Assembly: GCA_022779305.1 (NCBI GenBank)
Contig: JALFSW010000087.1
Span: 27,611-91,610, forward strand
Source: Prevotella sp.
GTDB lineage: Bacteria > Bacteroidota > Bacteroidia > Bacteroidales > Bacteroidaceae
DNA: 64,000 nt
Direction of reading: 5' to 3'
The position numbers were made by a program, and so were the translations under genes. This document shows positions 1-64,000 of this stretch, in pieces. The notes under the pieces were generated by a model, which was not told the DNA's origin, did no database searches, and was given only the letters and a program-made list of their open reading frames with translations. The stretch's first letter is position 1, and each line of letters starts with the position of its first letter.

Positions 1-1
1 A

Positions 2-1588
2 GCCAAGTATTTCCAAAACATTTTGAAAAACCATCCAGACGGACGGGCAATAGGACTTCAATATTTCAGAAGCAGAGGGGTCAGAGATGATATCATAGAG
101 AAATTCCAGTTGGGCTATTGTCTGCCAGACCGTCAGGCTTTGAGCACAGAAGTCCTCAAAGCGGGTTACAAGAAAGCGTTTTTGTTGAAAACAGGATTGT
201 GTTACGAACGTGAGAATGGTGAACTTATCGACCGTTTCCATGGTCGTGTCGTTTTTCCGTGGATAGGCGTGAGTGGAAAAGTAACGGGCTTTGGTGGCAG
301 ATTGTTAGACAGTAGAACAAAAGGCGTAAGCCAAAAGTATGTCAATTCACCAGATAGCGAAATCTATCACAAAGACAAAGAACTCTATGGCATATTCCAA
401 GCCAAGAAAGCCATAGCCAAGTTAGACCTTGTTTATATGGTGGAGGGCTACACGGATGTTATAGCTATGCACCAATGTGGCATAGAAAACGTGGTTGCGA
501 ATAGCGGAACCGCCCTTTCACTGTACCAAATAAAAATCTTGCGCAGGTTCACGTCGAACATTGTTTTGCTTTACGATGGCGATGACGCAGGAAAACACGC
601 TGCCTTGCGTGGTACGGACATGTTGCTTGCAGAGGGCATGAACGTGAAGGTGTTGCTCCTTCCCGAAGGAAAAGACCCCGACGAAATGGCACGTCAGTTT
701 TCAGCAGAAGACTTCCGTCGCTATATCGAAGCTGAACAGACCGACTTTATTGTCTTTAAAATTAACCTTTTGTTGCAAGGCGTAACCGACCCTGTGAAGC
801 GTTCTGGAGCGGTGAGTTCGATAACGCAAAGCATTGCCGTCATCAAAGACCCCATTCTGCGCGACACCTATCTTCGAGAGTGTGCACACCGTACGAAAGT
901 AAAGGAGTCGACACTCATCGCACAGATGAACAAATACATCTATAAAGAACGAGAACAGCAACAAAAAGAACAACAACACAGTCCTACTGCTACACCAGAA
1001 CAAACTGAAAGCACACAAGTGATGCCCAGCCGTTCGTTCACTACGTCTGGAACAACATCCAAAGTGGAAACATTCCTCGTTCAGTGTATCATCAGAGATG
1101 GCGAAAAAACGCTCTTTGAAAACATAAAGAACGAAGAAACAGGTGAGGACATCCGTTTAAACGTGGCACAATACATAGCCTACGACCTCGGGTTAGACAA
1201 TCTTAGCTTTGCCAATCCACTATCCATACAAATCCTTAGTGAAGCCATCGCACACAGCGAAGATCCTGATTTCAAAGCAGAAGACTATTTCACACACCAT
1301 TCCGACCAACACATCGCAAGGATTGCAGCACAATTGAGCATCGATCCTTATCAACTTTCGGAAAGCGTGCAGCACAAGGAACGCCAGAGCGAATTGAAGG
1401 AGCGGGTGATTCACCTCATTCTCGACTTCCGAAAGGAATACATCGAACAACATCTTAAAGCACTTCAAGATGCGTTGCAAACCGAAAAAGAAATGGAAAA
1501 GATAATGGACATCATGGCTGAAATAAAAAAAACGCAAGAAATGCGAAACATTCTTGCAAAGAAATTAGGCACCGACATCTTTGGCTAA
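2..1588 (+). CDS. dnaG: DNA primase, 5'-truncated by window edge
   Basis: Frame is open to the window start (AKYFQNILKNHPDGRAIGLQYFRSRGV). Toprim-type motifs VEGYTDVIAMHQ and LLYDGDDAGKHAALRG are present. Confidence 0.95.
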   Translation, partial: AKYFQNILKNHPDGRAIGLQYFRSRGVRDDIIEKFQLGYCLPDRQALSTEVLKAGYKKAFLLKTGLCYERENGELIDRFHGRVVFPWIGVSGKVTGFGGRLLDSRTKGVSQKYVNSPDSEIYHKDKELYGIFQAKKAIAKLDLVYMVEGYTDVIAMHQCGIENVVANSGTALSLYQIKILRRFTSNIVLLYDGDDAGKHAALRGTDMLLAEGMNVKVLLLPEGKDPDEMARQFSAEDFRRYIEAEQTDFIVFKINLLLQGVTDPVKRSGAVSSITQSIAVIKDPILRDTYLRECAHRTKVKESTLIAQMNKYIYKEREQQQKEQQHSPTATPEQTESTQVMPSRSFTTSGTTSKVETFLVQCIIRDGEKTLFENIKNEETGEDIRLNVAQYIAYDLGLDNLSFANPLSIQILSEAIAHSEDPDFKAEDYFTHHSDQHIARIAAQLSIDPYQLSESVQHKERQSELKERVIHLILDFRKEYIEQHLKALQDALQTEKEMEKIMDIMAEIKKTQEMRNILAKKLGTDIFG

Positions 1589-1661
1589 ATGCTTCATGGG
1601 CTGTGCAAGCAAAGTTCAGTAAACCCACAAATACAAGCATAAAACAAACTCTACAAGACTA

Positions 1662-3083
1662 ATGATCTACGTCCATTGGATAGTTTTAGTGGTCTATTTG
1701 CTTTTCGCCATCGCTGCATTGATCACTATTTTGCTGGAAAACCGACAACCAGCAAAGACCGTTGCGTGGGTTTTGGTCTTACTTTTTCTGCCTCCCGTGG
1801 GCATCATTCTCTACTTTTTCTTCGGTCAGCAAAGAAGAAAGAAAAGGCATAAATGGCAGCAATCGCTCGATTATTTCACACACTCGTCATTATCAGCTGC
1901 GGTAAAATTGCGCAACATCAACCTCCCCGACAAGCAAAAAGAACTCATTCGGCTTTTCATCAACCAAAGTAAGGCGCTTCCGTTTAAAACAAACGAAGTA
2001 GAAATATTCACTTCTGGCTATGAGTTTTTCCCCGTTTTACTTGCCGAAATAGCAAAAGCCCAACACCACATACACCTCATTTCCTACATCATTGAAGACG
2101 ACTCATTGGGCAATCTCATTGCCGATGCCTTGATAGAAAAAGCGCATCAGGGCATAGAAGTGCGTTTAATTTATGACGATGTGGGTTCATGGAAGGTGAA
2201 CAACAAATTCTTTGAGCGGATGCGGATGGAGGGAATAGAAGTACATCCTTTTATGCCTGTTCGTTTCCCGCTCTTCACACGCAAGGTGAACTATCGCAAC
2301 CACAGAAAACTCTGTGTTATAGATGGTTGTGTAGGTTTCATAGGTGGGATGAATATTGCCCTCCGCTACGTGAAAGGAAGCAACAAACAAGCATGGCGCG
2401 ACACACATCTAATGCTCCGTGGGGCTGGTACACACGGCATTCAGCGAGCGTTCGTGATGGATTGGTTCTTCGTGGACCAAACGCTCATATCTGGTCAAAA
2501 GTATTATCCCATAACGCCCTATTCTGAGGGAAGTTTCCTAACGCAGATCGTGACAAGCAATCCAACAAGTTTTTCACCTGAAATAGAACAAGGCTACATA
2601 AAAATCTTACTCAATGCGAAACGCTATGTCTACATGCAAACGCCTTATTTCATCCCGACTGAGCCCATCCTTTTTGCCATGCGAACGGCAGCCATTGCGG
2701 GAGTAGACGTGCGACTGATGTTGCCCTTACATGCCGACAAAAAAATAGTACAATGGGCGTCGCGCTCGTTTGTAATGGAAGCGGCCCGAGCGGGCATCAA
2801 AATCTTGCTCCACAAGAATGCTTTTCTGCATTCCAAGCTCCTCGTAGCCGATGATTGCATTGCAACGATTGGCTCAACCAATGTTGATTTTCGCAGTTTT
2901 GAGAATAATTTTGAAGCAAACGTCTTTCTCTATGACACCGAAACAGCTAGAAAAGTGAAAGCAATATTCCTTGAAGACGAGCATGCTTGCCTGTCTTTAT
3001 CAAAGGTGAAAGACATCACACATCCTTCTTTCTTTCAAAGGTTATGTGAATCAATTGTACGTTTGTTGAGTCCGCTTTTATAA
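1662..3083 (+). CDS. cls: cardiolipin synthase (phospholipase D family)
   Basis: N-terminal TM segments and two HKD motifs (HRKLCVIDGCVGFIGG, HSKLLVADDCIATIGSTNVD). Confidence 0.93.
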   Translation: MIYVHWIVLVVYLLFAIAALITILLENRQPAKTVAWVLVLLFLPPVGIILYFFFGQQRRKKRHKWQQSLDYFTHSSLSAAVKLRNINLPDKQKELIRLFINQSKALPFKTNEVEIFTSGYEFFPVLLAEIAKAQHHIHLISYIIEDDSLGNLIADALIEKAHQGIEVRLIYDDVGSWKVNNKFFERMRMEGIEVHPFMPVRFPLFTRKVNYRNHRKLCVIDGCVGFIGGMNIALRYVKGSNKQAWRDTHLMLRGAGTHGIQRAFVMDWFFVDQTLISGQKYYPITPYSEGSFLTQIVTSNPTSFSPEIEQGYIKILLNAKRYVYMQTPYFIPTEPILFAMRTAAIAGVDVRLMLPLHADKKIVQWASRSFVMEAARAGIKILLHKNAFLHSKLLVADDCIATIGSTNVDFRSFENNFEANVFLYDTETARKVKAIFLEDEHACLSLSKVKDITHPSFFQRLCESIVRLLSPLL

Positions 3084-3230
3084 AATGAAATTGAACACAT
3101 TATTTTTGCTTCCTCACTGACACGTATCATTACACATTCAGTTGAACATCATCGTATGCATAAAAAGCGGCAAAGAAATCTTTCGACTAATTTTTCAGAT
3201 TGAGACGTCACATTTTCCGAATACACTTCT

Positions 3231-3794
3231 TTAAAGCACTTCATTAATTTCTTTCAGAGCTAAAGAACGAAAGATACTGAAATTTACGCTCCCATAAGTT
3301 CGATGCTCCACAAAGCAAGGATGCGAATCAAACCGATGTTGCTTTCCGTGTTCAAAAACAAAGACACCTTCAGGTTTCAATAAGTCCTTCTCAAAAACTA
3401 AATCAGGTATTTGGGGCAATGCTTCGAGTTGATAAGGTGGGTCGGCAAAAATAAAATCAAATTTTGAATGTGCTTTCTTCAAGAATCGAAAAACATCACC
3501 ACGAATGAGCAAATGGTTCTCTGCTTTGATTTTCTTTACACATTCGGCTATGAAATTGGCATGCTCTCTGTCTTTCTCAACACTCACCACCTCACGACAA
3601 CCTCTTGACAGTAATTCGAGCGTAATACTACCCGTGCCAGAAAACAAATCGAGTGCAGTGCTTTCTTCAAAATCTATGTAGCCATTGAGCACATTAAAGA
3701 TATTCTCCTTTGCAAAATCGGTAGTCGGACGTGCTTTGAATGTGCGGGGAATATCGAAGTGCCTACCTTTATATATACCTGTTATGATACGCAT
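3231..3794 (-). CDS. rsmD: 16S rRNA (guanine(966)-N(2))-methyltransferase RsmD
   Basis: MRIITGIYKGRHFDIP start, ALDLFSGTGSITLELLSRG SAM motif, FIFADPPY catalytic motif. Confidence 0.92.
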   Translation of the reverse strand: MRIITGIYKGRHFDIPRTFKARPTTDFAKENIFNVLNGYIDFEESTALDLFSGTGSITLELLSRGCREVVSVEKDREHANFIAECVKKIKAENHLLIRGDVFRFLKKAHSKFDFIFADPPYQLEALPQIPDLVFEKDLLKPEGVFVFEHGKQHRFDSHPCFVEHRTYGSVNFSIFRSLALKEINEVL

Positions 3795-3850
3795 GTTTAA
3801 TTCTTCTATAGTTTTTTCCTTGCTGATTTTCGTTTTATTCTCTCCCTGCC

Positions 3851-4663
3851 TTAGTCTCTATATAGTGTTTTCAAGTCATAGGGAATGTCTGTTCTCCGTC
3901 CAATCGCCATGTTTGAGAAATCGATTTCCGGATGAACAACGTAGCAACGGCGCAAGAATTTTAACAAGTCGTCTTTCAGCTCTTTTTCGTTTGGAATTTC
4001 GCCAACCAAGTGAAGTTCATCGCTTTCGGACTGCATGCCCAATTGTTTCCAAACATACAAAATATAGTAGAGTATGTTTTGGGTTTCCCTTGCCTCATAG
4101 ACATTGTTAAAACGAAAACGTTTCTGATGGAAAGCAAAGATAGTCATCTCCTTTTCATGAAAGTAGACATAGAGTTTTCGCCTTGCACCCATGAACGAAC
4201 GATGATAAAGATGCCTCCAAACAGGAAGCATAAGCGGCTGAATGCGCACCTCGGCAAAGTTGTCGTTTGCCACCATCTTTAAATCCTTATTCACCGAAAA
4301 AACTGCGGCTGCATTCAGTTCGGGCAAAATGACGGTGTCGATGTCATCACTTTTTTTCCATTTAAAGGTGTGCTTATAAAGTGTTTCAAGGTCTTGTTCC
4401 TGACATTCGTCCACGGGAACAAGCATCACAGGGCTATCCACAGCTATGAGCACTGCCTTGTACCTCGTTTGCAACAAAGGAGATGTCCGTAGCGCATTGC
4501 GCAAATTGGCAGCAATCGAAATACCACTGTTATATTCATACTTCTCCACTTTTATCCCACCCTCCGATAGATGATTTTCTACGGAGAACATCAAACTATT
4601 CTTGCCCACTCGCATTGTGAGTCGGCGTTCATTTCCCGATATGCTTCTGTCTGTTGATTCCAT
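3851..4663 (-). CDS. DUF3822 family protein (ASKHA-like fold)
   Basis: 270 aa ORF with the character of the Bacteroidota family adjacent to rsmD. Family assigned by recognition only. Confidence 0.7.
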   Translation of the reverse strand: MESTDRSISGNERRLTMRVGKNSLMFSVENHLSEGGIKVEKYEYNSGISIAANLRNALRTSPLLQTRYKAVLIAVDSPVMLVPVDECQEQDLETLYKHTFKWKKSDDIDTVILPELNAAAVFSVNKDLKMVANDNFAEVRIQPLMLPVWRHLYHRSFMGARRKLYVYFHEKEMTIFAFHQKRFRFNNVYEARETQNILYYILYVWKQLGMQSESDELHLVGEIPNEKELKDDLLKFLRRCYVVHPEIDFSNMAIGRRTDIPYDLKTLYRD

Positions 4664-4679
4664 CTTTTTCAGTCTGCTG

Positions 4680-4687
4680 CAAACTTA
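4680..4687 (-). promoter_or_regulatory. Putative Bacteroidota -7 element (TAAGTTTG) for DUF3822/rsmD
   Basis: TAnnTTTG match about 17 nt upstream of the minus-strand ORF start at 4663. No clear -33 element. Confidence 0.4.
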
Positions 4688-4793
4688 CATATTTTTTTCC
4701 GATTACGTTCCTTTTCGCCTTGATAAATGTCATCTATTCGCTTGCTTTCGACATTTTTACAGTTCAATGATGGTCTCTGTCTGCAAAAGTTTT

Positions 4794-4801
4794 TACCTTT
4801 G
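4794..4801 (+). promoter_or_regulatory. Putative -7 element (TACCTTTG) upstream of lrgAB
   Basis: TAnnTTTG match directly before repeat element copy 1. The -33 element is not obvious. Confidence 0.35.
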
Positions 4802-4814
4802 CATCACAAATATT

Positions 4815-5013
4815 AAACCCAATTCGGTCATTAGAGACCAAACGGATTACGTCTGATGGGCTATGCAGATTCTTCATCGTTTTCTCGCAGATGTAGCGGG
4901 CTTATTTCAAGCGAAAACGATGAATAAGCTGCCGAAAAGCAGATGTAAGCAGTTGGGAAGTTAATAAATAAAATAAAAAAGACCCCTAACGGTCTAATGA
5001 CCGATTTGGGTTT
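4815..5013 (+). repeat. MITE-like intergenic element, copy 1
   Basis: Begins AAACCCAATTCGGTCATTAGAGACC and ends GGTCTAATGACCGATTTGGGTTT (imperfect TIR). Shares the internal GCAGATGTAGCGGGCT core with the other copies. Confidence 0.88.
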
Positions 5014-5030
5014 AACTCTGATCAAGAAAA

Positions 5031-5441
5031 ATGGCCATACAGTTCTTCATCATTTTCGGCTGCTTAGCACTGGGCGAACTCATCGTCTGGGCAACAGGCA
5101 TCAAGTTTCCATCAAGCATCATTGGAATGTTGCTGCTCACTTTGTTTTTAAAACTCGGATGGATAAAGCTCGGATGGATAAAACAACTCTCCGACATGCT
5201 CATCGCCAACTTGGGTTTCTTTTTCGTTCCGCCAGGCGTCGCATTGATGTTATACATTGATCTTATCAAAGCCGAATTTCTCCCTATTGCACTGGCAACA
5301 CTCGTGAGCACCATCCTTGTGCTTATTGTCACTGGACAGATGCACCAGTTTGTCATTGCTTGCGAACGAAAAATCAACAAACAGCTTCTTCTCAGACGAA
5401 AAAACAAGAAACAACGCAACCAAAATGGAAATTCTCTCTAA
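5031..5441 (+). CDS. lrgA: CidA/LrgA family holin-like membrane protein
   Basis: Small multi-TM protein with LGFFFVPPGVALM motif, followed by an LrgB-like gene. Confidence 0.85.
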   Translation: MAIQFFIIFGCLALGELIVWATGIKFPSSIIGMLLLTLFLKLGWIKLGWIKQLSDMLIANLGFFFVPPGVALMLYIDLIKAEFLPIALATLVSTILVLIVTGQMHQFVIACERKINKQLLLRRKNKKQRNQNGNSL

Positions 5442-6123
5442 CCAATACGTCATACTTGCACTCACCTTTGCCGTCTTCTTCGTGGCACGCTGGTGCCAGA
5501 AAAAAACAAAATGGGTGATTCTCAACCCCATACTCATTGCCATCCTCATCATCATTGGCTACCTGAAAATCACAGGTGTCTCCTTTGAAACCTATCGTGA
5601 AGGAGCCGACCTGATTGAGTTCTGGCTCAAACCTGCTGTTGTTGCATTGGGTGTTCCACTCTATCTTCAGCTTGATGCCATCAAAAAACTTTGGTTTCCC
5701 ATCCTTGTTTCGCAGCTCGTTGGTTGCTTGGTGGGCATCGTAAGTGTAGTTCTAATTGCAAAATTCTTTGGTGCATCGGAAGTTGTTGTGCTTTCGCTAG
5801 CAAGCAAATCCGTAACCACCCCGATTGCCATGGAGGTTACACAGAGCGTTGGTGGCATTCCATCGCTCACAGCTGCTGTAGTGGTCATCACGGGTATATT
5901 GGGTGCACTCATGGGATTTAAGACACTCGCATTGGGCAAAGTTTCTAGTCCGATTGCAAAAGGACTCTCCTTAGGAGCGGCTTCCCACGCCGTCGGAGCA
6001 TCCACAGCAATGACATATAGTAGCAAATGCGGTGCCTACGCTAGTTTAGGTATTACGCTCAATGGCATCTTCACAGCCTTACTCACGCCCTCAATGATTC
6101 ACATCATTGACACCTTTTTTTAA
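5425..6123 (+). CDS. lrgB: LrgB family protein
   Basis: ATG at 5425 (MEILSNQYVILALTF) is in frame with the longer ORF. Multi-TM with LGAASHAVGASTAM. Overlaps lrgA by 17 nt. Confidence 0.88.
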   Translation: MEILSNQYVILALTFAVFFVARWCQKKTKWVILNPILIAILIIIGYLKITGVSFETYREGADLIEFWLKPAVVALGVPLYLQLDAIKKLWFPILVSQLVGCLVGIVSVVLIAKFFGASEVVVLSLASKSVTTPIAMEVTQSVGGIPSLTAAVVVITGILGALMGFKTLALGKVSSPIAKGLSLGAASHAVGASTAMTYSSKCGAYASLGITLNGIFTALLTPSMIHIIDTFF

Positions 6124-6156
6124 TCGTTCTCTCAAATAAAACCCATAATTATTCCA

Positions 6157-6186
6157 CCTCGATTAAAAAATCGAGGTTTTCTTTTG
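6157..6186 (+). terminator. Rho-independent terminator after lrgAB
   Basis: CCTCGATT-AAAA-AATCGAGG followed by TTTTCTTTT. Confidence 0.85.
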
Positions 6187-6213
6187 CTAAATTCACTAAA
6201 AATTATAACTTTG
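6183..6213 (+). promoter_or_regulatory. Bacteroidota promoter (TTTG / TAACTTTG)
   Basis: TTTG at 6183 with 19 nt spacing to TAACTTTG at 6206-6213, upstream of the secreted-protein gene at 6267. Confidence 0.6.
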
Positions 6214-6266
6214 CTACAACTAAAAAAGCGCATATAGAATATTAATCATTTTAAACCATCATAATT

Positions 6267-6740
6267 ATGAAGAAATCATTATTCATCATGCTCCTCACAT
6301 TGGCAGCCCATTTTTTCTGCATCGGGAAAGCGGCTGCAGAAAGTTTGGTTTTAAAACTTAAAACAAACGAAGAGGTTATCTTTGAACTTGCAGGCTCACC
6401 AAAAGTGAACTACGAAGGAACTATCCTCAAAATCAAGGGTAACGGAAAAGAGTTTTCCACCGAATTAAGCAACGTTGTGAACTACACCTTTACCGGAAAT
6501 TCGGCTGACATCAATCCCACAACCACGCAAAGTGGCTATGCGGTTGAAAACGATGTAGTGAAACTCGCCAATCTCAAAGCAAACGAGGTGGTCTTGGTAA
6601 CCTCTATTGACGGAAAAATCATCCACCGAACAAAAGCCGACAGCACTGGTTCAAGCATCATCGATCTCAAAGACTTTTCAAAAGGTATCTATATCTTCAA
6701 GACCAATAATCTTTCGTTTAAACTCTCAATCGGCAGATAA
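6267..6740 (+). CDS. Small secreted protein with T9SS type A-like sorting domain
   Basis: Signal peptide. C-terminus VVLVTSIDGKIIHRTKADSTGSSIIDLKDFSKGIYIFKTNNLSFKLSIGR resembles a Por-type sorting domain. Confidence 0.6.
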   Translation: MKKSLFIMLLTLAAHFFCIGKAAAESLVLKLKTNEEVIFELAGSPKVNYEGTILKIKGNGKEFSTELSNVVNYTFTGNSADINPTTTQSGYAVENDVVKLANLKANEVVLVTSIDGKIIHRTKADSTGSSIIDLKDFSKGIYIFKTNNLSFKLSIGR

Positions 6741-6778
6741 TCAATAAAAAACTCATATTATCATTAATCATAGAATTT

Positions 6779-8203
6779 ATGAAAAGATTTTTTACACTTA
6801 TCACATTGTTTGTCAGCACAGTCGCAATGTGGGGACAAACCTACGACATGACCATTAAACTCAATGATGGACGCATTCTTAAATTCCCTACGACAGATGT
6901 TGCAGAAGTAACGTTCGACATTTCTGGAACGAACGCCAAGAATTGGGCTATGCCTAATCTGAATTTTGGGAAAGAAGCGGAATACGTCATTGGCAGTGCA
7001 GAACCCAACGAAACAACACGCACTGCGGAAGTAACAGTAGCTGCTGAAGCACGCAATCTTACTTATACATACTTCTTCGACGCAGACTACAATTACAAGT
7101 ATGCAAAACTCGTATTCAGTTCAGACGATGAACGCCTTGCATATGAAAGCTACCTCACAGAAGAAGGTTTCACAAAAGAAACTGCCAGCAGTACAACAGA
7201 CTACATCTATCGCAACACCGCTAAAAAACTCGTGGCTTTCATTCATAACACATATGCCGAAGGTGAGGCAACAACAATGGGCGAAAAATACGTAATCATT
7301 GGTGCTGAAGACGAAACCATCGCTTCATGGACACGCACCACATCGCTCAAAGGAACAGCCGCTATCTATGTTCCGTTCTTCGGGAAAGGAGCAAGCAAGG
7401 AAATGATGTGGCACTTTGAAAATCGGTCGGGGAATACACTCGTGGCAAACGATGCTGCCAATGCGCGCGGTGTCTACCGTTTTAACACCACAGATTCACG
7501 TTGGAAAATGACCCGCTATTGGTTCGATGCGAAGACTAAGAATTTCTTGGAAGAAGTTGCAATCTATTGTGATGCCAGCAACCGTCCTACGCCTGCAGAA
7601 GTTGCAGAATATCTTGCCTCACAAGGTTTCGCACAAACGGGCTTGAAAGATGGCAGCAGCGATGTAATCTATTACAATAGTCAGCTCAAGATTGCCGCTT
7701 TTGTAACCATGAGCATACCCGAAAATGCTGGTTCGGATTTCATGCCAAGCATCCAGTTTAGCCACGTGAACCTTGATGCACAACTTCCTCCAGAAAAGGT
7801 TATTCTTCCTTGGCCTGTTACCGAATACAACAAACTGACCATCGCAGAAGCCATCGATGCTTATAAACAAAAACCTTACTTCAAAAACTACAAAGATTTG
7901 GGTGGTGGGTTACATCAAATCGACACCAGTTCGCCCGACTTCCCTGTTATCCTCTTGCTTGAAGAAGGTGGCAAATATCTTGCTGCGTTGGTTGGTTCGC
8001 CTAATGTTTTGACGCTCAGTTCGCCTCATCTGCCTGCAATCTTCACAGAAAACGGCTACGAAAAATACACTGACGATAAATTAGCATTCGACACCTATGT
8101 GAACTGGACAGAAGACAAAGAAATTCAAGTCTGCACATCCGATCTCTTTGATATGGGCATTTTCTTCATCGTCTTTGAACCTAACGAGCGCAAAAAGAAC
8201 TAA
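6779..8203 (+). CDS. Hypothetical secreted protein, 474 aa
   Basis: Signal peptide (MKRFFTLITLFVSTVAMWGQ). Divergent internal modules (YLTEEGF..YRNTAKKLVAF; YLASQGF..YYNSQLKIAAF). Confidence 0.6.
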   Translation: MKRFFTLITLFVSTVAMWGQTYDMTIKLNDGRILKFPTTDVAEVTFDISGTNAKNWAMPNLNFGKEAEYVIGSAEPNETTRTAEVTVAAEARNLTYTYFFDADYNYKYAKLVFSSDDERLAYESYLTEEGFTKETASSTTDYIYRNTAKKLVAFIHNTYAEGEATTMGEKYVIIGAEDETIASWTRTTSLKGTAAIYVPFFGKGASKEMMWHFENRSGNTLVANDAANARGVYRFNTTDSRWKMTRYWFDAKTKNFLEEVAIYCDASNRPTPAEVAEYLASQGFAQTGLKDGSSDVIYYNSQLKIAAFVTMSIPENAGSDFMPSIQFSHVNLDAQLPPEKVILPWPVTEYNKLTIAEAIDAYKQKPYFKNYKDLGGGLHQIDTSSPDFPVILLLEEGGKYLAALVGSPNVLTLSSPHLPAIFTENGYEKYTDDKLAFDTYVNWTEDKEIQVCTSDLFDMGIFFIVFEPNERKKN

Positions 8204-8257
8204 CTTCTTTTCAGCCTGTTAGAGACATTTTATCCAAATACAGTATAGTTCGATTAT

Positions 8258-8323
8258 AACTAAGCCTCAGTTGCGCTGCAACTGAGGCTTTATTGCATCC
8301 CAAATGAGGCTCACTTAATATTA
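8258..8323. repeat. Three 22-nt units of near-palindromic 15-mer (locus T1)
   Basis: aactaagcctcagttgcgctgc / aactgaggctttattgcatccc / aaatgaggctcacttaatatta. Confidence 0.85.
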
Positions 8324-8376
8324 CCTTAAAATAACGTGAGGTCAATGAAATAATGTAGACGGGCGCATTGTAAGGC

Positions 8377-8499
8377 ATCGTTGACAGACGGGCGACCACA
8401 AGGGGAGTCCCTACAAGAAATCATTTTTTGGATAAGAGATGGAAAACGGAAAATCTCCAATGCAGGGGCGTCCCTTGTGATCGCCCATCTGCCAACGAT
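8377..8499. repeat. Short MITE-like element with about 40 bp imperfect terminal inverted repeats
   Basis: Left end atcgttgacagacgggcgaccacaagg matches the reverse complement of the right end (atcgttggcagatgggcgatcacaagg). Confidence 0.75.
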
Positions 8500-8748
8500 A
8501 CTCCTGCAAAACTCCCTTAAAAAACTCTTTATCAGCGCAACTTATTGATAATCAATTTTGCAGTTTTAAGATGAATCAAATTTTACAGAGGTCTCAATTC
8601 GTTGAACCCACGTTAATAAACAAGACCTTCGATGATAACAAGTGGAAAAACAAATGAATGACGAAGGAGTTTTCCAACTCGTTCCTTTGTGAATAAGAAA
8701 CAAAAATAGAAGATTATCTATACTAAAAAAATGAGATAAAATAATATA

Positions 8749-8783
8749 AAAGCGTGTCTACCTCGAAAGATAAACACGCCTTT
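8749..8783 (-). terminator. Terminator of ompA-like gene
   Basis: Minus-strand hairpin aGGCGTGTtTA...TAgACACGCt followed by TTTTATATTATTTT. Confidence 0.75.
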
Positions 8784-8833
8784 TTATATTTACTTATTAA
8801 TTGAAAACTTATTCTGTCTTATCGGACAAAAGA

Positions 8834-9997
8834 TTAGTCTGTGATTTGAACAGTTGCACGACGATCGAATGAGATTGGTGAGAGGATTTCTACACCACCT
8901 TTACCAACTGTTGTGATGTTGCCTTCTGGGATACCCATTTCAACGAGCTTACCAGCAACCACACGTGCACGTTCTTCAGACAACCATTGGTTGCGTTCTG
9001 CAGTACCAGTTGCACTGTCGGCATAACCAGTTACAAGGAGCTTGCGATCGTTTTCTTTTGCGAATTTAGCAATTGCACGAACGTTTACCAAGTCTTTTTC
9101 AGATGCAATGTTTGTCTTATCAATGTTGAAGAACACTGAAATTGGAGTTGCAATAAGTTCTTTAACAGTTTCAGGAACAGTTTCCACTACTTTTGGATTA
9201 GCAAGCTCATTGCGAAGACGTGCATTTTCTGCTTCTGCATCACGAAGACGTGAATTCAAACCATCAAGTGCTGCTTGGTGTTGTGCATTGATCGCATCAA
9301 CATCTGGAGTTTTGTTCCAAGTAGACTTGCCAAGACCGATGTTAAGACCGAGTTCTACGTAGAGGTTGTTATCATGTGAATCCCAACCACGGTTTCCATA
9401 GTATTGATCGAAACCATCGATGTCGCCTTCATAGCGGTTGTAGCCAGCTTCAGCATAAACACGGAACTTGTTGCTCAAACGCCAAGAAGATTGGATACCT
9501 GCGCTAAGTCCCATAGAATAGAAGTTGCTGCTCATTGAACGACCAACGCCACCACCAACAAATGGGATTACATTCCAAACACGGTTTTCATTATAACCAA
9601 AAAGAATGTTGCTCACGTTGAACATGATATGTTCTTGGAGAAGCCAATACTTATTGCCATTGTTAGCTTGATCTTTATGGTCAGCATCTGTCACACCAAC
9701 ACGTTTACCCCAAATACCTTGGAACTTTGTACGAATACCGAGACCTGGAGTGAACCATTTTCCTACTGCAACACCGAAACCAGGGTTGTTACGGAAATCT
9801 TTAATCGGGCTTGAACTAAGGTTTGTACCGTGTTCTTGTCCAGAATACCAAGCATTCCATTGTGCACCTACTTGAACAAACCAGTTGCTCCAAAATGAAT
9901 TTGTTGCGACACTGTACTTCTCAGTAGGTACATCGCTTTGACCAAAACTTGCTGCAGAAACGCCAGCAAAGGCCAATACCATTAATAATTTTTTCAT
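8834..9997 (-). CDS. OmpA family outer membrane protein (beta-barrel plus C-terminal peptidoglycan-binding domain)
   Basis: Signal peptide MKKLLMVLAFAGVSAASFGQ. OmpA C-terminal motif (LLVTGYADSATGTAERNQWLSEERARVVAGKL). Confidence 0.92.
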   Translation of the reverse strand: MKKLLMVLAFAGVSAASFGQSDVPTEKYSVATNSFWSNWFVQVGAQWNAWYSGQEHGTNLSSSPIKDFRNNPGFGVAVGKWFTPGLGIRTKFQGIWGKRVGVTDADHKDQANNGNKYWLLQEHIMFNVSNILFGYNENRVWNVIPFVGGGVGRSMSSNFYSMGLSAGIQSSWRLSNKFRVYAEAGYNRYEGDIDGFDQYYGNRGWDSHDNNLYVELGLNIGLGKSTWNKTPDVDAINAQHQAALDGLNSRLRDAEAENARLRNELANPKVVETVPETVKELIATPISVFFNIDKTNIASEKDLVNVRAIAKFAKENDRKLLVTGYADSATGTAERNQWLSEERARVVAGKLVEMGIPEGNITTVGKGGVEILSPISFDRRATVQITD

Positions 9998-10173
9998 ACT
10001 TTTATTTATTAAACAATCAAATTTTTTCTATTACTCAGTAATTAGTAAGTTTGGCTTAAGCATTCGTTATTGGCTTAACTCAACTACTTTCACATCTTCC
10101 TTATTTTTGACTTATACCTAATATTGAGACAGCTCTTTAGCTATTTACTCTTCTTAGCATCAAAATAACGCTG

Positions 10174-10181
10174 CAAAGTTA
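10174..10181 (-). promoter_or_regulatory. Putative -7 element (TAACTTTG) of ompA-like gene
   Basis: TAnnTTTG on the minus strand about 180 nt upstream of the ORF. -33 element weak. Confidence 0.45.
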
Positions 10182-10269
10182 GACATTTTTTTTTATATAA
10201 AACTCTTTTTTGAAAAAAAATGAGCTTTATGCGCAAAATATTGTATCGAAAATGAAATATTACCATCTT

Positions 10270-12117
10270 TTAAGAAAATAATCGCTCAATGTCGGTTTGT
10301 GGAAAAATGGAAAGGATAGGTTTTCCATTGGGGGTATAGTTCACATTTTCACAAGCGAAAAGGTTATTGACCAAGATTTCCATTTCTTCGTTGCTGAGTA
10401 CTTGTCCGCGCGGCAGGGCTGCGCTGCGGGCTAAACTGTGTGCCAAAGATTCATCTATGCTGGCCATAATATCGGTTCTTCCTTCCATGGCGTTGGCTAT
10501 CATCTCATCTACAAGTGTGGCTATATTCAACCCTTCTATACCCGCAGGAACACCATTGACGGAATAGCTTGTGCCACCGAGTGACTCCATATCGAAACCT
10601 AATTTTTTCATTTCTTCTAAGATGCAGTGAAGCAACGAGCTGTCGGAAACGGAAAGATCTATCATCTCTGGAAAGAGAATTTTCTGCGTGTGGGCTTTTT
10701 GTTCGTCCAGCATACGGAGATATTGCTCATAAAGTACACGCACGTGGGCACGATGTTGATCTATAATCATCAACCCCGATTTGATAGCCGTCATGATATA
10801 GCTGCCCTTATATTGATAATGTGTAGGCGATTTATCTTCTATCACCGTCTTTGCCGCAGCGGCAGGATGGGTTTCAGGGAAAAGCTGTGGAACATCGGCA
10901 TTTTCATTGGATACGTCCACTGGTGCAGAGAAATGGTCTGCCTGCGCTTCAATGCCTGCATAAAGTTGTTGCCATTCTTCCATATTGGCTGTGGTGTGTT
11001 GCTTGGCTTCGCTGAAAGGATTGTAGGCGGGGTTATAATTGAGCGTTGGTGCTGTCGAGCGTACATTCGGATTGAAGGTCGGGATATTGGGACCTTCGTT
11101 AGCATCGAAGTCTATTGCAGGGATGTCGCTAAATCTGCCAATGGCTTCTTTCACGCCAGCCATCAAGATTTGCCAAATAGCTTGTTCGTTTTCAAACTTT
11201 ATTTCAGTTTTTGTTGGATGAATGTTCACGTCTATGCTTTCCGTAGGAACATCAAAATAAAGAAAATAAGGCACTTGCTCGCCTGCTGAAACAAGACGTT
11301 CAAAAGCGGTTGCGATAGCTTTATTAAAATAGGGATGTTTCATAAATCGCCCATTGACAAAGAAAAACTGTAACGCACCTTTTTTACGGGCAGCTTCTGG
11401 TTTGCCCACGTAACCATAAATCTTGCAAAGCGTTGTTTCTACGTCTACCTGTAAAAGGTCTTGGTTCAGTCGTTTTCCAAAGACGCTGATGATGCGTTGG
11501 CGCAAACTACCTGTACGCAACGAAAACATTTCCACACCATTGTTGTGGAGTTTAAAAGAAATATCTGGATAAACAAGAGCGATGCGTTCAAATGCAGCAA
11601 CGATGTTATTGAGTTCTGTGTTGTTCGATTTGAGAAATTTTCGTCGTGCTGGGACGTTATAAAAAAGGTTCTCCACCTTAAAACTACTGCCAACAGCACA
11701 CGAGCATGGCTCTTGAGAAAGCACACGGCTACCTGCAATCGACAGACAAGTGCCAAGGTCATCATGCCCCATTCGGGTTTTCAATTCCACTTGAGCAACG
11801 GCAGCTATTGACGCCAAAGCCTCACCACGAAACCCCATTGTTCGGAGTGCAAACAAATCATCGGCTTTCTTTATTTTTGATGTAGCGTGGCGTTCAAAAG
11901 ACAAACGGGCGTCGGTGTCGGACATGCCTTTTCCATTGTCAATCACTTGAATGGAAGTTTTACCTGCATCGACTATCAAAATATCTATCTGTGTTGCGCC
12001 TGCATCAATCGAGTTTTCAACCAGTTCTTTTACAACCGAAGCTGGGCGTTGTATCACTTCGCCTGCAGCAATTTGATTAGCCACGCTATCGGGCAATAAC
12101 TGTATGATGTCGCTCAT
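10270..12117 (-). CDS. mutL: DNA mismatch repair protein MutL
   Basis: MSDIIQLLPDSVANQIAAGEVIQRPASVVKELVENSIDAGA and GFRGEALASIAAVAQVEL motifs. Confidence 0.97.
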   Translation of the reverse strand: MSDIIQLLPDSVANQIAAGEVIQRPASVVKELVENSIDAGATQIDILIVDAGKTSIQVIDNGKGMSDTDARLSFERHATSKIKKADDLFALRTMGFRGEALASIAAVAQVELKTRMGHDDLGTCLSIAGSRVLSQEPCSCAVGSSFKVENLFYNVPARRKFLKSNNTELNNIVAAFERIALVYPDISFKLHNNGVEMFSLRTGSLRQRIISVFGKRLNQDLLQVDVETTLCKIYGYVGKPEAARKKGALQFFFVNGRFMKHPYFNKAIATAFERLVSAGEQVPYFLYFDVPTESIDVNIHPTKTEIKFENEQAIWQILMAGVKEAIGRFSDIPAIDFDANEGPNIPTFNPNVRSTAPTLNYNPAYNPFSEAKQHTTANMEEWQQLYAGIEAQADHFSAPVDVSNENADVPQLFPETHPAAAAKTVIEDKSPTHYQYKGSYIMTAIKSGLMIIDQHRAHVRVLYEQYLRMLDEQKAHTQKILFPEMIDLSVSDSSLLHCILEEMKKLGFDMESLGGTSYSVNGVPAGIEGLNIATLVDEMIANAMEGRTDIMASIDESLAHSLARSAALPRGQVLSNEEMEILVNNLFACENVNYTPNGKPILSIFPQTDIERLFS

Positions 12118-12140
12118 ATACTTAAAATTTTATTTAAATT

Positions 12141-12340
12141 TAAATCCAAATCGGTCATTAGACCGTCAGGATTTCTTTTTATTTTATTTATCAACTTCCC
12201 AATTGCTTGCAACTACTTGTCGGCAGCGTCTTCAGCGTTTTCTCTGGAAGCAGGCCGCTACATCTGCGATAAAGCGCTGAACAATCTGCACAGACAATTA
12301 GGCGCAACCAGCTTGGTCTCTAATGAACGAATTGGGTTAA
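12141..12340 (-). repeat. MITE-like intergenic element, copy 2
   Basis: Inverted copy: taaatccaaatcggtcattagacc ... ctctaatgaacgaattgggtta. Internal ggccgctacatctgcgataaagcgc. Confidence 0.87.
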
Positions 12341-12624
12341 ATCAATGCAAGAAGAAAAAAATAAACCATCAAAACAAGCAATACGCCTGCGGCAATATGC
12401 AATAATAAGCCTGAAGATGTCCTGTTACGACGTCTTGAGAAATACCGATATTCGTCATCAGCTGGACTTATTGACGTTGTTTTCGCTTCTTTCTGTTCGT
12501 CCTTCTCCAATCCGATTTCGCTTCCTGCATTTTTCTTTATCTTGCGGAGTAATTCTTTTCGCTCGTCATAATAAAGCGGACTAGGCTGAAATCTACGTGG
12601 TTTTGCTTGTTTGAAAAAGCTCAT
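12337..12624 (-). CDS. Hypothetical small membrane protein, 95 aa
   Basis: C-terminal TM helix (LLLHIAAGVLLVLMVYFFLLALI). Stop codon lies in the edge of the adjacent repeat element. Confidence 0.6.
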   Translation of the reverse strand: MSFFKQAKPRRFQPSPLYYDERKELLRKIKKNAGSEIGLEKDEQKEAKTTSISPADDEYRYFSRRRNRTSSGLLLHIAAGVLLVLMVYFFLLALI

Positions 12625-12646
12625 TTCTGTTGTTCTATTTCATTTA

Positions 12647-12725
12647 ACCGTTTTTCGCCATGGCAATGTAAAAACTGCGTTCCTCGTTTTTCCACCAGCT
12701 CATCTGACTTAACAAAAACGCTCCT
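12647..12725 (-). repeat. Short conserved intergenic repeat (family B), copy 1
   Basis: Reverse complement CAGATGAGCTGGTGGAAAAACGAGGAACGCAGTTTTTACATTGCCATGGCGAA matches 41194-41275. Confidence 0.75.
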
Positions 12726-12851
12726 TTATTGCGGTCAAAACATCGCTACGCCTCACACACTTTACCATATTGGCTTTAAAATCTTAAAAATAGGTATTTT
12801 GTGCGCAAAGATAACACGCTTTTAGCCTCTTAAGGAAAGATGTATGCGGTT

Positions 12852-14747
12852 TTATTCCTTACTCCTTCTCCCCACTCGTCTAAAAAGATCGTATTTATTT
12901 TTAGGTCTGACATGTTCATACCAAGCAAATGCTGGCAATTTTAGTTTATCTGAAGGGATTTTCGACATAGGATACATCGTACCCGTAGACTTCGATAGCC
13001 ATATTCTGTCTAAAGTCTTGTCCCCTGCCATGTACATTCGTAAGGTGTCAGTTTCCGTATAATTCAAGCCCATCAACGTACTGTCTTTCTCTTCTTTTGG
13101 ATAATAGACGATCAGCACATTGCCCACAGCTTCTGCCTTTTTGAGCTTTCCATCTGTAAAGAAAGCATTGATGCGCTTTGAGTAAACTTGGTTAAAATGT
13201 GCTTGTTCGTCTACCTTTTCTATGGAAGACGCATTGTCATAGACATAAGCTCGATGGATGGTTGAATCGTTCATATAGGCTTGAATGGAATCGCCCACTA
13301 CTTGTCGGTTTTCATTCCAAAGAATAGGCTCGTAATAAAGTGTCAAGCAAGAGTCGCCAGTGTGATAAACCATCAGTCCGCACACAGCTTGAAGGTCTTC
13401 CCGATAAACCCGCACATTGTTCACACCGAAAATTTTTCGATACTCCTGTGGCGTGTTCAGATGAAAGGCTTTCATACTGAGCGTGTCGGCGTGCATAAAA
13501 AGTGTATCAGCTTGAGAAAACTCTTTCAAGACAGCTCCAGGATTTCCACCATAGGCAATGGCTGCACTGTCCGTATAAGAAACATACGCTCCTTGGAATG
13601 CGTGCTTCTTTTTATGGTCGATATAGTAAACATTGCCCTTTCCTTCGCCCTCTCTCGTTTTGTCATTGTAGAAAAGGTCATCGCCTGTAATAACACGCTG
13701 ATTGAGCGCATCGACTATTTTCACTTTCCCGTGCCCCTCGCTATGTCCAGTTTTAAAGTTATAAATAACATGATCGCCTGTTATGGTTCTCCTCGCTTTG
13801 TGGTCTACGATCTTTACTTTTCCTGTACCCTCACTATGACCTGTTTTATCATTATAACGCACCTCTTCTCCTTCCATAGTGCGATTGTTTTTCTTGTCTT
13901 TTATCTTTACATTTCCGTAGCCTTCAGCTTCACCACTGACACTATTATATACAAGGTTATCGCCCTCCACATCACGATCAGGAGATGTGATATTCGAACG
14001 TCCTTTCAGTTCCATATAATCCGTTTTACTGTTATAGGTGCCGTCTTCCGTATGCACTACTTCGCCTTTAGCAGTGCGTATGACCGATTTTCCTATCACC
14101 CGCATCAACCCCGTATCTGTATTACCTTGGGCTGAAGGCGTGTTGATGGTGTATTTGGGCGTACGTATTACAACGTTGCCCATGAAGTTGGCATCCTTCG
14201 TTTGGGTGTTATAATCGCCTTGATCGGCAACCACTGTGCTACCATCATAAACCAACGTACCTCTTCCTCCAAAGTAGTTGGCAAGATTGGTGCCCATATT
14301 ATAGTCCAAACTATCGCAGCGCAAAGATTTCCTTGGTTGTCGCAAAATCACTTTCTCTCTCGCCCGTGCCACTTGGATCATACCCTCGTAATAAAGGCGT
14401 GAACAAGTTAAATGCGTTCCATCGGTTCTTTTCAAATCAACATTGCCAAAAGCACTGAACGAATTTTGTTTTTCGTTGATATATGCACTATCACAAAGCA
14501 ACGTAAAGTCTTTGTAACGAAACTTCACATTGCCTTTCGCTATTTGTATGTCGGGAAGCTGAAACTGGTTATGGCGCACCACATTGGCACGTTCGATATA
14601 GATCTTTTCCTTTTGTTTTACTTCCTTTTTCTGTGCCAACAACGTTCCAGAAAGGGTTAAGGCAAAAAGGCATAGAATCATTTTCATGAAGATTCTATGC
14701 CCACAATTCATTATTTTTGTATTCAATTTAGCTGACTTAATTCTCAT
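12852..14747 (-). CDS. OstA-like/LptA-like outer membrane biogenesis protein
   Basis: OstA-type repeats (KVKIVDHKARRTITGDHVIYNFKTGHSEGHGKVKIVD). ATGA overlap with upstream PPIase. Confidence 0.82.
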   Translation of the reverse strand: MRIKSAKLNTKIMNCGHRIFMKMILCLFALTLSGTLLAQKKEVKQKEKIYIERANVVRHNQFQLPDIQIAKGNVKFRYKDFTLLCDSAYINEKQNSFSAFGNVDLKRTDGTHLTCSRLYYEGMIQVARAREKVILRQPRKSLRCDSLDYNMGTNLANYFGGRGTLVYDGSTVVADQGDYNTQTKDANFMGNVVIRTPKYTINTPSAQGNTDTGLMRVIGKSVIRTAKGEVVHTEDGTYNSKTDYMELKGRSNITSPDRDVEGDNLVYNSVSGEAEGYGNVKIKDKKNNRTMEGEEVRYNDKTGHSEGTGKVKIVDHKARRTITGDHVIYNFKTGHSEGHGKVKIVDALNQRVITGDDLFYNDKTREGEGKGNVYYIDHKKKHAFQGAYVSYTDSAAIAYGGNPGAVLKEFSQADTLFMHADTLSMKAFHLNTPQEYRKIFGVNNVRVYREDLQAVCGLMVYHTGDSCLTLYYEPILWNENRQVVGDSIQAYMNDSTIHRAYVYDNASSIEKVDEQAHFNQVYSKRINAFFTDGKLKKAEAVGNVLIVYYPKEEKDSTLMGLNYTETDTLRMYMAGDKTLDRIWLSKSTGTMYPMSKIPSDKLKLPAFAWYEHVRPKNKYDLFRRVGRRSKE

Positions 14748-16177
14748 CTAACCCAACCTTCGTATTCAAATTTAGCATCTTTATAGCGTGGGTTCATACG
14801 CACGTAGGTTTCTTTCACTTTCTTCACAATCCAATCATGAATGATGTCTTTTTTACGCTGAGCTGTAACAATATCTTTCATTTCTTGGAAGTCTTCTGTG
14901 ATGGTTGCCCGATGTTCGTCTCTTCGACTAACGAGTTTAATGATGGCGCAGACTGTTTTACCCTTAGCATTTATCATTTCAAAAGGTTCCGAAACCTCGC
15001 CCACCTTCATTGTCTCAACAACACGTGCAATTTCCGTTGGCAAGTCTTTCATTTTGAAACGCGATGTGCGTGCGCTTTCAGTTGAATTAACCATCAGTCC
15101 GTGGTTGTTTCTTGTGTCTTTATCGTCCGAAACAAAGGCTGTTGCATCTTCAAAGGTGAATTTTCCCGCCTTGATGTCCTTACTGATGGAATCCAAACGT
15201 TCTTTGGCTGCCACCACCGAAGCAGCAGAAACTTTTGGTTTGAGCAAGATATGGCGACAGTTCACCTTATCGCCACGCTTATCTATGAGTTGAATGATGT
15301 GGAACCCAAACTCACTTTCAACCACTTTCGATATTTTTTTAGGATCGGTGAGGTTAAAAGCGGCAGCGGCAAAAGCTGGATCGAGCATACCACGTCCCAT
15401 ATAGCCCAATTCGCCACCTTGTCGTCCCGAACCAGTGTCGTCTGAATAAAGGCGTGCCAATGTTTCAAACGATGTTTCGCCCTTTGTTACACGTTCGGTG
15501 AAATTGCGCAATTGGTCTTTTATGCGGGCAACTTCTTCTTGTTCAACCTTGGGCGTTTGGGTGATGATCTCCACTTCTACAGTAGTGGGTATCAAAGGAA
15601 TGCTGTCTTGTGGCAGCTTATTGAAATAGGCTCTCACCTCGGCTGGCGAAACTTTCACATCCGAAACGAGCGATTCCTGCATTCGTTGCACCAATTGGCG
15701 GTTTTTAAATTCCTCCCGAAGGTCTTGTCTGATTTGCGAAAGCGTTTTGCGTTGGAATTGCTCTAACTTTTCCTTGCTACCGATTTGAGGAATGGAAATC
15801 CAATAATTGATTTGCTGTTCCACGTTTTGCGACACTTCTGCGTCGGTCACATCGATACTGTCAAGGGCAGCTTGATGCAAAAACAGTTTCTGAACAGCCA
15901 ATTGTTCTAATATCTCTATCTCTGGATTGCCTTTCCAACGCATTCCATCCATCTCCGCCTGAAGTTTCATTGTTTCAACTTCCGACTTCAAAATGGGTTC
16001 ATCGCCTACCACCCAAAGCACTTCATCCACAATACTGGTTTCGTTTGCGCTATTGGCTTTGATTGTGTCTGTTGCGCTTTTCTGCATTGGGGCAGACGTA
16101 CGCATGGCAGGCAGCCCTATCGCTGTGATTGCACTACCTGCCAAAAGGAATGCTACGCTTTGCTTTTTTATATTCAT
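14744..16177 (-). CDS. Peptidylprolyl isomerase, SurA-like, with parvulin domains
   Basis: LARLYSDDTGSGRQGGELGYMGRGMLDPAFAAAAFNL...FGFHIIQLIDKRGDKVNCRHILLKPK. Confidence 0.9.
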   Translation of the reverse strand: MNIKKQSVAFLLAGSAITAIGLPAMRTSAPMQKSATDTIKANSANETSIVDEVLWVVGDEPILKSEVETMKLQAEMDGMRWKGNPEIEILEQLAVQKLFLHQAALDSIDVTDAEVSQNVEQQINYWISIPQIGSKEKLEQFQRKTLSQIRQDLREEFKNRQLVQRMQESLVSDVKVSPAEVRAYFNKLPQDSIPLIPTTVEVEIITQTPKVEQEEVARIKDQLRNFTERVTKGETSFETLARLYSDDTGSGRQGGELGYMGRGMLDPAFAAAAFNLTDPKKISKVVESEFGFHIIQLIDKRGDKVNCRHILLKPKVSAASVVAAKERLDSISKDIKAGKFTFEDATAFVSDDKDTRNNHGLMVNSTESARTSRFKMKDLPTEIARVVETMKVGEVSEPFEMINAKGKTVCAIIKLVSRRDEHRATITEDFQEMKDIVTAQRKKDIIHDWIVKKVKETYVRMNPRYKDAKFEYEGWVR

Positions 16178-16191
16178 AAAATCTTTACTTG

Positions 16192-17616
16192 TTAATGCTT
16201 GTTCACCGTACTGAGTACATCGCGGTTGATGACCACGCTATACTTCGTGCGGAGATCTTTTATCCATTCTTTTTCAAGCACTTCTTGATAGTCCGACGTT
16301 ACCAAACCACGCACGTCATCCATCTCTTTCGGTGCTTTTAAAATCTTGCCATAAACAGCATCGATAGGATAATCCTTGAGCGGACGTGGCGTCGCATTTT
16401 TCTTGAAGATTTCTTTGTCTATCAATGCATTGTCTCCTTCTTTAAAGAGTCCTTTTTCTACACGTATGCGGATAATGCTGTCGTTATTAAACGTGTCGCG
16501 GAGTTTTTCAGCCCACTTATCGAAAGGAAGGTTTTTCACACATTGCTTCACTGCTTTCACGTCTTCCTGTTTCTTCACGTGGTAAGCAATACCTTTGAAG
16601 CGTGGTTTATCCCACGCATATTTCTTTTTGTTCTTTTTGAAGAATGCTTTTAGACCTTCTTCGTCTTTTGCAGCTTTTTCCCAAATGGTTTTATTGCTGA
16701 TTTCAAACAAAAGCAACCCATCGTGATATTCTCTCACCAAATTCTTCAAATCGGGATCTTGGGCTTCCAATTCAGTTAATTTTTTGTCTAATATCTGTGC
16801 AGGTGTCAGTCCACCATTCGATGCAGCTGCCATTTCATCTAACTTCTTGTTGATGATTTGTTCACGAATGCCACGCACTTCGATGAATTTCAAGATGTCG
16901 GCACGCAACGAATCATAGGGTTGGAAGTTTTCTTTCCCATAAAACTTGATAATGTGATAGCCAAAGGGAGAAAGCACAGGTTTGCTGATTTCTCCTGGTT
17001 GGAGTGCCAACAAGGCCTTTTCAAATTCAGGTACGGTTTGTCCTTTCGTCAGTGGAGGAAGTTCGCCACCTTGTGCAGCCGAACCTTTGTCGCCAGAAAA
17101 TTGTTTCGCCAAAGTAGCAAAGTCGCCACCTTTCTTTAGCACATTATAGATAGAGTCGGCGCGCAGCTTCATTGCTTCCTGTGCTTGTGGTGTTGCGTTT
17201 TGTCCGAGCGACAACAGAATATGGGCAGCCTTCAGCAAACCGCCATTTCCTTCTACCCTATCTTTGGTTTCTTGATAGATGCGTTTTGCTTCCGTTTCCA
17301 CGTCCTCGTTGTTTATCATTGTTGGACGTATTTGTTGATTTCTGTATGTCAAGAACTCTTGTTTGAATGAAGAGAGTGTATCAAGTTTTGCGTCTAACGC
17401 AGCCTCAACTTTCAGTTTGTAATTCACAAAAAGTTCCACGTATTCTTCTACACTTTTCTTATCTATAACGCCCTCGGCATTGTTCTTATTATATGAGTAT
17501 TCAAACTCTGAACGACTCACGGGTTTACCATTGATGGTCATAATCGTTGGGTCGTTCTGTGCAAATGCCATTGTGCCACTCAAAACCATGGCGGCAAATA
17601 ATATCTTTGCTTTCAT
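16192..17616 (-). CDS. Peptidylprolyl isomerase, parvulin family
   Basis: LAKQFSGDKGSAAQGGELPPLTKGQTVPEFEKALLALQPGEISKPVLSPFGYHIIKF. Confidence 0.9.
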   Translation of the reverse strand: MKAKILFAAMVLSGTMAFAQNDPTIMTINGKPVSRSEFEYSYNKNNAEGVIDKKSVEEYVELFVNYKLKVEAALDAKLDTLSSFKQEFLTYRNQQIRPTMINNEDVETEAKRIYQETKDRVEGNGGLLKAAHILLSLGQNATPQAQEAMKLRADSIYNVLKKGGDFATLAKQFSGDKGSAAQGGELPPLTKGQTVPEFEKALLALQPGEISKPVLSPFGYHIIKFYGKENFQPYDSLRADILKFIEVRGIREQIINKKLDEMAAASNGGLTPAQILDKKLTELEAQDPDLKNLVREYHDGLLLFEISNKTIWEKAAKDEEGLKAFFKKNKKKYAWDKPRFKGIAYHVKKQEDVKAVKQCVKNLPFDKWAEKLRDTFNNDSIIRIRVEKGLFKEGDNALIDKEIFKKNATPRPLKDYPIDAVYGKILKAPKEMDDVRGLVTSDYQEVLEKEWIKDLRTKYSVVINRDVLSTVNKH

Positions 17617-17908
17617 TCTTTAGATCATTCTTTTTCCGAAGTTTTGCAGCGTTCGGATATTTATATTTCGTTGATTATTTCTTTTCTTTGTTTATCCATA
17701 TCTCCTTTCGATATAAGGAAACTCGGTTTGAACATCCGATATTCTGAAAGGGGAAATAAACCTGCGCCATTATTGTTCCTTGCGTGTCAGACATAACCGA
17801 ATACGTCTCCCAACTTTGTGGGTGGAATGAAATGTCGCATTTTGTGAAGTCGATTTTCACCTTTATATATAATAAGGCTTCCACCGTCCTCCATGCTGTC
17901 TCATTTTC

Positions 17909-19411
<1,503 letters not shown>

Positions 19412-19421
19412 TTATTGCGTG

Positions 19422-19429
19422 CAAATTTA
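19422..19429 (-). promoter_or_regulatory. Putative -7 element (TAAATTTG) of guaB
   Basis: TAnnTTTG match about 29 nt upstream of the start codon. Confidence 0.4.
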
Positions 19430-19610
19430 ATAATAATTCTTCATAACTTCAGCATTTTTCTTAGTTTTCTACTAAAGAATTAAAGCAATTTAACGCCAAA
19501 GAGTTCTGTACATACACTTGGCGAATTTCTATAGTTTTTCTAACAACTTTCAAACATCCGATAACAATCTGATTTTTAGCTATTTAAAATATAATATATA
19601 CTTACATTCC

Positions 19611-19669
19611 AAGTGAGCCTCACTTGTATCCTAACTGAGGTTCACTTGCGTCCTAACCAAGCCTCACTT
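19611..19669. repeat. Three 22-nt units of near-palindromic 15-mer (locus T2)
   Basis: Units start at 19611, 19633 and 19655: aagtgagcctcacttgtatcct / aactgaggttcacttgcgtcct / aaccaagcctcactt. Confidence 0.85.
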
Positions 19670-19692
19670 AACCCCAAATCGGTCATTAGACG
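19670..19692. repeat. Terminal fragment of MITE-like element, abutting T2
   Basis: aaccccaaatcggtcattagacg matches the TIR. The remainder of the element is absent. Confidence 0.65.
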
Positions 19693-19783
19693 ATCGCGTC
19701 AGCAAGAAAAAACTAAACGAAATTGAACGAACATTCAATAACAGAGCTCAAGACTTGTGGAATGTAAAGCACACAATATAAAA

Positions 19784-19816
19784 AAAGAGAAGTGGCAAAT
19801 CGTGCCACTCCTCTTT
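19784..19816 (-). terminator. Terminator of metalloproteinase/lipoprotein operon
   Basis: aaagagAAGTGGCAaatcgTGCCACTcctcttt hairpin 3' of the minus-strand gene, followed on the minus strand by a T-rich run. Confidence 0.75.
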
Positions 19817-19842
19817 ACTGTTTTTTTAGTGAGATATAGTTT

Positions 19843-21168
19843 TTATTTCATGTGATAGCAAATGCTACTGCGTACTGGAACCTTGAATGTTCGCTTGACC
19901 ATCGTCTTTTGTGCATCGGTTCTTACTTTAGGTCCAGGTACAAACGGACTGTGAAGCAAGACGTAGCGTATACGGGCTACTTGTTCAGCGGTAAATTTGT
20001 TGCGCTTTGTCCAGTAGTAGTCCATAATATTGTCTGAAACGAAAGTGGCTTTTGTAATGCTGTTCGTTCTGTTGAGCCATTTATTCACATCTTCGAGTGT
20101 AAAGTTAGGATGTTGCCATTGATACTCTTGAAGTTCGCGGAGATATTTACTGCGATTATAGGTTGGCGTATCCTCACAGAAATCGGTATCGGTGTTGCTG
20201 TCCATTCCTTTCTTTGCGTCTTCGCTAAAGACGTGGCGCAAACCGAAATAGTGACCCAACTCATGAGCAATGGTTGAAACAAAATTGGTTGTTTCCAACT
20301 CGTTGTTTGGTGAAGTATAGGCATAAAGACTGTTCACACTGACACAATACGACGCTGTGAGGTCTTTTGGAGAAATATTCTTTGGAAGTTTTTCCAAACC
20401 AGCAAGCGTATCGGGTGCTATGGTGTAAGGAAGTGTTGTTACGCCCGTAACCGATTCATCTGAGAAATTATACAAACAGATGTTCACATAACGGTCTTGA
20501 TCCCAAAGCAAGTCGCGGTAGCGTTTTGGTGCAGCTTCGGCAAAGCCCATGAAACGGTTATAATCGATTTTGTCGATATTCCACTGCACACGATTAACAC
20601 CCGCTTCTTTCATCTTCACACCATTAGGTGTTTCAGTTGCCATCACAAATTCCACATTGATGCCTGCGGCAGCCGCTTTCCAGATCTGGTTTACTTGCGC
20701 CAAGACTTCTTTCAAATACCCCTCGCGAATGTATTGTTTTTCGTTTGAGGCGTCGCGATAAATAACATGAAAGACAACGGGAATGCGATACTTATAATTC
20801 GCATCTGGGTTTTGTTCTATGGCTTGAATAACTTCCACCTGTTTCACTTGCGTTCCATCAACAGTGGCAATCGTGAGCGTATCTTTTCGTTCTCCGCGAT
20901 AGAGATTTTCAGCTATCGTCAACTCAACGATGTTGTCGCCTTCGCCAATCGAAAGATTAGGAGTAACCCATCCTTGTGCAGAAGTAATTGTCCAACGTAC
21001 ATTCGATTTTACTTGCAAAGTCATCATTGCACCCTCTGCAGGCACTTCTAATTTATCTTTGTCCACGCTAAGCGCAGATGTTTTAATATCATCATCGTTG
21101 CAGGCTGCCAGGAAAGTAACGGCAAAACCGATGAGGAAAAACGATAGAATTATATTGATCTTTTTCAT
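19843..21168 (-). CDS. Zinc-dependent metalloproteinase lipoprotein with BACON-like N-terminal domain
   Basis: Lipobox FLAAC; BACON-like VKSNVRWTITSAQGWVTP; zinc motif HELGHYFGLRH. Confidence 0.85.
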   Translation of the reverse strand: MKKINIILSFFLIGFAVTFLAACNDDDIKTSALSVDKDKLEVPAEGAMMTLQVKSNVRWTITSAQGWVTPNLSIGEGDNIVELTIAENLYRGERKDTLTIATVDGTQVKQVEVIQAIEQNPDANYKYRIPVVFHVIYRDASNEKQYIREGYLKEVLAQVNQIWKAAAAGINVEFVMATETPNGVKMKEAGVNRVQWNIDKIDYNRFMGFAEAAPKRYRDLLWDQDRYVNICLYNFSDESVTGVTTLPYTIAPDTLAGLEKLPKNISPKDLTASYCVSVNSLYAYTSPNNELETTNFVSTIAHELGHYFGLRHVFSEDAKKGMDSNTDTDFCEDTPTYNRSKYLRELQEYQWQHPNFTLEDVNKWLNRTNSITKATFVSDNIMDYYWTKRNKFTAEQVARIRYVLLHSPFVPGPKVRTDAQKTMVKRTFKVPVRSSICYHMK

Positions 21169-21178
21169 AATGGTTTAA

Positions 21179-22621
21179 TTATAGGTGGAATGAGTTTGTG
21201 AATGTTTTCTGACGAGGAATTGCTTTAAGCAAGTTACCCGATTTGTAATTGGGTCTTAATTCCTTACGACGAGGTGCTGAATACTGTGAATAGTCGGTGA
21301 GGTTGGCTGCAGGTGCAGTGTAGTTGAACTTAACGGTCTTGCCTTGAGGTGTAATCATAGCTCCGTCTATAGTGATGTTGGTACCATCGCTTGTGACAAC
21401 AGTCTTACCTTTCACGAAAAGTCCGATCAAATCAATTTGTCCTGCATCGTTGTAATGGCAATAGTATGAACCTTGTGGAGCATACATTCCATAAACACTA
21501 GTATACATTCCGGCAATAACAACAGGTGGCGTATAGGTTGCACCAGCTTCAGAAACTTTCACATTTTCATACGTGCCCACCAGTTTGCTGATGTCCATAC
21601 GGTCGCTATAAGGTGAAAGCAATGTGAGCGCAACAACCTCTCCTGCCCCAACTACGAAACCACTGGCGTCTACTGGTGTGTTATAGAGTGTGAGCCCATA
21701 AGTTCCGTATGTTCCTACGCTACCCTTTGAATAGTAACCAGAAAGAGCTTTTGGAACCATTGTGATGTCGCTACGCAAAGGATTATAGCGCGCAGGGTCA
21801 TTGTTGGTAAATGGTAATTCGCCTTTGAAGGTGTAACGAATGTTCTTTTCAACACCTGCCTGTTCGATTTTACCATCGATTACGAATGAATATGTTTTAT
21901 TACCGTCATGCGCAACAGTAATTGTTCCGTCTACAAAACGATAGGTGTAGCCTTCAGACGCAGCACCATTCTCTATCTTTGTAGCAATAACATATTTGCA
22001 GTTATAGGCATCGGCTGTTCCTTTTTCATGACCATCTGATATTCGGTAAGTTCCTGGTGTGATGACAGCATTGTCACCATCGGCAGGAATTGCATCTCCG
22101 ATAAAAAGTTGTAAGGCTTGGTCACCAACTTGCGTGGGAAGACCACCGGTGCTAATAGGACCGCTTGAGAGTGCAAGCATGTAATAACCCACGTTGTTTT
22201 TATAGAAATCGCCATAATACTGCAACCATCCGTCCTTCATGACAACATCTTGAATGTAAGCTTTCTGTGTGGTTGCTGCGAGTGAAATAGTGGTTACTTC
22301 TGTTGTGTTTCTTGCAGCAAGATAAACAACATAGTTGGTTTCAGATGCCAATTGTCCGATCGTTATTTCTTGGCTCTTTCCTTCAAGTTGTGTTCCTTTT
22401 GTAAGGATTTCGGCAGGTGTAGGTTCTTTCGCAATTGCCGATTGACAGATGTAGGCTCCGCTTTGCGCTTTTTCCATATCAACCGACAACTTCAGAAAGT
22501 CGGTTCCAACTTCGGTTACTTTTGCCGACAACTCAGGCGTAATGACTGGTGCTTCATCATCATTACAGCCTGTTAGGACAAAGAGTGCCAACATAACTGT
22601 TCCAAAAATCAATTGTTTCAT
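21179..22621 (-). CDS. Hypothetical lipoprotein, FN3-like N-terminal region
   Basis: Lipobox LTGC; FN3-like segment (VTEVGTDFLKLSVDMEKAQSGAYICQSAIAKEPTPAEILTKGTQ). Upstream of and on the same strand as the metalloproteinase. Confidence 0.65.
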   Translation of the reverse strand: MKQLIFGTVMLALFVLTGCNDDEAPVITPELSAKVTEVGTDFLKLSVDMEKAQSGAYICQSAIAKEPTPAEILTKGTQLEGKSQEITIGQLASETNYVVYLAARNTTEVTTISLAATTQKAYIQDVVMKDGWLQYYGDFYKNNVGYYMLALSSGPISTGGLPTQVGDQALQLFIGDAIPADGDNAVITPGTYRISDGHEKGTADAYNCKYVIATKIENGAASEGYTYRFVDGTITVAHDGNKTYSFVIDGKIEQAGVEKNIRYTFKGELPFTNNDPARYNPLRSDITMVPKALSGYYSKGSVGTYGTYGLTLYNTPVDASGFVVGAGEVVALTLLSPYSDRMDISKLVGTYENVKVSEAGATYTPPVVIAGMYTSVYGMYAPQGSYYCHYNDAGQIDLIGLFVKGKTVVTSDGTNITIDGAMITPQGKTVKFNYTAPAANLTDYSQYSAPRRKELRPNYKSGNLLKAIPRQKTFTNSFHL

Positions 22622-22700
22622 AAGCTTAAAGTTTTTGTTATATATAGATCATTTAGAAATTTCACGTTTCTGCGTTGCTCAAGAAAAATACTTCTTGGTA

Positions 22701-22734
22701 CAAAGATATATAATATCAACACAAAGAAAACAAA
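22701..22734 (-). promoter_or_regulatory. Bacteroidota promoter (TTTG ... TATCTTTG)
   Basis: Minus-strand TATCTTTG at 22701-22708 with an upstream TTTG (CAAA 22731-22734), 22 nt spacing. Confidence 0.45.
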
Positions 22735-22768
22735 AAAGCTATGAAACAATGTGACTTATTGTGAAAAA

Positions 22769-24382
22769 TCACGCTTTATAACGCTCTTTCGCAATTTTCT
22801 GATAGTCGGAAGGCGACAATCCTGTTACTCTTTTGAAGGCGCGTGAGAAACTTTCGCGTGCTTTAAAGCCTACGCTTGCACCTATTGCTTCGAGTGTCAG
22901 TAATTTACTATTGGAGATATCGTTGATGCGACGACAGGCTTCATGTATGCGATATTCGCTTAAAAGAAGGATGAACGACTGACCAAATTTTTCGTTTATC
23001 ACTTGTGATATATCTTTCTTGTTAACTTGGCACAATTGAGAAAGCCGCTCTATTGAAAAGTCTTCTTTGCATATTTCAGCCGTATTGCGCATCGCTTCTT
23101 CAATCTTTGTTTTGATTTCAGATTTCGTCGCTTCATCAAGATTACTTTTGCTGTATTTCAATTTCGTATTATCGGCTATCTGAAATTGTATTTTTTGATA
23201 AAGTGTCAGATTTTGTTTTTTGAGGAATTTATTCTTTCTGTAAAGTATAAACAAGAACAGGATGGTGATTGATATGCCACCCAAGATAGAAATCAACAAG
23301 AAGTTTTGTAATCTTCGTGTTTCTTTTAGATTACTGATTTCCTCTGTCAAGTCATTGACATTATGAAGAAGATAATAATTCTTTATGTTGTTGAGGTTAT
23401 TATTTGTGAGCAGTGAGTCCCTATTCTTGAAATAGGTGAGTTGCCAATGATCGGCTAAACCTTTATTGTTCTGTTGCAATGCGATTTCATACAACAATTT
23501 ATTGGCATCTGTTTCCACATCCTTCATCTTAAATTCCTTACCCATCTGTTCTAATATTAAGGCATAATGAAGTGCCGAATCAGATTGCTCCGCTATTTTA
23601 TAGATGCTTGCCAAATGCCAATAAAGCACACAATGCAATCGATTTTCGCCATCGCTTGCAGAACGTTTAATCTGTTTCTTCAATGTACTGACAGCCTCAT
23701 CATATTGTTTGCGTTGCAGATGCGTAACGGCTTTCAGAATGACCTTTGCATAAGAATAAAATGAAGTGTTGATTGGGATTTTGGTTTTCCGAAATAATTC
23801 CGTATGTTTCTTAAAAGCTTTGATATTTTCTTCCTCCACACCAAAATTCCAAAAGTTAAGAAAAGACGATATGGTATTTTGCCAATCATGAATTTCTAAA
23901 GCATTATCGAAAGCTTCCTTATAATAATGCCGAGCTGCATCAACATTATTAGAAGAGGGCATATAGATAGCGTAGAGGCTATACAAATGTCCCATATTTT
24001 GCGAAATAGAAATCTGAAGACGTGGATCATCACAATATTTATTGGCTTTGATGAGACATTCCATGGCATCTATATAATTGAAAAGGAAAAACATATAGAT
24101 GTAACCGCAGCGGTTATACGCCATTGCTGTATAGCGACGTTCTTCAGGTGTGAGTTCTTTTTTGTGTTGGAACTTTGTAGCCAAAAGCAAACTGTAAATC
24201 AGCGCACTATCTGGTCTATTTTTCTCAAACAAGGCTGAATAAGCTAAGTCTATCAATTGCTCGGCAGATTTATCCATTCCCAATTGCAAAGGAATAGAAC
24301 GATTGCCTGCCTGAAGTGCTGTACAGAAGAAAACAAACCATAACAATGCAGCAAAGCATTTCATCTTACATTGTGTCATCAT
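22769..24382 (-). CDS. TPR / transmembrane / AraC-type HTH regulator
   Basis: TPR-rich N-terminus, TM FLLISILGGISITILFLFILY, C-terminal AraC HTH (LTLEAIGASVGFKARESFSRAFKRVTGLSPSDYQK). Confidence 0.85.
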   Translation of the reverse strand: MMTQCKMKCFAALLWFVFFCTALQAGNRSIPLQLGMDKSAEQLIDLAYSALFEKNRPDSALIYSLLLATKFQHKKELTPEERRYTAMAYNRCGYIYMFFLFNYIDAMECLIKANKYCDDPRLQISISQNMGHLYSLYAIYMPSSNNVDAARHYYKEAFDNALEIHDWQNTISSFLNFWNFGVEEENIKAFKKHTELFRKTKIPINTSFYSYAKVILKAVTHLQRKQYDEAVSTLKKQIKRSASDGENRLHCVLYWHLASIYKIAEQSDSALHYALILEQMGKEFKMKDVETDANKLLYEIALQQNNKGLADHWQLTYFKNRDSLLTNNNLNNIKNYYLLHNVNDLTEEISNLKETRRLQNFLLISILGGISITILFLFILYRKNKFLKKQNLTLYQKIQFQIADNTKLKYSKSNLDEATKSEIKTKIEEAMRNTAEICKEDFSIERLSQLCQVNKKDISQVINEKFGQSFILLLSEYRIHEACRRINDISNSKLLTLEAIGASVGFKARESFSRAFKRVTGLSPSDYQKIAKERYKA

Positions 24383-24421
24383 TCCATCAAGATTTTAAGT
24401 ATTATGTTCAAGAAACGAATC

Positions 24422-24820
24422 TCAGCGCATATACCACAATCCCTTTTTTTTAATCATTGAAACCACAATCTGTTCGGAAGTCTTATCCGAGAAATGAAGA
24501 TTGAGAAAGACAACTGCCGTGCTGTCTTTCTCTCTAAATTCATTGCGCAGAATCGAACAATCCGTGAGCTTTTTATCTTCGTTTTTCCAGCGTTCTTTGA
24601 GCGATTTCAAGCCAAGAATCATTTGTGCTTTATAGTTTGCAGGTAACTTCTTCGGCATATCCATCCCTTCAAAGAAAGATTCTTCTTTACCATGAAGAAG
24701 ATAATCATAATAGGTTTTTGCTGCATGGGCTGCCAATTTCCCTTCATCAACGGGCTGTTCTTCTTTGCAACCCGTTAATGCGAACAAAATCAAAAATGCT
24801 AAACAAAGATAATGTTTCAT
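24422..24820 (-). CDS. Small hypothetical lipoprotein (DUF4878-like)
   Basis: Lipobox LTGC. Fold resembles DUF4878/NTF2-like lipoproteins by inspection only. Confidence 0.5.
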   Translation of the reverse strand: MKHYLCLAFLILFALTGCKEEQPVDEGKLAAHAAKTYYDYLLHGKEESFFEGMDMPKKLPANYKAQMILGLKSLKERWKNEDKKLTDCSILRNEFREKDSTAVVFLNLHFSDKTSEQIVVSMIKKKGLWYMR

Positions 24821-24843
24821 CTTTCAGTAAATAGTTATTTGAC

Positions 24844-26157
24844 TTACTTTTGACGAATGAATATGTTGATCGGACAACCATTCAAATCCCAATGTTCACG
24901 AATTTTGTTCTCCAAGAAACGTCGATAGGATTCACGGATGTACTGTGGCAGATTGGCATAAAATACAAACGATGGGATTTGTGTTTTAGGCAATTGTGAA
25001 CAGTATTTTATCTTAATATATTTTCCCTTCACCGATGGTGGTGGTGTTGCTTCGATGATGGGCAGCATCACTTCGTTGAGTTTCGTCGTTCCAATGTGAG
25101 TCGTACGATTGAGATAGACTTGTTTTGCGATTTCAAGTACTTTGAAGATGCGCTGCTTAGTCAATGCCGAGGCAAAGATGATGGGGAAATCCACAAAAGG
25201 AGCCATTCTGTTGCGGATGGCATTCTCAAATGTTTTGATAACCTTCTGGTCTTTGTCTTCCACCAAGTCCCACTTATTAACAACAACAACAAGACTCTTA
25301 TTATTGCGCTGGATGATTTGAAAAATATTCATATCCTGCGCTTCAATGCCACGTGTTGCATCAATCATTAAAATACATACATCTGAGTTTTCAATACTGC
25401 GAATAGAACGCATCACGGAATAGAATTCCAAGTCTTCTGTCACTTTATTTTTGCGGCGAATACCTGCAGTATCAACTAGATAGAAGTCGAATCCAAATTT
25501 GTTGTAACGTGTGTAAATGCTGTCGCGTGTCGTGCCTGCAATTTCGGTAACGATGTTGCGATCTTCACCAATAAATGCGTTGATAAGACTGGATTTTCCA
25601 GCATTAGGACGTCCAACAACAGCAAAACGTGGAATTTCTTCTTCGATGTTTTCATCGGGAAGATCCTTCATACGCTCCAAGAGAAGGTCTAACAAGTCGC
25701 CTGTTCCACTACCAGTTTGTGCACTGATACAGATAGGATCACCCAAACCGAGCTTGTAAAATTCTGCCGATAGATAATATTCACCACTATTGTCTACCTT
25801 GTTGGCAACCAAAATCACGGGCAGTTTGGCACGACGCAGAATTTGTGCTACGTCCTCATCCCAGTCTGTTACGCCTGTTTCGTTATCAACAAGAAAAAGC
25901 ACAAAGTCGGCTTCTTCGGTTGCAATAAGCACTTGTCGACGTATGGCGTCTTCAAAAATATCATCCGAATTAACAACCCAACCACCTGTATCAACCACAG
26001 AAAATTCACGTCCGTTCCATTGACATTTGCCATACTGACGGTCGCGAGTTGTTCCTGCCGTGTCGCTCACGATAGCACGGCGACTCTGTGTTAAACGATT
26101 GAAGAGTGTAGACTTTCCTACATTGGGTCTACCCACAATAGCTACTAAATTTGCCAT
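24844..26157 (-). CDS. der: Ribosome-associated GTPase Der
   Basis: Two G domains ([24 protein letters not shown]). Likely ATG at 26157 ([16 protein letters not shown]) rather than the longer ORF start. Confidence 0.97.
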
Positions 26158-26341
26158 TTCTTTAAATCTTTTCCGCCTTGCCTCCTTGCACAATGACAAG
26201 ACGAATAAGGCGTGGTCAAATGCCTTTGTTAATAATCCCGAAGGATAACCACTTCCTCCAGCCCTCACATCGTGTGAGAGTTTGCTCTACATGCAGTCAG
26301 AGCTTTTCTTGTGTAGCAAACACCTCTTTTAGATGTTTGCC

Positions 26342-27223
26342 TTATATTGGGTTATAACCAAAATTCTCTAATTCTTTTTGCGAATTGCGCCAATCTTTGT
26401 CCACCTTTACAAAGGTTTCAAGAAAGATTTTCTTGCCAAAGAATGTTTCAAGACTTTTCCGTGCTTCCGATGAAACTTTTTTCAATGCTTGTCCTTGATG
26501 ACCAATGATAATACCTTTTTGGCTTTCACGCTCCACATAAATTACAGCATTGATACGTATCTGTTTTTCGTCTTCTTTGAAACGTTCCACCACGACTTCC
26601 ACTGCATATGGCACTTCCTTGTCATAGTAGCGCAAAATCTTCTCACGAATGATTTCCGTAACAAAAAAACGAGCGGGTTTGTCGGTCAATTGATCCTTAG
26701 CAAAATAGGCAGGACTTTCCGGAAGCAACTCTTTTACCCGTTTGAGCAATGCCTCTGTGCCAAACTTGTTTTTTGCTGAAATTGGAAGAATCTCTGCTTT
26801 GGGCAAGAGTGCGTGCCATTTTTCCACCAAACCGATAACTTGCTGTTGATCGCTTTCGTCAATCTTGTTTATCAGCAAGATAACGGGGATGGTCATTTTT
26901 GCTACTTTCTCCAAAAAATCTATATTCTTTTCGGGCTTTTCGATAACATCGGTAACATAAAGTAGTACATCGGCATCTGCCAAAGCCGATTCAGAGAAAT
27001 GAAGCATCATCTCTTGCATCTTGTAGTTTGGCTTCAGTACACCAGGCGTATCGGAAAACACAATTTGCATATCGTCTGTATTGACGATACCCATAATGCG
27101 ATGACGTGTGGTCTGCGCCTTGAAAGTTGCAATACTAATCTTTTCGCCAACGAGTTGATTCATCAGCGTACTCTTCCCCACATTGGGGTTTCCAACAATA
27201 TTAACAAAACCTGCTTTGTGCAT
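26342..27223 (-). CDS. era: GTPase Era
   Basis: [21 protein letters not shown] plus C-terminal KH domain (IIGHQGQALKKVSSEARKSLETFFGKKIFLETFVKV). Likely start MHKAGFVNIVG. Confidence 0.95.
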   Translation of the reverse strand: MHKAGFVNIVGNPNVGKSTLMNQLVGEKISIATFKAQTTRHRIMGIVNTDDMQIVFSDTPGVLKPNYKMQEMMLHFSESALADADVLLYVTDVIEKPEKNIDFLEKVAKMTIPVILLINKIDESDQQQVIGLVEKWHALLPKAEILPISAKNKFGTEALLKRVKELLPESPAYFAKDQLTDKPARFFVTEIIREKILRYYDKEVPYAVEVVVERFKEDEKQIRINAVIYVERESQKGIIIGHQGQALKKVSSEARKSLETFFGKKIFLETFVKVDKDWRNSQKELENFGYNPI

Positions 27224-27297
27224 AAATTTAACAAAAAGCGCACCTATCTTCATTGAAAAGAAAGATGCGCTAATGAGTTTATAATGCTTTAATTTCT

Positions 27298-28317
27298 TTA
27301 CTTCTTTGCCACCATAGTAGCCCCATCATACGCCCATTTGCAGAACGATGCGCCATGAACAAACCCTGCACCGAAGGCTGTGAAAATGACGTTATCCCCT
27401 TTCTTCAAATTGCTTTCAAAATCCCAAAGAGCCAACGGAATGGTTGCCGCACTCGTGTTTCCATATCGTTGAATATTGATAAGTACCTTTTCTAATGGAA
27501 GGTCAGCACGTTTTGCAACCGCTTCAATGATACGCAAGTTGGCTTCATGTGGCACAACCCAATTGACATCATCTTTCGTCAATTGGTTGTTCTTCATTAC
27601 CTCTGCCACATCATTACTCATACTCGTTACCGCATAGCGGAACACCGTGCGTCCCTCTTGATAGAGGTAATGCAAACGATGGTCAACCGTAAACTTAGAA
27701 GTAGGACAAACTGACCCACCAGCCTTCAAATGAAGGAAAGGCAAACCGATGCCATCTGTTCGCAAGAACGAGTTTTGCAAACCAACGTTCTCTTCCGTAG
27801 TCGCCTCAACCAATACTGCTGCAGCGCCATCACCAAAAAGAACACAAGTTTGACGATCTGTGTAATCAACAAGCGACGACATCTTGTCGGCACCTATAAC
27901 GATTATTTTCTTGTATCGACCGCTTTGAATCATCGAAGAAGCTACGTCAAGCGAATAGAGAAATCCGCTACAAGCTGCCTCTAAATCAAAGCCAAAAGCA
28001 TTCTTCAGCCCGAGCTTGCCGATTACGATTGATGCTGTCGAAGGAAATTTATAATCTGGAGTTGTGGTAGTAAGAATAAGCGCATCTATGCTGTCTGGAT
28101 CAACACCTGTCTTTTGTATCAATTGCTTTGCCGCTTTACGCGCCATGTAGCTTGTGCCGAGTCCTTCTTCGGTCAGGATGCGTCGTTCTTCGATACCAAC
28201 GCGCTCCATAATCCATTCATTACTGGTATCTACCATACGCGACAGTTCTTCATTCGTGAGAATGTAGTCTGGAACGTATCCGCCAATACCAGTAATGACT
28301 GCGTTTATCTTCTCCAT
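27298..28317 (-). CDS. fabH: 3-oxoacyl-ACP synthase III
   Basis: Active-site AACSGFLYSLDVA, TSNEWIMERVGIEERR, YGNTSAATIPLAL. Confidence 0.96.
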   Translation of the reverse strand: MEKINAVITGIGGYVPDYILTNEELSRMVDTSNEWIMERVGIEERRILTEEGLGTSYMARKAAKQLIQKTGVDPDSIDALILTTTTPDYKFPSTASIVIGKLGLKNAFGFDLEAACSGFLYSLDVASSMIQSGRYKKIIVIGADKMSSLVDYTDRQTCVLFGDGAAAVLVEATTEENVGLQNSFLRTDGIGLPFLHLKAGGSVCPTSKFTVDHRLHYLYQEGRTVFRYAVTSMSNDVAEVMKNNQLTKDDVNWVVPHEANLRIIEAVAKRADLPLEKVLINIQRYGNTSAATIPLALWDFESNLKKGDNVIFTAFGAGFVHGASFCKWAYDGATMVAKK

Positions 28318-28323
28318 AAACGA

Positions 28324-28509
28324 TTACTCTACGGTTTCTTTCACGATAGCAACCTTACCACGATAATATCCGCAAGTAGGGCAAACAGTGTGATAAACGT
28401 AATAAGAACCACAGTTTGAGCAAAGTGCCAATGTTGGAGCTACTGCCTTATCGTGAGTTCTTCTTTTGAGTGTACGAGTCTTTGACTGTCTTCTTTTTGG
28501 ATGTGCCAT
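28324..28509 (-). CDS. rpmF: 50S ribosomal protein L32
   Basis: MAHPKRRQSKTRTLKRRTH and C-x2-C...C-x2-C zinc ribbon. Confidence 0.97.
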   Translation of the reverse strand: MAHPKRRQSKTRTLKRRTHDKAVAPTLALCSNCGSYYVYHTVCPTCGYYRGKVAIVKETVE

Positions 28510-28531
28510 AATTCTTTAAACGTTTAATATT

Positions 28532-29050
28532 TTATTCTTTCAATTTTAATAGAGCTTCCCAGCGGGGATCTATCGTCTTGTCATCTTCCTCACTGCTTCG
28601 GGCAGTAGAATGTTTTTCCAACATTCGTATCATAGCAGGATTGCATTTTCCAGGTGCATGCACATGCTTGATGGGAATCGCCAACACTATAAATTCATAG
28701 ACAAACCACGATACGTTAAGCGTTCCTTCGCTTTCAGCTATCGTTATTAGATTGTCGTCCTCTGAGTATTCATTTCCAAACTTTGCATCAAGGCGTTCTT
28801 CAATGTCAATGACCAATGGCAAGGGATCTAAACAAATGGTGCAAGGCACCATCACTGTTCCTTTTTGCCTAAAAATGAGCGTAAAAAGATCATTTGCCGT
28901 GCGTGTTATTTCCAACGCAAGCTCAATGTTTCCCTCACTCACTTCTGCCTCTTCGAGCGCCTCAAAGTAAGTGTGATCAAGACTGAAATGAAAGGTGTTT
29001 ATGCCTTGTTTCAGCCCCTTCAAGTCGATTGTAAGGGTTTCTAAGTCCAT
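28532..29050 (-). CDS. DUF177/YceD family protein
   Basis: Immediately upstream of rpmF. CTICLDPLPLVIDIEERLDAKF motif. Confidence 0.88.
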   Translation of the reverse strand: MDLETLTIDLKGLKQGINTFHFSLDHTYFEALEEAEVSEGNIELALEITRTANDLFTLIFRQKGTVMVPCTICLDPLPLVIDIEERLDAKFGNEYSEDDNLITIAESEGTLNVSWFVYEFIVLAIPIKHVHAPGKCNPAMIRMLEKHSTARSSEEDDKTIDPRWEALLKLKE

Positions 29051-29060
29051 AATCGGGTTG

Positions 29061-29093
29061 CAAAGTTACGAATATTTTCTGATTTTTAGCAAA
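29061..29093 (-). promoter_or_regulatory. Bacteroidota promoter for yceD-rpmF-fabH
   Basis: Minus-strand TAACTTTG (29061-29068) and TTTG (29090-29093), 21 nt spacing. Confidence 0.6.
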
Positions 29094-29213
29094 TTATAGA
29101 CTAAAAAATAGAGATAGTTTTATAGGAAGCATGCCCAGCAAAGCAATTTCAACTCATTTCAAGATATATAATTAAGGTATTTTCTTCTACTACACGACAA
29201 AAACAAACTGAAC

Positions 29214-29275
29214 GTTTTAGGACGACCACAAGGGTCGCACCCTGCAAGAAAGCATTTTTTGAATGTAGAATATGA
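29214..29275 (+). repeat. Degenerate half copy of the 8377-8499 MITE-like element
   Basis: gacgaccacaagggtcgcaccctgcaagaaagcattttttgaat resembles ggcgaccacaaggggagtccctacaagaaatcattttttggat at 8391. Confidence 0.6.
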
Positions 29276-29443
29276 GACAGGGAATGACAAGGTGCAGCCA
29301 GTTGAACTTTCTCAGAGGATTTAAATCGGAATATAATCAGGTAGAAGTAAAAGAAACTTATCTTTCTACTAATTTTAATATATTTCGTTTTAAAACTATT
29401 TCAATGATATTTTTTGTTTAAAGAAAAATTTTATAATAAAAAG

Positions 29444-29475
29444 TTTGAATATTATTATTTTTATTATTATCTTTG
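29444..29475 (+). promoter_or_regulatory. Bacteroidota promoter TTTG-20 nt-TATCTTTG
   Basis: TTTG 29444-29447, TATCTTTG 29468-29475, 20 nt spacing. About 280 nt upstream of the 29758 ORF. Confidence 0.6.
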
Positions 29476-29757
29476 CAAATAGGACAGAGAAAAAAGACTT
29501 AATACAAAAAAAGAAGTATAGAACAATCTTCAAGTATTCTTTCCATCAAAACAAACAGATTCAGGTGTTGTGCTTGTTGGAAAAGGTTAAAAATAGCCAT
29601 GCAGAGAGACCACAAGCAGACAACCATGCAAAGAGCACCAAACAGAAACAAAATTCTCACAAGCTGTGTCCAACTGAAATAAGTTCAAGACCCGCAAGAG
29701 AGAAATAGTAATACACAGAAACTTTTTATATACACAAATACCAAATCAAAAACAACT

Positions 29758-30822
29758 ATGAGAAGAAAATTACTTTCTGCATTTATTGCATCGATGTTGT
29801 TCGCACCATCGATGAGCCACGCACAATCATCAGGTACGACTAAATTGATTTCCAACAAAGTAGAAATCAGCAAAGGACAACAGTACCACATGTTCTTCAA
29901 AGAATACTCTGAAAAAGTGCGCGAGTATCTTTCTAATAACAAACGAATTGCCGTTGAATTTGAACCCCTTACAGCTGATCTTTTGGAAGACGGCGGTGCG
30001 TGGTTTAGAGGAAAGAAAACTGGCGAGGGCAAAATGTTGGTAAAGATTTATCAGGAACATCCTTCCATGAAAGATCAACCCAATTACAACGAAAAGTTAG
30101 AAGAAGTAACTTTTGACGTTGTTGTAAAGGATGCTGCCAGCTACACTTTCCTTCCCTTGGTAACCGATTGGGGCAAGACAAGAACCGAGATCGGTGAGAA
30201 AATGACCGAAGATTTGGAATACACACATTTCACAAGCACTTATGCCGAAATGCACCCAACCATCACCGAGACCGAACTTTCGATGTGTGAGATTTATTAC
30301 ACAGGCAATTATGAATTCCCTTTGTATTTTGCTTTCTTCAATGAAGACAATCAATTAATTTCTTCTGACTTCATTGTGAACAACTTCTTCCGCATCAACG
30401 ACCCTGAGAATTCGCCCATTAGTAAGTATTTGCAAGAAAATGGCTACGAATATTTAGGTTATGACGAACAACGTTGGTTCGTGATGTACAATGAAAAGAC
30501 AAAGACACAAGCCAGCTGTGGTTTGATGATCATTCAAGGGCAGTATTTCATGTATTGCATGTTCCAATATAGCCCAGAAAGCCCATTAGGTCTTGACGGC
30601 ACAAAGGCTGATATGCCAACGATGGACGTGAAATATGAAGGCAACACCATCGAAATTATTGCCAACGGACAAGAGAAAAACAACGTGGCAATTTATGCCC
30701 TCAATGGTCAATGCCTGGCAAAGGGAACGCTCAAGGCAGGTGTGAATCACTTTGAAATGGCAAAGAGGATGCCTGTTATCATTAAGGCAGGTAAGTGCAT
30801 ACCAGTGAAACTTATGCCTTAA
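29758..30822 (+). CDS. Hypothetical secreted protein, sorting-domain-like C-terminus
   Basis: Signal peptide. C-terminus VAIYALNGQCLAKGTLKAGVNHFEMAKRMPVIIKAGKCIPVKLMP. Confidence 0.6.
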   Translation: MRRKLLSAFIASMLFAPSMSHAQSSGTTKLISNKVEISKGQQYHMFFKEYSEKVREYLSNNKRIAVEFEPLTADLLEDGGAWFRGKKTGEGKMLVKIYQEHPSMKDQPNYNEKLEEVTFDVVVKDAASYTFLPLVTDWGKTRTEIGEKMTEDLEYTHFTSTYAEMHPTITETELSMCEIYYTGNYEFPLYFAFFNEDNQLISSDFIVNNFFRINDPENSPISKYLQENGYEYLGYDEQRWFVMYNEKTKTQASCGLMIIQGQYFMYCMFQYSPESPLGLDGTKADMPTMDVKYEGNTIEIIANGQEKNNVAIYALNGQCLAKGTLKAGVNHFEMAKRMPVIIKAGKCIPVKLMP

Positions 30823-30874
30823 ACCTACATTTTAATCAATCATATACATTTAATCATTACAAACTACTACCATT

Positions 30875-33079
30875 ATGAGAAAATTTAACATCCAACTCAT
30901 TTTAGTAGCACTCTTGTGTTCAGTGCAGTCAGCATTTGCCGAAGAGTGGAGCTACAATTTTGAGAATTTCAACACAGCCATTAATTCTGCGGGCGCAAGA
31001 ACAGCTATCAGTGCAACGCTCAATGGCTTGGAATGGCGTATGTATGGTGTTACGAGTAAAAAAGAAAACCAAGGCGACTATGCTATCGGAGATGGTTCGA
31101 TGCGTATCTATGGCATAGTCAACAAAGCAAAAGAAATGACCCACTTCACACTCGCTACAAAGCGTGATATTGGTACGTTTAAATTTATGTTTGGTGCAAA
31201 CGAACAATGGGTGAACCATCAAGTAGAATGGATTGTGCAATGGTCTACAAATGGCGAAAGCTGGACCACCGTTGGCGACCCATTCAGAGCGAGTAATTTT
31301 GCTATCGAAGTGGAAAGAGTCATCAACCAACCTTCTGCATTTGTACGTATCGTGAGAGCCGACTATACTACTTATGATTTCAAATCGGGAACTTCTTATG
31401 GCTTCCTTGCACACATTGATAACATGAGCATCAGTGACATCACCGCAGGACCAAGCGTAACGCTTTCAGCCTCGGCAGGTGTATTGGACTTTGGCGAAAT
31501 GGCTTTGGGTGCAACAGCAGAGAAAACCTTCACAGTCAATTATGCCGGTGGTGAGGGTGAGCCAGAAATCACACTTGATGGTCAAGATAAAGATGCTTTC
31601 ATGTTCACACAGCAAACAGATGCAACAGCAGGAACACAAACCATTTCAGTTTCTTGTAAGGCATATCGCCGTGGCACACACACAGCATTCCTTAACATTC
31701 ACTATGGTGGTTTGGAAACCAATGTAAATCTCACGGCTGTGGGTAAACGTGCAGACGATAACCAAAAGTTCAGCGGTGGTGAAGGAACAGAAACAAATCC
31801 TTACCTCATTTCAAGCGATTTAGATCTCTTAGAACTCTCTGATGATGTTGAAATGAAGCTCAACACCTATAAAGGAAAGTTCTTCAAGATGACGAATAAC
31901 ATTTCAATGAAAGATGCTACAAACTTCCGCAGCATTGGTAACAACTTCGGTCGTACGGCGGATGACGAAAATTACATTCGTCCTTTCTCTGGAACATTCG
32001 ATGGTGCAGGCTTCACCATCTCTGATTTAAAGATTATTCGCATTGACAATCTGTTTGTAGGACTCTTCGGAATCATCAATGATGCAACCATCAAGAACCT
32101 CACCATCTCTAAGAGTAAATTAAACGCAAAGGCTGGCGTTGCAGCAGTTGCAGGTTTGATGTTGAACGCATCCGTAATTGAAAACTGCCACACAACTGCC
32201 GATGTTGAAATAATCTGCGACAACTTCTATGCAGCAGGTATCTGTGGAGGTGCTTTGAATGGCAAAGGTGGACGCATCTCTGATTGTACCAATTCGGCAA
32301 CGGTTACCGGAAATACGGGCATGACGGCTGGTGTTATCGGTTATTCTGGACAAGAAGGTTTTCTCATTGAACGTTGTGGAAACTACGGAACCATCACCGA
32401 CAAGATCTCTTTCGTGGGCGGTATCATTGCAGGAACAGAAAACACAATTCACATCAACGACTGTTTCAATGCAGGAGAAATCAATATGCTGAACTCACAA
32501 TCTGCAAACAACACTCGTGGTGGAGGTATTTTGGGTAGCGCAGAAAAAGTAGACAAGGGTATGATCTACATCAACAACTGCTACAATGTGGGGCGATTCA
32601 ATACGCTTGCGCAATCGCTTCACCCTATCTTCGACTGCACAGTGTTCTGGGAACCCGGAAACTATACATTGAAGAACAACTATTACTCACAGGAAATCAA
32701 TAACTATCAATATGATTCAGAGTACGTTCCAGAAGAACACAAAGTGATTGCGGTTTCTGTTGCAGAAATGAAAACAGATGCGTTCATAAAGAAACTCAAT
32801 GTTTGGCACAACACATGGATTTTTAAAGATGGTGTGAACAATGGTTTCCCTGTGCCAGAAGGTGAGGTTGCAAGTGCTATCAACACAACCAACGCAACTG
32901 CAAAACCAGTCGTTTCGATTGTTAATGGTAAGTTAGTGGTAAGTGGCAACTGCACAGACATCGTTGTTTATGACGTGAATGGTAAGCGTGTCAATGCTGA
33001 TGCGTTGTTCACCAAAGGATTGTATATCGTAAAAATGACAGTTGATGGCAAAACTTTTGCAACAAAAGTGATGCGCTAA
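30875..33079 (+). CDS. Large secreted protein with choice-of-anchor/GLUG-like repeats and T9SS-like C-terminus
   Basis: Signal peptide; ASAGVLDFGEMALGATAEKTFTVNY; GLUG-like repeats (LFGIINDATIKNLTISKS...); C-terminus IVVYDVNGKRVNADALFTKGLYIVKMTVDGKTFATKVMR. Confidence 0.7.
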   Translation: MRKFNIQLILVALLCSVQSAFAEEWSYNFENFNTAINSAGARTAISATLNGLEWRMYGVTSKKENQGDYAIGDGSMRIYGIVNKAKEMTHFTLATKRDIGTFKFMFGANEQWVNHQVEWIVQWSTNGESWTTVGDPFRASNFAIEVERVINQPSAFVRIVRADYTTYDFKSGTSYGFLAHIDNMSISDITAGPSVTLSASAGVLDFGEMALGATAEKTFTVNYAGGEGEPEITLDGQDKDAFMFTQQTDATAGTQTISVSCKAYRRGTHTAFLNIHYGGLETNVNLTAVGKRADDNQKFSGGEGTETNPYLISSDLDLLELSDDVEMKLNTYKGKFFKMTNNISMKDATNFRSIGNNFGRTADDENYIRPFSGTFDGAGFTISDLKIIRIDNLFVGLFGIINDATIKNLTISKSKLNAKAGVAAVAGLMLNASVIENCHTTADVEIICDNFYAAGICGGALNGKGGRISDCTNSATVTGNTGMTAGVIGYSGQEGFLIERCGNYGTITDKISFVGGIIAGTENTIHINDCFNAGEINMLNSQSANNTRGGGILGSAEKVDKGMIYINNCYNVGRFNTLAQSLHPIFDCTVFWEPGNYTLKNNYYSQEINNYQYDSEYVPEEHKVIAVSVAEMKTDAFIKKLNVWHNTWIFKDGVNNGFPVPEGEVASAINTTNATAKPVVSIVNGKLVVSGNCTDIVVYDVNGKRVNADALFTKGLYIVKMTVDGKTFATKVMR

Positions 33080-33145
33080 TCAGCAATATTTTCCAACAAG
33101 TTATTTTCAACTCAAAGCCACATAGTGCTTTGAATGACAATTAAT

Positions 33146-33190
33146 AAGTGGTGTGCCAAGATTTAAATCCTATGGTACACCACTTTTTTT
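33146..33190 (+). terminator. Rho-independent terminator
   Basis: AAGTGGTGTgCCA ... TGGtACACCACTT followed by TTTTT. Confidence 0.8.
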
Positions 33191-33314
33191 ATTACAGAAG
33201 AATGAGAAAATCATATTTCATTGCCTTTTACTCCCGACCTCAACAAAAATCCTAATAAAAAAGAAAAAGTAGTTTTTTCTGCATTATATATTATGTAGTT
33301 CTCCAAAAAATGAG

Positions 33315-33322
33315 TATCTTTG
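33315..33322 (+). promoter_or_regulatory. Putative -7 element (TATCTTTG) of tig
   Basis: TAnnTTTG about 90 nt upstream of the tig start. Confidence 0.45.
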
Positions 33323-33411
33323 CGCCTTAAAGTGTCTAAACCTTTTTGCATTGGCAAACCATAGGCACATCAATCTTGATAGATAATAAATAAAAATATA
33401 AGACTTCAAAG

Positions 33412-34782
33412 ATGAAAATTTCATTTGAAAATCCAGACAAAATCAATGGTCTTTTGACCCTCACAGTAGAAGAAGCCGATTACCAAAATGAGGTAGAAAA
33501 CACCCTCAAGGATTATCGCAAGCGTGCTAATATCCCAGGATTCCGTCCAGGACAAGCACCCATGGGAATGATCAAACGACAGATGGGTACTCAAGTAAAG
33601 ATGGATGCCATCAATAAAATATTGGGCGAACAGCTCCAAAACTATATTGCTGAGAACAAAATTCATATGCTCGGACAACCCATGGCAGCTGAATCTCAAG
33701 AAGCAGTTGAACTTGAAAAACCTGCCCCCTACGTGTTTAAGTTCGACATTGCGATAGCACCAGAGTTCGACATTGAACTAACAAAGAAAGACAAGGTTGA
33801 TTACTATGAAATAGCCATCGATGATGCGCTTATAGACAAGCAAGTAGAAATGTTTGCTAGCCGCGCTGGACACTACGAAAAGGCTGAAAACTTTGAACCA
33901 GAAAAGCGCGACATGCTTAAAGGCGACTTGCGAGAGCTTGACGAAAATGGCAACACGCTTGAAGGCGGTGTAACGGTTGAAGCTGCTGTGATGATGCCAC
34001 AATTCATCAAGGTGGATGAACAAAAGCAACTTTTCGATGGTGCGAAACTTGGCGACATCATCACTTTCAATCCTCGCAAAGCCTACCCAGAAAACGATGC
34101 AGAAGTTTCTTCACTCTTGAAAATCAATCGTGATGAAGTAGCTCAACACACAGGCGACTTCTCTTATCAAATCACAGAAATCTCTCGCTTTGTTAATGCA
34201 GAAAACAACAAAGAGCTTTGGGACAATGTTTATGGTCAAGAAGCCGACATCAAAGACGAAAAAGAATTCCGTGAAAAGATTTCTGAAGGCTTGAAAGGAC
34301 AATTGGAAGGCGACTCTAACTACAAGTTCATTCAAGACTTGCGTGCCTACACAGAAAAGAAAGTGGGCGAATTGCAGTTCCCCGATGCGCTTTTGAAACG
34401 TATTATGCTTGCCAACAATCAAGATAAGGGGCAAGAATTTGTTGATAAGAACTATGAGCAAAGCATCAAGGAACTCACATGGCACCTCATCAAAGAAAAG
34501 ATTGCAGTTGCAAACGAAATCAAGATTGAAGATGCAGATGTGAGAGAAAGTGCTATCTTCATGGCACGTATTCAATTTGCACAATACGGCATGAACAATG
34601 TTCCTGAAGAATACCTCAACAATTATGCAGACGAAATGTTGAAGAAACGTGAGAACATTGATAGCTTTGTGGAGGCTGCACTCGATCGCAAACTCGCTGC
34701 AAAAGTGAAGGAAATTGTGAAACTGAATACCAAAAAGGTAACACTCGACGAGTTTAATAAGCTCATTGAGCAAGCACAATAA
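33412..34782 (+). CDS. tig: Trigger factor
   Basis: YRKRANIPGFRPGQAPMGMIKRQMG ribosome-binding signature. Followed further downstream by clpP-clpX. Confidence 0.95.
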   Translation: MKISFENPDKINGLLTLTVEEADYQNEVENTLKDYRKRANIPGFRPGQAPMGMIKRQMGTQVKMDAINKILGEQLQNYIAENKIHMLGQPMAAESQEAVELEKPAPYVFKFDIAIAPEFDIELTKKDKVDYYEIAIDDALIDKQVEMFASRAGHYEKAENFEPEKRDMLKGDLRELDENGNTLEGGVTVEAAVMMPQFIKVDEQKQLFDGAKLGDIITFNPRKAYPENDAEVSSLLKINRDEVAQHTGDFSYQITEISRFVNAENNKELWDNVYGQEADIKDEKEFREKISEGLKGQLEGDSNYKFIQDLRAYTEKKVGELQFPDALLKRIMLANNQDKGQEFVDKNYEQSIKELTWHLIKEKIAVANEIKIEDADVRESAIFMARIQFAQYGMNNVPEEYLNNYADEMLKKRENIDSFVEAALDRKLAAKVKEIVKLNTKKVTLDEFNKLIEQAQ

Positions 34783-34807
34783 GGTTTGAATTAACAAAAA
34801 AAACAGA

Positions 34808-34840
34808 AAGTGGATAGGCTTTTCAGCTTATCCACTTTTT
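34808..34840 (+). terminator. Terminator of tig
   Basis: aaGTGGATAggctttTcagcTTATCCACttttt. Confidence 0.8.
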
Positions 34841-34962
34841 ATTTGCATTCACATTGATTCAACCATGTTCTTAGTCATAGAACTACTCTTGTATAATTAC
34901 CCGAAAAATAAACGAAAAAACAACTAAACGAAGTTGATCATTTTTTAGAACCACTCTCACCT

Positions 34963-35163
34963 TAAACCCAATTCGGTCATTAGAGACCAAACTGATTGCA
35001 GCTGATGGTCTGTGCAGGTTGTTTAGCGTTTTATCGCAGATGTAGCGGGCTACTTCAAGAGAAAACGATAAAGAAGATGCCGACAAGCAGATGCAAACGG
35101 TTGGGAAGTGAATAAATAAGACAAAAAGAAAACCCAAGCGGTCTAATGACCGATTTGGGTTAA
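34963..35163 (+). repeat. MITE-like intergenic element, copy 3 in + orientation (full length)
   Basis: taaacccaattcggtcattagagacc ... gcagatgtagcgggctacttcaagagaaaacg ... ggtctaatgaccgatttgggttaa. Confidence 0.9.
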
Positions 35164-35217
35164 AAGAACTAAACGTGCAATAAAAAAGCATGTTTTGCCG
35201 TTATCAGATTAATTGTT

Positions 35218-36381
35218 ATGCAATGGACAGACAGAATCCGTAAGGTAAAAATATTTTTGGTAATTGCCGCTGTGGTCATAGCTGTGGCGTCATTGGTGAT
35301 TTCTCATTATCTCACCAACGACCTTGCTACACAAGAACGAACAAGAATGGAGGTCTGGGCAGAAGCGATGCGCTCACTCAATCAAGCCGACGAAACAACC
35401 GACCTTGCACTGGTTCTGAAGGTCTTGAATGAAAACAACACCATCCCTGTGATTGTTTTAGATAATAACGGACAGGTAACAGAGTTTCGCAACGTTGAAA
35501 TAGCCGAAAAAAACAAAAAAGACAGCTTGGCGTATGTGTCTGAAATGGCCAATCGTTTGAAAGCATCTGGACACAGCTTACGCATAGATTTTGCCGACCA
35601 AACGAACGATTTCATAGATGTTTGCTATGACGAATCGCTCATTTTGAAACGTTTAGCGATTTATCCCTATGTGCAGTTGGGCGTGGTGATGCTATTTGTA
35701 GTGGTTGCTATTTTTGCATTGCTCACCTCCAAACGTGCCGAACAAAACAAAGTGTGGGTGGGGCTTAGCAAGGAAACAGCCCACCAGTTGGGCACTCCCA
35801 TCTCTTCACTCATGGCATGGGCTGCAGTGCTGAAAGAAACCTATCCCGATGACGCCTTATTGCCAGAAATGAGTAAGGACATAGAACGATTACAATTGAT
35901 AGCCGATCGCTTTTCAAAGATTGGATCGTTGCCCGAGCCCGTTCCCTCGAGTTTGAATGATGTGCTTAGCAACGTTGTGGATTATATGAATCGGCGCACC
36001 TCAAAGAAAATCATTATAACCAAAAAATTTCCGTCGAACCCTATTATCATTTCTATGAATGCAGCGCTCTTTGAGTGGGTCATTGAAAATCTTTGTAAGA
36101 ATGCCGTTGATGCGATGGCTGGAGAGGGTGGAAAGATCCATTTACGACTCTATGAAAGCGATGCAAAAGCATTTATAGAAGTGAGCGACACGGGGAAAGG
36201 TATTCGCAAAAAAGATCTCCGAAATGTTTTCCGACCAGGATTTACGACCAAAAGCCGAGGCTGGGGATTGGGGCTTAGTCTTGCCAAGCGCATCGTAGAA
36301 GAATACCACAAAGGGCGTATTTATATAAAAAATTCAGAGGTGGGAAAAGGTACGACTTTTAAAATAGAATTGAAGAAATAA
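35218..36381 (+). CDS. Sensor histidine kinase (orphan)
   Basis: Two TM segments; HQLGTPISSLMAW H-box variant; N box LCKNAVDAMAG; GWGLGLSLAKRIVEEYH. Confidence 0.88.
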   Translation: MQWTDRIRKVKIFLVIAAVVIAVASLVISHYLTNDLATQERTRMEVWAEAMRSLNQADETTDLALVLKVLNENNTIPVIVLDNNGQVTEFRNVEIAEKNKKDSLAYVSEMANRLKASGHSLRIDFADQTNDFIDVCYDESLILKRLAIYPYVQLGVVMLFVVVAIFALLTSKRAEQNKVWVGLSKETAHQLGTPISSLMAWAAVLKETYPDDALLPEMSKDIERLQLIADRFSKIGSLPEPVPSSLNDVLSNVVDYMNRRTSKKIIITKKFPSNPIIISMNAALFEWVIENLCKNAVDAMAGEGGKIHLRLYESDAKAFIEVSDTGKGIRKKDLRNVFRPGFTTKSRGWGLGLSLAKRIVEEYHKGRIYIKNSEVGKGTTFKIELKK

Positions 36382-36449
36382 TCCTGTTTCTTTTGCAACG
36401 GAAACACTCATCAAACCAGAGTTTTAAACCTATTGTTTATCCGCTTTTC

Positions 36450-36515
36450 AACTAAGCCTCACTTGCGATGTAACTGAGCCTTACTTACGGTGCAACTGAG
36501 GCTCATTTGCAAAGC
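36450..36515. repeat. Three 22-nt units of near-palindromic 15-mer (locus T3)
   Basis: aactaagcctcacttgcgatgt / aactgagccttacttacggtgc / aactgaggctcatttgcaaagc. Confidence 0.87.
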
Positions 36516-36605
36516 AACGATAGTTATCTTAAACCCAAGCGTCGTTTGTTTCAAGCTCAGTAGACAATAAAATGAAACAAAAAATAATGCGAAAAAAGTT
36601 TTAAT

Positions 36606-36639
36606 TTTGCCAACAGATTATCTTTTTTTATTATCTTTG
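36606..36639 (+). promoter_or_regulatory. Putative promoter TTTG...TATCTTTG upstream of clpP
   Basis: TTTG 36606-36609, TATCTTTG 36632-36639, 22 nt spacing. Confidence 0.5.
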
Positions 36640-36759
36640 TGTTATCATACGCCTTTGAGACGCCATTTTGATGGCATAGTCTTTGTATGATAACAGGCGA
36701 AAAGTCGAGGTGCGAAGCCTTGATAATTGTCTATTTAAAATAAATAACAGATAAGAACA

Positions 36760-37443
36760 ATGAACGATTTTAGAAAATATGCTACGAAACATTTGGGCAT
36801 AAATGGAATGGTGTTTGACGATGTGGTGAGTATGCAAAACCAATATCTCAATCCCTATATTCTTGAGGAACGCCAACTGAACGTAACCCAGATGGATGTT
36901 TTCTCAAGACTGATGATGGATCGCATCATTTTCCTCGGTACACCTATCGACGACTATACTGCCAACACGTTGCAAGCGCAATTGCTTTATCTTGATTCGG
37001 TAGATGCAGGAAAAGACATCTCTATTTATATCAATTCGCCTGGCGGTAGCGTAACAGCAGGTTTGGGCATTTACGACACAATGCAATTCATTTCGAGCGA
37101 CGTGGCAACCATCTGTACAGGTATGGCGGCTTCAATGGCTGCAGTGTTGCTCGTGGCTGGACAAGAAGGTAAACGTTCTGCACTGACCCACAGCCGTGTG
37201 ATGATTCACCAACCATTGGGCGGCGTTCAAGGACAAGCATCCGACATCGAAATCGAAGCAAAGGAAATTCAGAAGTTCAAGAAAGAACTCTATACCATCA
37301 TTAGCAACCACTCGCACCAATCCTATGAAAAGGTATGGAACGATAGCGACCGTAACTATTGGATGACTTCAGAAGAAGCCAAGGCGTATGGTATGATCGA
37401 CCAAGTTTACAAACGAAAGACAGATGGCGATGGCGCAAAATAA
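36760..37443 (+). CDS. clpP: ATP-dependent Clp protease proteolytic subunit
   Basis: [14 protein letters not shown] (Ser active site), [10 protein letters not shown] (His). Confidence 0.97.
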
Positions 37444-38659
37444 ATGTAGTTTTTGCGGACGACCTGAAAACCAAGTGGGCATTCTCATTACGGGCATCAA
37501 TGGTTATATCTGTAATGAGTGTGCAAGACAGGCCTACACGATTGTTAAAGAAGCAACACGAAGCGAAGAAGCTGCCGTGCTGCCAGAAATCGACATCAAA
37601 GATATTCCCAAACCTCGAGCAATCAAAGAGCATTTAGACCAATACATCATCGGACAAGACGAAGCAAAACGTTTTCTTTCCGTAGCGGTCTATAATCACT
37701 ACAAACGATTAACTCAGGAAACGGAAGATGATGGTGTTGAAATAGAAAAGAGTAATATTATAATGGTGGGATCTACGGGAACGGGCAAAACGCTCTTGGC
37801 TCGCACCATTGCCAAATTGCTCAATGTACCTTTCACGATTGTTGATGCAACGGTTTTCACGGAAGCAGGCTATGTAGGTGAAGACATCGAAAGCATCCTT
37901 TCACGCTTGTTGCAAGTGGCCGACTACAATGTGGAAGCGGCAGAACGTGGCATTGTTTTCATTGACGAAATCGACAAGATTGCACGCAAGAGCGACAACC
38001 CAAGTATCACGCGCGACGTGAGCGGTGAGGGTGTGCAGCAAGGTATGCTGAAACTCCTTGAGGGAACCATTGTGAACGTGCCACCCAAAGGCGGACGCAA
38101 ACATCCCGATCAGGAATACATCCACGTGAACACGAAAAACATCCTGTTCATTTGTGGTGGTGCATTCGATGGCATAGAAAGAAAAATAGCACAACGACTG
38201 AACACCCACGTTGTGGGCTTCAATTCGGTGCAAAACGTGACGAAAGTGGACAAAAATGACCTCATGAAGTATGTACTTCCACAAGACTTAAAGTCGTTTG
38301 GTCTCATCCCCGAAATCATTGGACGTCTGCCCGTGCTCACATATCTCAACCCGTTAGACCGAGAAGCGTTACGCCAAATTCTCGTTGCGCCAAAGAATTC
38401 AATTGTGAAACAATACGTGAAACTCTTTGAGATGGATGGTATCACACTAACTTTCAGCGAAGAAGCACTCGATTACATTGTTGATAAGGCTGTGGAATAC
38501 AAACTGGGTGCACGTGGTTTGCGTTCAATTGTGGAAGCGGTGATGATGGACAATATGTTTGATTTGCCTTCACGCAAAGTCAAAAATTGCGAGATTACAG
38601 CCGAATATGCTCGCCAACAACTCGACAAATCACATCTTCAAACCCGTGAAACCGTCTAA
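37424..38659 (+). CDS. clpX: ATP-dependent protease ATPase subunit ClpX
   Basis: N-terminal C4 zinc domain ([12 protein letters not shown]...CNECARQAY), Walker [14 protein letters not shown]. 20 nt overlap with clpP. Confidence 0.98.
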
Positions 38660-38721
38660 AACAAACCATAAAGAAGGAGAAGGAATGCGGAATATAAAAA
38701 GCCCCCACTCCTTTTCTCCTT

Positions 38722-38898
38722 AGCCCCCAATTCGGTATCAATTATCTGCGCATAATGATTATTATTGTACGCAGATGTAGCAGGCTACTTCAAGATAAAG
38801 TAACAAGAGAGATGCCGAGAAACAAATGCAAGCGGTCGGTAACTAATAAATAAATGAGAGGGAGAAACCCTTGCAGTTTAATGACCGATTAGGAGTTT
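38722..38898 (+). repeat. MITE-like intergenic element, divergent copy
   Basis: agcccccaattcggtatcaatt ... cgcagatgtagcaggctacttcaagataaagtaac ... tttaatgaccgattaggagttt. Confidence 0.8.
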
Positions 38899-38940
38899 TA
38901 AAAACTATTCTTGCACGAACACCCTAAGCTATTAACACTG

Positions 38941-41121
38941 ATGTATATGGTTAATCTTACAGAAAAACTGAAACACCACTTTGGCTTTGATAAGTTCAAA
39001 GGCGAACAAGAAACCATCATTCGCAACTTGCTTGACGGCAATGATGCTTTCGTGCTGATGCCAACAGGAGGTGGGAAAAGTCTTTGTTATCAACTTCCGT
39101 CGCTTCTCATGGAAGGAACGGCTATTGTTGTGTCGCCCCTAATTGCCTTGATGAAAAACCAAGTAGATGTGATCAATGGCATAAGTGCCAATGATGGTGT
39201 GGCACATTATCTGAACTCTTCACTCAAGAAATCGGAAATAGAAAAGGTAAAGACCGACATCCGAATGGGACGCACCAAATTACTCTATGTTGCGCCAGAA
39301 TCGCTGAACAAAGAAGAAAGCATCGATTTCTTTAAATCGGTAAACATCAGTTTTTATGCCATAGATGAAGCGCATTGCATATCGGAATGGGGACACGACT
39401 TCCGACCTGAATATCGAAGAATGCGGCAAGCCATTGAACAAATAGGTAAAGCACCTATCATTGCCCTCACCGCCACAGCAACCGACAAGGTGCGTACAGA
39501 TATCATCAAAAGCTTAGGAATAGATGGATGCAGAGAGTTTAAGAGTTCGTTTAATCGTCCGAACCTTTACTATGAAGTAAGACCAAAAAGAAACGAAGAC
39601 GATACGAACCGACAAATCATTAAGTTCATCAAACAACACGCTGGCAAGAGTGGCATCATCTATTGTTTGTCACGCAAAAAGGTGGAAGAATTAGCAGCCG
39701 TTCTTCTTGCAAACGACATCAAAGCGGCACCCTATCATGCTGGGCTCGAATCAGATGTGCGGTCGAAAACACAAGACGATTTCTTAATGGAAGAAATCGA
39801 TGTTATTGTGGCTACAATAGCCTTTGGTATGGGTATCGACAAACCTGATGTGCGGTTTGTTATTCACTATGACATTCCAAAAAGTTTGGAAGGCTACTAT
39901 CAAGAAACTGGCAGGGCGGGAAGAGATGGCGAAGAAGGGCTTTGCATCGTCTTCTATTCACGCAATGACTTGAAGAAGTTAGAAAAATTCATGGAGGGAA
40001 AGCCCATTGCCGAACAAGACATAGGACGACAGCTATTACAAGAAACCGAAGTCTACGCCGAATCTTCGCTTTGCCGTAGACGTCTACTCTTGCATTACTT
40101 TGGCGAAGAATATCCCAAACCGAACTGCGAGATGTGCGACAACTGCAAACATCCGAAGACCAAACTTGAGGGCGAGAGACAATTGCTCGTTTTGTTGCAA
40201 TCGGTGAAAGCATTGAAAGAAAATTTCCGACAAGAATACATCATAGACTTCGTGAAAGGACGTGCCACGGATGACATCAAAGCGCATAAGCACGACCTAT
40301 TGGAGGAATTCGGAGAAGGAGAAGATGAAAATCCAAAGATATGGAATCCTATCATTCGTCAAGCCCTCTTGGAAGGCTATCTGAAAAAAGATGTGGAAAC
40401 CTATGGATTATTACGATTAACAAATGCAGGACGCAAGTTCATCAATCACCCACAACGCTTCACGTATGTGCTTGATACCGAATTCAAAGAAGAAGAAAGT
40501 GACAGTGAATTTGCCCCCCCTTCAATCGTGCTCGACCCAGAACTCTTTGCAATGTTAAAAGATCTTCGAAAGTCGGTTGCGCGGAAACATGGCGTCCCTC
40601 CCTATGTGGTTTTTCAAGACGTCTCGCTTGAACAAATGGCAACGATGTATCCCGTGAACGAACAAGAACTGCAAAACATTCAAGGCGTGGGTGCTGGCAA
40701 AGCCAAACGCTACGGCGAAGCGTTCTATCAACTCATCAGCACTTACTGCAAAGAAAAACAAATCGAACGTCCCGAAGAATTACGTGTGCGCACGGTTGCC
40801 AAGAAATCTATGCAGAAAGTGAAAATCATTCAAGGCATCGACCGAAAATTAGCATTAGATGATCTCGCCACCGCAGAAGGTTTAGAGTTTAGCGATTTAC
40901 TCACAAAAATTGAAGAAATCGTTTATAGTGGCACACGATTGAACATTGACTACTTCATCGAAGATGTGTGTGATGATGATAAAATAGACGAGATCTATGA
41001 CTATTTCATGAACAGCAACACCGACTCCATCGAAGCTGCCGTTGATGAATTCGAAGGCGATTACACTGAAGAAGAAGTGCGTCTTATCAGAATTAAATTC
41101 CTCTCGGAAATGGGCAATTAA
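38941..41121 (+). CDS. recQ: ATP-dependent DNA helicase RecQ
   Basis: MPTGGGKSLCYQLPSL, DEAHCISEWGHDFRPEY, Zn-binding CEMCDNC, HRDC region. Confidence 0.96.
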   Translation: MYMVNLTEKLKHHFGFDKFKGEQETIIRNLLDGNDAFVLMPTGGGKSLCYQLPSLLMEGTAIVVSPLIALMKNQVDVINGISANDGVAHYLNSSLKKSEIEKVKTDIRMGRTKLLYVAPESLNKEESIDFFKSVNISFYAIDEAHCISEWGHDFRPEYRRMRQAIEQIGKAPIIALTATATDKVRTDIIKSLGIDGCREFKSSFNRPNLYYEVRPKRNEDDTNRQIIKFIKQHAGKSGIIYCLSRKKVEELAAVLLANDIKAAPYHAGLESDVRSKTQDDFLMEEIDVIVATIAFGMGIDKPDVRFVIHYDIPKSLEGYYQETGRAGRDGEEGLCIVFYSRNDLKKLEKFMEGKPIAEQDIGRQLLQETEVYAESSLCRRRLLLHYFGEEYPKPNCEMCDNCKHPKTKLEGERQLLVLLQSVKALKENFRQEYIIDFVKGRATDDIKAHKHDLLEEFGEGEDENPKIWNPIIRQALLEGYLKKDVETYGLLRLTNAGRKFINHPQRFTYVLDTEFKEEESDSEFAPPSIVLDPELFAMLKDLRKSVARKHGVPPYVVFQDVSLEQMATMYPVNEQELQNIQGVGAGKAKRYGEAFYQLISTYCKEKQIERPEELRVRTVAKKSMQKVKIIQGIDRKLALDDLATAEGLEFSDLLTKIEEIVYSGTRLNIDYFIEDVCDDDKIDEIYDYFMNSNTDSIEAAVDEFEGDYTEEEVRLIRIKFLSEMGN

Positions 41122-41193
41122 GCCATTGCACCAACCAAGGGGCTATGTCGGAGAGATAGATCAATTTTCCTAAAAAGAGATTGAAATTAGCAA

Positions 41194-41275
41194 AAGAACG
41201 TTTTTGTCTAGCCAGATGAGTTGGTGGAAAAACGAGAAACGAAGTTTTTACATTCCCATGGCGAATAATCGTCCT
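41194..41275 (+). repeat. Short conserved intergenic repeat (family B), copy 2
   Basis: CCAGATGAGTTGGTGGAAAAACGAGAAACGAAGTTTTTACATTCCCATGGCGAA. Pairs with 12647-12725. Confidence 0.75.
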
Positions 41276-41315
41276 TTGAGCACTTGCCTAAACGAGAAAA
41301 CGAAACGGAATTGTA

Positions 41316-41518
41316 TTAAACTCAAATCAGTCATTAGACCGCCTATAGTCTTCTTTTTCTTTTATTTTTAACTTCCCAGTGGCTTGCATCTGCTGATCGG
41401 CTGCTTCTTCAGCGTTTTCTCTTGAAGTAGCCCGCTACATCTGCGAAAAAACGCTAAACAATCTGCATAGATAATCAGACGCAACCCCTTTGGCTCTAAT
41501 GACCGAATTGGGTTAAAT
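41316..41518 (-). repeat. MITE-like intergenic element, inverted copy between convergent recQ and mfd
   Basis: ttaaactcaaatcagtcattagacc ... agcgttttctcttgaagtagcccgctacatctgcgaaaaaacgct ... ctctaatgaccgaattgggttaa. Confidence 0.9.
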
Positions 41519-41607
41519 GAATTGAGTTTTTGAAACAATCAATCCAAATTCAGATATGATAGACTATTTGGAGGATAACTATTTAAAAGTAAATCCACAG
41601 AAGAAAG

Positions 41608-44600
41608 TTATGCTTCTCCTGTGGATTTATCGATTTCTCTTAGTAAAAAGACAGCTTCTCCCACCGACTTTACTGCCGAAATTACCATCGCTCGTTTGCC
41701 ATTTCGCTCTTTTAAGTTGCAACGACGAGGGTTGCGCCCGATGAAGTTTAGTATCTTATCGAATGCTTGACTTTGATAGTAGACACTGTTCGGATTAGAA
41801 ACGAACTGCAACTGAAGCGTTGCTTGTTTGAGGATGATTTTTTCGCAACCCAGTCGCTTTCCGATGCGGCGAAGTGGCACCACTTGCATCAATTCCTCGC
41901 CTTGTCGAGGAACAGAACCAAAACGATCTTCCAACCGCTTGCGATAAGCGTCAAGTGCTTCGTCGCTTTCTATGTTGTCCAACTCACGATAGAGCAACAT
42001 ACGTTCACTACTTCCAGGCACGTAATTATCTGGAAAATACATTTCCAAATCGCTCTCTATTGCACAATCGTCCACAAAATCATCACCAACGATCTCCGCT
42101 CCGTTTTCTATGTCATCACCATAGAGTTCTTGAAACTCATCATTTTTGAGTTCAGAAACCGCCTGCGAAAGAATTTTTTGATAGGTTTCGTAACCCAAAT
42201 CTTCCATGAAACCACTTTGTTCAGCTCCCAAAAGATTACCTGCTCCACGGATATCGAGATCTTGCATAGCCAAACTGAAACCACTTCCCAATTCCGAAAA
42301 CGTCTCAAGGGCTTCTAATCGACGGCGCGAATCGGCAGGAAGTGCCGACAAGGGTGGTGCAAGTAAATAACAGAAAGCTTTTTTATTCGATCTACCTACA
42401 CGCCCGCGCATCTGATGCAAGTCGGAAAGTCCAAATCTGTGCGCACTGTTTATGATAATTGTGTTGGCATTGGAAATATCGATGCCGTTTTCGACAATCG
42501 TTGTTGAAAGCAAAACATCATAATCATGATTCATAAATCCAATGATGATTTCTTCCAATTCTTCTGGTTTCATCTGTCCGTGACCAATCGCCACACGACA
42601 ATCTGGAACATATTTCTTGATCATGGTTGCCAACTCAGAAAGGTTCGATATTCTATCATTGACGAAATAAACCTGTCCGTTGCGGCTCATTTCAAAGTTG
42701 ATGGCATCGGCTATCACCTCTTTGCTGAAAGTGTGGATTTCGGTTTGGATAGGATAGCGATTGGGCGGGGGCGTGCGCATAATGCTCATGTCTCTTGCCC
42801 CCATCAATGAAAACTGAAGCGTACGAGGTATTGGCGTTGCCGACATGGTGAGTGTATCTACATTGGTTTTCATTTGGCGTAACTTTTCTTTTGTAGACAC
42901 ACCGAATTTTTGTTCTTCGTCAATGATGAGCAACCCCAAGTCGTGCCATTTCACATTCTTTCCGATGAGTTTATGTGTTCCGACAAGGATGTCGATCTTT
43001 CCCGCCTCCAAGTCGGCGAGTACTTCTCGGGTTTGTTTTGCCGTTCGAGCACGCGACAGATAATCCACCCTCGCAGGCACGTGTTGCAAACGTTTCATGA
43101 AAGTTTGGTAATGTTGAAAAGCAAGTACGGTTGTTGGCACCAAGACAGCAACTTGCTTGCCATCACATGCCGCCTTAAATGCTGCTCTAATCGCCACTTC
43201 CGTCTTTCCAAATCCCACATCACCACAGATCAATCTGTCCATAGGACGATTGCTTTCCATGTCTTGTTTTAATTCTTGCGTAGCCCGCAGCTGATCGGGT
43301 GTATCTTCATAAAGAAACGATGCTTCTAATTCGTGTTGCAAATAAGAGTCTGGCGAAAAAGCAAATCCTTTTTTCCTGCGTCGCTCTGCATATAGTTTTA
43401 TGAGATCACGAGCAATGTCTTTGATGCGCTTTTTGGCACGTTCCTTTAATTTCTCCCATGCACCTGATCCAAGGACAGACAATTGCGGTTGTTCGCCTGC
43501 ACTGGCTCTGCGGTACTTACTAATCTTGTAGAGCGAGTGGATAGACACATCAACAATGTCATTGTTCCGATAAACCAAACGAATCATTTCTTGGTAAGAA
43601 TCGCCCGTGGGTACACGCACAAGTCCAGCAAACTTACCAACTCCAAAGTCAACATGTACCAAGAAATCGCCTGGTTCCATTTCTTGCAACTCTTTCATTG
43701 TGAGTGCCATCTTTCCCTGTCGTGCCTTGTCCGACTTGAGATTGTATTTGTGAAAGCGATCGAATATCTGATGGTCTGTGAAACAACACATCCGCAAATC
43801 GTTGTCAATAAATCCCTCGTGAAGTGTACACTCCACGGGCATAAAAGAAACTTTGCTATCCACCGACACACCCTCTTTGTTGCCATCCGATGTAGCCATA
43901 TTGCTAAAAATTTCTTGCAAACGGGTGGTTTGTTTTTCGCTGTCTGCAAGAATAAATAGCTTATAGTGCTGCAAAAGTAGGTCTTTCAGGGTGGCTGTGA
44001 GGAGTTCAAAGTTCTTGTGAAAAAGCGGTTGAGGTGAAATGTTAAAGCCGATTGTGGCGTTTGTCCTTATAGTTTCACTTGGCAAATGGGCTTCGGTTGT
44101 ATGATTGTTGCCATGTTCTATGCGACGAAAATTGCTTGCTTCCCTTGCAAACTGATGTCCAGAGATGAGTTGCAGATGGCTTTTCAGCGTTTGCTGAAGT
44201 TCCCTTTGCTCCATCTCTGTTTTTCCTTCCAGTTGTTCCAATAGGGCTTGTGAAGTGAAACCATCGTTATAAATCTTTTTAATGGTTTCATAAACATAGA
44301 GAAAATCTTTTACAACAAGGAGACTATCATTTGATAAAAAGCTCAAAAAAGAAACTTTTTCTTCCGTCATTGTCGCCAATTCAGGCACTATTTCTATGCG
44401 TGTTTTCTTCTCTTTAGACAATTGCGTTTCTACTTCAAAGCTGCGTATTGTATCGACATCATCGCCAAAGAAGTCTATCCGATAAGGTGTTTCGCTCGAA
44501 AAGGAATAGACGTCCAGAATACTTCCACGCAAAGCAAACTGCCCTGGCTCATAAACATAGTCCACTTGTTTGAAGCCCAGCTCTAAAAGCGAACGTTCCA

Positions 44601-45123
44601 GTGCGATAGGTGCGATTTCTTGCCCCACCGAAACACTTATCGTTCGCTCGTCAAGTTGGTGTTTTGCCACCACAAGTTCAGCCAATGCTGCCGGTTCTGT
44701 AACGATGCAAAGTGATTTCTGTGGTTCGTCCGTGCTGTCGTCTTTGCTCGTTTGCATTGCCGATAATGCTGCAAGCACTTCTGTTCGGAGAATTTCGTTG
44801 CCCGCATCACGCTGTCCATATTTCACTGCCCTTCGATAGGAAGAAGGAAAGAACAATACCTCAGCATTGCATTTTTCATCTACCTGTTCACCCAAAAGCG
44901 TTTTGAGATCGTTGTAGAAATACCCTGCTTCGTCGGCATCATTGAGCACAAAGAGGAAAGTGTTTGGAGTTCGTGTTACCACCGTAGAGAAAAACATTGG
45001 CACAGAAGAGGCAACGAGTCCGTTGACAAATATTCGTTCCGTAGTCCCGTCGCTTAGAAGTTTTGCCAATGCACCACTCTGTGGCAATTGCGCATATAGT
45101 TTTCTTAGTTCCGTGATTTTCAT
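41608..45123 (-). CDS. mfd: Transcription-repair coupling factor
   Basis: Translocase motifs (DRLICGDVGFGKTEVAIRAAFKA, DEEQKFGV, GRVGRS), CarD-like RID (MEPGDFLVHVDFGVGKFAGL). Confidence 0.97.
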   Translation of the reverse strand: MKITELRKLYAQLPQSGALAKLLSDGTTERIFVNGLVASSVPMFFSTVVTRTPNTFLFVLNDADEAGYFYNDLKTLLGEQVDEKCNAEVLFFPSSYRRAVKYGQRDAGNEILRTEVLAALSAMQTSKDDSTDEPQKSLCIVTEPAALAELVVAKHQLDERTISVSVGQEIAPIALERSLLELGFKQVDYVYEPGQFALRGSILDVYSFSSETPYRIDFFGDDVDTIRSFEVETQLSKEKKTRIEIVPELATMTEEKVSFLSFLSNDSLLVVKDFLYVYETIKKIYNDGFTSQALLEQLEGKTEMEQRELQQTLKSHLQLISGHQFAREASNFRRIEHGNNHTTEAHLPSETIRTNATIGFNISPQPLFHKNFELLTATLKDLLLQHYKLFILADSEKQTTRLQEIFSNMATSDGNKEGVSVDSKVSFMPVECTLHEGFIDNDLRMCCFTDHQIFDRFHKYNLKSDKARQGKMALTMKELQEMEPGDFLVHVDFGVGKFAGLVRVPTGDSYQEMIRLVYRNNDIVDVSIHSLYKISKYRRASAGEQPQLSVLGSGAWEKLKERAKKRIKDIARDLIKLYAERRRKKGFAFSPDSYLQHELEASFLYEDTPDQLRATQELKQDMESNRPMDRLICGDVGFGKTEVAIRAAFKAACDGKQVAVLVPTTVLAFQHYQTFMKRLQHVPARVDYLSRARTAKQTREVLADLEAGKIDILVGTHKLIGKNVKWHDLGLLIIDEEQKFGVSTKEKLRQMKTNVDTLTMSATPIPRTLQFSLMGARDMSIMRTPPPNRYPIQTEIHTFSKEVIADAINFEMSRNGQVYFVNDRISNLSELATMIKKYVPDCRVAIGHGQMKPEELEEIIIGFMNHDYDVLLSTTIVENGIDISNANTIIINSAHRFGLSDLHQMRGRVGRSNKKAFCYLLAPPLSALPADSRRRLEALETFSELGSGFSLAMQDLDIRGAGNLLGAEQSGFMEDLGYETYQKILSQAVSELKNDEFQELYGDDIENGAEIVGDDFVDDCAIESDLEMYFPDNYVPGSSERMLLYRELDNIESDEALDAYRKRLEDRFGSVPRQGEELMQVVPLRRIGKRLGCEKIILKQATLQLQFVSNPNSVYYQSQAFDKILNFIGRNPRRCNLKERNGKRAMVISAVKSVGEAVFLLREIDKSTGEA

Positions 45124-46004
45124 TGAGCTTGTTTGCGCTGTGTTGCTTTGATGCGTTTGTGTTCTGCCAACATGGCTTGCGCACGTTCTTTGGCACGGAT
45201 GGCAGCCATATTTCCAGCCTCATCTTCGGGTTTTATGCGCATGGTTTCGGCTCTTCTGCACAAGTCTTGCACCACCTCTCCACCAGCAATAAGCCCTGCC
45301 GTGGCAGGCACCCAAGCATTTGAACTTGGAATGGTGTGACGGTCGGTGCATTTGCGCATGTTTTTATCAGGACAGATGCAATGAAACTTACATGAAATTT
45401 CGGGTTGTTCCAAACTTTCCAAAGGTTCTTCTGGGCTGTAAACCACCTTGAGATGTTTGATTTTTGTTTTCCTAAGTTTCTTTCTTATGACCTTTGCAAG
45501 AGGATCATTGATGGTTTTGAAGATATCGGTAACGATAAATTGCGTCGCATCCAACTTATAGGCTGCACCCATGGAAGAAATAAGCGGGATATTTAAATCG
45601 TGGCAACGATAGATAAGATCAAGTTTGGCAGTGACCGTATCAATACAGTCCACCACGTAATCATAGCTTTCGAAGTCGAACTGATCCGCGTTTTCTGGCA
45701 GATAGAATGTTTGATATTTTCTTACGATGCAACGTGGATTAATGTCATGTATGCGTTGTTCAGCAATGTCTACTTTGTACTTCCCCACTGTCGATAGTGT
45801 AGCGATGAGTTGCCGGTTCACGTTTGTCAGACAAACACGGTCATCGTCGATCACGTCAATGGCTCCCACACCACTGCGCGCCAACACTTCTACGACGTAT
45901 CCACCCACGCCTCCAACACCAAACACAGCCACCCTACTACCATTGAGCGTGTCGATGGCAGGCTTTCCTAACAACAATTGGGTTCTTGAAAATTGGTTCT
46001 GCAT
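45120..46004 (-). CDS. tcdA: tRNA threonylcarbamoyladenosine dehydratase (ThiF/E1-like)
   Basis: VAVFGVGGVGGYVVEVLARSGVGAIDVIDDDRVCLTNVNRQL. ATGA overlap with mfd. Confidence 0.9.
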   Translation of the reverse strand: MQNQFSRTQLLLGKPAIDTLNGSRVAVFGVGGVGGYVVEVLARSGVGAIDVIDDDRVCLTNVNRQLIATLSTVGKYKVDIAEQRIHDINPRCIVRKYQTFYLPENADQFDFESYDYVVDCIDTVTAKLDLIYRCHDLNIPLISSMGAAYKLDATQFIVTDIFKTINDPLAKVIRKKLRKTKIKHLKVVYSPEEPLESLEQPEISCKFHCICPDKNMRKCTDRHTIPSSNAWVPATAGLIAGGEVVQDLCRRAETMRIKPEDEAGNMAAIRAKERAQAMLAEHKRIKATQRKQAQ

Positions 46005-46029
46005 ATCTTTATTATCCCTTTTTGGGCTA

Positions 46030-46037
46030 CAAAGTTA
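46030..46037 (-). promoter_or_regulatory. Putative -7 element (TAACTTTG) of tcdA-mfd
   Basis: TAnnTTTG 26 nt upstream of the tcdA start. Confidence 0.5.
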
Positions 46038-46055
46038 CGATAAAAAAAGAAAAAA

Positions 46056-46087
46056 GAAGTGTCGAAACCTTTTAAATTCGACACTTC
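46056..46087 (-). terminator. Terminator of fhs
   Basis: Minus-strand GAAGTGTCGAA...TTCGACACTTC hairpin followed by TTTTTTCTTTTTTT. Confidence 0.85.
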
Positions 46088-46138
46088 TTCATTCTGTTAA
46101 ATCTTTATTTTGCAATCGATAAATTTATAGAACCTACC

Positions 46139-47806
46139 TTAAGAGAGCCCTTCTATCACACCATTCACCACATGAATGCGTTCTGCCTGAGGACTCTTAG
46201 GCAAGCCCGGCATTCGCATAATGCTACCAGCGATGGCTACTATCATCTCAGCACCTGCATTGATGACAAAATCGCGTATTGTGATGTCAAAATTGGTAGG
46301 CATTCCGTAGGCGGTAGCGTCTTCCGAGAAAGAGTATTGTGTTTTGGCAATGCAAACAGGGAAATGTTCCAAGCCGAGTTCTTTGATGCGAGCCAATTGT
46401 TTCTTGGCAGCTGGTTTGAGGATAATTCCGTTTGCACCATAAACGCTTTTTGCAACCTTTTCCACCTTCACATCAATGCCGTCTGTTTCATCATAAGCAA
46501 AAGTCAATGGGCGAGATGGGGTCTTTTCAATCGTGTCCACTACCAAGTGTGCCAACGCTTCAGCTCCCGCTCCACCATCGCCAAAGGCGGTGTTGAGCGC
46601 AAACCCAATGCCACGGTCTTCACAATGCTGCTGAACGAGGGCAAGCTCTTCGTCGGTGTCACTAGCAAAACGATTGAGACACACCACCACAGTCTGACCA
46701 AAAGCCTCAAGATTGGCTATGTGCTTGTCCATGTTTGCCAATCCAGCCTTCACACCTTCTATGTTGGGCTTACTGATTTCTTTTACATCCACACCGCCGT
46801 GCATCTTCAATGCTTGTGCCGTGGCAACAAGGACGGTGAGCGAAGGTGATATACCCGCTTTCCGGCATTTTATATCGAGGAATTTTTCAGCCCCCAAATC
46901 TGCACCGAATCCAGCTTCCGTGATGCAATAATCGCTGTGCATCATTGCCATTTTCGTAGCAAGGATACTGTTGCATCCGTGTGCAATATTGGCAAACGGA
47001 CCGCCATGGATAAACGCTGGTGTGTTCTCAATGGTTTGAACGAGGTTTGGATTGATGGCTTCGTGGAGCAATGCCACGATAGAACCTGTCACATTGAGTT
47101 CTTTCATATAGAGCGGCTTACCTTCCAACGTGATACCGAGAATGATATTGTCAATTCGACGGTGTAAATCTTCTTCATCTTTAGCAAGGCAAAGAATAGC
47201 CATAATCTCCGAAGCAGGTGTTATGTCGAAACCGCCTTCGGTGAGCAATCCGTCTGTGCGTGCACCCAAGCCTGTGATGACATTGCGCAGGTTGCGATCG
47301 TTCACATCCAACACGCGTCGCCACCATATTTCTTTCATGCCGAAGCCTTCGTCTTGGTGCTGATAGATGTAGTTATCGAGCAAGGCAGCAATCATATTGT
47401 TTGCCGAGGTGATAGCATGGAAGTCGCCCGTGAAATGAAGATTGATTTTCTCCATAGGCAACACTTGTGCATAGCCACCGCCCGCTGCACCACCTTTCAT
47501 ACCGAAACAAGGACCCAATGAAGGCTCTCTCAACGCAGGGATAGCATTCTTCCCTATACGATTCATACCGAGTGCCAAGCCCACACTAACTGTGGTCTTG
47601 CCGATGCCTGTTTTGGTTGGTGTGATAGCGGTTACGAGTATTAACTTGGATTGCTTAACTTTTTCTTCATCAATGAGCGTATAAGGAACTTTTGCGATGT
47701 ATTTTCCGTAAGGCTCCAATGCTTCTACAGGCACATTCGCCTTGTTTGCTATACTTTCTATTGGTTCTAATTTTGCTTCGTGAGCAATTTCAAAATCTGT
47801 CTTCAT
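46139..47806 (-). CDS. fhs: Formate--tetrahydrofolate ligase
   Basis: [26 protein letters not shown] and [23 protein letters not shown] signatures. Confidence 0.98.
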
Positions 47807-47844
47807 GTGTTATTCTCTTGGATTTATATTACAAATTGATGGGT

Positions 47845-47876
47845 CAAATTTAGCTTATTTCTTCTCAACCTGCAAA
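47845..47876 (-). promoter_or_regulatory. Bacteroidota promoter of fhs
   Basis: Minus-strand TAAATTTG (47845-47852) and TTTG (47873-47876), 20 nt spacing. Confidence 0.6.
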
Positions 47877-47991
47877 CTTTCATACAAAAAAATAAGAAAT
47901 ATTTGCTTTTCTTATCAGATAGACCAGCAAATGGCAGGTTGAGTTTACAAAATGTAGGTGAAAATTTTCCAAATAACGCTCAAATTTCCTT

Positions 47992-48181
47992 TTAATCCCA
48001 ACTTAGTCGTTGTAGAATAAAGGGATTGCATCAGATTATCTTTGCATTTCTCGCAGATGTAGCGGGCTACTTCAAGAGAAAACACAGAAGAAGCTGTCGA
48101 AAAGCGGCTGCAAGCAATTGGGAAGTGAATAAAGAAAATGAAAAGAAGTCCCTCGCAGTCTAATGAGCGATTTGGGATTAT
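47992..48181 (+). repeat. MITE-like intergenic element, + orientation, between lptB and fhs
   Basis: ttaatcccaacttagtcgtt ... cgcagatgtagcgggctacttcaagagaaaac ... gtctaatgagcgatttgggatta. Confidence 0.87.
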
Positions 48182-48195
48182 TACACCTGTTCTCC

Positions 48196-48261
48196 AACTG
48201 AGGCTCATTTGCATTGTAACTGAGGCTCACTTGCATTGCAAATGAGCCTCAGTTAGAACAC
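48196..48261. repeat. Three 22-nt units of near-palindromic 15-mer (locus T4)
   Basis: aactgaggctcatttgcattgt / aactgaggctcacttgcattgc / aaatgagcctcagttagaacac. Starts 15 nt from the preceding repeat element. Confidence 0.9.
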
Positions 48262-48292
48262 CAATATTATAGAATTTATAAACATCTGTTTT

Positions 48293-49114
48293 TCAATCGT
48301 TTAATGCTTGTTCTTTCGCACGTCTTCTTTCGTCGATAGTTTGAAAATCTTTCTTTTGAAGAACAAAGTCTGTTCCGAGGTATTTCTCTTTCACAATCTT
48401 GTTGGCAGCCAATTCATCGGGAGTTCCTTTGAAGAGGATTTGACCTTCAAAAAGCAAGTAGGCACGGTCGGTGATGTTGAGCGTTTCGTGTACGTTGTGG
48501 TCAGTAATGAGAATACCGATATTGCGAAACTTCAATTGCCAAACAATGTGCTGAATGTCTTCAACGGCAATGGGGTCTACACCAGCAAAGGGTTCATCAA
48601 GCATAATAAACTTCGGATCGATTGCCAAACAGCGTGCTATCTCACACCTGCGTCGCTCGCCACCCGAAAGTCGGTCGCCAAGGTTCTTCCGCACTTTCTC
48701 AAGGCGAAACTCTCGAATGAGACTTTCCATTTTGTCGATGCGCTGCTGTTTTGTGAGGTGTGTCATTTCGAGTACGCTCATAATGTTGTCTTCCACGCTC
48801 ATCTTCCGAAAGACGCTTGCTTCTTGTGGCAAATAGCCAATACCTGCTTTCGCACGTTTATAAACCGGATAGTTGGTGATTTCCTGTTCATCGATGTAAA
48901 CGTGTCCTTCATTGGGCACAACAAGTCCGGTGGTCATATAGAAAGATGTGGTTTTCCCCGCACCGTTAGGTCCTAAGAGTCCCACAATTTCCCCTTGTTT
49001 CACGTGTATGCTCACGCCGTTGGCGACTGTGCGTTTGCCGTAGCGTTTCACAAGTCCTTCAGTTCGCAAAATGCTTAATTGCTCGTTGTTATTGGTTTGC
49101 TGTTCGTTTGCCAT
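48293..49114 (-). CDS. lptB: LPS export ABC transporter ATP-binding protein
   Basis: [53 protein letters not shown]. Probable start MANEQQTNN at 49114. Confidence 0.93.
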
Positions 49115-49246
49115 ATTGTTTTGTTTGTCCTTTGCTTTGATGCGTTTTGAGCTTGCTTTGTTTGCAAAATTACTAAAATAAACCATAATAACCTTGATAT
49201 ATCCTAAAAGGATTGAAGATGTTGCAGTTTTTTAGTGGATTTTAGT

Positions 49247-49254
49247 TACTTTTG
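49247..49254 (+). promoter_or_regulatory. Putative -7 element (TACTTTTG) of mlaEF
   Basis: TAnnTTTG 30 nt upstream of the mlaE start. Confidence 0.5.
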
Positions 49255-49284
49255 CACATCATAATATAAAGAACTAAGAAAAGA

Positions 49285-50031
49285 ATGCTTGTATTCAATT
49301 GGCTAACCACCTTTGGTAGATACATTATGCTCATGGGGCGCACGTTCAGTCGTCCTGAACGCATGCGCATGTTTTGGAAACGCTATCTCAAAGAAATGAT
49401 TCAGTTGGGAATTGATTCTATAGGAATCGTTTTGCTCATCTCGTTTTTCATCGGTGCAGTGATTTGTATTCAGATAAAACTCAATGTGCAAAGCCCATGG
49501 ATGCCGAATTGGGTATCGGGTTATGTAACGAGAGAAATTATGTTGCTCGAGTTTTCTTCGAGTATCATGTGCTTGATACTCTCTGGCAAGGTTGGTTCAA
49601 ACATTGCATCGGAATTAGGTACGATGCGGGTAACGCAGCAAATAGATGCGTTAGAAATCATGGGGGTTAATTCTGCCAGTTATCTCATACTTCCGAAGAT
49701 TACTGGTTTGATTACAATCATGCCCATTTTGGTTGTATTTTCGGCAGCAACGGGCATCATTGGAGCCTACGCCACGGCTTATATCGGGCAGATTATCACC
49801 CCATCCGATCTCACAGCAGGACTGCAACACGCTTTCAATGAATGGTTTATGTACATGAGTATTATCAAAGGACTTTTCTTTGCCTTTGTGATTGCGAGTG
49901 TTTCATCGTTTTTTGGCTACACCGTAAAAGGAGGCTCGGTTGAAGTGGGTAAATCGTCTACCGATGCAGTGGTTTGTTCGAGCGTACTGATACTCTTCAG
50001 CGACGTCTTCCTCACACAAATGTTGAGTTAA
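49285..50031 (+). CDS. mlaE: MlaE/YrbE family ABC transporter permease
   Basis: GKVGSNIASELGTMRVTQQIDALEIMGVNSASYLILPKI. Confidence 0.93.
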   Translation: MLVFNWLTTFGRYIMLMGRTFSRPERMRMFWKRYLKEMIQLGIDSIGIVLLISFFIGAVICIQIKLNVQSPWMPNWVSGYVTREIMLLEFSSSIMCLILSGKVGSNIASELGTMRVTQQIDALEIMGVNSASYLILPKITGLITIMPILVVFSAATGIIGAYATAYIGQIITPSDLTAGLQHAFNEWFMYMSIIKGLFFAFVIASVSSFFGYTVKGGSVEVGKSSTDAVVCSSVLILFSDVFLTQMLS

Positions 50032-50090
50032 AACGGGTGCATTCCCTACGTGCTTTTTAACGGCAAAGGCTATCAAAAAAACAGAAAGTT

Positions 50091-50855
50091 ATGATTGAAG
50101 TAAGACATCTCTACAAATCATTTGGAGGCAAAGAAGTGCTCCATGACATCAATACGGTGTTTGAAGATGGTAAAACCAATCTCATTATCGGGCAGAGTGG
50201 AGCAGGAAAAACAGTACTCTTGCAAAATCTCGTAGGCTTATTAGACCCTACACGAGGCGAAATTCTCTATGACGAACGCGACTTTGTGGGGATGAGCAAG
50301 AAAGAAAAGATCCACATGCGAAGAGAAATGGGGATGATTTTTCAAGGTTCTGCGCTCTTCGATTCGCTCACAGTACTGGAGAATGTACAATTCCCGCTGG
50401 ATATGTTCTCAAACGACACCTTGCGAGATAGGCAACGTCGGGCAATGGAATGTTTGGAATTGGTGAATCTGAAAGATGCAGAAATGAAATTCCCGGGCGA
50501 AATTTCTGGTGGAATGCAAAAACGTGTGGCGATTGCACGTGCAGTGGTGATGAATCCGAAATATCTTTTTTGCGATGAACCCAATTCTGGATTAGACCCC
50601 AAAACGTCCTTGCTCATCGACGAACTCCTTACGCGCATCACAAAAGAGTTCAATATAACGACCATCATCAATACCCACGACATGAACTCTGTGATGGGAA
50701 TTGGAGAGAACATCATCTTCATCAGTGATGGTAGAAAAGAATGGCAGGGAACAAAAGACCGAGTGATTGCATCGAAAAACAAAAAGCTCAACGACCTTGT
50801 TTTTGCTTCAGAGCTCTTTAAGAAAGTGAAAGAAGCCGAATTGGAAGATAAGTAA
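50091..50855 (+). CDS. mlaF: MlaF-like ABC transporter ATP-binding protein
   Basis: IGQSGAGKTVLLQNLVGLLDPTRGEI, ISGGMQKRVAIARAVVMNPKYLFCDEPNSGLDP. Confidence 0.92.
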   Translation: MIEVRHLYKSFGGKEVLHDINTVFEDGKTNLIIGQSGAGKTVLLQNLVGLLDPTRGEILYDERDFVGMSKKEKIHMRREMGMIFQGSALFDSLTVLENVQFPLDMFSNDTLRDRQRRAMECLELVNLKDAEMKFPGEISGGMQKRVAIARAVVMNPKYLFCDEPNSGLDPKTSLLIDELLTRITKEFNITTIINTHDMNSVMGIGENIIFISDGRKEWQGTKDRVIASKNKKLNDLVFASELFKKVKEAELEDK

Positions 50856-51030
50856 AAACAAATGTTTGCGGCTTAATCATGCCTTTGTATTGTTTTGTAA
50901 CAATATCGCAGAGGTATGGCCAAACCGCATTATTTTTCCACTCACCTTCTTTCCGACATTCAGTCCATATGCTTAGGTGTGTCAGCAATGTTGCTAGCAT
51001 CATTGCGCAAAGCAGACAGAAAGGCGGAAA

Positions 51031-51459
51031 TCAATCATCATCTTCGTCTTCTGGGTCAGCCCAAACAATTTGCACACCCGACGCAAAATCTTGTTGGCTC
51101 TTGCGTGTAAGCGGATCGCGGCGACTGGCAGGAAGGAATTTACACTTCACTCCTTTGATGTTTTTCTTTATATCAAAGTCTTCGCGATTCTCAACAGGCT
51201 CACTCTCCACTGTCAAATGAAAACGTCCAAGTCCATCAAGTACCACCGTGTTACCCAAACTCAAACTGTAACTGATTTCATCTACAAGCGCCATGATAAT
51301 TCCCGTTACCTCACCACGGGTGAAACTCGTGTTCTCTTGAATAGCCTCTGCAAGATCGGCAGTGGTTGTTGTGCCGTTGCTCACAACCCTTGCGTGCCAC
51401 TTTCCACCTCTATTTTTTTCCTTAAACTTGCTTTGTTGTAATCGGATACTAATTGCCAT
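51031..51459 (-). CDS. HU family DNA-binding protein (HU-HIG type)
   Basis: MAISIRLQQSKFKEKNRGGKWHARVVSNGTTTTADLAEAIQENTSFTRGEV. Acidic tail DPEDEDDD. Confidence 0.88.
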   Translation of the reverse strand: MAISIRLQQSKFKEKNRGGKWHARVVSNGTTTTADLAEAIQENTSFTRGEVTGIIMALVDEISYSLSLGNTVVLDGLGRFHLTVESEPVENREDFDIKKNIKGVKCKFLPASRRDPLTRKSQQDFASGVQIVWADPEDEDDD

Positions 51460-51508
51460 ATATTTATTTTGCTTTTTCTGTGTTAAATACTTAAATCCCC
51501 CACTCACT

Positions 51509-51578
51509 TTAAACCCAAATCTATCATTAGACCATTAGGAATTTCTTTTCATTTTATTTATTCACTTCCCAATTGCTC
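51509..51578 (-). repeat. Truncated MITE-like element (one TIR and subterminal part)
   Basis: tttaaacccaaatctatcattagaccattaggaatttcttttcattttatttattcacttcccaattgc matches the subterminal half of full copies. Core absent. Confidence 0.82.
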
Positions 51579-52643
51579 ACAACGACCGAACTTGGTAAAA
51601 TGTCTTTCCATCGTTGAGTAGTTTTCGCCCTGCAAAGTTATTAATTGCTTGGCAAACTCAATGATTGTGTCCTTTTTTCTTTTGAAATCATCGTCCGAAA
51701 GATTTACACGGAAGTCGGGATTGATGCCAAATTCTGTCATTGCCTTATCTCTGTCATACATTGGACAAGCTGAAAACCTCACGCTCCATCCGTTAGGCAG
51801 TTCGCTGGAGAAAGGAAGACCAGAGCCCCCTCCCGTACGATCGCCAACGATGCGCACATTGGGACAACATTTCATGTACTTCACAAACTCATTTGCCGAA
51901 GAATAGACGCTTCGATTTGTCAGCACAATGGTCTTCCGAAGCCATATCACTCCCTTTACAGGTGAAAGCATTTGAGGTTTGAGCGGAGAAAAGTCAGCGT
52001 GCCCGCGTCCTGTTTTGTGTTGCATATAGCCCACCAACAGTTCTTTGTCTGTGAAACGTGCAGCCAACTTTTCTGCATTGGTCAATGCGCCACCACCATT
52101 GTTTCTCACATCAATGATGAGTCCTTTGCAGTCTTTGAAATAAAGAAGTATCTCGTCAAGACTACTTCCGCTTATGCCATTTTTGAAGCTCTCACAACGC
52201 AAGTAAGCAATACTATCGTCCAAAATTTTGTATTGCAACCCACTCACCAAACCATAGTCTTTGCCGAGGTAAACTCTTTCGAGCGAGTCGGAGTAGTTCT
52301 GTTGAAAATTATCGCGCCACGCCCAATAGCGTGCCGTGTTGAAAGTGGAGTAAAGGTTTACGTGACCATCGCGCAATTCAGATAACATCTCTGCCATTGT
52401 GTCGAACTGTTGGCGTTCGCTCATTTCATCATTGAAGCGTGGTTCATACTTGTCATAGACGCTTTTCCAGTCTATTCCTTTTTGAGGGAAGAAACAATAG
52501 TGTTCGTCTAATATTTTCCAAAGTGCTTGAAAGTTTCCTTTTGGGTTATCGCTAAACGTTTCTTCCTCCACGCATGAGAAAAAAATGAGTGTTAAAAACA
52601 AACCGATACAAAGTTGCCAAAAGCATATTTTACCTTTTTTCAT
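51558..52643 (-). CDS. S41 family peptidase-like lipoprotein
   Basis: Lipobox FFSC; GLIIDVRNNGGGALTNAEKLAARF; TNRSVYSSANEFVKYMK. C-terminal codons (QLGSE-stop) come from the truncated repeat element. Confidence 0.88.
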   Translation of the reverse strand: MKKGKICFWQLCIGLFLTLIFFSCVEEETFSDNPKGNFQALWKILDEHYCFFPQKGIDWKSVYDKYEPRFNDEMSERQQFDTMAEMLSELRDGHVNLYSTFNTARYWAWRDNFQQNYSDSLERVYLGKDYGLVSGLQYKILDDSIAYLRCESFKNGISGSSLDEILLYFKDCKGLIIDVRNNGGGALTNAEKLAARFTDKELLVGYMQHKTGRGHADFSPLKPQMLSPVKGVIWLRKTIVLTNRSVYSSANEFVKYMKCCPNVRIVGDRTGGGSGLPFSSELPNGWSVRFSACPMYDRDKAMTEFGINPDFRVNLSDDDFKRKKDTIIEFAKQLITLQGENYSTMERHFTKFGRCEQLGSE

Positions 52644-52658
52644 AGCTCAACCTATTGT

Positions 52659-53561
52659 TTAAGGATGAAGTTTAACCACTGAGAAACGCTTCACAAATCC
52701 GACAACGAAGAGGTTGCTCCACGTGTGGAAGCGTAAATGATTGACCTTTGCTTGCTGATAATCGCCGAGAAACCCCAACCGAAGTGCGGTGGTTGAAAAA
52801 CCAATGTCTATCGTTAGTTGATGGCGCAAGGATGGAGCTGACCATGGGGTGGTTGCCACTAAGTTTCGGTCATAATCGCCCTCCACAAAGATTTCATAAT
52901 AACTTTGTCCGTAATTGGGACTGTAGCGCATACCAAGGAAGGGCAATTGAAGTCCATAGCGCAGTTGAAGTGGTCTGTTTCCGATCCGAAAACGATAGCT
53001 TAAATCAACGTTTGCAGTCAAGTTTAGGGCTGCATAGACTTGCGCTGGGTTATTGGAATTGCGTGCATTGTAGAGAAATCCAATGTTGGCATCACCTCCA
53101 CCACCCACTTTCAGCAACAGACGTCCTTTGCTCAATTGCCAATTCCCCAATGTTCGCAACACATTATATTGAAAATTATAAAACCCACCTAGTTCACTGT
53201 TGTTTTGATTGCGGTTCTTTGTGAAACTAATATTGGCTTGATGCACCATTTCTCTGGCATACTTGCTGCCATTTTCTTTTACGATTTGCGACACATAGCG
53301 CAATTCTTGTCCCATGTAGGTTTCTGGAGAAAGATAGGTGTCGAGCTGATTGACATGACCGATACCCAGCAGACGCACTGTTGTTGTTTGTTTCTGAAGC
53401 TGCAAACTATCTTGCGCTGCCAAAGGCAAAACGCATAGCAACAAAGCCAACAAACAACCTTGGTGCTTATTTGTCTTCTGTGTGCACCACATTCGAGATG
53501 CAGCACCCACGATATTCCAACCTATTTGCTTTATTGCCATTGCTCCATTATTCACTTTCAA
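52659..53561 (-). CDS. DUF3316-like outer membrane-type protein
   Basis: LLGIGHVNQLDTYLSPETYMGQELRYVSQ and beta-strand-rich C-terminus. Family from recollection. Confidence 0.6.
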   Translation of the reverse strand: MKVNNGAMAIKQIGWNIVGAASRMWCTQKTNKHQGCLLALLLCVLPLAAQDSLQLQKQTTTVRLLGIGHVNQLDTYLSPETYMGQELRYVSQIVKENGSKYAREMVHQANISFTKNRNQNNSELGGFYNFQYNVLRTLGNWQLSKGRLLLKVGGGGDANIGFLYNARNSNNPAQVYAALNLTANVDLSYRFRIGNRPLQLRYGLQLPFLGMRYSPNYGQSYYEIFVEGDYDRNLVATTPWSAPSLRHQLTIDIGFSTTALRLGFLGDYQQAKVNHLRFHTWSNLFVVGFVKRFSVVKLHP

Positions 53562-56376
53562 ACAAACTCAATTGTCCCATCATCTCGTCTTTCACCTGTT
53601 GTTGACTCTTTCCAGCATCAGGATCAAGATTGTCTTCATCGTTCGCATCAGGGTTCTTTGCTGTATCCTCATTATCTGCCTGCTCCTCCGCTACCTCTGG
53701 GAAACGCACGGGTTCGAGTTCTTCTATGTTTTCGATAGAGAATGTTGAAAGGCGTTTGCCCTTTGCCTTGAAGCTCTTTACACCCACGAATTGCTCTGCG
53801 TCCACTTCTTCTGTGCCACGTGTTGCGTCTACACCGCCATAGATAAGCAATATGCGGGGATAAACGACATCCGTAAGCATCACCAATTGAGACTCGGCAT
53901 TGTCGCCCAAAAGTGTTTGGTGTCGCTTTGTGTTCTCCATTTGGAAACGCTTTAGATAAGGATAACCTTGGTTATCAGCATCATAGAGAACCGCCGTCCA
54001 CACCTTTTCGGCATCAAACTTTTCTATGCGCAGGATGTTTTCCTCATAGTGGTTGGATGGGTCAAAATTGGTGGTATAAAACTCGCCATTCTTCAACACC
54101 ACAAGAATACTATCATTGTCATGAAACTCACCCAACAATCTGCCTTGTTCTTCGTAGTTGATGCGGTTCACATCTGGGTCAAACCACACCTTCCGTCCGC
54201 CCAACGTAGAACGCCCGTGGCTCTTGAGCGATATGCGGTGGACTGGATCTTTCGTCAAAAGATTACCACGCGAAAGGCGTCCTTTAATGAGTATGTCCGA
54301 AAAGTTGCGCTCAATGAAGATGTTTTGGCGTTTCTTACCTGGGTTTACTTCCAAAGTAACTTTTATCAGTTCGGCTTCTCCGTTCGGATTGGCGGTGAAA
54401 TAGACAATGCGTGAGCCTGGTGTGCCCATCGTCACGTCATATTCCTTGTCGCGTGTTACGGTTGTAACGTTGAAACGCTTGATGAAATAGAATCCATCTT
54501 TGCCATCTCGATACACCACATTATATATCGTGCGCTTGTCGCTCTTTTTAAACACCTGCAAATGTAAGACACCCTTACCCACAAACACTTTGTCGGCAAT
54601 GCGAATTACTTTGTATTTTCCATCACGATAGAAGATGATCACATCGTCCAGATCGGAACAATTTTGTACAAATTCGGCTTTTTTCAATCCTGTTCCGATA
54701 AATCCTCCTTGTCGGTCGATGTAGAGTTTTTCGTTTGCATCCACAACCTTCGATGCAATGATCGTGTCGAAACTCTTGATTTCTGTTTTACGAGGATAGT
54801 TTTTGCCATATTTTTCTTGCAAATAGGCAAACCATTCTATCGTTACACGAACTATTTCGCGCAGGTCTTTTTCTATTTCGGCTATTTCGGCTTTGATCTT
54901 TTGGAGCAATTCATCGGCTTTATCTTTGTTGAATTTCAAGATGCGTTGCATCTTTATTTCAAGTAAACGCAGAATGTCATCGCGCTTCACTTCACGGATG
55001 AATGTTTTCTTGAAAGGTTCCAATTTTGTGTCGATGAACGCCACCACATCCTCAATGTCCTTCGCAGTTTCAAACTTCTTTTCCTTGTAGATGCGTTCTT
55101 CGATGAAGATGCGTTCCAGTGTGTTGTAGAAAAACTGTTCTTCCAACTCGCCTTTTCTTATTTCCAATTCTTGGCGCAGAAGTTCTTTCGTGTGATCGAC
55201 AGAGTAGCGCAACACATCAGAAATGGAAAGGAATTGTGGTTTGTCGTCTGCAATGACACAACAATTGGGCGACAGATTGATTTCACAATCGGTGAAAGCA
55301 TAGAGCGCATCCATTGTCTTGTCACTCGACGTACCCGGCGTTAGGTGTAGCAAGATTTCCACTTCCGATGCCGTCATGTCTTCCACACGGCGTATCTTTA
55401 GCTTGCCTTTTTCCACTGCCTTGGTGATCGACTCTTGCAGCGAACTGGCTGTCTTTGAAAAAGGAATTTCACGAATGACGAGTGTCTTGTTGTCGAGCTT
55501 TTCAATCTTGGCACGCACCTTGAGCGATCCGCCTCGCAAGCCATCATTGTATTTTGAAACATCAATGCTACCACCCGTTGGGAAGTCGGGATAGAGCTGA
55601 AAAGTTTCACCTTTGAGATATTGAATGGCTGCCGAACAAATTTCATTGATGTTATGGGGAAGAATTTTCGACGACAGACCTACGGCTATCCCCTCGCCTC
55701 CCTGAGCAATGATGAGCGGGAATTTAACGGGCAGAGTGATGGGTTCTTTGTTGCGCCCATCATAGGACAGTTGCCACTCGGTGGTCTTGGGATTGAACAC
55801 CGTTTCTAAGGCAAATTTCGACAAGCGTGACTCGATGTAACGAGGTGCTGCGGCACGGTCTCCCGTGAGGATATTTCCCCAGTTTCCTTGCGTATCGATG
55901 AGCAAATCTTTCTGTCCCAATTGCACCAAAGCATCGCCAATCGAAGCATCGCCATGAGGGTGAAACTGCATCGTATGACCTACGATGTTTGCTACTTTGT
56001 TATAGCGTCCGTCGTCCATACGTTTCATGGAATGGAGTATACGCCTCTGAACGGGCTTCAGACCATCTTTGATATGGGGAACAGCACGTTCCAAAATAAC
56101 ATAGCTGGCATAATCCAAAAACCAATGCTTGTACATGCCCGACAGATGTTTCACTGCCGAAGCATCAAACCGATCGGCTGGCTTATAGTCAGAATGTCCC
56201 TCTGTTTCGGTTGTTTCATCAAATGTATGCAACGCATCAGCGGAATTATCGTTTCGTGCTGCAGTGTTATGCTCGTCTTGGTGAGTTTCTTTTTCTTCGC
56301 CCATAAGTAAGTTGTTTACCATTGTTTTTCGTGTTCCCGACTGCGCTTTCAGGCGTTTTTGTCTCGCTTTGTACAT
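53548..56376 (-). CDS. parC: DNA topoisomerase IV/gyrase subunit A
   Basis: SYVILERAVPHIKDGLKPVQRRILHSM, QLGQKDLLIDTQGNWGNILTGDRAAAPRYIESRLSKFA. Confidence 0.9.
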   Translation of the reverse strand: MYKARQKRLKAQSGTRKTMVNNLLMGEEKETHQDEHNTAARNDNSADALHTFDETTETEGHSDYKPADRFDASAVKHLSGMYKHWFLDYASYVILERAVPHIKDGLKPVQRRILHSMKRMDDGRYNKVANIVGHTMQFHPHGDASIGDALVQLGQKDLLIDTQGNWGNILTGDRAAAPRYIESRLSKFALETVFNPKTTEWQLSYDGRNKEPITLPVKFPLIIAQGGEGIAVGLSSKILPHNINEICSAAIQYLKGETFQLYPDFPTGGSIDVSKYNDGLRGGSLKVRAKIEKLDNKTLVIREIPFSKTASSLQESITKAVEKGKLKIRRVEDMTASEVEILLHLTPGTSSDKTMDALYAFTDCEINLSPNCCVIADDKPQFLSISDVLRYSVDHTKELLRQELEIRKGELEEQFFYNTLERIFIEERIYKEKKFETAKDIEDVVAFIDTKLEPFKKTFIREVKRDDILRLLEIKMQRILKFNKDKADELLQKIKAEIAEIEKDLREIVRVTIEWFAYLQEKYGKNYPRKTEIKSFDTIIASKVVDANEKLYIDRQGGFIGTGLKKAEFVQNCSDLDDVIIFYRDGKYKVIRIADKVFVGKGVLHLQVFKKSDKRTIYNVVYRDGKDGFYFIKRFNVTTVTRDKEYDVTMGTPGSRIVYFTANPNGEAELIKVTLEVNPGKKRQNIFIERNFSDILIKGRLSRGNLLTKDPVHRISLKSHGRSTLGGRKVWFDPDVNRINYEEQGRLLGEFHDNDSILVVLKNGEFYTTNFDPSNHYEENILRIEKFDAEKVWTAVLYDADNQGYPYLKRFQMENTKRHQTLLGDNAESQLVMLTDVVYPRILLIYGGVDATRGTEEVDAEQFVGVKSFKAKGKRLSTFSIENIEELEPVRFPEVAEEQADNEDTAKNPDANDEDNLDPDAGKSQQQVKDEMMGQLSLFESE

Positions 56377-56419
56377 CGTTGATTATCAGCAACATACAAG
56401 CACGATAAAAACGTCTTGC

Positions 56420-56485
56420 AAATGAGCCTCACTTGTGTCCTAACTGAGGCTCATTTGTGCTTCAACTGAGGCTCACTTACAAGAC
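56420..56485. repeat. Three 22-nt units of near-palindromic 15-mer (locus T5)
   Basis: aaatgagcctcacttgtgtcct / aactgaggctcatttgtgcttc / aactgaggctcacttacaagac. Confidence 0.9.
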
Positions 56486-56729
56486 AAGTGAAGGATCATT
56501 GCGATCGAACCCACGTGTTTTCAAGGTTCAAAGATAAGAAAAAAGTTGCAAATAAAGACTTTTTCGACAAAGAAAACTAAAAATGAACGGATGTTGAAAA
56601 TAAAACGTGGCAAAAAGCACACAACAAAGTGAGATGGAGAAGCATGTGGAAATATTTGCTTATTATATTAAGGTGTAAAAAGAAAAACACCATAAAAGAA
56701 AAATTTTTATAAAAAAAACAATGAAAAAA

Positions 56730-56761
56730 TTTGGTGGAATAGTATGAAACATATACCTTTG
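56730..56761 (+). promoter_or_regulatory. Bacteroidota promoter TTTG-20 nt-TACCTTTG
   Basis: TTTG 56730-56733 and TACCTTTG 56754-56761, 20 nt spacing. Confidence 0.7.
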
Positions 56762-56762
56762 C

Positions 56763-56786
56763 AGTGTACTATTAATATAGAACACT
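56763..56786. promoter_or_regulatory. Inverted repeat, candidate GntR/YtrA-type operator
   Basis: AGTGTaCTATtaatATAGaACACT just downstream of the -7 box. A GntR gene lies in the same cluster. Confidence 0.6.
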
Positions 56787-56812
56787 AATACGATATATAA
56801 AACTTATACGCT

Positions 56813-57631
56813 ATGATAGAAATTAAAGATTTACGGTTTAATTATCCTGGAAACAAATACAACGTTTTCGATGGATTTAATCTCACATTGAAACCCAACC
56901 ATGTCTATGGGTTATTGGGAAAAAACGGGACAGGGAAAAGCACATTGCTTTATCTCATCGCTGGACTCTTACGCCCTAAAGCAGGACAAGTAACCATTGA
57001 TGGCAAAGCAACCAAAGAGCGAACGCCCGATATGTTGCGCGAAATCTACATTGTTCCAGAGGAATACAATTTGCCCAATCTCACGATGGCACAATACATC
57101 AAAATTCATAAGGATTTCTATCCGCTTTTCAATGAAAACACATTACACCGCTGTTTGGAAGAATTTGAAATGCCCACGGAAATCAATTTCAAATACCTTT
57201 CAATGGGACAGAAAAAGAAGATCTACATGAGTTTTGCCATTGCTTCTTCTTGTCGCTTCTTGCTCATGGACGAACCCACGAACGGACTCGATATTCCTTC
57301 AAAGGCAATGTTTCGCAAAGTGGTGGCAGGCAATCTTCCGGAAGGGTCTACTTTGCTCATCTCTACGCATCAGGTGCACGACATTGAGCAACTCCTCGAC
57401 CACGTTATTATCATCAATCCATCGACACTCTTGCTCAATAGTTCAATGGAAGAGATAACAAAAAAATATGAATTTACCTATCGCACAGCCAACGAAATGG
57501 ACGAAAGTGTTGTCTATGCCGAACCTTCATTGCAAGGTAACGCTGTAATGGCATACAGACGAGAAGGCAGTGCAGAAACACCCGTGAACTTAGAATTGCT
57601 CTTCAACGCAGCCATCTTAGGCAAACTTTAA
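56813..57631 (+). CDS. ABC transporter ATP-binding protein
   Basis: GLLGKNGTGKSTLLYLIAGLL, LSMGQKKKIYMSFAIASSCRFLLMDEPTNGLDI. Confidence 0.92.
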   Translation: MIEIKDLRFNYPGNKYNVFDGFNLTLKPNHVYGLLGKNGTGKSTLLYLIAGLLRPKAGQVTIDGKATKERTPDMLREIYIVPEEYNLPNLTMAQYIKIHKDFYPLFNENTLHRCLEEFEMPTEINFKYLSMGQKKKIYMSFAIASSCRFLLMDEPTNGLDIPSKAMFRKVVAGNLPEGSTLLISTHQVHDIEQLLDHVIIINPSTLLLNSSMEEITKKYEFTYRTANEMDESVVYAEPSLQGNAVMAYRREGSAETPVNLELLFNAAILGKL

Positions 57632-57677
57632 GGCTGCGTAATACAATATAAAAAGAACCCTAAAATAATAAAGCCGT

Positions 57678-58403
57678 ATGAAAAAAATATTCTCATTAGC
57701 ACTCAGTGCTTGTTTGTCAATCGCCGTATCAATGTTTATTCTCACATCGTGTATCACAAAGAAAGAAGACTTGGGTGAAACCATCACAAAGAAAGTCCAT
57801 GTTGCCCCCTTTCGAGACATTAAGGTACTCGATAATGCTGCTGTCTACATTATTCCAAGCGACACCTTCGGAGTAGTTCTCAAGGGAAAGGAAGGAGAAC
57901 TCAAAAACATAAAGGTGGCAGTGAAAGGCAAAACTCTCGTTGTGAGCGAAGAACGCAGCATAGAAAGACGCAATCGCTTCACATTTAGTTTCGATGTGGT
58001 ATATGAAACGCCCAAGATTTATGTTTCAATGCCTGTATTGAACAACGTTGAAATATCGTCAAATGCATACGTAGAAATGACTAAACCAATGACGGGCAAT
58101 GAAGTTTTGTTGCACATTGATGGCAATGCCTCTATCGAGATGGCCGAATTAACAGCCAAGATGTTTACATTAGACGTCAATGGAAATGCCTCTGCCAATA
58201 TGACAAAACTCACAGCCGAGAAAGCCAACTTTATCGTGGCAGGCAATGCAAGTATCGAAACAAATTTCGACCGCACAGGCGAAGTGAAACTCGAGGTGAC
58301 GGGGAATGCAAGTGCGGATTTCAGCGGCACAACGCTCAACGCACCAGAAATAAACATCATTGGTCATGCAAGCGTGAACAACAATACAACACGCGTCAAA
58401 TAA
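57678..58403 (+). CDS. DUF2807 (head-GIN type) lipoprotein with GNAS repeats
   Basis: Lipobox LTSC; repeated GNASxxM/F strands typical of a beta-helix DUF2807 domain. Confidence 0.8.
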   Translation: MKKIFSLALSACLSIAVSMFILTSCITKKEDLGETITKKVHVAPFRDIKVLDNAAVYIIPSDTFGVVLKGKEGELKNIKVAVKGKTLVVSEERSIERRNRFTFSFDVVYETPKIYVSMPVLNNVEISSNAYVEMTKPMTGNEVLLHIDGNASIEMAELTAKMFTLDVNGNASANMTKLTAEKANFIVAGNASIETNFDRTGEVKLEVTGNASADFSGTTLNAPEINIIGHASVNNNTTRVK

Positions 58404-58442
58404 AAATAAGAATAGAAAATAAAGATATTTAAAACGCAAGTT

Positions 58443-59258
58443 ATGAAACATTTTGATATAAAACGATTTACACAAACTTTCTGTCGTTTAATGCTCATTC
58501 GACAACGAATGTACATCCGATTTTTTATTGGTTTAACGCTCTGCTGTAGCTTGATGAGCATCTTCTCTTTCAATCCTTTCGACTTGGAAGCAGTATCAGC
58601 AGATAGCATGGCAGTACGACTTTTTCCGGTTTCATCCTTCATTATCTTTGTCTTGATGAGCATTTTGGTTTTGGCAGGTGCTTTCATCATCAGCGATCTG
58701 AAACACAAGCAAGACCGAATAGGAGAATTGGTGTTGCCTGCCACAAACTTGGAAAAGTTCACAGCTCGCATTCTTGGATCGTCGGTGGTCATCATTGCGG
58801 TGAGTTTTGCAGCCATTGTCGTAGGCGATTTGCTCCAACAAGGCGTGAATATGCTGCTACACGAAGGGTCGCACATGTCTTATCTAAAGATACTCTATAA
58901 AATGTTGTTTCGTGAAGAAAGGATTTTCGACAATGAAAACGCAACCTTTTCAACACTTTTTTATAGCTACATCGCATCCTATGGTTTCTATGTCTTAGGG
59001 GGGGTGTTCTTCAGAAAAAACGCATGGATACTAACAACGATTGCAGGTTTTGTGCTTTCGATAGGCAGTATATTATTGTTCATTGCCTACACATATCTCA
59101 TCTACACCAAGACAGACTATGTCGTTTATATGCCTGAAGGAGTAACAACCGACTATTACGGTTTCCTCTGCATCGGTTTTTCACTGATTTGCATCGCCTT
59201 AGCATATCGAATCTTTGTCCGTTTACAGGCTGTGAACAACAAATGGGTCAATCTTTAA
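58443..59258 (+). CDS. Multi-TM membrane protein, probable ABC permease partner
   Basis: About six hydrophobic segments, positioned between the ABC ATPase/DUF2807 genes and the GntR gene. Confidence 0.65.
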   Translation: MKHFDIKRFTQTFCRLMLIRQRMYIRFFIGLTLCCSLMSIFSFNPFDLEAVSADSMAVRLFPVSSFIIFVLMSILVLAGAFIISDLKHKQDRIGELVLPATNLEKFTARILGSSVVIIAVSFAAIVVGDLLQQGVNMLLHEGSHMSYLKILYKMLFREERIFDNENATFSTLFYSYIASYGFYVLGGVFFRKNAWILTTIAGFVLSIGSILLFIAYTYLIYTKTDYVVYMPEGVTTDYYGFLCIGFSLICIALAYRIFVRLQAVNNKWVNL

Positions 59259-59305
59259 CCCAATTCGGCTCTTAGGAGACCAAAGGCAAAGGGATTGCAG
59301 AGCAA
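59255..59305 (+). repeat. 5' fragment of MITE-like element overlapping a stop codon
   Basis: ttaacccaattcggctcttaggagaccaaaggcaaagggattgcag. Overlaps the TAA of the 58443 ORF. Confidence 0.65.
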
Positions 59306-59349
59306 AGAAAAAGAATGTTCTCATCTCTATAAGTTAAGGAGAAACGATT

Positions 59350-59727
59350 ATGAATTTCAATAACAACAAAGCAATATACGAACAAATCGCCGATCGGCTT
59401 TGCGATGAAATCATCGCAGGGCAATACAAGTCGGATGGCAGAATACCTTCTGTACGGGAATATGCCGTAACACTTGAGGTGAATACGAACACTGCGGTGA
59501 AAGCTTACGAGCTTTTGGCACGCGAAGAAATTATCTACAACAAACGTGGATTAGGTTATTTTGTTGCTCCAGAAGCCCCTAAGCAAATCGCCATCCAACG
59601 CAAAAAGGAATTTCTGCAAACGATGTTGCCCGAAGTATTCCGCCAAATGGAACTCTTGAGCATAGACATTGGCGAAGTTATTCAACAATGGGAGGCGAAA
59701 AAACAACTAAACGAAGTTGAACCATAA
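59350..59727 (+). CDS. GntR family transcriptional regulator (YtrA subfamily-like)
   Basis: IYEQIADRLCDEIIAGQYKSDGRIPSVREYAVTLEVNTNTAVKAYELL. Short 125 aa form. Confidence 0.93.
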   Translation: MNFNNNKAIYEQIADRLCDEIIAGQYKSDGRIPSVREYAVTLEVNTNTAVKAYELLAREEIIYNKRGLGYFVAPEAPKQIAIQRKKEFLQTMLPEVFRQMELLSIDIGEVIQQWEAKKQLNEVEP

Positions 59728-59789
59728 AATCTCTCACATATAATATAGAGGCATTGATTGTCTGATAATTAATTTTTAGTTAGAAAAAT

Positions 59790-59848
59790 GCTCGAAAAGA
59801 AAGCAGGACTAAATAGCAGTCCTTCAACCTTTTCGAGCGTTTTTTTTG
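59790..59848 (+). terminator. Rho-independent terminator with nested hairpin
   Basis: GCTCGAAAAG ... AGGACTaaatagcAGTCCT ... CTTTTCGAGC followed by GTTTTTTTT. Confidence 0.8.
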
Positions 59849-60040
59849 TAATAGATCTATAGCTATGTGATAAGGAGAACATAACGACAGAATGTCAGAA
59901 AGGCTGACAAGAATGGCGCAGAGAATGTTTTTTGGCACATCATTTGCTTTATAGCCATCGAACAGCGAAAAGAAGGCAACTTCAAGACGCATTCAGTAAA
60001 GAAATAAAGTAGATAATAATAAATAAAAAATATATAACTT

Positions 60041-61951
60041 ATGGGAAAAATAATTGGTATAGACTTAGGAACTACAAACTCTTGCGTATCTGTTTTTGAA
60101 GGCAACGAACCTGTAGTGATCACAAACAGCGAAGGTAAACGCACAACACCTTCGGTGGTAGGATTTGTAGAGGGTGGCGAAAGAAAGATTGGCGACCCAG
60201 CAAAACGCCAAGCAATCACCAACCCACAAAAGACCGTTTATTCGATCAAACGCTTCATGGGCGAAACCTATGAACAATGTGCAAAAGAAAACGACCGCGT
60301 ACCTTTCAACGTGGTGAATGAAGGGGGCTATCCTCGTGTACAAATCGACGATCGCAAATACACCCCGCAAGAAATTTCAGCAATGGTGCTTCAAAAGATG
60401 AAGAAAACGGCTGAAGACTATTTGGGACAAGAAGTAACCGACGCTGTTATCACAGTGCCAGCCTACTTTTCTGACTCACAACGCCAAGCTACGAAGGAGG
60501 CAGGTGCGATTGCAGGTTTGAATGTGCAACGCATCGTGAACGAACCAACAGCTGCAGCCCTCGCCTACGGTGTAGACAAAGCCAATAAGGATATGAAGAT
60601 TGCCGTATTCGACCTCGGTGGTGGTACGTTTGATATTTCAATCCTTGAGTTTGGTGGTGGCGTGTTTGAAGTGTTGTCTACTAATGGTGATACACACCTC
60701 GGTGGTGATGACTTCGACCAAGTGATCATCGATTGGCTTGCAAATGGTTTCAAAGCCGATGAAGGCATAGACTTGACAAAAGATCCAATGGCAATGCAAC
60801 GTCTCAAGGAAGCTGCCGAAAAAGCAAAAATCGAATTGAGTTCAACGACCTCAACCGAAATCAACCTTCCTTATATCACAGCAGAAGGTGGTGTGCCACG
60901 TCACTTGGTGAAAACACTCACCCGCTCACAATTTGAACAACTTGCTCATGGGCTCATTCAGGCTTGTCTCGTTCCTTGTCAAAACGCTATCCGTGATGCA
61001 AAATTGCAAACATCTGATATTGATGAAGTGATCCTCGTGGGTGGTTCAAGTCGTATCCCAGCTGTGCAAACATTGGTAAAAAACTACTTCGGCAAAGAAC
61101 CATCAAAAGGTGTAAATCCAGATGAAGTGGTGGCAATCGGTGCAGCCATTCAAGGTGCAATCTTGAACAAGGAAAGTGGTGTGGGCGACATCGTTTTGCT
61201 CGACGTTACACCTTTAACACTCGGTATCGAAACGATGGGTGGTGTAATGACAAAACTCATTGATGCCAACTCAACCATTCCTTGCAAGAAGAGCGAAGTT
61301 TTCTCAACAGCAACCGACAACCAAACCGAAGTAACCATTCACGTGTTGCAAGGCGAACGCCCAATAGCTTCACAAAACAAGAGCATCGGACAGTTTAACC
61401 TCACAGGTATTGCTCCAGCACGTCGTGGTGAACCAAAAATCGAAGTTACTTTCGACATTGATGCCAATGGTATATTGAGTGTTAGTGCAAAAGACCAAGC
61501 TACTGGAAAGGAACAAAGCATCCGTATCGAAGCATCAAGCGGTTTGAGCGAAGAAGAAATCAACCGCATGAAGGCTGAAGCTGAACAAAATGCAGCTGCC
61601 GACAAGGCTGAACGTGAAAAAATAGACAAGCTCAACCAAGCCGACTCTATGATTTTCACAACCGAAAACTTCTTGAAAGACAATGGAGATAAAATCCCTG
61701 CCGACAAGAAACCAGCAATTGAGGCTGCACTGCAACAACTCAAAGATGCACACAAGGCTGCCGATGTAGCCGCTATTGATACGGCTATCAACAACCTCAA
61801 TACTGTTATGCACGAAGCATCACAACAGATGTATAGCCAAGCTGGAGGTACACAGGCTGGTGCAGATCAAGGATTCCAAGGTGGTGATCAGCAAGCGCAA
61901 AACAACGCTAATGACAACATCCAAGATGCCGACTTTGAGGAGGTGAAGTAA
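60041..61951 (+). CDS. dnaK: Molecular chaperone DnaK
   Basis: [42 protein letters not shown]. Confidence 0.99.
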
Positions 61952-61973
61952 AAATCAAGTGTAGCAAGAGGAG

Positions 61974-62000
61974 GTATTTGTATTCTCCTCTTGTTTTTTT
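61974..62000 (+). terminator. Terminator of dnaK
   Basis: CAAGAGGAGgtatttgtattCTCCTCTTG followed by TTTTTTT. Confidence 0.85.
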
Positions 62001-62011
62001 ATAGATTAGTT

Positions 62012-62626
62012 ATGAAAAAACAAGATATATTGAAGGAAATAGTCTTAGACGAGTATGGAGAATGTGAACATTCTAAAATAACAAAAGAGCAACTTCGTTT
62101 AGAACCTCAGTTATTTAGTGAAGTAGAAAGGATGTATAAAGAACTGGGAGGAACGAACGTAGATGATTTTCCAATAAGGTATGGTAGTTGGGATATTTCT
62201 ACACGAGATTTTATAATTGAATTGGATGAAGAAAACCATTTTAACAGGTATAGACTATTAACATTAAAATCTGATATTTACCAACAAATCAAAGGTTTTC
62301 CTATAAATGATTATCGCAAGTATTGTGAGAACTATGAGTCGTCTTGCGTAAAATTCGGAAAGTATTGGAAAACAGATTCAACAGAAAAACTTTTTATAAA
62401 AAGTGATATTAATGGTAAGCTTGATGGAAGTGGTAGTTCAAGATGGAGACAACGTGCCTTTTACGATTATTTGAAAGATTTTACGGGAATAATCACAGGT
62501 ATTCCAGTTATTCGTATTTCGATTTATCAAAACTTTGAAGGAATGTTAGTAAAGGATATTCTTAATAAAAAAGACAAGAAGGTAATATCAGATTTAGTAC
62601 ATAACTCCATTAATAAATGGTTGTAA
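62012..62626 (+). CDS. Hypothetical protein, possible PD-(D/E)XK/Vsr-like nuclease fold
   Basis: Segment WDISTRDFIIELDEENHFNRYR resembles the DUF559/Vsr-type (I/V)IELDGExHF region. AT-rich accessory gene. Confidence 0.45.
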   Translation: MKKQDILKEIVLDEYGECEHSKITKEQLRLEPQLFSEVERMYKELGGTNVDDFPIRYGSWDISTRDFIIELDEENHFNRYRLLTLKSDIYQQIKGFPINDYRKYCENYESSCVKFGKYWKTDSTEKLFIKSDINGKLDGSGSSRWRQRAFYDYLKDFTGIITGIPVIRISIYQNFEGMLVKDILNKKDKKVISDLVHNSINKWL

Positions 62627-62656
62627 TTATTAGAGAAACCATAACAGCTAAACCTT

Positions 62657-63115
62657 ATGACTCAAGAAGAATACAGCCAACTTGACAGCGACTTCGCCCA
62701 TTGCGCCGGAGCTAATTGTAAAGAGACAGACCAATGCCTGCACCATACTGTTTACGGAATGTTGAGCGAAAACCACAACCCTACTTATATGGTTGTCAAT
62801 TCTGCAATAATCACGGGCAGGCAGCCCTGCCCACTCTTCCTACCCGACCGACGCGAGCGTTATGCGTGGGGCATCTCGCACATATTCGACAACGTGCGTG
62901 CCGCAGACTTGCGCGCTGCCAAACACGGAGTGAAGGCCTGCTTCGGCTCTTCCACCTTCTACCATGTCAAGGAGCAGCTCCGCGCCATTACCGAAGAGGA
63001 GCAGCAAGCCGTCCGGCAAGTGTTTGCCGAACTGGGCTACGACGGAACAGCCATCGAGTTCGACCGATATGAAGAATGCTATCCCTCGCTGATGCGGATA
63101 AAGCGATACAAATAA
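62657..63115 (+). CDS. DUF6078-like protein
   Basis: Cys/His-containing 152 aa protein (DFAHCAGANCKETDQCLHHTVY). GC-richer than its neighbours. Family from recollection. Confidence 0.55.
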   Translation: MTQEEYSQLDSDFAHCAGANCKETDQCLHHTVYGMLSENHNPTYMVVNSAIITGRQPCPLFLPDRRERYAWGISHIFDNVRAADLRAAKHGVKACFGSSTFYHVKEQLRAITEEEQQAVRQVFAELGYDGTAIEFDRYEECYPSLMRIKRYK

Positions 63116-63194
63116 TTCTCTCCCATCGCTGCCTAAGACCTCTTTTCCCTCTTCCCCGATAACTGCCTCAGTCGGTACGGAAGAATACTTGTCT

Positions 63195-63256
63195 TATACA
63201 CATTTGTATGATCTTTTATACAGGTGTGTACAACCTATTATACAAACGTGTATAAT
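63195..63256. repeat. Three dyads at 22-nt period with a different core (locus T6)
   Basis: TTATACA-CATT-TGTATGA (63195), TTATACA-GGTG-TGTACAA (63217), TTATACA-AACG-TGTATAA (63239). Confidence 0.85.
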
Positions 63257-63371
63257 ATTATCCGTATCAGCAGCCGATGACGGTACGAAAAGAGGACTCG
63301 AGATGATATACCTACAAGGGCTATGAAATATTCATCGTACAGTTGAAGAAAGAACAAATACATATATAATT

Positions 63372-63878
63372 ATGTCGAAAGCAAAGTTGAGAAAGAAGTT
63401 GGAGACTCTGCCAAAGGAGAATGTGATAAACTTGGTAATGAGCCTCTACGATGCAAGCAGGGAGGCAAAGACCTATCTGGAATTTTATCTCACGCCCGAC
63501 AGCCATGCGGAAGTGGAGAAATACAAGAAGATAATACGAAACGAGTTCTTCCCCACCCGCGGTTTTTCGGAGAAGCCGTCGTTCGCCACCTGCCGGAAAG
63601 CTATCTCTGACTTCAGGAAACTGAAGCCGACACCCGAATATGTTGCCGACCTGATGCTCTATTACATAGAACAGGGATGCGAATATACGATGACCTTCGG
63701 CGATATGTGGGAACAATATTACATTACCTTGGAAAGGAATTTTGCCAAGACAATGGAGTTTATCTTTCTTCACGGCCTGCTTGTAAAATACTATGAACGA
63801 ATAGAGCGAATGCTCAATGCAACGGACTGTGGATGGGGATTCTCGGATGCCTTATTGGATATTATTGCTGTCCGGTAA
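63372..63878 (+). CDS. DUF6155-like protein
   Basis: MSKAKLRKKLETLPKENVINLVMSLYDASREAKTYLEFYL. Family from recollection. Confidence 0.6.
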   Translation: MSKAKLRKKLETLPKENVINLVMSLYDASREAKTYLEFYLTPDSHAEVEKYKKIIRNEFFPTRGFSEKPSFATCRKAISDFRKLKPTPEYVADLMLYYIEQGCEYTMTFGDMWEQYYITLERNFAKTMEFIFLHGLLVKYYERIERMLNATDCGWGFSDALLDIIAVR

Positions 63879-63901
63879 AACTTAAATATCCTATAAATCC
63901 T

Positions 63902-63941
63902 TGCGGAATTGCCTTTATATAGGTAATTCCGCATTCTTTTT
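63902..63941 (+). terminator. Rho-independent terminator
   Basis: TGCGGAATTgCCtttatataGGtAATTCCGCA followed by TTCTTTTTT. Confidence 0.8.
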
Positions 63942-64000
63942 TGAAATCCAAGCCCCCTAATCAAATAAATCAAGTTCTTTTGGTGGTGCATTTGCCTTTT

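Follow-up and report, generated by a model that had tools for sequence, protein, structure and literature searches.

Dispersed, intergenic and imperfectly palindromic repeats that occur in clusters, favour the 3′ side of genes and differ between species are known from enterobacteria and pseudomonads as REP sequences and BIMEs. BIMEs have been reported to be bound by gyrase and IHF, Pol I being a further criterion of the REP/BIME class, and a role in structuring the chromosome has been proposed for those of E. coli. Palindromic sites that recur over the chromosome and are recognised by a protein dimer are represented by the matS/MatP and parS/ParB systems. In a Bacteroidales genome, that of Porphyromonas gingivalis, the BrickBuilt MITE consists of a 23-nt unit, AGAYCATARTATCCTCTCRTRTG, which can be present at least 18 times, enclosed by a leader and a tail with IS5-like inverted ends, and it amounts to 19 copies (PMC4596501). 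Within Prevotella, Naito et al. (2016, PMC4755523) described PINSR, a 188-bp repeat specific to the P. intermedia/nigrescens group. In their description, PINSR is one sequence found in four species only, intergenic and non-coding, present in 177-184 copies per genome in P. intermedia, lacking terminal inverted repeats and missing from most conjugative and mobilisable transposons, while about three quarters of PINSR-containing regions are common to two strains.

The arrays discussed here were first seen in a window of 64,000 nucleotides, the whole stretch of DNA analysed, from a Prevotella genome of 2.23 Mb in 90 contigs, 90% complete (the host genome, G000). All five window sites for which 15-nt near-palindromic units at an exact spacing of 22 nt had been predicted do hold them, and in the array at 48196 unit 1 is the exact reverse complement of unit 3 (Table 1). 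The consensus of the original prediction, AA[G/C/A]TGAG[G/C]CTCA[C/T/G]TT, describes these units incompletely, as some of them deviate from it (TAAG, CTTA and similar).

Table 1. Phased dyad arrays and copies of a separate MITE-like element in the window.
Feature	Position	Surroundings
Three-unit 22-nt phased dyad array	8258..8316	Convergent gap, 54 bp 3′ of gene 6779-8203
Three-unit array	19611..19669	Upstream side of guaB (17909-19393, -); 3′ of metzincin lipoprotein gene (19843-21168, -)
Three-unit array	36450..36508	Flanked by histidine kinase gene (35218-36381, +) and clpP (36760-37443, +)
Three-unit array	48196..48254	Gap from lptB (48293-49186, -) to fhs (46139-47806, -); 38 bp beyond lptB stop
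Three-unit array	56420..56478	Divergent gap, topoisomerase IV subunit A (53548-56376, -) / ABC ATPase gene (56813-57631, +)
~193-bp MITE-like element	4818-5010	
~193-bp MITE-like element	12145-12336	
~193-bp MITE-like element	34967-35159	
~193-bp MITE-like element	41321-41512	

A position weight matrix (PWM) scan over 1.63 Mb of the host genome confirmed the arrays as a real feature, far above chance. It returned 87 multi-unit arrays, extrapolating to about 119 in the whole genome, of which 57 have three units, 20 have four and 10 have two, together with 20 single matches. Since the reversed-sequence control gave 5 singles and no arrays, about 5 of the 20 single matches are due to chance. Likewise, the TGAGSCTCA core occurs 165 times in the host genome and its reversed pattern once. 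Three units are the mode, and the predicted number of exactly three, correct for all five arrays of the window, does not extend to the genome, where it ranges from 2 to 4 without broader variation. The period, on the other hand, is invariant as predicted: moderate matches lying 12-80 nt apart are spaced by 22 (144 pairs), 44 (75) or 66 nt (13), and by no other distance.

Each unit consists of AANTGAGSCTCANTT and a 7-base spacer with the weak consensus GCNNNGC/GYNNNCY, and both outer sides of the arrays carry a degenerate half unit, TAYANTTGC in inward reading, occasionally extended to CATACTATACTTGC. As a result, dyads recur at 11-bp intervals and alternate between two kinds. Core conservation is 91-99% per position, except for positions 4 (G/A) and 10 (C/T) with 73-75%, values somewhat inflated by a scan that demands one good unit and misses badly decayed arrays, while unit positions 2, 7 and 12 vary freely. 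Paired positions showed no compensatory covariation in any register, be it inside the 15-mer, about the spacer or over the whole array, and the free positions are anti-complementary (2-12, z=-2.5; spacer ±3, z=-3.4; spacer ±6, z=-2.9), a pattern that fits half-sites being recognised independently in double-stranded DNA, or perfect cruciforms being avoided.

In regard to genes, called as simple ORFs that cover 86% of the DNA, neighbours could be mapped for 77 arrays, every one of which is intergenic, none lying within a gene. The gaps they occupy (41 tandem, 20 convergent and 16 divergent) are distributed near background, and in 29 of 40 co-directional gaps the array is closer to the 3′ end of the upstream gene (p=0.006).

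Along the chromosome, the arrays are spaced more regularly than in random placements. Within-contig intervals in the host genome (n=48) have a mean of 11.2 kb and a coefficient of variation (CV) of 0.47, compared with 0.98±0.12 under random placement in intergenic DNA (observed value reached in 0 of 1000 runs) and 0.79-0.83 if arrays are placed singly in intergenic gaps (0 of 2000 runs); the latter null predicts 14-16 intervals shorter than 5 kb, of which 2 were observed. Over-dispersion was replicated on P. nigrescens chromosome II at 0-327 kb (CV 0.56 vs 0.96 for the null), and in a small part of this chromosome, 455-568 kb, the test fell short of significance. Its segment 326-461 kb is array-free, part of it being a conjugative element. 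Long array-free contigs of the host genome are C6, C62, C36 and a phage contig, C33, on which an open reading frame of 4,897 aa (L058:2399-17089) adjoins a P22-like portal gene, and none of the viral contigs searched carries the array motif. The three array-free chromosomal contigs have a slightly higher GC content (0.445-0.456). In G156, G170, G373, G335 and G099, the counterparts of NqrA from C6 and of an S9 peptidase from C62 lie on the second replicon, and C62 also holds an ortholog of a ParA from P. nigrescens chromosome II, while the array-bearing contigs C54, C69 and C8 correspond to the main replicon of relatives. A restriction of arrays to the main chromosome is nevertheless no general rule, because they abound on P. 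nigrescens chromosome II, though it may apply to the host genome.

The exact motif of the host genome, with 129 copies there, occurs at most once in each of about 400 congeners. In one congener, G366, the reversed control pattern occurs 23 times, likewise as triplets at 22-nt spacing, and a scan was therefore undertaken that accepted tandem near-palindromes whatever their sequence or period. In samples of 80 kb, G366, G108 and G099 showed a period of almost exclusively 22; G156 showed period 22 plus some AT-rich noise, and G146 gave few matches. P. nigrescens chromosome II had 39 matches at period 22 against 0-3 at the other periods from 15 to 33, and P. oral taxon 299 had 11 against 0-1. In sampled DNA of other Bacteroidales, Bacteroides finegoldii yielded one match at period 22, and Phocaeicola massiliensis and Parabacteroides distasonis none. 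Period-22 dyad geometry is common to Prevotella, while the core sequence differs by lineage: TTTACTCSGAGTAAA in G366, AAAA-N7-TTTTGCANNGC in G108, ATTCTTCGCAAGAAT in G099, AAAAGCTTAGCTTTT in G146 and G343, and several different cores in G156. Relatives thus show the same geometry with other sequences, and not the neutral decay of units that would have spoken against their maintenance.

Several further structures were noticed in these genomes. In G374 (L124:1457-1620), units of the host type (AAGTGAGGCTCACTT) are followed in the same 22-nt register by units of AAAA...TTTT type, a stretch resembling a hybrid of two array subfamilies. P. nigrescens chromosome II also contains a different 22-period repeat, GATATCTAAAACgaacgtgact (L225:8503 and L235:23762), to which a GACAGATATCTGAGACGA repeat adjoining a histidine kinase gene in G409 looks related. 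A tandem-motif scan of GTDB contigs gave single hairpins in three genomes and a Woeseiaceae contig with an 11-nt-period repeat, both taken as unrelated.

Some gaps hold arrays in more than one species. The region upstream of fhs carries an array in the host genome, G099, G362, G017 and G108, with differing cores; in G099 it occupies the same lptB-fhs gap as window array 48196, and the nearest relatives of the host show about 76% identity in fhs. The clpP-side gap, past the 3′ side of the histidine kinase gene, holds a period-22 array of other sequence in about 10 of 27 congeners. Overall, arrays were found in orthologous gaps of other species in 6/42 cases vs 18/266 expected, a slight excess only (p=0.12), and in a second comparison in 3/22 vs 7/137 (p=0.14). 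Strict conservation of array positions between species was thus not significant, indicating that individual positions turn over.

Among the described systems, PINSR comes closest. The arrays of the host genome are likewise intergenic and non-coding, and their 87 copies in 1.63 Mb, or about 119 by extrapolation, compare with about 180 of PINSR; they differ in having another core and, in place of conserved 50-bp flanks, units and weak half-sites only. Common flanks surround about 8 of the 47 arrays on P. nigrescens chromosome II. The best of these copies measure about 50 + 4x22 + 50 = 188 bp, so that PINSR probably belongs to the same array class, as a variant with four units and flanks. The 22-bp periodicity, the other cores and the regular spacing seen here are not mentioned in the passages of the PINSR report that were consulted. 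A literature search with the core sequence returned unrelated primers only. REP sequences and BIMEs resemble the Prevotella arrays as dispersed intergenic imperfect palindromes with a bias to gene 3′ ends, whereas the arrays are strictly 22-bp phased, limited to 2-4 units and markedly over-dispersed. Moreover, the Y1/RAYT transposase family (PF01797) is present in two congeners, G146 and G366, and absent from the host genome, G108, G099 and G156; without a cognate Y1 gene in the host, membership in the REP/RAYT (REPIN) class fails. BrickBuilt is also an intergenic tandem repeat of short units, but its 23-nt unit is non-palindromic by inspection, and it was rejected as the array family on the exact 22-nt period and palindromic unit of the Prevotella arrays. 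Finally, matS and parS are single sites conserved across species, in contrast to phased multi-site arrays with species-specific cores.

The array layout fits a putative dsDNA-binding protein bound cooperatively on two-turn spacing, as the original prediction had proposed. We infer from it protein binding, a dimeric state and chromosome organisation, and we would give an even chance to an explanation in which the arrays are BIME-like docking platforms on double-stranded DNA with a chromosome-structuring role. The 2-4 imperfect dyads, AANTGAGSCTCANTT in the host genome, would lie on one helix face exactly two turns (22 bp) apart and be occupied side by side by the putative dimeric protein. About 120 such platforms would stand between genes, somewhat nearer to 3′ ends and held roughly 6-17 kb apart, and in their likeliest role, the structuring of the chromosome, they could for instance serve every ~10 kb as anchors, as barriers or as sites of topology control. 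Shifts of the core between lineages could mean that the protein and its many sites change together, or that one subfamily replaces another. Absence of arrays from phage contig C33 and from the 326-461 kb segment of P. nigrescens chromosome II argues for such platforms, while the turnover of positions between species and the long array-free contigs of the host genome argue against them. A wider version seems rather unlikely to us, namely a chromosome-organisation system of the whole genus, in which a fast-evolving dimeric protein would use three- to four-dyad platforms ~10 kb apart, its specificity and more than 100 arrays co-changing while the 22-bp geometry stays fixed.

Alternatively, though we are doubtful of it, the arrays could be non-autonomous mobile repeats, either as solo recognition ends or as elements of the MITE/PINSR kind, with a transposase copying them in trans. 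Subfamilies would then bloom in each species, target-site immunity or selection would space the copies, and no host function would be involved; indeed, a selfish-repeat origin with spacing exclusion could likewise produce the regular spacing. Such an origin agrees with the species-specific cores and the presence of several cores within one genome, with the single host array (contig C16, L043:147-205) whose core is typical of G099, with the weak inverted sequences CATACTATACTTGC...GCAAGTATAGTATG that flank some of the arrays, with the ~50-bp flanks common to a minority of P. nigrescens arrays, and with the non-significant conservation of positions. The history of the copies tells against it. 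In a pairwise comparison of the 57 three-unit host arrays, similarity of spacers and free positions was 12.8 in register and 12.7 out of register, and nearest-neighbour identity matched a simulation drawing each column independently. No copy genealogy beyond independent columns was found among these arrays, and thus no recent common descent as expected of MITEs, nor any common sequence in their distal flanks; of MITE-like terminal inverted repeats, a weak CATACTATACTTGC half-site is present at part of the array ends. PINSR itself, as described by Naito et al., lacks terminal inverted repeats and has most of its regions conserved between strains.

A recent transposon burst is unlikely, because the free positions look independently randomised while core and phasing are kept without indels. 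Since a burst would leave genealogical similarity and neutral old repeats would lose core and phasing, the evidence points to old sites under constraint, to which de novo birth of arrays with variable spacers may be an alternative. The earlier impression that the arrays are maintained is therefore borne out by the invariant period, the kept core, the intergenic position of all testable arrays and the regular spacing, while the hairpin-based mobile repeat suggested at the same time is disfavoured by the lack of covariation, of copy genealogy and of Y1/RAYT in the host and three of five congeners. A separate, very abundant MITE-like element (Table 1) measures ~193 bp and is bounded by the 18-bp terminal inverted repeats CCCAAATCGGTCATTAGA...TCTAATGACCGATTTGGG. 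Its matched ends number about 300 over the 1.63 Mb examined of the host genome, and single ends of it lie beside arrays 19611 and 48196. The element was set aside as parent of the arrays because it is only occasionally near them and is present on array-free contigs too.

It is improbable that the arrays are signals for DNA uptake or recombination, similar to DUS/USS or Chi, providing an evenly spaced, species-specific self-mark for the competence or repair machinery. Haemophilus uptake sequences are evenly spaced, and the array motif is also species-specific and missing from foreign DNA; however, about 120 loci are far below the number of known uptake or Chi motifs, and strictly intergenic, phased multi-unit arrays are atypical for either kind. 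A search of the window against Rfam matched no family on the arrays, its only match being the engA RNA motif (RF02972) at 26201-26303 (-) with 62.7 bits. Tandem 3′ UTR hairpins acting as terminators or mRNA stabilisers, in line with the near-palindromic units, the mild 3′-end preference and the lack of avoidance of convergent gaps, are very improbable and were rejected because the paired positions do not covary, with 16 of 77 arrays in divergent gaps and the anti-complementary free positions also standing against them.

To our knowledge, almost nothing is known about chromosome-structuring sites in Bacteroidota. Our comparison suggests that PINSR, published as a repeat of one species group, is one case of a genus-wide architecture, which ordinary homology searches miss because geometry alone is conserved. 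If the arrays are selfish, their regular spacing demands an explanation, for example long-range insertion immunity. If they are platforms for a protein, they would open a ready route to studying how the nucleoid is organised in Bacteroidota and would also provide a natural experiment, with the specificity of one protein and more than 100 of its target sites changing together.
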